Positions 1-39,844 of a stretch of DNA of 39,844 nt are shown piece by piece (the stretch's first letter is position 1; the number at the start of each line of letters is the position of its first letter). The stretch lies in the NCBI GenBank assembly GCA_024636855.1, contig JAGXGG010000011.1, positions 1-39,844 of the forward strand. The letters are read 5' to 3'. Source of the stretch: Ignavibacteriota bacterium. GTDB lineage: Bacteria > Bacteroidota > Ignavibacteria > Kapaibacteriales > UBA2268. A program made the translations under genes and the position numbers. Below the pieces are notes generated by a model. The model was not told the origin of the DNA, made no database searches, and saw only the letters and a program-made list of their open reading frames with translations.

Positions 1-200
1 ATTTTAATACTGTTCATTAGTGAGTCAAAATCGAATCCTTCTAACTGCTTTCCACTTCTGATGAATGCCAAGGTAGTAGCACGGTACATAGCACCTGTGT
101 CTATGTAGATATAGTTCAATTTTTTTGCGACTTCTCTTGCAGTAGTTGTTTTACCTGATCCGGCTGGACCATCTAGTGCTATTATTATTTTTTTCATCAT
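1..200 (-). CDS. cmk: Cytidylate kinase, N-terminal part (cut by window edge)
   Basis: Phosphorylates CMP and dCMP with ATP in the cytoplasm for nucleotide supply. Only about the first 66 residues are present; the gene runs off the left edge. The protein opens with a hydrophobic beta strand and a P-loop, [10 protein letters not shown], followed by the [10 protein letters not shown] motif that is characteristic of bacterial CMP kinase. The ATG at 198-200 overlaps the TGA of the upstream HAD gene, so the two are probably translationally coupled. A second ATG follows directly at 195-197 and could be used instead. The family call is firm from the P-loop plus the DTGAMYR motif. Confidence 0.9.
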
Positions 201-898
201 TTGTATATCCTATACATCTCATTATAAAATCGGTCTAAATCTGAAAAATCTGACATTAGAGAATCAGCTTCTTGTTCTTGGAAAGTTGGGTAATCCTCTG
301 TTTTAGCTATTATCATTACTTTCATTTTGTTTGTTTTTGCAGCGAGTAAGTCACTGTTTGTATCACCAATTATTATCGTGTTGTTTTGTGAGAAAATTGT
401 ATCACCAACTCGAAGATTCACTCTTTCTAAAGCAATAGGGGGGAGTAAATTCCTATCGGAATTGTCATTCCCGAAAGCCCCATCAGTGAAATATCTATCA
501 AGCTGATATGATGATAATTTTTGAAAAGCATTTTTTATACTATTACCCGTTACCAGTGATAGCTCATATTCATCATTACTTTTAAGTGATTCTAGTAGTT
601 TATCTACACCTGGTATTAGATGCACGTATTCTTCTGTACAGTACTGTTTAAACCGTTCTAATTTCAAATTCCAGAAATCTTCTACTTTTTCAGTTATTAT
701 ATCTCTATTTAAACCCAAAGCATCAGCCATTTGATTCAGAATTTGCAAATCCGTATTACCAGAAAAGCGAGGCATTTGCTCCATTGAGATAGATTGACCA
801 TAAACATCAAAAAAAGTGTCAATGAAAATATTCTTTGACACTCCCATTTTCATATTAAGTATAGTACCATCTATATCAAAAAGTAGTAGTTTTTTCAT
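197..898 (-). CDS. HAD-superfamily hydrolase, phosphoglycolate phosphatase-like
   Basis: A 233-aa cytoplasmic phosphatase of the haloacid dehalogenase superfamily. The nucleophile motif DIDGT is at residues 8-12 (Asp8 and acid/base Asp10), motif II Thr is in VTGN near residue 117, and the magnesium-binding motif GDTNSD lies at 178-183. An alpha-helical cap fills residues of about 15-90, as in Gph-type enzymes. The usual motif III lysine is not obvious; Arg149 in the DRNLLPP stretch may take its place. It sits between ssb (its ATG abuts the ssb stop) and cmk (4-bp overlap), so it is likely co-transcribed with them. Substrate cannot be told from sequence; phosphoglycolate or another small phosphate ester is the family expectation. 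Confidence 0.85.
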
Positions 899-1345
899 TT
901 AGAACGGAACATCGTCATCGAATTCGTCGCTAGAATCTTTATCATCGAAGCTATCATAGTTCGGAGAAGATTCACCTGCATGGCTCGGGCCACTATTCCC
1001 ACCGCTACTCATAGCTGAATCGATTAGAATAATATTATTACCCAAAACTTCAGTAATATACTTAGTAGCACCAGATTGATCTTCGTAAGAGCGAGTTTTC
1101 AACTTGCCTTCTATCATTACTTTGCTACCTTTTTTCAGATGCTTTTCTGCTGTATCCGCTCTGAAATCCCAAAGTACAACTCTGTGCCAATCAGTAGTTT
1201 CTTGCCAGTTGCCTGTTTTGTCTTTGTAGCTTTCAGTTGTTGCTAGGTTCAGTGTACATACTTTCTTACCTTGGGGAGTTGTACGTATTTCAGGGTCTCT
1301 TCCCAAATTTCCCAATAGAGTTACTTGATTATAACTTCTTGCCAT
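899..1345 (-). CDS. ssb: Single-stranded DNA-binding protein
   Basis: A 148-aa SSB that coats single-stranded DNA in replication and repair. The OB fold covers residues 1 to about 105, with the typical opening NQVTLLGNLGRDPE and the aromatic TDWHRVVLWDF stretch. A Gly/Ser-rich linker follows, then the acidic tip ending DDDVPF, which in this family recruits partner proteins such as helicases and polymerase subunits. Length is ordinary. The TAA at 899-901 directly abuts the start of the HAD gene, and the gene lies in one co-directional run with cmk. A single SSB in a chromosomal operon context gives no hint of a plasmid or phage origin. Confidence 0.97.
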   Translation of the reverse strand: MARSYNQVTLLGNLGRDPEIRTTPQGKKVCTLNLATTESYKDKTGNWQETTDWHRVVLWDFRADTAEKHLKKGSKVMIEGKLKTRSYEDQSGATKYITEVLGNNIILIDSAMSSGGNSGPSHAGESSPNYDSFDDKDSSDEFDDDVPF

Positions 1346-1365
1346 GATTAATGTCCTAATTTATT

Positions 1366-2292
1366 TTAGAAATAATAGATTTGTGTGCCAATGCCAATAT
1401 AAGAATCTTTTTGATTAAAAAACATACCGTGCATACTTAATCCATCATAAAGATATACACCTACGAATATTGCTCTGTTTTTAGTAAAGTTATATCTAAT
1501 ACCTGCTTGTCCTGAATTAACACCGTAATAAGTGTTATCAAATCCTTTGAGAGTAAAGTTATACCCTGCTTCTATACTAATATTTTCAGTTAACCCTTTT
1601 CTATATTCTATACCTGATATCAACTCAAAACTTTCAATATTTCTCGGAATTTTTGAGAAAATATAATTTACACCAAAGTAAGGAGAAATCATACTGAAGT
1701 CAAAACCTCCATTAATTAAACGATTCACTCTATAAATTACTTCTAAGAATTCTCTACTATAAACAAATGGAGGGGAAATGAATTCTTTGTTTACTGTATA
1801 TCCATCAATTAGGTGTGATGAAATATGTGCCAATCTGATTCGAAGTTGTTCAGAATAACCATTAAACAATCTTCCAAAAATAGGATTCTTATTAAATCTG
1901 AATGCTGTATTAACACCGAAATAATAGTCTGTTGTTTCAACTGGAAATTTGAATCTTCCCTCACTTCTCAGACGTGTATAGGTCATCATATCTATACCGA
2001 AAGTACCATTTTGACTAATTTCAATTACATCAAATGAAGCACCTATATCCATTCTTAAACGTTCTTCTGAGGGTTGCCCAATGAATCCCATTCTTGCTTC
2101 ATAAGGATTCGCAATTAGAGGGGCAAAGTTCAGGTTAGAAGTTTCCCCGATTTGATAACCTTTCGAAATTTGACCCCAACCTCCGTAAAATCGAATATCT
2201 GTATCAGTTGAGTCTAATTCTTTTACCTTTTTACCTTCCTGAGCAAAAGCAAAGCTAGATGTCAGAAACAATAATGCGATGATAATACGCAT
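1366..2292 (-). CDS. DUF1207-family outer-membrane beta-barrel protein
   Basis: A 308-aa protein with a signal peptide at about residues 1-17 (hydrophobic run ending FAFAQ). Alternating-hydrophobicity strands run through its length and it ends in an aromatic residue (QIYYF), as expected of an outer-membrane barrel. The layout matches DUF1207 proteins: an early FAPLIANP motif, a central LRIRLAHISSHL motif, a YSREFLEV motif, and near the end a YDG..HG.FF stretch followed by a GIG motif. The function of that family is unknown. Its ATG directly abuts the stop of the sugar-phosphate transferase upstream, so it may belong with cell-surface glycan synthesis; that link is inference from the junction alone. 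Confidence 0.72.
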   Translation of the reverse strand: MRIIIALLFLTSSFAFAQEGKKVKELDSTDTDIRFYGGWGQISKGYQIGETSNLNFAPLIANPYEARMGFIGQPSEERLRMDIGASFDVIEISQNGTFGIDMMTYTRLRSEGRFKFPVETTDYYFGVNTAFRFNKNPIFGRLFNGYSEQLRIRLAHISSHLIDGYTVNKEFISPPFVYSREFLEVIYRVNRLINGGFDFSMISPYFGVNYIFSKIPRNIESFELISGIEYRKGLTENISIEAGYNFTLKGFDNTYYGVNSGQAGIRYNFTKNRAIFVGVYLYDGLSMHGMFFNQKDSYIGIGTQIYYF

Positions 2293-3768
2293 TTACCCAC
2301 CTTTGCCAGTGATTACTACTTTGATAGTTTTTGCTAGTATATATAAATCTAAGAACATAGACCAATTTCTAATATAATAAATATCTATCATTATTCTTTC
2401 TTCGAAGCTGCTATCATTTCTATCTGTTACTTGCCAAAGTCCACTGATACCAGGTTTTACTTGTAGTATCATCTCTTCATTGCCATTCATCTTGATCTTT
2501 TCCCAAGGTATATAAGCCCGAGGACCAATAAGTGACATCTCACCTTTGATTACATTCCAGAACTGAGGTAATTCATCGAAGCTATACTTACGTAAGAATT
2601 TACCGATTCTTGTTAATCTAGGATCATCGTTCATCTTATGATATATTTCGTATTCAGCTTTTAGCTTAGGATTTTTCTCTAATAAATCAACTAGTCTCTC
2701 TTCTGCATCAGTATGCATTGTTCTGAATTTGATTATCTTGAACCTACTATCTTTTATACCCATTCTTGTTTGTTTGAATAGGATTTTCCCTTTCGAATCT
2801 AACCATATATGTATGGCTAATACACAAAAGATAGGAATAGATAATACAGTTAGAATAGATGCTAATACAATATCAAAGACTCTTTTTTGTAATTGTGCTG
2901 TTTTATTAAGTAATTTTTGTTTTACCTCTAACCCAAGAATACCACCAAACTCACGAGAAGATACCCATATAGTAGATATACCAAATAGATAAGGAATTAC
3001 AATTGTATTCTCAAAATACTTTGAGTACTTTAGTATTATCTTTCTTTGTAGCTCGGATTGTACATTAGGCATTGCTACTATTGACTGCTCTATATTCAAT
3101 TTTTTCTGTAGTTCCGGTATTACATCTAGACCACCTATTACAGGAATTCCCTCGATATAGCCCCATGTATCTACATTATCATCAACAGCGACGATTGGTC
3201 TTAAACCTAGTGTCTTATGCTTTCTTAGTGAGTTTATTACTTCTTTACCAGCATTACCCGCTCCTATTATAACAACAGGGATTCCCCACCAAGATTTTTC
3301 GCAAAGTATTTTCTTTACAATAGACCGACCAAGTGGAATCATAGCAAAAGTAATACCCCAAGATAATAAGAATGATAATCTTGAGAAATCCCAAAAGTCA
3401 TTCACAAAAAAGGTAAACCCTGCCATTAGACCATATATAATGGAATTGGTGTAGAATATATTCCTGACTTCCTCTATAGCATCTACTCCGAATCCAGGGT
3501 AAAGCCCCCTCATGTAAAATGCTAATAGAAATAGAGGTACTATAACCGGAAGTATCTTAAGATATAATTCAAAAGAAGCTACCGGAGTAAAGAAAAGATT
3601 TCTAATAAAAACAGATGCTAACACTGATAGTACTATCATCAATGAATCAGAACTCATAAGTATAGCAGAAGCTATTACTTTACGAGGAGCAACTTTCTTT
3701 ATAGAATAACCATTTTCCTGATTTGATTTCAGAAGTTCTGATAATTCGTTAAGTGTTGGAGTTTGCAT
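2293..3768 (-). CDS. WbaP-type undecaprenyl-phosphate sugar phosphotransferase
   Basis: A polyprenyl-phosphate hexose-1-phosphate transferase that would load the first sugar of an O-antigen, capsule or exopolysaccharide repeat onto undecaprenyl phosphate at the inner membrane. Four to five hydrophobic segments lie between about residues 30 and 145. A Rossmann-like middle domain has VVIIGAGNAGKEV near 165, and a further membrane helix (near residue 300) precedes the catalytic bacterial sugar transferase domain. That domain carries KIIKFRTMHTDAE, DELPQFWNVIKGEMSLIGPR and a C-terminal GLWQV plus KTIKVV stretch. I start it at the ATG at 3766-3768; the longer frame would need a TTG at 3777. No glycosyltransferase cluster is adjacent, so the sugar (galactose or glucose) is undetermined. 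Confidence 0.88.
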   Translation of the reverse strand: MQTPTLNELSELLKSNQENGYSIKKVAPRKVIASAILMSSDSLMIVLSVLASVFIRNLFFTPVASFELYLKILPVIVPLFLLAFYMRGLYPGFGVDAIEEVRNIFYTNSIIYGLMAGFTFFVNDFWDFSRLSFLLSWGITFAMIPLGRSIVKKILCEKSWWGIPVVIIGAGNAGKEVINSLRKHKTLGLRPIVAVDDNVDTWGYIEGIPVIGGLDVIPELQKKLNIEQSIVAMPNVQSELQRKIILKYSKYFENTIVIPYLFGISTIWVSSREFGGILGLEVKQKLLNKTAQLQKRVFDIVLASILTVLSIPIFCVLAIHIWLDSKGKILFKQTRMGIKDSRFKIIKFRTMHTDAEERLVDLLEKNPKLKAEYEIYHKMNDDPRLTRIGKFLRKYSFDELPQFWNVIKGEMSLIGPRAYIPWEKIKMNGNEEMILQVKPGISGLWQVTDRNDSSFEERIMIDIYYIRNWSMFLDLYILAKTIKVVITGKGG

Positions 3769-4097
3769 ACTAATCAATCAAATTAATGAAACTTACCTAT
3801 TTATAAGGTATAAACAGTGCATTTTATAGCTCTTGGATTTAGTTAGACAAATCTTGTGCCTAAATATAAATCAACTTGGCTTTCACAATTTAAAAGTTCG
3901 CAAGTTAATATATTTTATGCATTAATTCAATAGAAATGAGTTAATAAGAGTTCCAGATTTTGGTTAGTTTTTTCGTTTTTGCCATTGGCCTATATTATAT
4001 AGACACATGAACAACAAAAACGTCTCCTGTTTTAGCAAAGTTTTTTGCTATGCACATAATACGCATCTGGAAAAGAAAGGTTCAAAAAGGAACAAAT
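3769..4097. other. Non-coding gap between lpxA and the sugar transferase
   Basis: This 329-bp stretch holds no convincing gene. It contains a perfect 13-nt AT palindrome at 3990-4002 and a small stem (AGCAAA/TTTGCT, loop GTTT) near 4033-4048, which could end lpxA transcription but lacks a T-run. A 40-codon plus-strand frame at 4007-4129 runs into lpxA antisense and has no ribosome-binding site. The promoter for the minus-strand sugar transferase operon probably lies here, but I cannot place it. Confidence 0.5.
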
Positions 4098-4871
4098 TTA
4101 TCTTAAAATTCCTCGTTTGGAATTATTGATAAAATCTATACACTCTTGTATTTCAGGAGTTATCTCATTGTTCTGAGAGTATTTTACAATGCCGTCTCTA
4201 TTGTTGTAACCAGAGAAGAGTACTACATTATAGAAATTTTGTATTTCTTTTATTTTTTCTTGAGTAAAGCCACGTCGACTAAGACCAACTTTATTTATTC
4301 CTTCTACTTGTGCCGGGATTCGTCCTAATAGACAATATGGAGCAACATCTTTTGTAATCTTAGCATCAGCACCTAGCATAGTATGTTTACCAATTGAGCA
4401 GAATTGAGTGATCTTTACTACTCCACCTATAACAACCCAATCATCTATACTCACATGACCAGCTAGCTGAGTAGCGTTCGCCATTACTATATTATCACCC
4501 AACTTACAATCGTGAGCAATATGACAATAAGCCATTATTAGGTTGTTACTTCCCACTGTTGTTTTCTCAGTAGCAGTAGTACCACGGTGAATAGTTGCGT
4601 ATTCACGGATTACATTATCGTTTCCGATATATGCCTTTGTGGGTTCATCATTATATTTCAAATCTTGAGGTGCAGCAGAAATAACAGCACCTGGGAAAAA
4701 TCGGTTATTATTACCGATTCTAGCACCATTGTATATAACTACATTCGCATGAATATCTACATTGTCACCTATTACTACATCGTCATATATTACGACATAA
4801 GGTCCAATTTTTGCATTTTTACCAATCGTTGCTTTATCTGATATTATTGCAGTAGGATGTATCATACTCAT
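4098..4871 (-). CDS. lpxA: UDP-N-acetylglucosamine O-acyltransferase
   Basis: Catalyses the first step of lipid A synthesis in the cytoplasm: transfer of a 3-hydroxyacyl chain from acyl carrier protein to UDP-GlcNAc. The 257-aa protein starts with repeated hexapeptide units of the left-handed beta-helix (IHPTAIISDKA, IGKNAKIGPY and so on), has the catalytic HIAHDC motif (His120, matching E. coli His125), and ends in an alpha-helical domain with a GLSRRGF motif. Length is standard. It lies 6 bp after lpxC/fabZ, the arrangement usual in Bacteroidota. An AAAGG stretch about 10 nt upstream supports the chosen ATG; a second in-frame ATG two codons later is also possible. Confidence 0.97.
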   Translation of the reverse strand: MSMIHPTAIISDKATIGKNAKIGPYVVIYDDVVIGDNVDIHANVVIYNGARIGNNNRFFPGAVISAAPQDLKYNDEPTKAYIGNDNVIREYATIHRGTTATEKTTVGSNNLIMAYCHIAHDCKLGDNIVMANATQLAGHVSIDDWVVIGGVVKITQFCSIGKHTMLGADAKITKDVAPYCLLGRIPAQVEGINKVGLSRRGFTQEKIKEIQNFYNVVLFSGYNNRDGIVKYSQNNEITPEIQECIDFINNSKRGILR

Positions 4872-4877
4872 CTAAAC

Positions 4878-6275
4878 TTACCTTTTTACTAATGCTGCAG
4901 AAAATTCTGCTTCTGTTGCTAATTTACCGTCTACATAGGCCTTACCTTCGAAAGAGTAAACGCCCATTCTAGAATTTATAATTTTTACTTCTATTACTAA
5001 TTGGTCACCTGGTACTACTGGTGCTCTGAATTTCGCATTTTTGATACCAGAGAATAGTCCAATCTTTTCTTGGGGATTGACATTATCTGCCAGCATCATA
5101 CACAAACCACCAATTTGGGCCATAGCTTCTGCTATCAGTACTCCAGGCATTATTGGCTTACCAGGAAAATGGCCATTGAAAAAGGGCTCATTAATAGTTA
5201 CATTCTTGTATCCTAGTATTCTTCGTTCTTCTGCGTCAAACTCAACTACCCTATCAACTAATAAGAACGGATACCTATGCGGAAGGAAATCCATAATCTG
5301 ATTGATATCTAGACTGAAGTTCTTATTCTTTTTCATATTATATTTATCAGCTTCTTTCTTTTTCAGATAGATAGCTCGAAGTTTTTTTGCTAATTCTATA
5401 TTCGCTGCATGACCGGGTCTAGCAGCTAATATCTGCGCTTTCATAGGTGCGCCTACCAGTGTTAGGTCACCAATCATATCTAATAGCTTATGACGTGCAG
5501 GCTCGTTTTTATATCTTAGAGTACGATCATCTAAGATTCCCGATTCGCCACGTTTTGGCTTTTGTTCTAATTTGAATATTTCTTGTATCTTGTCGAGGTT
5601 TTCATCTTGCAAATCTTCATCCACAATGACTATAGCACTTTCTAGACTACCGCCTTTTATAAGATTTTGGCTATGAAGTTCGAATAATTCATGCGAAAAA
5701 CAGAAAGTACGTGCGGGAGCAAATTCTGATCTAAATTCTTTTTCAAAATCAAAAATACCAGTATGTTGACTTCCCAAAGCTGGGTTTGCATAGTCCACAA
5801 GTACAGTTAATCGATAATCATCATTTGGCAGAGCCACTAAGTCAACTTCACGAGCATCTTCTGTGTAGCGAATATTCTCATCTACTACGAAGTATTCTCG
5901 TTCTGCATCTAGTTCTGTAATTTGTGTTTGGTCTAGTACATCTACGTAAGGCTTTGCACTACCATCACCAACTGGTGGTTCATTATTAGTTAGCTCTATG
6001 CGGCAATTATCTATTCGCAAACCAACAAGAGCAGCTAATACATGCTCTACAGTATGTACCTCAACTCCATCTACGCCTAAAGTAGTACCACGAGATAGAT
6101 CAACAACATTTTCTACAACTGCTTCTATTTCAAGCTCAGGATTCGCATCCATACGTATGAATTTATAACCGTAATCAGCGGGTGCTGGGCAGAATGTTAT
6201 TTTACTTTTGTTGCCTGTGTGAAGCCCTATACCTTCGAATGAGACTGGATTTGTAATCGTTGTTTGCTTTTCCAT
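4878..6275 (-). CDS. lpxC/fabZ: Bifunctional LpxC deacetylase / FabZ dehydratase
   Basis: A natural fusion of UDP-3-O-acyl-GlcNAc deacetylase (committed step of lipid A synthesis) with 3-hydroxyacyl-ACP dehydratase (fatty-acid elongation). Counting from the ATG at 6273-6275, LpxC fills residues 1 to about 305, with zinc ligands in HTVEH (His78), RHKLLDMIGD (His262, Asp266) and a catalytic His near 289. FabZ fills about 320-465, with PHRYPFLLVD and the catalytic FNGHFPGKPIMPG (His369) and AEAMAQ (Glu383). The longer frame would start at a TTG one codon earlier. This fused architecture is known from Bacteroidota and relatives, so it is a lineage marker rather than an oddity. lpxA follows directly. 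Confidence 0.96.
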   Translation of the reverse strand: MEKQTTITNPVSFEGIGLHTGNKSKITFCPAPADYGYKFIRMDANPELEIEAVVENVVDLSRGTTLGVDGVEVHTVEHVLAALVGLRIDNCRIELTNNEPPVGDGSAKPYVDVLDQTQITELDAEREYFVVDENIRYTEDAREVDLVALPNDDYRLTVLVDYANPALGSQHTGIFDFEKEFRSEFAPARTFCFSHELFELHSQNLIKGGSLESAIVIVDEDLQDENLDKIQEIFKLEQKPKRGESGILDDRTLRYKNEPARHKLLDMIGDLTLVGAPMKAQILAARPGHAANIELAKKLRAIYLKKKEADKYNMKKNKNFSLDINQIMDFLPHRYPFLLVDRVVEFDAEERRILGYKNVTINEPFFNGHFPGKPIMPGVLIAEAMAQIGGLCMMLADNVNPQEKIGLFSGIKNAKFRAPVVPGDQLVIEVKIINSRMGVYSFEGKAYVDGKLATEAEFSAALVKR

Positions 6276-6378
6276 CAACTAAGTGCCATAAATAAATAAA
6301 AAAGTAATTATAAAATACCAATCCTCAAAAATAAGTAAAAATACTTAAAAGACGATAAAGTGGGGATTATTTAGTTGG

Positions 6379-6404
6379 AGAAATAGTCAAATTAGACTAT
6401 TTCT
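6379..6404 (-). terminator. Stem-loop after mscS, possible terminator
   Basis: A perfect 10-bp inverted repeat (arms 6379-6388 and 6395-6404, 6-nt loop) lies 25 bp beyond the mscS stop and about 100 bp upstream of lpxC/fabZ. There is no T-run after it on the minus strand, so it is a weak intrinsic terminator at best. It could equally be a leader structure or an mRNA 3' end stabiliser. Confidence 0.4.
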
Positions 6405-6428
6405 ATTGTAAAGCAAAAATACATTTTA

Positions 6429-7322
6429 TCACTCGCCAGTATAAAATCTAGTAGTAGGATATGCAAAATTGATATTAGGCTCAGCATTGTATTGTTCTAG
6501 TATTGCTTCTGAGATGGCGGCTTCACTTGCAGTACGATTGTATATACTGCAGAAGTAACGTACTCGTAGCTCTACTCCATTATCTATTATTCGTGTAAAT
6601 ACTGTTGGTTCGAATTCTACATTGAATATTTCATGAGCACGTAAAGTCTTGTAAGCATCAAAAGTAGCTTGGGTATCTTGATAATTACTGTTTTCTTTGG
6701 CTATTGCTAAAAGTAACTCTTTAGCTTTTTTCCAATCACTTTCGAATGTAACTGTTACTTTAGTCTCGTTCCAAATTGATTTGTAACCAGAGCTATAGTT
6801 GGAGTTTGCGTAGTTGAACACTTTCGCATTCGGTATTGAGATTATACGACCAGTGTATAGGTCACCATCTATCCAATTACGAATCTCAAACATATCAAAA
6901 TGGAAGGGTGTAAGCTCTATCACATCACCATAATGGTTATCTATTTCTATTCTGTCACCAGTTTTTATAGGTCCACGCCAGACTATATATACCCAGCCAA
7001 ATAGATTAACTATCGGCTCTTTGAGTGCAAAGGCAATACCTGCAGCAATAAGCCCAAAAAGTGTTAGAACGTTGTTGAATCCTTTGAACCAAAGGTCAAA
7101 TACTATTATCAGAGAGATTCCGAAAAAGACGTAATAGCTATACTTATTCCAAACGAACTTAGTTCTTTCTTTTGTAGCTTTTTTGCGGACAAATCTAAGA
7201 ATGATTTTTCTTATAATCCAGATAATAGCTATGAACAGTAGTGTAAAAAATATTCTTTCAGCAAGTTCTATACTTGCGTTTTCTATTAATGCTTCTAAAT
7301 ATTTGGAATTATCCCCTAACAT
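6429..7322 (-). CDS. MscS-family mechanosensitive channel
   Basis: A 297-aa inner-membrane protein of the small mechanosensitive channel family, which releases solutes on osmotic downshock. Three hydrophobic segments are visible (about residues 18-42, 63-82 and 86-112), the last matching the pore helix region. The MscS beta domain follows with GPIKTGDRIEID and a SIPNAKVFN motif, then a C-terminal alpha/beta domain. The basic stretch KKATKERTK between the first two segments fits a cytoplasmic loop. Its start overlaps the end of trmB by 14 bp in another frame, so it is probably co-transcribed with and translationally linked to trmB. It is smaller than the MscK-type relatives and close to MscS length. 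Confidence 0.88.
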   Translation of the reverse strand: MLGDNSKYLEALIENASIELAERIFFTLLFIAIIWIIRKIILRFVRKKATKERTKFVWNKYSYYVFFGISLIIVFDLWFKGFNNVLTLFGLIAAGIAFALKEPIVNLFGWVYIVWRGPIKTGDRIEIDNHYGDVIELTPFHFDMFEIRNWIDGDLYTGRIISIPNAKVFNYANSNYSSGYKSIWNETKVTVTFESDWKKAKELLLAIAKENSNYQDTQATFDAYKTLRAHEIFNVEFEPTVFTRIIDNGVELRVRYFCSIYNRTASEAAISEAILEQYNAEPNINFAYPTTRFYTGE

Positions 7323-7986
7323 TTTTGGTAGCTATTATCCTGTAGTACTGGTAACTATTTTTGATGCAATCTTTTTCTTTGTTAGTAGTTGGATAATCCC
7401 ATGGTTCATCCAAACCAACAACCCGATAATCAAATTTACCGAATTCTGCGAGTGTATCCAAATGATATTGTTGGACTTCTTCTATGTCTGTTTGTAATAG
7501 CAACTCTCCGCCATTCTCTATTACTTCGTAGCAGAACTTCAGAAACTCTATATCGAATGCTCGTCTTTTATAGTGCTTTTTCTTGAACCAAGGGTCTGGG
7601 AAGAAGTAAAATATTTTCTTAATACTATCTTTTTCTATAAAATCTAAACCATTAACTACGCTATACCAGAATATAGCCATGTTCTCTAGCTTTTCTGATT
7701 TTATTACACTTTCAGCATAGCCAACTGCTTTTTCACGGACTTCTATACCGAGTACATTCTCATCTACTTGAGTGGAATAATCCATAACAAACCAACCGAA
7801 ACCACAACCTATATCGATATACTTTGGTGGTTTTCCATCAGCAAAGTACTTCTTCCAATCTACATTTTCATAAAGTGGGGGATAATTGAAAGGTTCGTGT
7901 TTTAATTCTTTTAGCGAGAAATAGTTATTTGCCGATAGGTGATGTCTAAACCTATCGGGAAGGGGATATTTGTCCCAATCTATCAT
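7309..7986 (-). CDS. trmB: tRNA (guanine-N7-)-methyltransferase
   Basis: Methylates guanine 46 at N7 in the variable loop of tRNAs using S-adenosylmethionine. The 225-aa protein has the SAM-binding motif DIGCGFGWF at residues 58-66, an acidic strand end IEVR, and the family signature FPDPWFKKKHYKRR at 129-142, followed by GGELLLQTD. Length is normal. Its ATG overlaps the stop of the MlaE-type permease gene by 4 bp, and its 3' end overlaps mscS, so the four genes from apaG to mscS look like one transcript. The pairing of trmB with an envelope permease has no obvious functional logic. Confidence 0.95.
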   Translation of the reverse strand: MIDWDKYPLPDRFRHHLSANNYFSLKELKHEPFNYPPLYENVDWKKYFADGKPPKYIDIGCGFGWFVMDYSTQVDENVLGIEVREKAVGYAESVIKSEKLENMAIFWYSVVNGLDFIEKDSIKKIFYFFPDPWFKKKHYKRRAFDIEFLKFCYEVIENGGELLLQTDIEEVQQYHLDTLAEFGKFDYRVVGLDEPWDYPTTNKEKDCIKNSYQYYRIIATKNVRG

Positions 7987-8753
7987 AGTAAATACCCGAA
8001 TAATGCGTCTAAAATCAATATAGTTGCAGCCGACATTGTAAATGCTCGTACTGTACTTTTACCAACTCCCTCAGCTCCTCCAGTAGTAGTGAAACCAACG
8101 TGTACACCAATCAAAGCTGTAACTCCACCAAAGACAAGAGATTTGAATAATCCCATAAATACGTCGAATGAATTGAAGTAAACTCTTATGGAATCAAAGA
8201 AAGTAAAAGCTGAGAAATCAAATTTTGCAGTTGTTAATAAAAATCCACCAATAATAGCCACTACGTTAGAAAATACTGCCAATATCGGCATCATTACCAA
8301 TGCTGAAATAACCCTTGGCATTGCCAAATAGCGATTACGGTCTATTGCCATCATCTCTAGAGCGTCTATTTGCTCCGTCACTTTCATAGTTCCTAACTGT
8401 GCTGCCATTGCTCCACCAACTCTACCTGCTATTACTATAGCTGTCAATACAGGAGTTAACTCTGTGAATACTACTGTAGCGATAGATGAGCCGAGAAATG
8501 GAGTAGCAATACCAATTAAATTAAATTTATCAAATAAGTTTGTGGCTTGGAGTGCCGCTATAGCCCCAGTAAACGAGCCTATAAGCACGACCAATGGTAA
8601 TGAATCAGAACCAACTATACTCATTTGTTCCAATACCAATGATCGATCTTTGCCTATGCGCGGTACATACTTTAGTATTTTACCCATTAGCAGAGTGATT
8701 TGTCCAATCTCTCGGACGAAACCAATTATTAACCTGCCTAATCTACTTATCAT
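7983..8753 (-). CDS. mlaE: MlaE-type ABC transporter permease
   Basis: A 256-aa permease of the MlaE/YrbE family, the inner-membrane part of an ABC system that moves phospholipids between inner and outer membranes. Five to six hydrophobic segments are visible. The family core is clear in the middle, with FTELTPVLTAIVIAGRVGGA, the EQIDALEMM coupling motif and a C-terminal TTGGAEGVGKST stretch. The ATPase (MlaF) and MCE-domain protein (MlaD) partners usually follow in the same operon but are absent here; trmB comes instead. They must be encoded elsewhere if the system is complete. The gene lies 3 bp after apaG. Confidence 0.9.
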   Translation of the reverse strand: MISRLGRLIIGFVREIGQITLLMGKILKYVPRIGKDRSLVLEQMSIVGSDSLPLVVLIGSFTGAIAALQATNLFDKFNLIGIATPFLGSSIATVVFTELTPVLTAIVIAGRVGGAMAAQLGTMKVTEQIDALEMMAIDRNRYLAMPRVISALVMMPILAVFSNVVAIIGGFLLTTAKFDFSAFTFFDSIRVYFNSFDVFMGLFKSLVFGGVTALIGVHVGFTTTGGAEGVGKSTVRAFTMSAATILILDALFGYLL

Positions 8754-8756
8754 ATT

Positions 8757-9155
8757 CTATCCTTCTTTTGCTGCTTCTGGTGATACGAGATAAAATCTCT
8801 CTATTTTCGCTTGGAATTCGGTTCCGTCATTTCTTTGCATTAGAAATGATCCCTCCATAGTTCCCCAAGGTGTTTCCAAAGGGCAATAGCTAGTATATTT
8901 GAACTCATCACCAGGGTTTAGTTTAGGTTGTCTTCCTATTACTCCCTCACCGATTACGTTGTCTGCTTTCCCTTCCGAATCGATTATAATCCAATGTCGG
9001 GAGATTAGCTGAGCAGGAGTATCACCTTCGTTTACTATTCGCACTCTATATGAAAATAAGTACTTACCATTTGCTGAAACTAGCTCTCCAGGAATATATT
9101 CTGGGTCAACAGTTATTCTTATTCCTTGCGTTATACAGTTTGAATTTTTATTCAT
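8757..9155 (-). CDS. apaG: ApaG-family protein (DUF525)
   Basis: A 132-aa single-domain protein of the ApaG family, with an immunoglobulin-like beta fold also found in some F-box and PDIP38 proteins. The signature region is intact: RHWIIIDSEGKADNVIGEGV followed by a P.L.PG..F.Y.S.CPL.TPWG.MEGSF pattern. The biochemical role is unsettled; E. coli ApaG is linked to magnesium and cobalt homeostasis and to Ap4A metabolism. It is first in the apaG-mlaE-trmB-mscS run, and a 99-bp AT-rich region upstream separates it from the divergent secreted-protein gene, so promoters for both should lie there. Confidence 0.93.
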   Translation of the reverse strand: MNKNSNCITQGIRITVDPEYIPGELVSANGKYLFSYRVRIVNEGDTPAQLISRHWIIIDSEGKADNVIGEGVIGRQPKLNPGDEFKYTSYCPLETPWGTMEGSFLMQRNDGTEFQAKIERFYLVSPEAAKEG

Positions 9156-9254
9156 TATTTAGGTAAAAATAGAAAATACTGCTAAAAAATGTAACAGAAT
9201 TGTAAAAATATTGTCATATTAGATATTAATTAGAATATAATTTAAAAAGAATTT

Positions 9255-10985
9255 ATGAAAATGCTACGATTAGTACTATTATTTTTATTTGTAGTGAGTA
9301 TTACTTCGGCACAAGATGCCAAGCAATATGCTGTAATGATAGAAACTAAAATAGATGACACTGGGTTTGCACCTCAAGTAGTACTTAGTTGGCAAAATGA
9401 TACTACTGCTAATAGATATGTGATTTACAAAAGACTATACGAGACTGGAAATTTTGAAAAAATAGCTGAAGTCAGCGGTGGAGCTAATACATTTTCTGAT
9501 TTGGATCCTATGTATGGAAAAATAGTCGAGTACAAAGTTGAAAAAGTATTCAGTGATGATAATCAGTTACTATCAACTTATTCCTACAAAGCATTAGCTT
9601 GGGATGCTAATCTAGTACAAGAAGATTGGAGAACTTTGTTGATATTGGTAGATAATACTCTTGCTTTTCCAATTTCATCTAAACTAGTAATGTATAGAAA
9701 AGAAATCGAAAAACAAGGCTGGAGATCAATTGTCAAATATGTACCGAGAGTAGAATCATTCAATGCGAAAGCTGTTCTTAATAATAAAGAAATGATAAAA
9801 GCGGTATATGAACAAACTCCTAATTTGAAGGCTATCCTTATATTGGGTAGAGTTGCAGTACCTTACTCTGGTAATACTGCCCCCGATGGTCATGGTGACG
9901 ATAACCCATTGCCACACAAAGGAGCTTATCCAGCCGATGTATTCTACGGTGATTTGGATACAAGGGATTGGACCGATAATAAAATAAGCAATGATAAATC
10001 GTCGTTCCCTAGACAACACAACTACATAAATGACGGCAAATGGGACGAGTCGTATATTCCTAATAGAGCAGAAATAGCAGTTGGTAGAGTTGACTTTTTC
10101 GATTTACCTCTCTTCGAAGAAAGTGAAGCCGAATTGATAGTTAATTATCTTCAAAAAGATATTGATTACAGAAGTGGTAATATTAAGGCTGATAATGATG
10201 CTATTCTTTATGATGGGTTTGACTCTAGACAAGCTGGCTACGCTGCCGATGGTTGGAATAATCTAACTGCACTATACGGTAGAGACAATGTAGTAGAAAT
10301 GAGAGTGAGGGAAGAGCTCACTGAAAACTCATATAATATGGTATATGCGAACGCAAATGGTGGAATTGACAATATATATGATGCTATATATTCAGGGGAA
10401 ATAGCAGAAAAAGGTTATAAAGGAATACATAGTATGATCTTCGGTTCGTATAATGTGGATTGGGATTCGGAGAGTAATCTTCTTCGTTCTATTATCGCGT
10501 CTGAGTCAATGGCACTCACATCAGTTTGGGCGACACGACCTTTCTGGACATACTTCAAATTAGGATTAGGCGAGTCCTTCGGTGAGGCATTACTCAGCAC
10601 CCAAAACAATCGCTCCGAATATGTATATCCATCAGTGGTTTATAATGGGGGAGTGCATATAGCTCTAATGGGAGACCCAACGCTTAGTCTGATAAATGAG
10701 TCATTGATTGTATCGGCAAACTATGTTAGAGAAAATAATGAAACTATTGGGATTACAGTTAAATTGAACGAAGGAGTTGAATTATACGGATACATATTAA
10801 TGTCTAGATATAGAGCGCTAAAAACTCAATACTTTGATGAATCAACTAGCCAAGATTTTATGATAATGTTAGATGATATTGAAGATCTTAATAAATATCC
10901 ACCGCACATAATAAGACCAATAATCAAAATTGAGAATAAATCTGGCCGATTCCTTTACTTAGGGAATGGTAAAGTTATACAATGA
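9255..10985 (+). CDS. Secreted gingipain-fold (C25-like) protein lacking cysteine
   Basis: A 576-aa exported protein: signal peptide at 1-19 (ending ITSAQ), a fibronectin type III-like domain at about 38-100, then a region at about 126-480 laid out like peptidase family C25. C25-like cues are an ILILGRV strand (195-200), YPADVFYGDLD (225-235), RAEIAVGRVDFF (271-282) and LMGDPTLSL near 471-479. Where C25 enzymes carry the His-Gly and Cys of the active site, this protein reads IFGSYN and TSVWATRPF. I see no cysteine anywhere in it, so it cannot be a cysteine protease. There is no T9SS tail. The C25 relationship is recognition of layout rather than alignment. It may be a pseudoenzyme with a binding or structural role. 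Confidence 0.6.
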   Translation: MKMLRLVLLFLFVVSITSAQDAKQYAVMIETKIDDTGFAPQVVLSWQNDTTANRYVIYKRLYETGNFEKIAEVSGGANTFSDLDPMYGKIVEYKVEKVFSDDNQLLSTYSYKALAWDANLVQEDWRTLLILVDNTLAFPISSKLVMYRKEIEKQGWRSIVKYVPRVESFNAKAVLNNKEMIKAVYEQTPNLKAILILGRVAVPYSGNTAPDGHGDDNPLPHKGAYPADVFYGDLDTRDWTDNKISNDKSSFPRQHNYINDGKWDESYIPNRAEIAVGRVDFFDLPLFEESEAELIVNYLQKDIDYRSGNIKADNDAILYDGFDSRQAGYAADGWNNLTALYGRDNVVEMRVREELTENSYNMVYANANGGIDNIYDAIYSGEIAEKGYKGIHSMIFGSYNVDWDSESNLLRSIIASESMALTSVWATRPFWTYFKLGLGESFGEALLSTQNNRSEYVYPSVVYNGGVHIALMGDPTLSLINESLIVSANYVRENNETIGITVKLNEGVELYGYILMSRYRALKTQYFDESTSQDFMIMLDDIEDLNKYPPHIIRPIIKIENKSGRFLYLGNGKVIQ

Positions 10986-10987
10986 GT
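10936..10987 (+). repeat. Direct repeat copy 1 (3' end of the C25-like gene)
   Basis: The last coding codons and stop of the C25-like gene recur, ungapped, at 12534-12585, 1598 bp downstream. By hand count 7 of 52 positions differ, and the first 35 positions differ at one. The two copies flank the Asp-box T9SS gene. In each case the repeat ends within a few to some twenty bases of the next gene's start. Confidence 0.85.
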
Positions 10988-11007
10988 GAAATATGAAGGA
11001 ATATAGT

Positions 11008-12498
11008 ATGAAATTAATTCTAATTTTACTGTTTGCAGTAGTACCACTTTCAGCTGAAATTGAAATAGAAGAAGTAGTTAAGTTATTTGAGAATGATGGC
11101 TTTACAACAAGACCAAAACTATACTTGAAGGGAGATAGTATTGTTGTTATCGCTAGAACAAAGCTTAATCAAGATACTACAAGAAAAATAAATATATTCT
11201 TTTCTTCAAATTCAGGTAACACTTGGCAAATCATTACTAATAGATTAGAAAACAGGGAGTATGATATAGATCTAATTAGTGAGTATTTTAATGAACTTGA
11301 TTTCTTATTTGTAACACGTAGAAAAAATGAGAATGACACTACTCTATTCTATATAGATTTTGATGGGGAAAATGTTAGAAAAATAAAATATCCCAAAATA
11401 GGTGATGATCACAGGATTGTATTTCATCCAACAGATCCAGCAGTTCTAGCTTTTCATGTTTTAACAAGTAATCAAATCCATCAAATTTATTCGCACGCCT
11501 TTATTTATTCTATTGATTATGGAAAAACTTGGAAGTACGCATTACCTTATGAAAAAGTCCGTGAAAAATATGGTGAGGATATAGGTGTATTTTGGAGTGT
11601 AAAATATAAATTCAATATACGAAATCCTGAAAAAACAATATTAGAATATGAATGGCATAACATTTTTGGAGCATATTTTGGAATAAATATAATGCTCAAT
11701 ATGTACGATGATTCAATGGAAATCATTGAAGGTTTAATTCCTTCTTCTATTTGTTTTGGATGTATAGAAGAAGACGAATTATTATATAAAACTTCGAAAT
11801 CAGATTCTTTAATTAGGTATAATATTTATACTAAATCGAAACAAGATTATAGCAGAATGGAGCAAACATTACATTTTAATATTGATTCTGTTGAAATGAA
11901 TAATACAGACAACTACGAACAAAATTTTGATTTTAAGAAATTAGAATATAACTCAAAGAATCCCAATCATCAATTACTATTAATAGAGCATAAGGAATTT
12001 GACAGAGACAAAACGCCTAAATATAGTTTTATAAATCAATATTTATTTCAAACTTTTGATGCAGGTTATACATGGGAGCTTGTATTAACAAATTTCGATA
12101 AATACAATTTAATTTCAGCTTATCGTATAAATTCAGAAGATCTTAGCCTTTGGATAATAAAAGGAAAAGTAGAAACCCCTAATCCTAATAGTGTCTATTC
12201 CAGAGCAGCTCTTTATAGGTCAAAAAGACCGCTAACATCAGTTGAGCAAACCTCAAGCAAGAACATAAATGCTTATTTTAATAACAATCAACTTGTAATA
12301 GAGAGCGATGATTTCTACAATGATGTTGAGATAGGTATTTATACTATGGATGGTAAGACAATCATCAAATCCCAAAGAAATATAGAGCAAGGCAGTAATA
12401 CCATTCAATTGGATAATCAGATAAGTGGATTGGTATTAGTATCAATTAAATCAGAGAAACTTGAAAGTCAAATATTCAAGTTGATTAGAGTAGACTAG
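11008..12498 (+). CDS. Secreted Asp-box (BNR-like) protein with T9SS sorting tail
   Basis: A 496-aa exported protein of unknown exact role. A signal peptide occupies residues 1-16. Three Asp-box-like motifs (S-x-D-x-G-x-T-W type) are spread through it: SSNSGNTW, SIDYGKTW and TFDAGYTW, as in sialidase or sortilin-type beta-propellers, where they are structural and not catalytic. The last 80 or so residues look like a T9SS type A sorting domain: a VEIGIYTMDGK strand, an N.IQLD strand and a final basic SQIFKLIRVD, but without the common PNP motif. I prefer the ATG at 11008, which has AAGGA 7 nt upstream and puts the signal peptide at the N-terminus; an in-frame ATG at 10993 would add five residues. 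Confidence 0.7.
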   Translation: MKLILILLFAVVPLSAEIEIEEVVKLFENDGFTTRPKLYLKGDSIVVIARTKLNQDTTRKINIFFSSNSGNTWQIITNRLENREYDIDLISEYFNELDFLFVTRRKNENDTTLFYIDFDGENVRKIKYPKIGDDHRIVFHPTDPAVLAFHVLTSNQIHQIYSHAFIYSIDYGKTWKYALPYEKVREKYGEDIGVFWSVKYKFNIRNPEKTILEYEWHNIFGAYFGINIMLNMYDDSMEIIEGLIPSSICFGCIEEDELLYKTSKSDSLIRYNIYTKSKQDYSRMEQTLHFNIDSVEMNNTDNYEQNFDFKKLEYNSKNPNHQLLLIEHKEFDRDKTPKYSFINQYLFQTFDAGYTWELVLTNFDKYNLISAYRINSEDLSLWIIKGKVETPNPNSVYSRAALYRSKRPLTSVEQTSSKNINAYFNNNQLVIESDDFYNDVEIGIYTMDGKTIIKSQRNIEQGSNTIQLDNQISGLVLVSIKSEKLESQIFKLIRVD

Positions 12499-12533
12499 GA
12501 TCCCAAAAAGTTTTAGTCATTAACAATATTAAT

Positions 12534-12585
12534 ATAAATCTGGCCGCTTCCTTTACTTAGGGAATGGTGTGTATATAGAATGAGT
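12534..12585 (+). pseudogene. Gene-end remnant of a second C25-like paralogue
   Basis: In frame this reads KSGRFLYLGNGVYIE then TGA, against KSGRFLYLGNGKVIQ then TGA at the end of the intact gene. Reading frame and stop are kept, while only the tail of the gene survives. The simplest reading is a former tandem copy lost by deletion; duplication of a small segment carrying translation signals is the alternative. Confidence 0.6.
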
Positions 12586-12600
12586 AGAGAGGGAAGGTAA

Positions 12601-13347
12601 ATGAATATTTTAATGATGGGTATAACGATAGTTTTTTTATTAAATCTAAATAGTATTTATTCGCAGGTTAATGAATTGAGTGATTATTCGAGTAGTGTCT
12701 CATTTGAAAATTCTATTGGTTTTAGTGGTAATTTGACATTTCTAACAATGAATGATTTACGGCCAAATAAAACTGAAAATAAAGTTTCTTACAATAGTAT
12801 TAGTTTGATAGGAAACTCAAAAATTATAATTAATGGTGGAAACATTATTAATGTTAGATTATCCCTAAATTATAGCCCTTATACTTTGTCAAATTTATCG
12901 CTAGGGAACTACACTTTTCGGAATAATAATACAGATGAAATTAAAATATTGCCCTTATCAGGCATACTTGAAAATGAAAATATAAGTCTTGTTTTAGGTT
13001 TAGGTTCAGAAATAAGATTATATAAATCTATATTTCTACGTGGTCATATCCTTCAACTTGAAACTGTTTATAATAATAAGTTAAACTTGAATTTAGATAG
13101 TGACTATTCAGGATATACAGGGTACAATACTGAGAAAGAAAGAATAGAAAATGTTGAAATTTTCAATTGTAATAATGAGATTGATCTTTTAGTAAGTTTT
13201 GGAGCATCATTATTCTATAGTTTTGAGACTAATAAAGCATTAGTTACAAAAATAGATATTGAGCTGGGTGTGTTGCTAAAAACATTTCAATATGAAGAAT
13301 TTGACCATGTATCTCAGATTCAACTTTCATTACTTTTATTCAACTAA
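12601..13347 (+). CDS. Secreted protein of unknown function, possible small barrel
   Basis: A 248-aa protein I do not recognise. It has an N-terminal hydrophobic stretch (residues 3-17) followed by IYSQV, fitting a signal peptide. The mature part is rich in Asn, Ser and Leu, with alternating hydrophobic and polar residues (for instance ISLVLGLGSEIRLY and DLLVSFGASLFYSF), and ends in strands with a near-terminal aromatic (LLLFN). That pattern suggests an outer-membrane or extracellular beta protein, perhaps a barrel of about 8-10 strands. No T9SS tail is evident. A strong GGGAAGG ribosome-binding site stands 4 nt before the ATG. It follows the C25-like remnant by 15 bp, so it may once have been an operon partner of that lost gene. 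Confidence 0.6.
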   Translation: MNILMMGITIVFLLNLNSIYSQVNELSDYSSSVSFENSIGFSGNLTFLTMNDLRPNKTENKVSYNSISLIGNSKIIINGGNIINVRLSLNYSPYTLSNLSLGNYTFRNNNTDEIKILPLSGILENENISLVLGLGSEIRLYKSIFLRGHILQLETVYNNKLNLNLDSDYSGYTGYNTEKERIENVEIFNCNNEIDLLVSFGASLFYSFETNKALVTKIDIELGVLLKTFQYEEFDHVSQIQLSLLLFN

Positions 13348-13420
13348 AGGTAGAACAGATTCTGTGAGCTCCTCTGCTGCCTTTAATGGCACAAGCTATA
13401 AAGCATGGTCAGCTGTATTG

Positions 13421-13440
13421 CCGTTGGCTTCAGCCAACGG
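13421..13440. repeat. REP-like palindrome 1
   Basis: Nine-base arms CCGTTGGCT and AGCCAACGG with a 2-nt centre. There is no T-run, so it is not a typical terminator despite lying 74 bp after the 248-aa gene. Confidence 0.75.
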
Positions 13441-13467
13441 ATAACTTGTATATCACCTACCCACTTA

Positions 13468-13479
13468 GGACTTTAGTCC
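13468..13479. repeat. REP-like palindrome 2
   Basis: GGACT/TT/AGTCC, a short hairpin of the 'xxACTTTAGTxx' kind often seen as dispersed palindromes in bacterial intergenic DNA. Confidence 0.55.
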
Positions 13480-13488
13480 CATTTTATT

Positions 13489-13506
13489 CAACTCCTAGCG
13501 GAGTTG
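13489..13506 (+). repeat. REP-like palindrome 3, possibly a terminator
   Basis: Arms CAACTCC and GGAGTTG with loop TAGC, followed by TTTTGTTATT on the plus strand. Of the cluster this is the best candidate to end transcription of the 248-aa gene. It shares the AACTCC/GGAGTT core with palindrome 4. Confidence 0.6.
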
Positions 13507-13542
13507 TTTTGTTATTATTCGATGTCAGTTGCTACTAATATT

Positions 13543-13559
13543 GAACTCCTATGGAGTTC
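13543..13559. repeat. REP-like palindrome 4
   Basis: Arms GAACTCC and GGAGTTC with loop TAT. It has the same six-base core as palindrome 3 but a different loop and outer pair, where the outer base change is compensated on both arms. Confidence 0.7.
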
Positions 13560-13625
13560 TCCTGGACTCTTCTAACGCCTGCGGCATTATCAGAGTGACG
13601 TCTTTACTTGGGTTTGGTAGATTTG

Positions 13626-13646
13626 GAGACGTATTCAATACGTCTC
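13626..13646. repeat. REP-like palindrome 5
   Basis: Arms GAGACGTAT and ATACGTCTC with loop TCA, the strongest stem of the cluster. It lies 76 bp beyond the stop of the DUF5686 gene on the minus strand and has no T-run there. Confidence 0.75.
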
Positions 13647-13721
13647 TACTATTTCTATTACAAATTAATAATCAGTGCAATCCATAAATCCGTTTAATCA
13701 GTGATTCAGAAATTCATCACT

Positions 13722-16067
13722 CTACTCAAACAACGGCGAAGATACATTGATGCCGAAACCAAAGTTCCCTTTACCCAATTCACCTATTCCCCAACGGAAG
13801 CCAGCTTCGAGTTGAATAAGAGGGCTGATGAAAGTGGGGATTTTCGTAATATTGAACCCGACTTCATTGTAGAATTTATCGCTTGTTCCACTATATAGTT
13901 TGTATTCATCTTGCTTGTAGTAACCTGCAGAATAATTAAGTTCCAAACCCAATCCTCGACCACGATACTTGGGTAAGCCAGCTGCTCTCCAAAGAAAATC
14001 AGATAGGTCTAAACCAGTATGCAATTCGAGAAATTCAGAACCACCAAATCGTGTATAATCCGGCGAAAGGAATCTATCTTTGATTTTGAAAACAACTATT
14101 TGAGTATTCATTCGGTAGAGTAAATGAGCTGGCATATCATTTGAAATTCCACTTTTTACGGTTGCGTATATATTCCCCGGTTCAAAACCTGTACTAATGA
14201 TTGGTACAGCTGTTCCTAACTCACCAAAAAAGTAGTTATAACCTTTATCAGAAGTGAGATTCTTTCCAGTTTGATATTCTGCACGCATCTGATATTCCCA
14301 TCTATTGTACTTTACATTACCACCATTGTTATACTTTGCTGCTAATCCATATTGCTCATATCGTCCTTCATTTATTATTCTGTTTTCACGCCATTGGTAT
14401 TGTGAGAATAATTTAGGATTATTATTTGGGATATTGCTTATCAGTTCATTTCTATAACTAGCTCGGACAGTTAGATTATCATATTTGAAATTCAAACCTC
14501 CATCTATTCTATCAGCTAAATACCAATCATAGTAATCCCTAACAAAAAGTGAAGTAATGGAAGATAGTAATAAATCAGAATTATTATTCACTGAAAGGGG
14601 ATAGGTGTTTCTTTCAAATCCGATATCAGCTTGTAGAAAATCAAACAATCTTGATTTAGCTTTTGCCCCAAAGTACCAATTATCAGATGTAATAGCATAA
14701 GCTCCAAAGAACTCAGGATTGAAATAGCGACTAATTTCAATTTTTGGCGATAGCCCTAATGTAAATCCATCCACTCTATTCAAACGGAAATAAGGAGAAT
14801 AATCAAATTTAAAGCTACCCTCTTTAGTACTATCTTTTGCTGCAAACTCTTTAGCTAAAGAATCTGTTTTATCATATATTTCCCTTTCTTTATCAGTAGT
14901 GCTAATAAGTGAACTATTTGCCCAAAAATCTGATGTCGCACTGTCAGCATCTGGTGCCGCTATTACCCTTTTCTCAGGATTATTATAAATAGAATCAGGC
15001 AAAGGTTGATTTATTTTCAAATCTTCTACCACAGTCATCGCACTTGCTGTAGCAGTGAAATCAAACATACCTGCTAGTATTTCTATTTTAAGTTGACCAG
15101 TAGTATTCAGTAATGTCGGATACCAATAATCTGAGTTCATCTTCTCGAATTTCTCTTCGAATTCTATGTTTGAAATGAACTCTATTAAATCGTCGCTAGT
15201 TGGCTTAGCTTTGATATATGTTAGTTCGTAGCTGTCTTCTAGTATGCTCATAGTCCCTAAAAAGCCAGGGTATATGTTGCTAATGGATTTGAAATCTATT
15301 ACGTATATAAACTTGTCGTCATATAATTCACGAGAGACTAATTTGAACTCATATTCTCCTAGCGCATCCTCGCTTAGTGGGCTGGTAAATCGTGTGTTAT
15401 TAATAGCAATTTCATCAGCATAGAAATTCACAAATGAAGATAGTGAAATAAGATTATATTCAGGTTTGAAATTAGCAGTATTCCTACGTTTAAGTATAAC
15501 ATCTTTTGAAAGCTGTTTGTCGAAATCTTTATAGCTTTTGGAGTATGTCTCAGCAATAATATTCTCCCACAAATCTCTCTCAAGTTCCTTGTCTTCAGTA
15601 CCGGGAAGTGGATTTTGAAACTCATATAGCTCACCACCTAATTCCACTTTCACTTTTGAGAAAAGAGTTTGCTCTACAGTTTTGATTTTCTTTTGATTGG
15701 CTTCTTTATTAGTAACTGCTCGCTTTATTATTTCTTCTACACTTATTTCGTCAGTTACAGTAGCTTCAGACATTTTCACACTTTCAGGTATTAGCTTAAC
15801 ATTTAAATTAGTTTCCGTCGAAAATGTTATTGTCTCACTCTGATACCCAATAGCAGTAAACTTGAGTTTATCTCCTTTGTTCACACCTGGTAATTTGAAT
15901 ATACCATCTCTATTAGCATAAGTACCTTTGCTAGAACCGACTAACCGTACTGATGCAGACACAACGGGTTCTTTAGTTTTGGAATCTACTACACGACCAG
16001 TTATAATATCAGCAGTAGATATACTAAAAGAAAAAAGTAGAATTATAATAATTAAAGTTGATTTCAT
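13722..16067 (-). CDS. DUF5686 / carboxypeptidase-regulatory-like domain protein
   Basis: A 781-aa exported protein with signal peptide at 1-19. Residues of about 20-100 form a carboxypeptidase D regulatory-like beta-sandwich (ITGRVVDSKTKEPVVSASV, then a Gly-Tyr-Gln motif), the module common on TonB-dependent and other outer-membrane proteins of Bacteroidota. The remainder matches the DUF5686 type: a soluble middle region and a C-terminal half rich in amphipathic strands (about 420-781) that should form an outer-membrane barrel. Function of this family is unknown. I start it at the ATG at 16065-16067; the longer frame needs a TTG. It is 56 bp downstream of fhs and may be read through from it. 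Confidence 0.75.
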   Translation of the reverse strand: MKSTLIIIILLFSFSISTADIITGRVVDSKTKEPVVSASVRLVGSSKGTYANRDGIFKLPGVNKGDKLKFTAIGYQSETITFSTETNLNVKLIPESVKMSEATVTDEISVEEIIKRAVTNKEANQKKIKTVEQTLFSKVKVELGGELYEFQNPLPGTEDKELERDLWENIIAETYSKSYKDFDKQLSKDVILKRRNTANFKPEYNLISLSSFVNFYADEIAINNTRFTSPLSEDALGEYEFKLVSRELYDDKFIYVIDFKSISNIYPGFLGTMSILEDSYELTYIKAKPTSDDLIEFISNIEFEEKFEKMNSDYWYPTLLNTTGQLKIEILAGMFDFTATASAMTVVEDLKINQPLPDSIYNNPEKRVIAAPDADSATSDFWANSSLISTTDKEREIYDKTDSLAKEFAAKDSTKEGSFKFDYSPYFRLNRVDGFTLGLSPKIEISRYFNPEFFGAYAITSDNWYFGAKAKSRLFDFLQADIGFERNTYPLSVNNNSDLLLSSITSLFVRDYYDWYLADRIDGGLNFKYDNLTVRASYRNELISNIPNNNPKLFSQYQWRENRIINEGRYEQYGLAAKYNNGGNVKYNRWEYQMRAEYQTGKNLTSDKGYNYFFGELGTAVPIISTGFEPGNIYATVKSGISNDMPAHLLYRMNTQIVVFKIKDRFLSPDYTRFGGSEFLELHTGLDLSDFLWRAAGLPKYRGRGLGLELNYSAGYYKQDEYKLYSGTSDKFYNEVGFNITKIPTFISPLIQLEAGFRWGIGELGKGNFGFGINVSSPLFE

Positions 16068-16123
16068 AATCTGGTGCAACTAGTTGAAAAAATAAATAAG
16101 AGAAATATTATTAATAGTTTAAC

Positions 16124-17851
16124 TCAATGCTCTAAACCAGTAATCTTACCAGTTTCAGTATCCACATCTATATCCATAAATGATGGTTGAGTAGCAAGCC
16201 CTGGCATAGTGCTTATACTACCAGTCAATGGATACAAGAAACCAGCGCCAACACTAGCTCTCACTTCCGAAATTGGAACAGTAAAGCCAGTTGGAACACC
16301 TTTCAGTCTTGCGTCGTGACTAAGACTAAGCGGCGTTTTCGCCATACAAATTGGAATTTTGTCGAATCCTAACCTAGTGAAATCTTCAATTTGTTTTTCG
16401 GCTTTCTCTGAATATTCTACTCCACTGGCACCATACATTTCCTTAGCTATAGTTTCGATTTTTGCTTTAATAGGAATATCTAATTCGTATAGATAGTTGA
16501 AATTTGAGCCAACTTCAGCTGCTTTGATTACAGCTTCAGCTAGGTTCGAAGCACCTATGCCGCCCTCACTAAAGTGAGTAGTCCCAACTGCATCTAGTGC
16601 ACCATTTTCAATTGAATACTTACGAATCATTTCTACTTCTGCAGCTGTATCTTCTGGGAATTGGTTAATTGCAACTACTACCGAAACTCCATATTTCCTT
16701 GCATTGTTGATGTGAGCCCCTAAATTAGCTAAACCTTTTTCTAATAATTCTAAATTCTCAGACGTATAAACTGGATCAAGTTTACCAGGAGTTACTGCTG
16801 GCCCACCACCGTGTAGTTTCAATGCTCTAACCGTAGCAACCATAACCACCGCATCCGGAGATAAACCAGAATATCTACACTTGATATTGAAGAACTTTTC
16901 CATTCCCATATCTGCTGCAAACCCAGCTTCTGTAATTACATAATCAGCTAATTTTAGAGCAATCTTATCTGCAATAATCGAAGAATTTCCGTGAGCGATA
17001 TTGGCAAAAGGACCTGTGTGTACAAATACTGGCTGCCCTTCTAATGTCTGCACCAAAGTTGGCTTGATAGCATCGATAAGCAATGCTGTAACTGCTCCAG
17101 CTACTCGTAGGTCTTCTAGAGTGATTGGTTCACCAGATTTTGATAGTGCTATAACAGCTCGACCGATTCTAGTTCTTAGGTCTTTCAAATCTGTAGCAAG
17201 TGCCAAAATAGCCATCAACTCACTAGCTACGGTCAAATCGAAAAGTGTATTTCTTGGGAATATATCACTCGGCTTGCCATCTCTTGCTTCTGTATCGTCT
17301 AATCCGATATTAATATTTCGCAAAGAACGGTCGCAAACATCTACGACTCGGTTCCAGATAATTGTGCTCGGGTCAACGTCTAATCTTTTATTTATACCAC
17401 GCGATTTCAAAGCTTCGTCATCTTGTCTTGTTTCGTGCCACATACGAGTATCGAGTGCTGCCATAGCTAGGTTGTGAGCTGCTCCTATAGCGTGAATATC
17501 ACCAGTTAGACCTAGGTTTATCTCATCAACTGGTATAGCCAAGCTTTTTCCACCACCAGCTCCACCACCCTTGATATTAAAGGTAGGTGCCATACTTGGC
17601 TGTCTGATGCAAGCAATAACGTTTTTATTATGTGCTGTACCGAAAGCTTGTGTTAACCCCAATAATGTAGTCGTTTTACCTTCACCTAGAGGTGTAGGAG
17701 TAATAGCAGTTACAAGTATATACTTTCCGTTCTTTTCATTTTCTAATCTTTTGTTTATTTCTAACTTAATCTTTGCTTTTGTATTACCATATAATTCCAA
17801 TTCATCTTCATGGATCCCAGCTTTTTTTGCTATATCTTTAATATCTTTCAT
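16124..17851 (-). CDS. fhs: Formate--tetrahydrofolate ligase
   Basis: Joins formate to tetrahydrofolate with ATP, giving 10-formyl-THF for purine and formyl-methionine synthesis. The 575-aa protein has the family P-loop TPLGEGKTT at residues 53-61, the IRQPSMAPTFNIKGGGAGGG block shortly after, and the GLTGDIHAIGAAHNL motif. It ends with GSISTMPGLATQPSFMDIDVD, also typical. Length is slightly above the usual of about 555. It is transcribed away from the metal permease gene; the 139-bp spacer should hold both promoters. No other folate gene is next to it. Confidence 0.97.
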   Translation of the reverse strand: MKDIKDIAKKAGIHEDELELYGNTKAKIKLEINKRLENEKNGKYILVTAITPTPLGEGKTTTLLGLTQAFGTAHNKNVIACIRQPSMAPTFNIKGGGAGGGKSLAIPVDEINLGLTGDIHAIGAAHNLAMAALDTRMWHETRQDDEALKSRGINKRLDVDPSTIIWNRVVDVCDRSLRNINIGLDDTEARDGKPSDIFPRNTLFDLTVASELMAILALATDLKDLRTRIGRAVIALSKSGEPITLEDLRVAGAVTALLIDAIKPTLVQTLEGQPVFVHTGPFANIAHGNSSIIADKIALKLADYVITEAGFAADMGMEKFFNIKCRYSGLSPDAVVMVATVRALKLHGGGPAVTPGKLDPVYTSENLELLEKGLANLGAHINNARKYGVSVVVAINQFPEDTAAEVEMIRKYSIENGALDAVGTTHFSEGGIGASNLAEAVIKAAEVGSNFNYLYELDIPIKAKIETIAKEMYGASGVEYSEKAEKQIEDFTRLGFDKIPICMAKTPLSLSHDARLKGVPTGFTVPISEVRASVGAGFLYPLTGSISTMPGLATQPSFMDIDVDTETGKITGLEH

Positions 17852-17990
17852 TTAATTGGTTCTCTTTTTTCATAATTTGAACTTACAATATAATAATATT
17901 GATATTCAAAGCCATCATTATTCTGAGTTTAGAATTCTGATAATAGAGATTCAATTGAAACGTTTATGCGTTAATAATTAAATAGAAATT

Positions 17991-19268
17991 ATGATAACTG
18001 ACTTCCTTTACGATATTTATGTACTGTTTATCGAAATGTCACCCTATCTTATGATTGGGTTGGCGTTCGTTGCTATCTTGAATATCTATATGACCAAAGA
18101 ATTTGTTAAGAAACAAATTGGCAAAGATAGTATTTGGTCAATTTTCAAAGCTGCATTATTTGGTGTTCCACTTCCCTTGTGTTCATGCGGAGTGATACCT
18201 ACTACTGTTTATATGGCTGATAGTAAGGCATCGAAGGGAGCAGTGACTTCATTTCTAATCTCTACGCCTCAAACTGGTATTGACAGTATAGTAGCTACTT
18301 ATGGAATGATGGGGCCTGTATTTGGGATTTTTCGACCGATTTCTGCTCTAATAATGGGTATCATGGGTGGACTATTTATTAATGCGACAAACAAAGACAA
18401 ACCTCGTCCAGAAAAGAAAAACCTATCGCTGAATGTGATAACGGCTCCTCCGAAAATGGTAGATGAGAAAACCCACAAAACTTTTTCAGAGAAAGTAAAA
18501 TCATCTTTAAAATATGCGTTTGCAGATTTTCTTGACGATATTGTAGTGGAATTTCTAATAGGATTGGTCATTGCGGGAGCAATAACATATTTTCTTCCCA
18601 CAGAGTTTCTAGAAGGTACAGGATTGAAATCTGGTATTCTGGGAATGCTAATTATGATTCTAATTGGTGTGCCGATGTATGTCTGTGCTACTGCTTCTAT
18701 TCCTATAGCATTATCATTGATTATGAAAGGGTTTTCTCCTGGTGTAGCATTTGTATTTCTTGCTGTTGGTCCTGCTACAAATGCTGCAAGTATTGGAATA
18801 CTTTCAAAGAGTCTAGGTAAGAAACTAATAACATATTATCTATTTATATTAATATTAATGTCAATTGGTTTTGGCTATTTGCTAGATTTCGTATTTGCTT
18901 ATACAGGCATTAATCCTCAAGTACAATTAGCAACGCACGCTCATCATGAGCACTCAGGTCTGATTCCTTATGAAGTTCAGATAGTACTTGCTATTATATT
19001 TGCATTACTTGTTGTGTCCTCTTTATATAGGAAGTACGGTGCAAAATACTTCAGAAATACCTCCAAAATAGAAAATCGAGAATATGTACTTGTAGAAGGT
19101 ATGACTTGCAACCACTGCGTAGCAACCGTAACTAATGCCGTCAATAAAATAGAAGGAATTGAGAATGTCGAAGTTGATCTGGCAGCTGGTCGAGCTTATT
19201 ATGGTGGCAATGTCGATAAATCAACTGTAAAATCAGCTGTAGAAAGTTGTGGATATACAGTTGGTTAA
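17991..19268 (+). CDS. SO_0444-type Cu/Zn efflux permease fused to an HMA domain
   Basis: A 425-aa inner-membrane permease of the DUF318/ArsP-like family, in the branch annotated as copper/zinc efflux. Eight or so hydrophobic segments are visible. The metal-related LPLCSCGVIPTTV motif has Cys64 and Cys66, followed by the ISTPQTGIDS motif. A second similar pore element (GVPMYVCATASIP) lies in the second half. A His-rich loop THAHHEHSG lies near residue 320. The last 62 residues are a heavy-metal-associated domain with MTCNHC at 371-376, the ferredoxin-like fold used by copper chaperones. The fusion suggests that the domain hands metal to, or senses metal for, the permease. Substrate specificity is inference. 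Confidence 0.87.
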   Translation: MITDFLYDIYVLFIEMSPYLMIGLAFVAILNIYMTKEFVKKQIGKDSIWSIFKAALFGVPLPLCSCGVIPTTVYMADSKASKGAVTSFLISTPQTGIDSIVATYGMMGPVFGIFRPISALIMGIMGGLFINATNKDKPRPEKKNLSLNVITAPPKMVDEKTHKTFSEKVKSSLKYAFADFLDDIVVEFLIGLVIAGAITYFLPTEFLEGTGLKSGILGMLIMILIGVPMYVCATASIPIALSLIMKGFSPGVAFVFLAVGPATNAASIGILSKSLGKKLITYYLFILILMSIGFGYLLDFVFAYTGINPQVQLATHAHHEHSGLIPYEVQIVLAIIFALLVVSSLYRKYGAKYFRNTSKIENREYVLVEGMTCNHCVATVTNAVNKIEGIENVEVDLAAGRAYYGGNVDKSTVKSAVESCGYTVG

Positions 19269-19342
19269 TTATATTATTTACACTTATAACGTTATTAATA
19301 TTGCTATTTTTAAAACTTTTAGAATTTAATAGAACTTTTTAT

Positions 19343-19398
19343 TTCATTTCTCGTTTTTAAAAGTAAGATAATTATTAATAATAAAAATGAGAAATGAA
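19343..19398 (+). promoter_or_regulatory. Long leader hairpin covering the start of the 97-aa gene
   Basis: Arms 19343-19359 and 19382-19398 pair over 17 bp, with one G-U pair and no bulge, around a 22-nt AT-rich loop. The right arm includes the GAG stretch that would serve as ribosome-binding site and the A of the ATG. No T-run follows, so it is not a terminator for the permease gene. It could hold the start site closed until melted or bound; this is inference from pairing alone. Confidence 0.6.
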
Positions 19399-19691
19399 TG
19401 ATGAAAAAATTAACGGTTCTATTATCAGCATTAGCATTCACTAGTGTTTCGACTTTTGCAGCTGTAAATATCAATGTAGATTCTAAGAAAAATCTTGTAG
19501 AGATTCAATCTGATAATAGCAATATATTAGAAGTTAACTTCAATAGAATGAATGGTGGTAGCTACGAGACTAATTTCATACCTACTAATAACTTAAAAAT
19601 CAAAACTAACAATATGCTTCCTGGAGTATATAAAGTAGAAGTAATTAGTCTAGAAGAAGAGAAAACAGTACAGTTTTTGAATATTAACTAG
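19398..19691 (+). CDS. Small secreted protein resembling a free-standing T9SS-tail fold
   Basis: A 97-aa protein with a clear signal peptide (residues 1-21, ending STFAA). The mature 76 residues form a pattern of beta strands ending GVYKVEVISLEEEKTVQFLNIN. That resembles the closing strands of a T9SS C-terminal sorting domain (G-x-Y-x-V-x-V then a last hydrophobic strand), yet there is no cargo domain attached. Two ATGs are adjacent at 19398 and 19401. It is preceded by a long leader hairpin and followed by a strong terminator, so it is likely its own transcript or the end of the permease transcript. Function unknown; an adaptor or small surface protein is possible. Confidence 0.6.
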   Translation: MMKKLTVLLSALAFTSVSTFAAVNINVDSKKNLVEIQSDNSNILEVNFNRMNGGSYETNFIPTNNLKIKTNNMLPGVYKVEVISLEEEKTVQFLNIN

Positions 19692-19732
19692 TTTTATATT
19701 TATAGATTCTAGATTAAAAAATTAGACATAAA

Positions 19733-19770
19733 AAAATCCTTTCTCAATTAAGAGAAAGGATTTTCTTTTT
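19733..19770. terminator. Bidirectional intrinsic terminator
   Basis: A perfect 13-bp stem (19733-19745 with 19752-19764, 6-nt loop) is followed by TTTTCTTTTT on the plus strand, and by a T-rich run on the minus strand. It would end the 97-aa gene from the left and the initiator tRNA transcript from the right, just 2 bp past the tRNA 3' end. Confidence 0.9.
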
Positions 19771-19772
19771 AG

Positions 19773-19845
19773 TAGCGGGGACAAGACTCGAACTTGCAAC
19801 CTTCGGGTTATGAGCCCGACGAGCTACCTATTGCTCCACCCCGCG
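19773..19845 (-). tRNA. Initiator tRNA-fMet (anticodon CAT)
   Basis: A 73-nt cloverleaf. The 7-bp acceptor has a mismatch at 1:72 (C1 against U72), and the anticodon arm has three consecutive G-C pairs around CTCATAA. Both are hallmarks of bacterial initiator tRNA; elongator tRNA-Met and tRNA-Ile2 lack them. The D-loop and the TTCGAGT T-loop are intact. The CCA end is not encoded (CT follows the discriminator A). It stands alone, not in a tRNA cluster. Confidence 0.95.
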
Positions 19846-19905
19846 ATCATTAGACTACAAACATAAGGACATTTTTCCTTATTTCAAAATTATTATATTC
19901 ATTTA

Positions 19906-22089
19906 TCATTGTACTATTAATTTCTTAGACGTATTAATACCATCTAAATTGATATTTACTATATATATACCTTTAGCTAGCCCATTAGTAAATATTTTAT
20001 AGCCGATACTACTAGGGTTCAATCTTCCATTATAAATTGATTGTACTTTATTTCCAATTAAATCAATTAGCTCTATATTCGCATTTTGAACAGTATTCTT
20101 AATATTCATATTTAACTGAGAAAAACCATCAGTCGATGGATTAGGGTATAATTCCAAATCACCGACATAGTCTTCCAATTGAACTGATGTAATAACAGAA
20201 CTAAATGTATTATGAAGTACACTAACAGGATCAATTTCTACTTTAACTGGAAAGAAATCATTTTCTAAATAAAAAGTTTGATTCTTTTCTTTATTTACAA
20301 AAATTTCACTTAACTCATAATTCTTTTCATCTTTGTAAAGTTTGAATCTAACTGGAGTTGTGAATACTTTTGTGACATCAGGATTTGCAGCTGTATTTTG
20401 ATCTTGCATTTGAATCAAAGTCGCTCTTATTGCAAATTTATTATCTTCTAATATGTCAACTCTTGTATTTATATCATATTCTGGATATCCTGGGTTATAT
20501 ACCCATTGGTCGAAGAATGTATCAATATCAACTAGTGGGTTTTCTGCTTTCGATTCCCAAGCAGCTTTATACTCAGCTGTAGTTACAGATTGATATCTAA
20601 AATCTTCAAGTATTTCTTTCAACACTCTGAAGAACTGTTCATCGCCTAAATTGAGTCTCATTTGGTTATGTATAATCGAACCTTTATCATATATCAAATA
20701 TGCATTTGTATTAAAAAATGAACTTAGAGGAATTGCGTAAACGGGAATAGCTGAATTATCAGAGTTTCTCTTGAGTACTTCTCTAACCTGTCTTTCTATT
20801 ACATTTCTATAACTTTGCTCACCTTGCAAACTTTCTAAGTATATTGCTTCTGTATATGAAGCACCACCTTCGTTTATCCATATATCAGCCCATGTAGCAC
20901 AAGTCATAGAGTTACCAAACCAATGATGTCCCATTTCGTGAACAAATCCAGCATCTTGCTCGTCGTTTAACCAATACCTATTCTGAGTTACCATAGTTTG
21001 GTGTTCCATACCACCATAAGGGAATGGGAATACAGATACAGTTCCATAAGTAGCAAAAGGGTATGTTCCATAATTATCAACTAATATATCCATCATTCCT
21101 GGATGTGTTTCCATTGATTTTACAGCTGTGAAATAAATATCATCTCTATCTTCTGGCCAAAAATAATGAGTAGAAGGAATCGTATCGCCATTTTTAATAT
21201 ATGTCTGGTGTAAAGTATCAAAAACTGAAGCCGCAAAATTCATTAGATAAGTTGTGATTGGTTCATTGTTAACCCACTTCTGAATTTTAAAGTCACTAAC
21301 CCCATCATTCCTAACATATCTAGTGTCTAAAATTCCGTTTGATGCTGTTGTATATCCAAGAGGTACAGCCATTGTTATTGAGCTTTTAGCTTTATCATAA
21401 GGTCTATCATTACAAGGCATCCAATATCTGGCTAATTCAGGTTCAGACATAGAGTATGCGATATTATGTTCTACAATTACAGAATTTCCAAACCTATCCT
21501 TATTCCCTACATCATAGCCTTTGTGATATATATGCATACCTCGATTTCTCCAAAAGTCCTTATCGTCTTCTGCCTTACTATCGAAACCAATTAGTATTTC
21601 AACTATATCACCATTAGTATAATTTTTGTTAGAATAGAAATTTAATACTGCTATATTTATTGAAAACTTATCAAAGAGTGTATCAAGTTCATTTAAAGAA
21701 ATCGGAATTATATTATTAGATTCAATTAATAGAAGTGTTCTTATATTTAAATTTACTGCATCAAATTCAAAAGGTACATTTTCATCAGTTATTTTAAAAG
21801 TAATTTTATTATAACCTTTAAAGTATTTTCTAAAAAAAGTGTCTTCTTCCAAGTTAGAATTTAGTGCGGTTGATAAATCTAAATATAAATCATAATTAAG
21901 CACATCATAACTTCTTTTTTCTACATCACCATAGTCCTGTACTCTGTTATTCTTATGGTAGTGAGTACCCGATGTTGTATTCTCTGTATCGAATTGCTTT
22001 GTCTCTGCTCTAAGGTATTCTGGGAGTTCTTGTGAATAAGCATTGCCTATTGCAAATGCTAAAAATAAAAGTATTATTGGTTTAATCAT
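19906..22089 (-). CDS. M1-family aminopeptidase with T9SS sorting tail
   Basis: A 727-aa secreted zinc aminopeptidase. Signal peptide at 1-19 (AYSQ). The M1 substrate-binding GGMEH motif, a variant of GxMEN, is at 359-363, and the zinc site HEMGH at 384-388 with the third ligand Glu407 in WINEGGASY. The C-terminal 85 or so residues are a classic T9SS type A domain, starting near LELYPNPSTDG and ending in a G-x-Y-x-V-x-I strand and KKLIVQ. It should therefore be exported by Sec, cross the outer membrane by T9SS, and act outside the cell or on its surface in peptide breakdown. I start it at the ATG at 22087-22089, which has AAAGG about 10 nt upstream; the longer frame begins at a TTG. Confidence 0.9.
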   Translation of the reverse strand: MIKPIILLFLAFAIGNAYSQELPEYLRAETKQFDTENTTSGTHYHKNNRVQDYGDVEKRSYDVLNYDLYLDLSTALNSNLEEDTFFRKYFKGYNKITFKITDENVPFEFDAVNLNIRTLLLIESNNIIPISLNELDTLFDKFSINIAVLNFYSNKNYTNGDIVEILIGFDSKAEDDKDFWRNRGMHIYHKGYDVGNKDRFGNSVIVEHNIAYSMSEPELARYWMPCNDRPYDKAKSSITMAVPLGYTTASNGILDTRYVRNDGVSDFKIQKWVNNEPITTYLMNFAASVFDTLHQTYIKNGDTIPSTHYFWPEDRDDIYFTAVKSMETHPGMMDILVDNYGTYPFATYGTVSVFPFPYGGMEHQTMVTQNRYWLNDEQDAGFVHEMGHHWFGNSMTCATWADIWINEGGASYTEAIYLESLQGEQSYRNVIERQVREVLKRNSDNSAIPVYAIPLSSFFNTNAYLIYDKGSIIHNQMRLNLGDEQFFRVLKEILEDFRYQSVTTAEYKAAWESKAENPLVDIDTFFDQWVYNPGYPEYDINTRVDILEDNKFAIRATLIQMQDQNTAANPDVTKVFTTPVRFKLYKDEKNYELSEIFVNKEKNQTFYLENDFFPVKVEIDPVSVLHNTFSSVITSVQLEDYVGDLELYPNPSTDGFSQLNMNIKNTVQNANIELIDLIGNKVQSIYNGRLNPSSIGYKIFTNGLAKGIYIVNINLDGINTSKKLIVQ

Positions 22090-22169
22090 TATAATTGCCT
22101 TTTTAATATTATATTTGTCATTATATACGTTATACAAAGAAACATATTCTAACAAAAAAGTTACACAAG

Positions 22170-22997
22170 ATGAGCAATTTAATTAAAAATAAAGATTTAG
22201 TTTTGAATAATGGGGTAGAAATCCCATTGATTGGACTTGGAACGTATCAGATGCGTGGCTATGAAGTTGAGAAAGCTGTTGAAGTTGCTCTTGAAGCCGG
22301 ATACAGACATTTCGACACGGCTTCTATTTATGGAAATGAAAAAGAAATTGGAAATACACTGCGTAATCTCGGTGTCAAAAGAGAAGATATTTTTATTACT
22401 TCTAAAGTTTGGAATGATGATCAAGGTTTTGACAACACTATGAAAGCTATAGATATTAGTTTAGATAAGCTTCAGACAGATTATGTTGACTTATATTTAG
22501 TTCATTGGCCACTACCTGATAAAAGAAAATCGACCTGGGAAGCAATGATTGATATATATGATGGCAGAAAGGCTCGTTCTATTGGTGTCAGTAATTATAC
22601 TTCTGATCATATAGAAGAATTAATGAAATATTCTTCTATTACTCCGGTTGTTAACCAAATAGAAATTACTCCTTTTTTATATCAGAAAGATCTAGTTTCA
22701 AATTGTGAGTCCTTTGATATAAAAATTGAAGCTTATTCTCCTTTGCTAAAAGGAAAAAAATTGGATGACCCAAATATAGTTAAGATAGGTAAAAAGTATA
22801 ATAAGAGCAGTGCACAAGTATTGATTAGATGGTCTTTAGAAAAAGGATTTATAGTTCTCCCAAAATCTGCTAATGCGGATAGGATAAAAGAAAATATAGA
22901 TGTGTTCGATTTTGAACTTAATTCTGAAGATATGAGTCTGCTTGATTCACTTGATAGCAATATAAGAATTTCTTGGGATCCTTCGGAGCTAGATTAA
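22170..22997 (+). CDS. Aldo/keto reductase
   Basis: A 275-aa NAD(P)H-dependent oxidoreductase of the aldo/keto reductase superfamily, AKR5-like in length and motifs (2,5-diketo-gluconate reductase or methylglyoxal reductase type). The catalytic tetrad is intact: Asp49, Tyr54, Lys79 and His112, in the contexts HFDTASIYGNE, TSKVW and LVHWP. The cofactor-binding region is recognisable by IGVSNY, VNQIE and a late LPKSAN motif. It probably detoxifies aldehydes; the true substrate cannot be read from sequence. It is divergent from the M1 peptidase gene across 80 bp, and its TAA shares a base with the ATG of the next gene, so the two are translationally coupled. Confidence 0.93.
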   Translation: MSNLIKNKDLVLNNGVEIPLIGLGTYQMRGYEVEKAVEVALEAGYRHFDTASIYGNEKEIGNTLRNLGVKREDIFITSKVWNDDQGFDNTMKAIDISLDKLQTDYVDLYLVHWPLPDKRKSTWEAMIDIYDGRKARSIGVSNYTSDHIEELMKYSSITPVVNQIEITPFLYQKDLVSNCESFDIKIEAYSPLLKGKKLDDPNIVKIGKKYNKSSAQVLIRWSLEKGFIVLPKSANADRIKENIDVFDFELNSEDMSLLDSLDSNIRISWDPSELD

Positions 22998-24010
22998 TGT
23001 CAAAAGCAGGTAGAATAGATACATCTAATAGAATAGTAACTGAAAGTTACTCTTCTCGTGGTGGTAGATATTTACCAGCAACTAATGTTCCTAAGAAAAA
23101 AGCCTCAACAAAGTTAAGAAAAGGAGAAATAGTCTTCGGACAAATCCTAGAGAAAGTAAGCAAGGAAGTATTCAAAATAAAACTGCCTAATGGCATTTTC
23201 AAAGCTATTATCCATCCAAGCTTGAAACAAGGCGATCGACTTTACTTCTTAATAAAAGAGATAGAGCCTTCATTAGTTATTTCTGTCCATTCTACAGATT
23301 TGATATTTAACAAAGGAAGAGTCAATGTCGAAGAGATACTTAGAGTTCTTGATATACCTGATAGTGAAGATGCAAGAGAAATTATACAAGAATACTCACT
23401 TAGAGTAAATAGATTACTTAGGCACGTAATAATAGATATAATTGATTTGACAGAAGTTTATAAAAAGCAAAAAAAGAAATATAATCTTACACATGGTATA
23501 GAATTCATACTTATTGATTTGTACCTAACCGGCTATAATATACAAGATAAAAACATACTGAACCTAGTTCTAAATTATATATCACCTTCCTCTATTCGAC
23601 TCGGCGAGAACGCAATAATCCCTAATATAAACGAGATAGATGAACTAAATAAATATAATTCTTTATTTGTAGATGCACTTTATGTTCGAAATATAGCAGC
23701 TAAACTCAATGAAGCTCAAACCGTTTACTATATTAATATTAAAGGAAATAATTATAGGGTTGAGTTATTCAAAAAACACAAAATCCTACAAGCGATTATC
23801 TCCGACGAGAAGAATATAGACATAAAAATAGTTATAAATGAGAGAGATAAAAGAGCTAAAGTTTACTACAAGAAACTAGACATAAATATACAAAAAATTG
23901 AAAAAATTGCTGATTATGACATTAGTTATGAGCTTTCTGACAAGTTATTCATTAATTCTTACTCTGAAAGTATGGATGGTCAAAATCAGAAAATCACCTA
24001 TGTTATTTAA
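22997..24010 (+). CDS. Unknown protein with FliK-like layout
   Basis: A 337-aa cytoplasmic-looking protein with no signal peptide. I do not recognise it firmly. Residues of about 45-105 form a small beta-barrel-like segment (GEIVFGQILEKVSKEVFKIK, then LKQGDRLYFLIKEIEP) reminiscent of the N-terminal part of FliK-type hook-length proteins. A helical middle region (about 120-215) and a beta-rich C-terminal part (NIKGNNYRVELFKK and after) also fit that layout. No flagellar gene is nearby and the match is to layout only. It starts at the ATG overlapping the reductase stop (TAATG); a TTG further upstream opens the longer frame but lies inside the reductase gene. Highly charged, Lys- and Ile-rich. 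Confidence 0.55.
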   Translation: MSKAGRIDTSNRIVTESYSSRGGRYLPATNVPKKKASTKLRKGEIVFGQILEKVSKEVFKIKLPNGIFKAIIHPSLKQGDRLYFLIKEIEPSLVISVHSTDLIFNKGRVNVEEILRVLDIPDSEDAREIIQEYSLRVNRLLRHVIIDIIDLTEVYKKQKKKYNLTHGIEFILIDLYLTGYNIQDKNILNLVLNYISPSSIRLGENAIIPNINEIDELNKYNSLFVDALYVRNIAAKLNEAQTVYYINIKGNNYRVELFKKHKILQAIISDEKNIDIKIVINERDKRAKVYYKKLDINIQKIEKIADYDISYELSDKLFINSYSESMDGQNQKITYVI

Positions 24011-24084
24011 TAATTCTCGCCACACCAATCGTTAACTAATTTCGTATATTGTAAATGAAAATTATGCAATAATCAGAAGATAAT

Positions 24085-26370
24085 ATGAAAATCAGGAAAG
24101 AAGACGCACTTAACTATCATTCCAAATCACCTGCTGGAAAAATAGAAGTAGTACCGACTAAACCATTTATTACTCAAAGAGACTTATCATTAGCTTACTC
24201 ACCTGGAGTAGCTTATCCTTGTTTAGAAATTGAAAAGAATCCAGATGATGTTTACAAATACACTAACAAAGGAAATTTAGTTGCTGTAATCACTAATGGA
24301 ACTGCTGTACTAGGTCTCGGTGATATAGGAGCTGCCGCTGGAAAACCAGTAATGGAAGGTAAAGGCGGATTGTTCAAGGCATTCGCAGATATAGATGTAT
24401 TCGATATAGAATTGAACTCTACTAACACTGAAGATATTATCAATGCAATAGAAATGATGGGCCCTACATTTGGTGGGATTAATTTAGAAGATTTTAAAGC
24501 TCCAGAATCATTTATAATAGAAACAGAATTACAAAAAAGATTAGATATACCCGTATTCCACGATGACCAACATGGTACAGCTATTATATCTGGTGCAGCA
24601 TTGATTAATGCTGTTGAAATAGCAGGAAAAAAACTAGAAGAAATAAAAGTTGTTTATAATGGAGCTGGTGCTGCAGCTATTGCTTGTTCTAAATTCCACA
24701 TGGCATTGGGTGTAAAACCCGAAAATGTACTAATGTGTGACCGTCAAGGTGTGATATACAAAGGTCGTAAAGAAGATATGAATGAGTATAAAAAGGAATT
24801 CGAAATTGAAACGGATAAGCGATCTTTAGTAGATGCTATGAAGGATGCTGATGTATTTATGGGACTTTCAGTAGGTGGAGTTGTAGATAAAGCAATGGTA
24901 AAATCCATGGCTAAAACTCCTGTTATTTTTGCTATGGCAAATCCTGACCCTGAAATAACTTATAATGATGCCAAAGCAGCTAGAAAAGATGTAATAATGG
25001 CAACTGGACGTTCTGACTATCCAAATCAAGTGAATAATGTATTAGGTTTTCCATTTATATTCCGAGGTGCCTTAGATGTTCATGCCAGTGCAATCAATCT
25101 AGAGATGAAGAAAGCTGCGGCTTATGCCCTTGCTGAACTTGCAAGAGAGGAAGTACCAGAAAGCGTTAAATCAGCTTATGGAGTTAAAGAGTTATCTTTT
25201 GGACCAGATTATATTATTCCTAAACCATTTGACCAACGTGTACTAACGTCAGTATCACCAGCAGTTGCTAAAGCGGCTATGGAGACAGGCGTTGCTCGAA
25301 CTAAAATCAAAGACTTTGATGAATATAAGAGAAACCTAAATATTCGTATGGGGCGAACTCAGAGCTTCATGTCGCTTATGTACAAGAAAGCGAGATCAAA
25401 ACCGAAAAGAGTTGTATTCCCAGAGGGCGATAACGCTAGGATAATACGTGCTGCTCAGTTATCGGTAGAAGAGGGAATAGCAAAACCAATTTTACTTGGG
25501 GATGAGACTAATATCCAAAAAGTAGCTGATCAGTTCGGATATGAATTAGACGGTATTAAAATTATAAATCCTGGAACCTCTAAGAAAACTAATAAATATA
25601 TAGAAGAATATTATAGACTAAGACAAAGAAAAGGCATAAACAAACACGATGCTGAAAATAGAATTATAAATCATAGAAATTACTTCGGTTCTATGATGGT
25701 AGCAATGGGTGATGCCGACTGTATGCTTAGTGGACTTAATACTAACTATGCATCTACTATACGACCTGCTCTAGAAACTATAGGTCATGACCCTAGATTC
25801 AATAAAGTGGCCGGATTGTATATCGTATCTTCTAAACAAAAAACATATTTCCTAGCTGATACTACTGTGAATATAAATCCAAATGCTCAGGAAATAGCAG
25901 ATATAGCAATCCAAGCAGCGGAAATTGCCCAACACTTCGAAGTTACTCCTAAAATCGCACTTCTTTCTTATGGCAATTTTGGTTCTGCTCAAGGTGATTC
26001 TCCTAAGAAAATGCGTGATGCTAGAAATATAATCAAAACGAAACGACCTGATTTAATTGTAGATGGTGAGATGCAAGCTGACACAGCAGTCAGACCTGAT
26101 ATTATAGAGTCTACATTTCCATTCAGTGATATAAAAGGTGGTGCTAATGTATTAATTTTCCCTGATTTGAATTCCGGTAACATTACATATAAGCTACTAT
26201 CAAGAATTGGAAAATTGAATCTTATTGGGCCAATCCTAATCGGAATGTCAAAACCAGTACATATACTTGAACAAGGAAGTGATGTAAATGAGATACTAGA
26301 TATGGTAGCGATTGCAGTAGTTGATTCGCAAGAAGATAATCTTTCCAAGCAAATACAAAAAGATAAGTAA
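24085..26370 (+). CDS. maeB: NADP-malic enzyme fused to a phosphotransacetylase domain
   Basis: Decarboxylates malate to pyruvate with NADP reduction. The 761-aa protein has the malic enzyme at residues 1 to about 420, with [20 protein letters not shown], the metal-site NLEDF and HDDQHGT (159-165), and the dinucleotide motif GAGAAAIA (193-200). The rest matches phosphate acetyltransferase ([10 protein letters not shown] near the junction, later [11 protein letters not shown]). In MaeB-type enzymes this tail is thought to be regulatory, responding to acetyl-CoA, rather than a working transacetylase. Length is normal for MaeB. A strong terminator follows, so it closes the plus-strand run that starts with the reductase. 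Confidence 0.95.
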
Positions 26371-26395
26371 TATTCAACTTCAACTTTAGAAACTG

Positions 26396-26431
26396 AAAAG
26401 AGATAGTAATTAAAACTATCTCTTTTTTTTT
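26396..26431 (+). terminator. Intrinsic terminator of maeB
   Basis: A perfect 12-bp stem (26396-26407 with 26415-26426, 7-nt loop) runs directly into a series of Ts to 26431, 26 bp after the maeB stop. A textbook rho-independent terminator. Confidence 0.92.
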
Positions 26432-26602
26432 GTCAAAGCATGACAATAATAAACTCAAGATTATGCAAACCTAGGAGCCCCTTTAATTAATAGATACATC
26501 AATTAGTATTTAAGATAGTCACTCAGGTTGAACTGTTTTAAGATAATTTGGTTGGGAGAGGGGGGAGATGAACTCAAAGAAGTATAGGTATAGTAGAAGA
26601 TG

Positions 26603-26634
26603 TTATAAAAAAGGGAACAATTTCTTGTTCCCTT
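26603..26634 (-). terminator. Intrinsic terminator of the nuoLMN transcript
   Basis: A perfect 10-bp stem (arms 26611-26620 and 26625-26634, loop TTTC) lies 29 bp past the nuoN stop. On the minus strand it is followed by TTTTATAA. It faces the maeB terminator across the convergent gap; I see nothing else in that 292-bp gap. Confidence 0.85.
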
Positions 26635-26662
26635 AAAGTTTTTACTATATTAAATTCTTGTC

Positions 26663-28150
26663 TTATAAAGCAGATTTAATAAATGTAAGCATACCACCTG
26701 GATTAAGGCCTATTATCAAGACCACTGCACTAGTAACGAATACAAGTATTCTCGATGCATTCCAAGGTAATGATTCACCTTTCACATCTTCTGTATCAGT
26801 GAAGTACATTTTTACAATCAATCCAATATAAAAGACAACTGAAATAATTGATGATACTACAGCAATCAATGCTAACCATAAATGTCCTGAATTAATAACA
26901 GACATAAATAAGTAGTACTTACCAAAGAAACCAGCCATAGGTGGAATCCCAGCCAATGAGAACATAAATAAAGCCATAATAGCAGCTAGAGCAGGTTGTC
27001 TTTTGCTCAAGCCAGCATAATCATCATATTCCAAATTCTTGTCTGTATCTCTTTCTAAGAGGCCAACAATGATAAAGGCACCAATTTGCATAAATGTATA
27101 TACAACAGCGTAGAACATCAATGCAGACCAACCAGCAGCAGTATTAGCTACAATACCCATTAACATATATCCTGCATGAGCTACTGAAGAGTATGCTAAC
27201 ATACGCTTCACGTTTTTCTGAACTAATGCTGTGATATTTCCTACTAACATAGTAAGGGCTGAAATAGCTGCGATTGCAGTGATTAATTTGTTTGTGTCTA
27301 TTGCTGATTCTAACCCACTAGGGTCAAAACCCATAGGAATAATTGTTTTAGCGATAATGATAAACGCAGATAAAGCAGCCGCTTTACCAGCAGTACTCAT
27401 AAAAGAAGTAACTATAGTGGGTGCTCCAGAATAAACGTCTGGTGCCCATTGGTGGAACGGGAAAGCAGAAGATTTGAAACTAAGTCCCATAATCATAAGA
27501 GCAGCCCCAAACATTAGGTAAGCGCTATTAGCACTTCCGTTAACTATTGCAGCAGTTATCTCTGGGAAGAACATACTTCCAGTACTACCGTATAACATAG
27601 CCATACCATATACTAGGAATCCCGTTGAGAATGCACCTAGTAAGAAATACTTTAATGATGCTTCTACTGATTGTGATGCAAATCTAAAATATCCTGCCAT
27701 TATGTAGAATGTAATAGACATCAACTCAATCCCAATAAACAATGTTAGTAGATGGTTAGAGTGAGCTATTACCATCATACCAGCTAGGGCATAAAGTACT
27801 AAGTTATAAAATTCATTCAATTCAGTTTTAACCGTATCTAAATAATTTCGTGCATTCAGTACTATAAGCAATGATCCGACACAAAATAGTAAATCGAAGA
27901 ATGCAGAAAATCCACCGAATGTCAACATATTAGAAGTTATAAGATTAGTATCGTCAAGATTTATACCTGATATATTCAGATAGAAATTATTCAATGCAAA
28001 TCCACCTACCGCAACTATACTTATTATAGATAGATAATAGCCACTGTTTTTGCTATTTGGATTTATTGCGTCTACCAAGATTGATATAACTGACATAATG
28101 CCAACTATAATCAAAGGTAAAAGTAAAATAAATTCTGAACTCATATTCAT
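26663..28150 (-). CDS. nuoN: NADH-quinone oxidoreductase subunit N
   Basis: A 495-aa antiporter-like membrane subunit of respiratory complex I, one of three proton-pumping modules in the inner membrane. About fourteen hydrophobic segments fill the protein. Typical features are GIELMSITFYIMAGY, the FKSSAFPFHQWAPDVYSGAP stretch with the conserved broken-helix region, and KRMLAYSSVAHAGYMLMG. Length is normal. It follows nuoM by 37 bp. The first ATG (28148-28150) is close to its GGAAAG; the second in-frame ATG at 28142-28144 is better spaced from that site and may be the true start. Confidence 0.96.
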   Translation of the reverse strand: MNMSSEFILLLPLIIVGIMSVISILVDAINPNSKNSGYYLSIISIVAVGGFALNNFYLNISGINLDDTNLITSNMLTFGGFSAFFDLLFCVGSLLIVLNARNYLDTVKTELNEFYNLVLYALAGMMVIAHSNHLLTLFIGIELMSITFYIMAGYFRFASQSVEASLKYFLLGAFSTGFLVYGMAMLYGSTGSMFFPEITAAIVNGSANSAYLMFGAALMIMGLSFKSSAFPFHQWAPDVYSGAPTIVTSFMSTAGKAAALSAFIIIAKTIIPMGFDPSGLESAIDTNKLITAIAAISALTMLVGNITALVQKNVKRMLAYSSVAHAGYMLMGIVANTAAGWSALMFYAVVYTFMQIGAFIIVGLLERDTDKNLEYDDYAGLSKRQPALAAIMALFMFSLAGIPPMAGFFGKYYLFMSVINSGHLWLALIAVVSSIISVVFYIGLIVKMYFTDTEDVKGESLPWNASRILVFVTSAVVLIIGLNPGGMLTFIKSAL

Positions 28151-28187
28151 CTTTCCGTATTTAAAGTAATTTTCTAATTATTTTCTG

Positions 28188-29744
28188 TTAGTTCTTTTTT
28201 GGTTCCATATTGATTGTTCCATTATTGAGATCTAACTCAACTTGTTCAATCTCTTTCACTAATTGCTTAGTCGAAGTTTCTGATTTACTCATGAATGTAT
28301 TAGGATAAACACCTAACCATACGATAAAGATGAGTAAAGGAACTAACATAGCCCATTCTGTTTTATTCAAATCTGATAGACCTTGATTTTCTTTGTTACT
28401 CAAAGCGCCAAACATAATTCTACCGAACATCCACAGTAAGTAACAAGCAGCGAAGATAACACCAGTTGTTGCTACTATTGCGTACCAAATATTATCAAGT
28501 ACTGTAGAAGTGAATGCTCCTAATAGTGTCAAGAACTCACCAATAAATCCATTTAGACCAGGTAGTCCAACAGAAGCAAACATTGCTATTCCAAAGAATA
28601 TAGTATAAACAGGCATTACTCTTGCTAAACCTCCAAATTCTGAGATTTCTCTAGTATGTCTTCTCTCATATATTACACCAACACAAATGAAGAGTGCTCC
28701 AGTAGATAAACCATGGTTTACCATTTGGATTATTGCACCTTGTATACCCATTTCATTCATAGCGAATATACCAAGAACAACGAATCCTAAGTGAGCTACT
28801 GATGAGTAAGCAATAATCTTTTTTACATCTGTTTGTACTAGTGCTACTAAAGCACCATATATAATACCTACTACTGCTAGGAAGGAAATAGTTCCAGCCC
28901 AATCAATAGAAGATACTGGGAATAATTCTAAGTTGAATCTAATAAGACCGTAAGTACCCATTTTTAGTAAAACACCAGCTAGTATAACTGAACCAGGAGT
29001 AGGTGCCATTGTATGTGCATCAGGCAACCAGGTATGTAATGGGAACAAAGGAACTTTTATCAAGAATGAAAGTGCAAATGCAATGAATAGCCAGTTTTGT
29101 ACATCTGGTGCTATAGCTGCACTGTGTTGCTTGATTAATAAGTAATCAGAAGTGAAGCCAGTAGGTAATGATAATACATCACCACCAACGTGAAGTCCTA
29201 ACCAAACAATAGCCACTAACATAAATAGTGAACCTACTATAGTATAGATAAAGAACTTTACTGCTGCATATATTCTGTCTTTACCACCCCAAATACCTAT
29301 AATAAAGTACATAGGAATAAGGATAATCTCCCAGAATATATAGAATAAAAATAAGTCTAACGAAATGAACACACCTAACATACCAAACTGCAACATTAAA
29401 AACATAAAGTAATACTCTTTATGTCTTTTATTAATTGAGTTGATAGATGAAAGTAGTGCAATAGGTGTCATGAAAGTTGTTAGCATTACCATTAGTAATG
29501 ACATTCCGTCCAAACCTACTCTGAAACCAGCATCAATGGCAGGAATCCAAGTAACATCCGTTACAAATTGAAATCCTTCTGCGTTACTATTGAAACTGAA
29601 ATACAATCCCAATGAAACTAAAAAAGCTACTATTGAAGTTCCCAAAGAGAACATTTCAATTAATTTTCTGTTATCCTTATTTAAGAAAAGTACACCGAAT
29701 GCACCAATCAAGGGGATTATTAAAGTTGCTATTAAAATAGTCAT
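28188..29744 (-). CDS. nuoM: NADH-quinone oxidoreductase subunit M
   Basis: A 518-aa antiporter-like subunit of complex I with about fourteen membrane segments. The key FYIFWEIILIPMYFIIGIWGG stretch carries the conserved glutamate of the proton path, and LIKVPLFPLHTWLPDAHTMA, with its lysine, marks the central broken helix. KKIIAYSSVAHLGFVVLG follows as in all family members. It lies 16 bp after nuoL and before nuoN, the standard L-M-N order. The C-terminus extends in a polar tail (ending EPKKN) of about 35 residues past the last helix. Confidence 0.96.
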   Translation of the reverse strand: MTILIATLIIPLIGAFGVLFLNKDNRKLIEMFSLGTSIVAFLVSLGLYFSFNSNAEGFQFVTDVTWIPAIDAGFRVGLDGMSLLMVMLTTFMTPIALLSSINSINKRHKEYYFMFLMLQFGMLGVFISLDLFLFYIFWEIILIPMYFIIGIWGGKDRIYAAVKFFIYTIVGSLFMLVAIVWLGLHVGGDVLSLPTGFTSDYLLIKQHSAAIAPDVQNWLFIAFALSFLIKVPLFPLHTWLPDAHTMAPTPGSVILAGVLLKMGTYGLIRFNLELFPVSSIDWAGTISFLAVVGIIYGALVALVQTDVKKIIAYSSVAHLGFVVLGIFAMNEMGIQGAIIQMVNHGLSTGALFICVGVIYERRHTREISEFGGLARVMPVYTIFFGIAMFASVGLPGLNGFIGEFLTLLGAFTSTVLDNIWYAIVATTGVIFAACYLLWMFGRIMFGALSNKENQGLSDLNKTEWAMLVPLLIFIVWLGVYPNTFMSKSETSTKQLVKEIEQVELDLNNGTINMEPKKN

Positions 29745-29760
29745 TTCTTCTCTATATTTT

Positions 29761-31725
29761 TTAGAATATCATGTAACCAATTAAAATTAAAATACCTAAC
29801 ATCATCACAGCAGCATAAGTTTGAGCAACACCAGATTGCAATCTTCTTACACCTTTACCTATAGCTGTTGTTAGGTTACCCGCGCCGTTTACTGCACCAT
29901 CTACTATATTCAAATCAAAGATTTTCCAAAGGAAATCACGAGATGTTATGAATATTGGAGTTACGAAAACTCCATAGTAGAAATTATCTAAATACCATTT
30001 ATTCCATAGTACTTTATAAGCAAAGCCAAAGTTTTTAGAAAGTGATTTTGCTTTAGTCCAATTTTCATCTTGCTTGTATATGCTTCTTGCTAATAGTATT
30101 GCTATAATAGCAACTACTGTAGATACAGCCATCAAAATATATTCAATTGCGTGAACATGATGCCCTTCAGCAACACCCAATATGTGGTCAGCTTGCGCAA
30201 ATACAGGAGATAGGAAGTTCTCAAGTAAATTCGGATGATCACTAAAGAAATATCCTAATGCGTAAGGAATACCAATGAAACCACCTAATGCAGATAGAAC
30301 TGCTAATACTATAAGTGGTACTGTCATAGATTTAGGTGATTCGTGCGGATGAACGTGATCTGCGTCAAATCTCTCTTTACCGTGGAATGTCAAATATAAT
30401 AATCTGAACATATAAAATGCTGTAAAGAAAGCAGCTACAGCCAATGTAATCCATAAGAACCAGCCACCACTAACATAAGATTTCCAAAGTATTTCATCTT
30501 TAGAGAAGAATCCACTAAAGAAAGGTATTCCAGATATTGCGATTGTACCAACTAGGAATGTTTTATAAGTAGTAGGCATGTGCTTTTTCAGACCACCCAT
30601 TTTCTTGATGTCTTGCTCTTCGTGCATACCATGTATCACAGAACCAGAACCCAGGAATAATAGACCTTTGAAAAAGGCGTGAGTCATAACGTGGAAAATT
30701 GCAGCAATCCAAGCACCAGAGCCAAGAGCCGCAAACATAAATCCTAATTGGCTGACAGTAGAGTATGCCAATACTTTTTTAATATCATTTTGTACAAGTC
30801 CAATGCTCGCTGCTAATAGTGCAGTAGCAGCCCCAATAATCGCAACTACCATCATAGCGTCAGGCGCAGAAGCGAATATAACTGAGTTTCTTGCTATTAG
30901 GAATATACCTGCTGTTACCATCGTAGCAGCGTGGATGAGTGCAGAAACTGATGTAGGTCCTGCCATGGCATCAGGAAGCCATCCAGCTAAAGGAATTTGT
31001 GCAGATTTACCTGTACAACCTAGGAATATAAGCAGTGCTATTGCAGTGATTAGACCAGTGTCATATAATGAAATATCACCAGCTACTATATTTGAAACTT
31101 CTATATACTCTAGAGTACCGAAGTTCATGTAAATCAAAAATATTGCAACTAACATTCCAAAGTCACCTATTCTATTCACAATGAATGCTTTGTTTGCTGC
31201 ATCACCAGTCCAAGTGATATGGAATCCATCAAATTTTCTATCGTACCAAAAACCAATAAGTAAATAAGAAGCTAAACCTACACCTTCCCAACCCAAGAAA
31301 GTAACTAAAAAGTTACTACCTAAAACAAGGTTAAGCATCATAAAAATGAACAAGTTAAGGTAAGCAAAGAAACGATAGAAACTCCTATCGCCGTGCATAT
31401 ATCCAATACTATATATATGTATCAGAGAACCGATACCAGTTATTATAAGCACAAATATTATTGATAATCTATCAACTTGATAAGCGAAATCTAGTGTGAA
31501 ATCACCAGCTCCGAACCAATTAAATAAATTGATTATATGTGGCTTGGCAGTAGTGTCACCAGCTAAATTGAAAAAAATTGAAAGAGCGATTAAAAAAGAT
31601 ATTGCAACTGTCGATGTTGCTATTATCCCTATTAGTTTTTCGCTCGCTATTTTTTTACCAAAAATCCCTAAGGTTAGAAACCCTAATAGTGGTAATAACG
31701 GTACGAACTTAATCAATTCAGGCAT
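29761..31725 (-). CDS. nuoL: NADH-quinone oxidoreductase subunit L
   Basis: A 654-aa antiporter-like subunit of complex I, the most distal pump, with the long lateral helix in its C-terminal part. The conserved glutamate is Glu147 in FLGWEGVGLASYLLIGFWYDR. The AQIPLAGWLPDAMAGPTSVSALIHAATM block and KKVLAYSTVSQLGFM are intact. It is the first gene of this transcript: nuoA-K do not precede it, and a 318-bp gap and a divergent gene lie upstream. The rest of complex I must lie elsewhere in the genome. Confidence 0.96.
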   Translation of the reverse strand: MPELIKFVPLLPLLGFLTLGIFGKKIASEKLIGIIATSTVAISFLIALSIFFNLAGDTTAKPHIINLFNWFGAGDFTLDFAYQVDRLSIIFVLIITGIGSLIHIYSIGYMHGDRSFYRFFAYLNLFIFMMLNLVLGSNFLVTFLGWEGVGLASYLLIGFWYDRKFDGFHITWTGDAANKAFIVNRIGDFGMLVAIFLIYMNFGTLEYIEVSNIVAGDISLYDTGLITAIALLIFLGCTGKSAQIPLAGWLPDAMAGPTSVSALIHAATMVTAGIFLIARNSVIFASAPDAMMVVAIIGAATALLAASIGLVQNDIKKVLAYSTVSQLGFMFAALGSGAWIAAIFHVMTHAFFKGLLFLGSGSVIHGMHEEQDIKKMGGLKKHMPTTYKTFLVGTIAISGIPFFSGFFSKDEILWKSYVSGGWFLWITLAVAAFFTAFYMFRLLYLTFHGKERFDADHVHPHESPKSMTVPLIVLAVLSALGGFIGIPYALGYFFSDHPNLLENFLSPVFAQADHILGVAEGHHVHAIEYILMAVSTVVAIIAILLARSIYKQDENWTKAKSLSKNFGFAYKVLWNKWYLDNFYYGVFVTPIFITSRDFLWKIFDLNIVDGAVNGAGNLTTAIGKGVRRLQSGVAQTYAAVMMLGILILIGYMIF

Positions 31726-32043
31726 CTAATTTCCCGTCGTTTATGTACAATTACTTATTGTTAAAATTAAATAAAGCCAAAAATAATAAATTCCCACTGA
31801 TTAGACAATTAATCTTTACTATATAATTATAAACAAGTGATAATAATTGATTTTGAATTTGAAGAAAAAAAAGTTTTACTTTTTTTGAGACGTTTTTAGT
31901 GTTCAAGTGTCTTTAGTTATATAAGTATTACAATTTTTAAAAAAGAATAATATTTTCTTAGTATTTTATGTGACAAATTGAAATGTTATCTGTTATTATC
32001 GAATAGACATACTAATTATTAATAATTTTACAGGAGTTCTGTT
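31726..32043. other. Divergent intergenic region, nuoL and IgGFc array
   Basis: This 318-bp, very AT-rich gap must hold the promoters for nuoL (minus) and the first array gene (plus). A 9-bp A/T hairpin (31866-31874 with 31878-31886, loop TTT) sits near the middle. A good AGGAG ribosome-binding site at 32032-32036 precedes the plus-strand ATG. I could not place a promoter with confidence and saw no small gene. Confidence 0.5.
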
Positions 32044-34197
32044 ATGAAAGCTATATACAATTTTTTATTAATTTCTCTTATACTCACATTTTGTAGTATA
32101 AATGCTGATGGTGCTGTAGATGAACAAGAAGTCAAGGATAAACTTTCTTTACTAATGGGCCAAAATAACTCAGGGACTGATTATTGGTTCACTATTCCAC
32201 CAGTATATATGGATGAAAGTGCTGGATTTGATAATTCATTAAAAATTCTAATTGCCTCACCTGTAGAAACAGAAGTGACAGTTGAAGTAAAAGGTAAAGG
32301 GTACTTACAAACACAAAAGACTATACCAGATAATGTTATAGAGTTTAGTATAAACCCCAATATAGCACAAGTAATTCTACATAGTGGTATGCGAGATGGT
32401 GCAGTTCCTGCAAAAGTTTATAAGGAAGCTGGGATTCATGTAACTTCTGAAGCACCAATAGTTGTATATGTAATTGCAAGGTATAAATATACTTCAGATG
32501 GTTTTCTTGCGATTCCTTCTTCTGCATTAGGAACACATTATATTAATATGGTTTATCAAGAACCTAATATTAGTAACAATGGACTATTCGCACCATTTAC
32601 TGGAGTTACAGCCGCTTATGACAATACTGAAATTAACTTCACAATGGGTGGAGGTCCAGAAGGAATAGACGCATCTCCTATGGAAAATGGTCAATTAGTA
32701 CACACAGGCGAATCAACTAGTCAGACTTTGAATCAAGGTGATGTTTGGTTGCTTTCTATAAATGGGCCAAGACAAGATTTATCTGGAAGTATTTTCAAAT
32801 CCGATAAACCAATATCTGTCGTATCAGGTATCAACTGTGCTAATTTCCCATTAGGGAATGCATGGTGCGATTATACGGTTGAAATGGAATTACCTGTTTA
32901 TTCGTGGGGGAAACAATACTATGTCACTCCTATGAATGGAAGAATTTATAATGGTATAATCAGAATTTTCGCTTCAGAAGATAATACAAATGTTTATAGA
33001 GATAATGAATTAATTGGAAATATTGCAAAAGGTGGAGGTGCTACTATTGGTGTAGGTTATATAGAAACGAGAGTTTGGCCGAAAGTAGATGAAAATGGTA
33101 ATCCTATTGTTCCACATATTGCAACTATTCATTCGGACAAACCAATTGCTGTAATGTATTATAATACAGGTGGACAAGAAGACAATGGTAATACACAAAA
33201 CACCGACCCATTTATGATGACCTTCACTCCTGTAGAGCAATTTGGAAATCAGATTTATTTTGCTTCTCCTAACTCTGCAACTGGAACTAATTTATTTCCA
33301 GAAAATTATGTTAACATTATTTTTGAGTCCACTTCAAATGAAATTCCAGATGATTTACTTTTTGCAGATTTGTCTAAACCCACTCCTACTTGGGTTAAAG
33401 TGAAAGATTACTTTGGACCTTCATTCGAAAATTTTGTTGTACCTTTTAATGGTAGATTATTTGCAAATAAAACTCTGAAGTTAGCAAATGAAGGTGTATT
33501 TGGTTTGAAATCAACAACTACTGCGATTGGTGCTTACTCTTATGGCTTTGGTCCTTATGATTCTTATGGTTATCCTACTGCTGCTACTTTCGATGATTTA
33601 GTTGCAAACGACGGGAAAGCACCAGAAGTAACATTCTCTGGAGCTAAAGATGCCGATATAATCACTGGTAGTGTAGATGACTCGCATAGTGGATCATCTG
33701 GACTTTCACAATTCTATATGCTTGAGTCGATGAGTACAAATTATTCCTTTGAAATAACTTCTGTTGATAAAGGAATAACTACTAACTCAAAGCAAGAACC
33801 TACCTTCATACCTGGCCAAACTAAGAAACTTAATTGGACTTTAGAAAAAATAGACAAGAACAAAGAAGGATATGCTGTACTTTACTTATCTGATAGATCT
33901 GGCAATGATGAGTTGTTATTCTTTGGAAATACATTAACTGCTACTTCTGTTACTCCAGAACAAACTCTATCTGAATATATGACAGTTACTGAATCAAACA
34001 TTCAGATTTTACCACAAACAATGGCTGATGGATTTACCGAGCTTTCTATGTTTAGTCTAGATGGCAGTAAAGTAATAAGTGCTAACATACAGAATCAAAA
34101 CTCTGTTGCTATTACAAGTCTCAAATCAGGGACTTACATAATAACACTGAAAAGTGAGAGTAGATTACTCACAAGAAAGATAAATATAGTGAAGTAA
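32044..34197 (+). CDS. IgGFc-binding-type secreted protein with T9SS tail, copy 1
   Basis: A 717-aa exported protein, first of three tandem paralogues. Signal peptide at 1-22. Residues of about 38-500 match the bacterial IgGFc-binding N-terminal-type domain: an early DYWFTIPP motif, then KGKGYLQTQ, SEAPIVVYVIARY and a paired-cysteine region with CANFP and CDYTVEMELP, followed by WGKQYYVTP. Here the family's binding partner is unknown, and IgG binding should not be assumed. The last 83 residues form a T9SS-like tail ending RLLTRKINIVK, but with ILPQTMADG where PNP is usual. Unlike copies 2 and 3 it lacks two extra beta repeats before the tail. AGGAG at 32032-32036 supports the start. Confidence 0.78.
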   Translation: MKAIYNFLLISLILTFCSINADGAVDEQEVKDKLSLLMGQNNSGTDYWFTIPPVYMDESAGFDNSLKILIASPVETEVTVEVKGKGYLQTQKTIPDNVIEFSINPNIAQVILHSGMRDGAVPAKVYKEAGIHVTSEAPIVVYVIARYKYTSDGFLAIPSSALGTHYINMVYQEPNISNNGLFAPFTGVTAAYDNTEINFTMGGGPEGIDASPMENGQLVHTGESTSQTLNQGDVWLLSINGPRQDLSGSIFKSDKPISVVSGINCANFPLGNAWCDYTVEMELPVYSWGKQYYVTPMNGRIYNGIIRIFASEDNTNVYRDNELIGNIAKGGGATIGVGYIETRVWPKVDENGNPIVPHIATIHSDKPIAVMYYNTGGQEDNGNTQNTDPFMMTFTPVEQFGNQIYFASPNSATGTNLFPENYVNIIFESTSNEIPDDLLFADLSKPTPTWVKVKDYFGPSFENFVVPFNGRLFANKTLKLANEGVFGLKSTTTAIGAYSYGFGPYDSYGYPTAATFDDLVANDGKAPEVTFSGAKDADIITGSVDDSHSGSSGLSQFYMLESMSTNYSFEITSVDKGITTNSKQEPTFIPGQTKKLNWTLEKIDKNKEGYAVLYLSDRSGNDELLFFGNTLTATSVTPEQTLSEYMTVTESNIQILPQTMADGFTELSMFSLDGSKVISANIQNQNSVAITSLKSGTYIITLKSESRLLTRKINIVK

Positions 34198-34275
34198 CGA
34201 TTATTCAAATAAAAAACCCGATTAGGAATAATAATTGGGTTTTATTATATTTACAACTAAAAAACAGGAATAACC
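34198..34275 (+). repeat. Duplicated spacer, copy 1
   Basis: The 78-bp spacer after array copy 1 is nearly the same as the 79-bp spacer after copy 2 (37162-37240), including the hairpin and the AACAGGAAT ribosome-binding region. The similarity extends both into the preceding tail and into the following signal-peptide codons. Confidence 0.9.
34213..34243 (+). terminator. Terminator-like hairpin between array copies 1 and 2
   Basis: An 11-bp stem with one G-U pair (34213-34223 with 34233-34243, 9-nt loop) ends in TTTT and ATTATAT. It lies 15 bp after the stop of copy 1, in the 78-bp spacer. Its T-run is short, so read-through into copy 2 is plausible. Confidence 0.7.
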
Positions 34276-37161
34276 ATGAAATTTTTAACCACATCTAGCA
34301 TTATTCTAATTCTTACATTTTCATCTTTGTTCTCGGGAATAGACGTAGAAGAAGTCAAAGAAAAACTAGCATTAATCCAAAATTCAGGAAATTCAGGTAA
34401 AGAATTTTTGTTTACTATTCCACCAATCTACGAGGAAGAAAGTGCAGGATTTGATAATTTTGTTAAAATTCTAGTTACGAGCACATTTAGCACAGATGTT
34501 ATTGTTGAGGTGCCTGGTATAGGATTCTACAAAAATAGTAAAACTATTGAAAATGGAGTAATTGAATTCGAATTGTCTCCTACCGTTGCTCAACCAATAT
34601 TACATTCAGGTAGAACCGATAAAGCTAGACCTGCGAGAGTTTACAAAGATGCTGCCATTAGAGTATATTCAAAATCACCAGTAATCGTTTACGTTGTTGC
34701 TAAGTTTAAAAATAACTCCGATGGTTTTTTTGCAACCCCAACGAAATATTTTGGTACAAAATATATAAATTCTGTTTATCAAGAGCCAGCTTTATGGGAG
34801 AGTGGGTGGTTCAATCCATTTACAGCTGTTGTAGCTGCTTATGATAATACAAAAATAGATTTCACAATGGGAGGTGGGGCTGAAGGTAATGATGCTGTAC
34901 CGTTTGAAGATGGTAGTTTAATAACAACTGGTAAATCAAAAAGTACCATTATGTCTAAAGGTGATGTCTTGTTACTTTCTATCAACGGTCAAAAGCAAGA
35001 TTTATCAGGTAGTTTGTTCGAAGGGAATAAGCCATTTGCAATAGTATCTGGTATGCATTGTGCTAGATTTCCTTTGGATATTGGATCATGCGACTATGCA
35101 GTCAATATGGAATTGCCTACTAAAAATTGGGGCAGGACTCATTTCGTTACTCCACAGATGGATAGAGCATTCAACGGCATTGTTAGAATTTATGCTTCTG
35201 AACCAAATACAGATATCTATAGAAGTGGTGCTTATATAGGTACATTAGAGAAGGGTGGAGGAGGCTCAATAGGTGAATCATATCTCGAGTTAAGAGTTTG
35301 GCCTAAATTTGTTAATGAAGATGTAAGAGGGGTACCAAAAGTAGCTACTTTTACTTCTACAAAGCCCACAGCAATAGTATATTACAACACAAGTAGTGTA
35401 GAAGACAATGATTACATCTCAGGTATGACTAGAGACCCTTTTATGGCACTAATTCCACCTATAGAAGCTGCGGTAAATAATGCAATTGTCTATTCTCCTA
35501 ATGCTTTAGGAGCATCAGTTCCATTCACTGAGAATTATGTTAGAATTACATTTCCGTTAGTTAATGATAAAATACCTGATGATTTATTAGTCGCAGAGCT
35601 TTCAACAGAAATTACTAATCCTAAGTATAAGAAATTAAGTCAGCAATTTGATACTAATCACTATCAGTTTAATGTTAAATACGAAGGCAAAACTTATGGA
35701 TCAAAAGTAATAAGTGTAGGCTCTGAAGGTGTATATTCATTCAAATCAGATAGCTCGAAGTTTATTGTAGAATCTTTTGGAGCAAGCAGTTATGAGACTT
35801 ATGGTTTTCCAACTGCCTTTTCTTTAAATGATTATTCTAAACCTGATAGTATAGCACCTCATTTCTCATTTACTCAACAGTGTAATGGAGATATATTGAA
35901 GGATGGAGGTACTGTTACAGATTTCCCTGAAGATGATACCGCTCGTTCTAACATGGCTGAAATATTTGTTGTTGCAAAAGAGAATTATCTTTTTGATTGG
36001 AGGAGAACTGAAAATTATGATTTCATACCCGGTGAACAAAGGGAATTAAAGTGGTGGCTTACTGTAATTGATAAATCAAAGCCGGCTTCTGCATTAATAT
36101 ATTTTAGTGATATGGCAGGGAATGACACTACGATTTTCATAGAATATACTCTTCCTATTTATGAAATGGAAGTGCTATCATCTGTTAATGAGTTATTTAA
36201 TCCAAAATTGAATACCATTTATTTTCAAGATACAATCCGAAATTTATCTTCGACAATGACATTAAATATTACGAGAGTTGAAATACCTAATCAAAACTCG
36301 CCTTTCAAAATAACTTCTTTTGAAGATAATTGGTTACCAGGTACTCCTATTCCTCCTCTCGAAGAAAGATATATAAATATTACTTTTCAAAAAGATGAAA
36401 TAAAAAATAATAATACATATTCAGATTCTTTGTTTATCGGACTTGGTTACGAGGACGATGGAGAGATAAGTGAATGTAAATTTATCTCGATTTCGGAGCT
36501 CAAAACTTCAGTATACTTCCCTGTTTACAGCTTAAGATATGGAAATTATTTTGGTGAATTTAATGAAAATAGTAAGCCAAAAAAATTAACAGAAACAATC
36601 CGAAATTTATCTACAAATGCACCTCTTTATATATCTAGGTTAGAGTTCAAACATGGAGATAAAGGTTTCAGCTTAGGAGTATTTACTCCATTTAGTTGGG
36701 ATATAACTAAACCAATTGCTCCTAATTCTGAAGTTGTTGTTGACATTATATTTAATCCTAAATCAGTTGAACAAGGAGATGAAGATATAGAATTGACTGA
36801 TTCATTAGGTATTGGTATATCAGTAATGAATGTAAATAATGAGTTAGAAGAATTAGAATTTAACTTTAAAACTCAGCAGAAAGCGATATTAAAAGCAAAA
36901 GATCTTACATCAGTTACCCCAGAGCAAACTCTATCTGAGTATATGACAGTTACGGAGTCGAGCATTGAGATATTATCACAGGCTTTAGCTGAAGGATTTA
37001 CCGAGCTTTCTATATTCAACTTAGATGGCAGTAAAGTAATTAGTACTGACATACAGAACAAAAACTCAATTGCAATCAGTGGCCTTAATTCAGGGACTTA
37101 CATCGTAACGTTGAAAAGTGAGAGTAGATTACTCACAAAAAAGATAAATATTGTGAAGTAA
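34276..37161 (+). CDS. IgGFc-binding-type secreted protein with T9SS tail, copy 2
   Basis: A 961-aa paralogue of copy 1. Signal peptide at about 1-20, then DVEEVKEKLALIQNSGNSGK and the IgGFc-binding-type domain (about 30-500), with its cysteine pair in CARFP and CDYAVNMELP. A following beta region contains a second cysteine (QQCNGD). Two tandem repeats lie at about 640-720 and 770-875. Each begins with an RNLS motif and continues through a strand like LYISRLEF or LNITRVEI to a late DSL motif; they resemble ASPM-SPD2-Hydin or choice-of-anchor beta domains. The 83-residue tail is close to that of copy 1. AGGAA at 34266-34270 precedes the ATG. Likely exported through T9SS as an adhesin- or surface-layer-like protein; that role is inference. 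Confidence 0.78.
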   Translation: MKFLTTSSIILILTFSSLFSGIDVEEVKEKLALIQNSGNSGKEFLFTIPPIYEEESAGFDNFVKILVTSTFSTDVIVEVPGIGFYKNSKTIENGVIEFELSPTVAQPILHSGRTDKARPARVYKDAAIRVYSKSPVIVYVVAKFKNNSDGFFATPTKYFGTKYINSVYQEPALWESGWFNPFTAVVAAYDNTKIDFTMGGGAEGNDAVPFEDGSLITTGKSKSTIMSKGDVLLLSINGQKQDLSGSLFEGNKPFAIVSGMHCARFPLDIGSCDYAVNMELPTKNWGRTHFVTPQMDRAFNGIVRIYASEPNTDIYRSGAYIGTLEKGGGGSIGESYLELRVWPKFVNEDVRGVPKVATFTSTKPTAIVYYNTSSVEDNDYISGMTRDPFMALIPPIEAAVNNAIVYSPNALGASVPFTENYVRITFPLVNDKIPDDLLVAELSTEITNPKYKKLSQQFDTNHYQFNVKYEGKTYGSKVISVGSEGVYSFKSDSSKFIVESFGASSYETYGFPTAFSLNDYSKPDSIAPHFSFTQQCNGDILKDGGTVTDFPEDDTARSNMAEIFVVAKENYLFDWRRTENYDFIPGEQRELKWWLTVIDKSKPASALIYFSDMAGNDTTIFIEYTLPIYEMEVLSSVNELFNPKLNTIYFQDTIRNLSSTMTLNITRVEIPNQNSPFKITSFEDNWLPGTPIPPLEERYINITFQKDEIKNNNTYSDSLFIGLGYEDDGEISECKFISISELKTSVYFPVYSLRYGNYFGEFNENSKPKKLTETIRNLSTNAPLYISRLEFKHGDKGFSLGVFTPFSWDITKPIAPNSEVVVDIIFNPKSVEQGDEDIELTDSLGIGISVMNVNNELEELEFNFKTQQKAILKAKDLTSVTPEQTLSEYMTVTESSIEILSQALAEGFTELSIFNLDGSKVISTDIQNKNSIAISGLNSGTYIVTLKSESRLLTKKINIVK

Positions 37162-37240
37162 CGATTATTCAAATAATAAAACCGATTAGGAATAATATTC
37201 GGGTTTTATTATATTTACAACTAAAAAAACAGGAATGACC
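37162..37240 (+). repeat. Duplicated spacer, copy 2
   Basis: Matches 34198-34275 with a handful of substitutions and single-base indels. Together the two mark the unit of tandem duplication: one gene plus one spacer. Confidence 0.9.
37178..37207 (+). terminator. Degenerate terminator-like hairpin between copies 2 and 3
   Basis: The counterpart of the hairpin after copy 1, in a duplicated 79-bp spacer. Arms AAAACCGA and TCGGGTTTT pair with one bulged G, so it is weaker than its partner. Confidence 0.5.
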
Positions 37241-39844
37241 ATGAAATTTTTAACCACATCTTGCATTATACTATTACTTACTTTTTCTTCACTTTTATCT
37301 GGAATTGATGTTGAAGAAGTCAAAGATAAACTTAATCTAATACAAAATAATGGGAATTCTGGAAATGATTTCTGGTTTACTATACCCCCGTGTTACGAAG
37401 AGACAACGGGAAATAATTTTATAAAAATATTAGTTACTAGTACTTTCGAAACGCAAATAACAGTTGATATCCCAGGAAATGGTTTTTATAGAAGTAGGAA
37501 AACCGTAGCAAATGGTGTAGTTGAATTTGCGATAAAACCTGTAGAAGCTCAAGCTTTTCTACATCAAGCAAGAACTAATAAAACACCACCAGCTAATGTT
37601 TATAAAGGGGCAGGAATACATGTCACTTCTGAAAAACCTGTATTAGTTTACGTGGTAGTTAAATATAGAGCTACTTCAGATGGATTCTTTGCCATTCCTA
37701 CGAAATACTTTGGAACAGAGTATATTAATATGGTATATCAGGAACCAAATTTTAAACTTTATTATAATTATAGCGGACTTGCATCACCATTTACAGGGAT
37801 AACTGCAGCTTATGATAATACAGAAGTAAAATTTACGATGGGTGGTGGACCTAATCGTGATGATCAAGTAGAACTTAAAGGTGGAGAACTACTCTCTACT
37901 GGACAATCAACTATAATAAAATTGAATAAAGGAGATGTTTGGATAGCGGGGGTTCATGATGTTGAACAAGATTTATCAGGTAGCTTAATAACTGGAAATA
38001 AACCTTTTTCAATTGTCTCGGGTGTGCATTGTGCTAATTTCCCAGTTGGGAATTTCTGGTGTGACTATTCTGTTAATATGGAATCACCTATTGACAAATG
38101 GGGAAAGAATTACTTTATAACACCTCAAATGGAAAGAGGATACAATGGAATTGTTAGAATATTTGCTTCCGAACCTAATACAACAATTAAAAGAAATGGA
38201 ATTACTATTGGTAATTTGAAAGATGGTGGAGGCTCTGGGTTTGGTGATTCATATTTAGAAATGCGACTTTGGCCAAAGTATGATACTTCAGGAGATTCTA
38301 TTACACCAAAGTTAGCTCATATTAGTGCCGATAAACCAATTGCTATCACTTATTATAATACTGGTACACAAGAAGATGGGGTTGGTGGTAAGAGTGATCC
38401 GTTTATGTCTCAAATTCCTCCAATAGAGGCCGCTGTCAATAATACTTTAGTATCTTCTCCTAACGCTTTAGAAGGAGGAGATATTTTTACTGAAAATTAT
38501 CTTAGAATTACCTTCCCGCTTGTCAACAATGAAATTCCTGATGATTTATTATTTGCCGAATTATCTACATCTGGTGTAGCACCAAAATACTTCAAAATTA
38601 AAGAAATTTTTGGTGCAAGTTTCGATGCGTTTGAAATTGGATATGAAGGTAAATCTTACGCTTCTATGAAACTAACTTTAGGAACTGAAGGTTCTTATTC
38701 AATCAAATCAGATTCTTCAAAATTTGTAACTGAATCATTTGGTTTTAGTCCTTATGAATCTTATGGTTTTCCAACTTCATTCAATTTAAATCTTCAAAAT
38801 TCCAAAGACAAGTTAGCTCCTATTATTACTTTTATTCAACAATGTAATGGTGATATATTAATGGACGACGGGTTAGTGACTGATCTACCAAATGATGATG
38901 AAATAAGATCCAATTTAGCCGAAATCTATATGTTAGAATCTGAGAACTATGAATTTGCATTGAATTCGAATGGAAATGAGTTTATTCCAGGTCAGAATGC
39001 TTCCTTTAATTGGGAGCTTATAGTTATTGATAAATCGAAACCAGCTTCTGCTCTATTATTTGCTTCTGATATGGCAGGTAACGAATCAACTATGCTGATA
39101 AACTATGTTAATACAGAAATGGAAGCAACTTCTTCAAATCACTTTTTACAAAATCCTAAATTGAAGGAAATCTCATTTCAAGATACACTTAGAAATTTAT
39201 CGAATAGCAAACCAATTTATTTAAGTCGAATTGAGCTAGCTAGCGAAAATAAAGACTTTAAGATAGTATCAATCGAGCCTAGTAATTGGGACATGAGTAT
39301 GCCATTACTACCAAATTCTGAAGTATATGTAAATATCAAATTCGCTAAATTCAAAATTAGTAATACAGATATATACAGAGACACATTGTATGTAGGCCTG
39401 GGCTCAGAAAAAGATGGCAAAATAGTAGAATGCCAGTATTACCCAATTGCTAATTATAGCGTAACTGCTGATTATCCAAATTATAAACTAGAAAGAAGCA
39501 ATTATTATGGTGAATTTACTCCATCATCGAAACCAATAAAACAACAAGGAACTATTAGTAATTTATCTGAGACATCTCCCTTGTATATTTCTAGATTAGA
39601 GTTAAAAGATGGGGGCAAAGGCTTTAGCTTGGGTGGGTTTTTACCTTTTGATTGGGATTTGTCTAAACCAATAGCTCACAATGAAGAAGTTTTAGTAGAT
39701 ATAATATTCAATCCTAAATCAGTTGAACAAGGAGAAGAAGATATTGAATTAACTGATTCATTAGGTATTGGTATATCAGTGATGAATGCTAATAATGAGT
39801 TAGAAGAATTAGAGTTCAGTTATAAAACAGAGCAGAAAGCTATA
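37241..39844 (+). CDS. IgGFc-binding-type secreted protein, copy 3 (cut by window edge)
   Basis: The third paralogue is open for 868 codons with no stop and runs off the right edge, so it is partial rather than broken. Signal peptide region MKFLTTSCIILLLTF leads into GIDVEEVKDKLNLIQNNGNS. The IgGFc-binding-type domain has DFWFTIPP, SEKPVLVYVVVKY and the cysteine pair in CANFP and CDYSVNMESP. Two RNLS/SNLS-type beta repeats follow at about 645-735 and 765-868, matching copy 2 in place and order; the second is nearly identical to it. A T9SS tail like that of the other two probably follows outside the window. AGGAA at 37231-37235 precedes the ATG. Confidence 0.78.
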   Translation, partial: MKFLTTSCIILLLTFSSLLSGIDVEEVKDKLNLIQNNGNSGNDFWFTIPPCYEETTGNNFIKILVTSTFETQITVDIPGNGFYRSRKTVANGVVEFAIKPVEAQAFLHQARTNKTPPANVYKGAGIHVTSEKPVLVYVVVKYRATSDGFFAIPTKYFGTEYINMVYQEPNFKLYYNYSGLASPFTGITAAYDNTEVKFTMGGGPNRDDQVELKGGELLSTGQSTIIKLNKGDVWIAGVHDVEQDLSGSLITGNKPFSIVSGVHCANFPVGNFWCDYSVNMESPIDKWGKNYFITPQMERGYNGIVRIFASEPNTTIKRNGITIGNLKDGGGSGFGDSYLEMRLWPKYDTSGDSITPKLAHISADKPIAITYYNTGTQEDGVGGKSDPFMSQIPPIEAAVNNTLVSSPNALEGGDIFTENYLRITFPLVNNEIPDDLLFAELSTSGVAPKYFKIKEIFGASFDAFEIGYEGKSYASMKLTLGTEGSYSIKSDSSKFVTESFGFSPYESYGFPTSFNLNLQNSKDKLAPIITFIQQCNGDILMDDGLVTDLPNDDEIRSNLAEIYMLESENYEFALNSNGNEFIPGQNASFNWELIVIDKSKPASALLFASDMAGNESTMLINYVNTEMEATSSNHFLQNPKLKEISFQDTLRNLSNSKPIYLSRIELASENKDFKIVSIEPSNWDMSMPLLPNSEVYVNIKFAKFKISNTDIYRDTLYVGLGSEKDGKIVECQYYPIANYSVTADYPNYKLERSNYYGEFTPSSKPIKQQGTISNLSETSPLYISRLELKDGGKGFSLGGFLPFDWDLSKPIAHNEEVLVDIIFNPKSVEQGEEDIELTDSLGIGISVMNANNELEELEFSYKTEQKAI

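Follow-up and report, generated by a model that had tools for sequence, protein, structure and literature searches.

A tandem array of PF17517 T9SS-type proteins in an Ignavibacteriota bacterium with divergent bodies and probably recombining sorting tails

The window analysed is a stretch of 39 844 nucleotides that makes up one whole contig (C15) of the 110-contig draft genome of a groundwater-type Ignavibacteriota bacterium. At its right end three open reading frames, two complete and the third open, lie head to tail on the + strand and encode a row of related, putatively exported proteins with far-diverged bodies (pairwise protein identity 45–58%). They are separated by spacers of 78 nt (copies 1/2) and 73 nt (copies 2/3), and the following features were assigned.

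26663..31725, − strand: nuoN, nuoM and nuoL, the left flank of the array, divergent from copy 1 (92–97% amino-acid identity in the three other genomes of the genus)
32044..34197, + strand: copy 1 (c1), 717 amino acids; signal peptide, PF17517 body, Ig-like module, T9SS tail
32497..33402, + strand: PF17517 domain of copy 1 (profile match)
32836..32868, + strand: conserved cysteine pair of copy 1 (C265–C275, C-x9-C)
33943..34194, + strand: T9SS sorting tail of copy 1 (TSVTPEQTL...KINIVK; TIGR04183)
33942..34241, + strand: repeat block (tail, stop and spacer start), first copy, 84% identical to 36906–37205
34213..34243, + strand: hairpin followed by a T-rich stretch in spacer 1, terminator-like (z −3.06)
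34276..37161, + strand: copy 2 (c2), 961 amino acids; layout of copy 1 plus two ASH/PapD-like domains preceding the tail
34723..35595, + strand: PF17517 domain of copy 2 (cysteine pair 262/272 at 35059–35091)
36160..36891, + strand: two ASH/PapD-like beta-sandwich domains of copy 2 (residues 629–872; structure match, weak PF22073)
36907..37158, + strand: T9SS sorting tail of copy 2 (80% identity with the copy 1 tail)
36906..37205, + strand: repeat block (tail, stop and spacer start), second copy, 84% identical to 33942–34241
37162..37234, + strand: spacer 2 (weaker hairpin at about 37173–37212, z −2.71)
37235..39844, + strand: copy 3 (c3), 870+ amino acids, open at the contig end (alternative start 37241)
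37682..38512, + strand: PF17517 domain of copy 3 (cysteine pair 266/276 at 38030–38062)

A first-pass annotation of this DNA had described three large paralogous proteins in tandem, and the profile search that it proposed was significant in every copy: PF17517 (IgGFc_binding) matched copies 1–3 with E values of 1.3e-45, 1.1e-30 and 2e-37 and scores of 156.4, 107.4 and 129.5 bits, respectively (curated cut-off 25.6 bits). Like the PF17517 proteins of Ignavibacteriota/Bacteroidota, all three copies are matched across most of the domain, although they cover only about positions 1–264 of 297. The cysteine-pair region described earlier is indeed common to copies 1–3, where it reads CANFPLGNAWCDY, CARFPLDIGSCDY and CANFPVGNFWCDY, respectively; the C-x9-C pair is also found in a clade-wide PF17517 ortholog and is absent from the c4 and d-type paralogs. 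The DYWFTIPP-like opening is likewise conserved, less exactly than had been claimed (DYWFTIPP, EFLFTIPP and DFWFTIPP).

Copies 2 and 3 differ from other PF17517 proteins of Ignavibacteriota/Bacteroidota in the addition of two ASH/PapD-like domains, which copy 1 lacks. The best structural match of the pair in copy 2 was the CEP192 SPD-2 domain 7ptb (Z 10.7 over both domains, with an r.m.s.d. of 12.6 that reflects a different relative pose of the two), and their PF22073 match was below the cut-off; in copy 3 these domains, of the CEP192/HYDIN type, are seen by alignment only. The predicted model of copy 1 is mostly beta and of moderate quality (pLDDT 71). Sequence searches of the PDB returned no PF17517 match and weak tail matches only, and comparison of the PF17517 body of copy 1 with solved structures gave no usable match (Foldseek TM-scores of about 0.1, in a comparison that barely covered the body). 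The best viral structural match of this body was FirrV-1-C4 from a brown-algal virus (E 9e-9, TM 0.30–0.38), possibly a distant PF17517 relative, with a match too weak to use.

The T9SS-like tails reported for the first two copies scored above the TIGR04183 cut-off of 23 bits (27.9 bits for copy 1 and 37.2 bits for copy 2); with PF18962, copy 1 fell slightly below the cut-off (25.8 versus 27) and copy 2 above it. Residues 633–716 of the copy 1 model matched the RgpB C-terminal domain 5ag8 best (Z 7.2, 1.9 Å over 64 residues), which is a middling Z score yet the top row and the expected fold. In both the profile score over the cut-off and this best match the tails resemble those of T9SS type A substrates (TIGR04183/PF18962, e.g. 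RgpB). The genome encodes SprA (TIGR04189, 770 bits, cut-off 200) and at least 150 T9SS tails (TIGR04183). Export by the T9SS is well supported because the tail profile, the structural match to the RgpB sorting domain and the SprA gene are all present, and the copies can with near certainty be taken as members of PF17517 and putative T9SS substrates. Elsewhere in the window, at 19906–22155, is a gene for an M1-family peptidase that also bears a T9SS sorting tail.

The spacers had been described as duplicated, and the duplication proved to extend to their flanks, into the preceding tail and the following signal peptide: besides the 84% identity of the two repeat blocks, 34259–34436 is 78% identical to 37224–37401. 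The other T9SS tails of the genome are at most 44% identical to the array tail; in contrast to them, the array tail and its spacer are homogenized between adjoining genes.

The locus was compared across four genomes of the genus, namely that of the window (G0 or G000) and three others (G1–G3 or G001–G003), all of which are fragmented drafts of 110–450 contigs and at least two of which are metagenome assemblies. Position 39844 is a contig end, and copy 3, correctly noted as cut before its end, stops about six codons short of the expected tail start. Since the window is an entire contig, the cut is due to the assembly and not to decay; the stop that was to mark copy 3 as decayed does not occur as far as the frame can be read. 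Its ortholog in the sister species G1 (L058:1120-3285, − strand, contig C246), 74% identical, reads through to a complete T9SS tail, and a fourth copy (c4) lies downstream of it. Given the contig end and this complete ortholog, copy 3 is probably intact. Reading beyond 39844, as the annotation advised, yielded the tail and further copy from G1 and no continuation from the genome itself, in which the last 201 bases of copy 3 match solely this contig, a tail of the copy 1/2 type occurs in copies 1 and 2 only, c4 is absent from the contigs and a search for mauG returned only paralogs of 34–37% identity. The right flank was located on C21, a contig that begins shortly before clpS, so that C15 and C21 bracket a gap in which the c3 tail, mauG and c4, if present, would be expected.

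In all four genomes copy 1 adjoins nuoL divergently. On the right side of the array G1, G2 and G3 carry mauG, then clpS and then an M48-type peptidase (the latter two were named from sequence, not by profile search), and the flanks nuoL...mauG–clpS are fixed in these three. Copy 1 has a single ortholog in each of them (82–87% amino-acid identity) and a dN/dS of about 0.06–0.08, indicating purifying selection. In G1 the copies are split between two contigs, one with c1 and c2 and one with c3 and c4, the order across contigs being deduced; in G2, c1 is followed directly by c4, without c2 and c3, and the junction falls in the tail. A crossover between the tails of c1 and c3, with loss of c2 and c3, would produce the arrangement of G2; this direction of change is assigned by parsimony only. 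Copy 1 is the stable, constrained member of the array and the inner copies turn over. Compared with copy 2 of the window, that of G1 (L093:2971-4608) appears to have an in-frame gap of about 45 residues within the PF17517 domain. The right flank of G2 contains a 2085-residue protein (L094:2998-9255) with an eCIS_core match (PF13699, E 6e-11) that is not found at this place in G1 or G3.

The tails and the bodies gave different measures of relatedness: in all four genomes the array tails resemble one another much more closely than the bodies do. In the three array pairs compared within the genus the tails are 79–99% identical at the amino-acid level versus 33–48% for the bodies (tail minus body +33, +51 and +60 points), and the tail dS is 0.02–0.72, the dS of the bodies being near saturation and thus imprecise. 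The tails of copies 1 and 3 of G1 are identical in amino-acid sequence (97.6% at the nucleotide level, dS 0.11), with bodies that are 45% identical (dS about 2). Within single contigs, the tails of copies 1 and 4 of G2 are 93% identical in nucleotides (dS 0.24; bodies 29% in amino acids), those of copies 1 and 2 of G0 are 83% identical in nucleotides (dS 0.72; bodies 45%, dS 1.34) and a tail end in G3 matches the copy 4 tail at 117 of 119 nucleotides. For comparison, the tail-minus-body difference averaged −11 points (s.d. 13, maximum +19) in 27 control pairs of tandem PF17517 genes from other genera and was −18 in another tandem pair of the genome of the window, on contig C97. The AU test rejected the body tree on the tails (p 4e-109) and the tail tree on the bodies (p 5e-77). 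The near-identical-tail pattern is strongest in G1–G3 and is weaker and older in the array of the window; the homogenization of its tails is old (dS 0.72), which makes recombination less obvious there than in the relatives. A 1543-residue protein on contig C107 of the same genome (L023:3907-8538), with orthologs in G1–G3, has a body 54–56% identical to those of copies 1 and 3 but an unrelated C-terminal end, and it has further ASH-type domains; the same body is thus joined to another tail.

Against a background in which the copy 1 bodies of G1 and G2 differ at 20% of bases, these two genomes share a tract of about 400 bases that is 99–100% identical and has sharp edges, running from the tail (that of c3 in G1 and of c1 in G2) through the spacer to the start of c4; for the tail plus spacer, G2 c1 and G1 c3 are 99.6–100% identical. 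A second tract shared by G1 and G2, of about 700 bases, leads from the c4 tail into mauG, where the nearby background is 87–88%. Assembly breaks also fall at tails: at the end of the window, between contigs C66 and C75 of G3 (a 46 bp overlap inside the tail, within the stretch matching at 117 of 119 nucleotides) and at C316 of G1. On C75 of G3 (L154) the c4 tail is short of about 45 bases and no longer in frame, next to the boundary of a tract shared identically with the adjoining tail; failed recombination and assembly error are both possible origins of this lesion.

PF17517 was found in all 60 relatives of the order searched (one to 25 matches each) but in only 46 of 198 genomes across the phylum. 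The genome of the window has 14 matches, or 13 genes if two adjacent matches on contig C83 represent one split gene, and genomes of this order generally carry several PF17517 genes, often in tandem. A tandem array of PF17517 proteins exported by the T9SS is therefore ordinary here, the family being universal and often tandem in the order and the genome encoding SprA and its many sorting tails; what is unusual is the separate histories of bodies and tails. The clade-wide ortholog mentioned above, of about 790 residues (L098, L099 and L102 in relatives; C83:4977-5851, L017, in G0), appears from its sequence to end in an outer-membrane beta-barrel-like region, with no T9SS tail, and its copy on C83 is split into two frames by a frameshift or an assembly error. 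The literature searched contained no experiment or functional study on bacterial PF17517 proteins, and the two papers in it that mention the family or its accession do not concern bacterial members.

We regard it as probable that the locus is a T9SS PF17517 array in which each gene keeps its own divergent body and the shared tail and spacer have been repeatedly homogenized by homologous recombination; recombination at the tails, taken alone, is a still safer proposition and is very probable. Read from sequence, this account consists of tail and body trees that are incompatible, recent exchange tracts at tails within the genus and copy-number differences between species within fixed flanks. Each protein would cross the inner membrane by means of its signal peptide, leave the cell through the T9SS by its tail, be cleaved by the sortase and remain at or close to the cell surface as a beta-sandwich protein of adhesive or matrix-like character. 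Such an adhesin or matrix role is the likeliest for beta-sandwich T9SS cargo, and we give it an even chance. Because the tails are the sole stretches that are still alike, crossing-over or gene conversion there would delete, add or swap whole bodies and leave a working export signal. More tentatively, the tail plus spacer may be a maintained recombination module or hot spot at which bodies are added, dropped and exchanged within the array and between species, although we consider this rather unlikely; it would amount to a cassette-type exchange of surface proteins that always lands on a working T9SS signal with no dedicated recombinase.

Ordinary tandem duplication, with tails alike merely through the amino-acid constraint of the T9SS, would require no recombination, and the C-terminal domains of T9SS substrates do have a common fold and motifs, TIGR04183 being matched at least 150 times in this genome. 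However, the tails are alike at synonymous sites (dS 0.02–0.24 in G1/G2) where the bodies are near saturation, the other tails of the genome reach no more than 44% identity to the array tail, in the 27 other tandem pairs the average similarity of the tails is below that of the bodies, and the spacer DNA past the stop codon is homogenized too. Recombination rather than constraint alone is indicated since both synonymous sites and non-coding spacer are affected; constraint in its pure form is rejected by the dS values and the tandem-pair controls, and we judge this explanation very improbable. Only slightly less improbable is an origin of the tail identities, and of those between G1 and G2 in particular, in faulty assembly or binning of fragmented metagenomes. 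The G1 contigs are short (3.3–12.9 kb) and of low coverage by record title, contig ends coincide with tails, and the near-identity between the species G1 and G2 could in part have such an origin; yet the pattern is seen on single contigs in G0 (c1/c2), G2 (c1/c4) and G3 (tail end/c4), cases that are independent of the G1–G2 comparison, and one false join fails to explain the G1–G2 tract because the sequences on both sides of it differ between the two genomes.

The first-pass annotation saw in the tandem expansion a surface system under diversification. The family, the T9SS tails and the tandem paralogy stand; tandem arrangement is usual here, however, copy 1 is under purifying selection and the dynamism lies in the inner copies and the tails. 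A diversification system proper, i.e. antigenic or phase variation with real-time exchange of bodies to escape predators, phages or host defence, would account for a constant tail on a variable body, for copy-number change between species and for inter-species exchange tracts, but copy 1 is constrained and syntenic in all four genomes and the remaining annotated genes of the window include no recombinase, and we hold this to be improbable. The Pfam name and the significant PF17517 match might suggest binding to the immunoglobulin Fc or mucin of an animal host, which is extremely improbable: the family is universal in the order, and the nearest named relative, Ignavibacteriae HGW-Ignavibacteriae-4, is a genome from an environmental metagenome without any link to a host. 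The term 'IgGFc-binding' stems from the mammalian mucus protein FCGBP and implies nothing about IgG in an environmental bacterium; immunoglobulin binding was rejected.

Genomes with a T9SS encode very many secreted proteins that have only the sorting tail in common. Should the tails act as homology arms, the export signal would itself be a route to reshaped surface repertoires, by which surface proteins may be gained, lost or swapped with the signal unbroken. Recombination at the tails of this array would be seen here in a clean, bounded example, in which the flanks are fixed, the first gene is stable, the inner genes are exchangeable and the tracts are precise. Copy numbers of such arrays are probably underestimated, as they appear to break short-read assemblies. 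The locus also draws attention to bacterial PF17517 proteins, universal and multi-copy in this order.

The closest documented parallel is the hagA–kgp recombination of P. gingivalis, which the locus appears to resemble in an unrelated protein family. There, kgp has been lost by in-frame deletion between adjoining T9SS genes, and the authors ascribed the deletions to homologous recombination at repeats that include virtually identical 3' ends (PMC9328147); domain exchange in surface proteins of P. gingivalis has also been described (PMC5266723). Both loci have adjoining genes for T9SS substrates with near-identical 3' ends and divergent upstream parts. They differ in that the common part of hagA–kgp includes large adhesin repeats, whereas that of the Ignavibacteriota array is a tail of about 84 codons and the spacer only, and in that the array holds several intact paralogous bodies in one row. 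For hagA–kgp the deletions themselves were observed, whereas the array presents a copy-number difference between species only, G2 being without c2 and c3.
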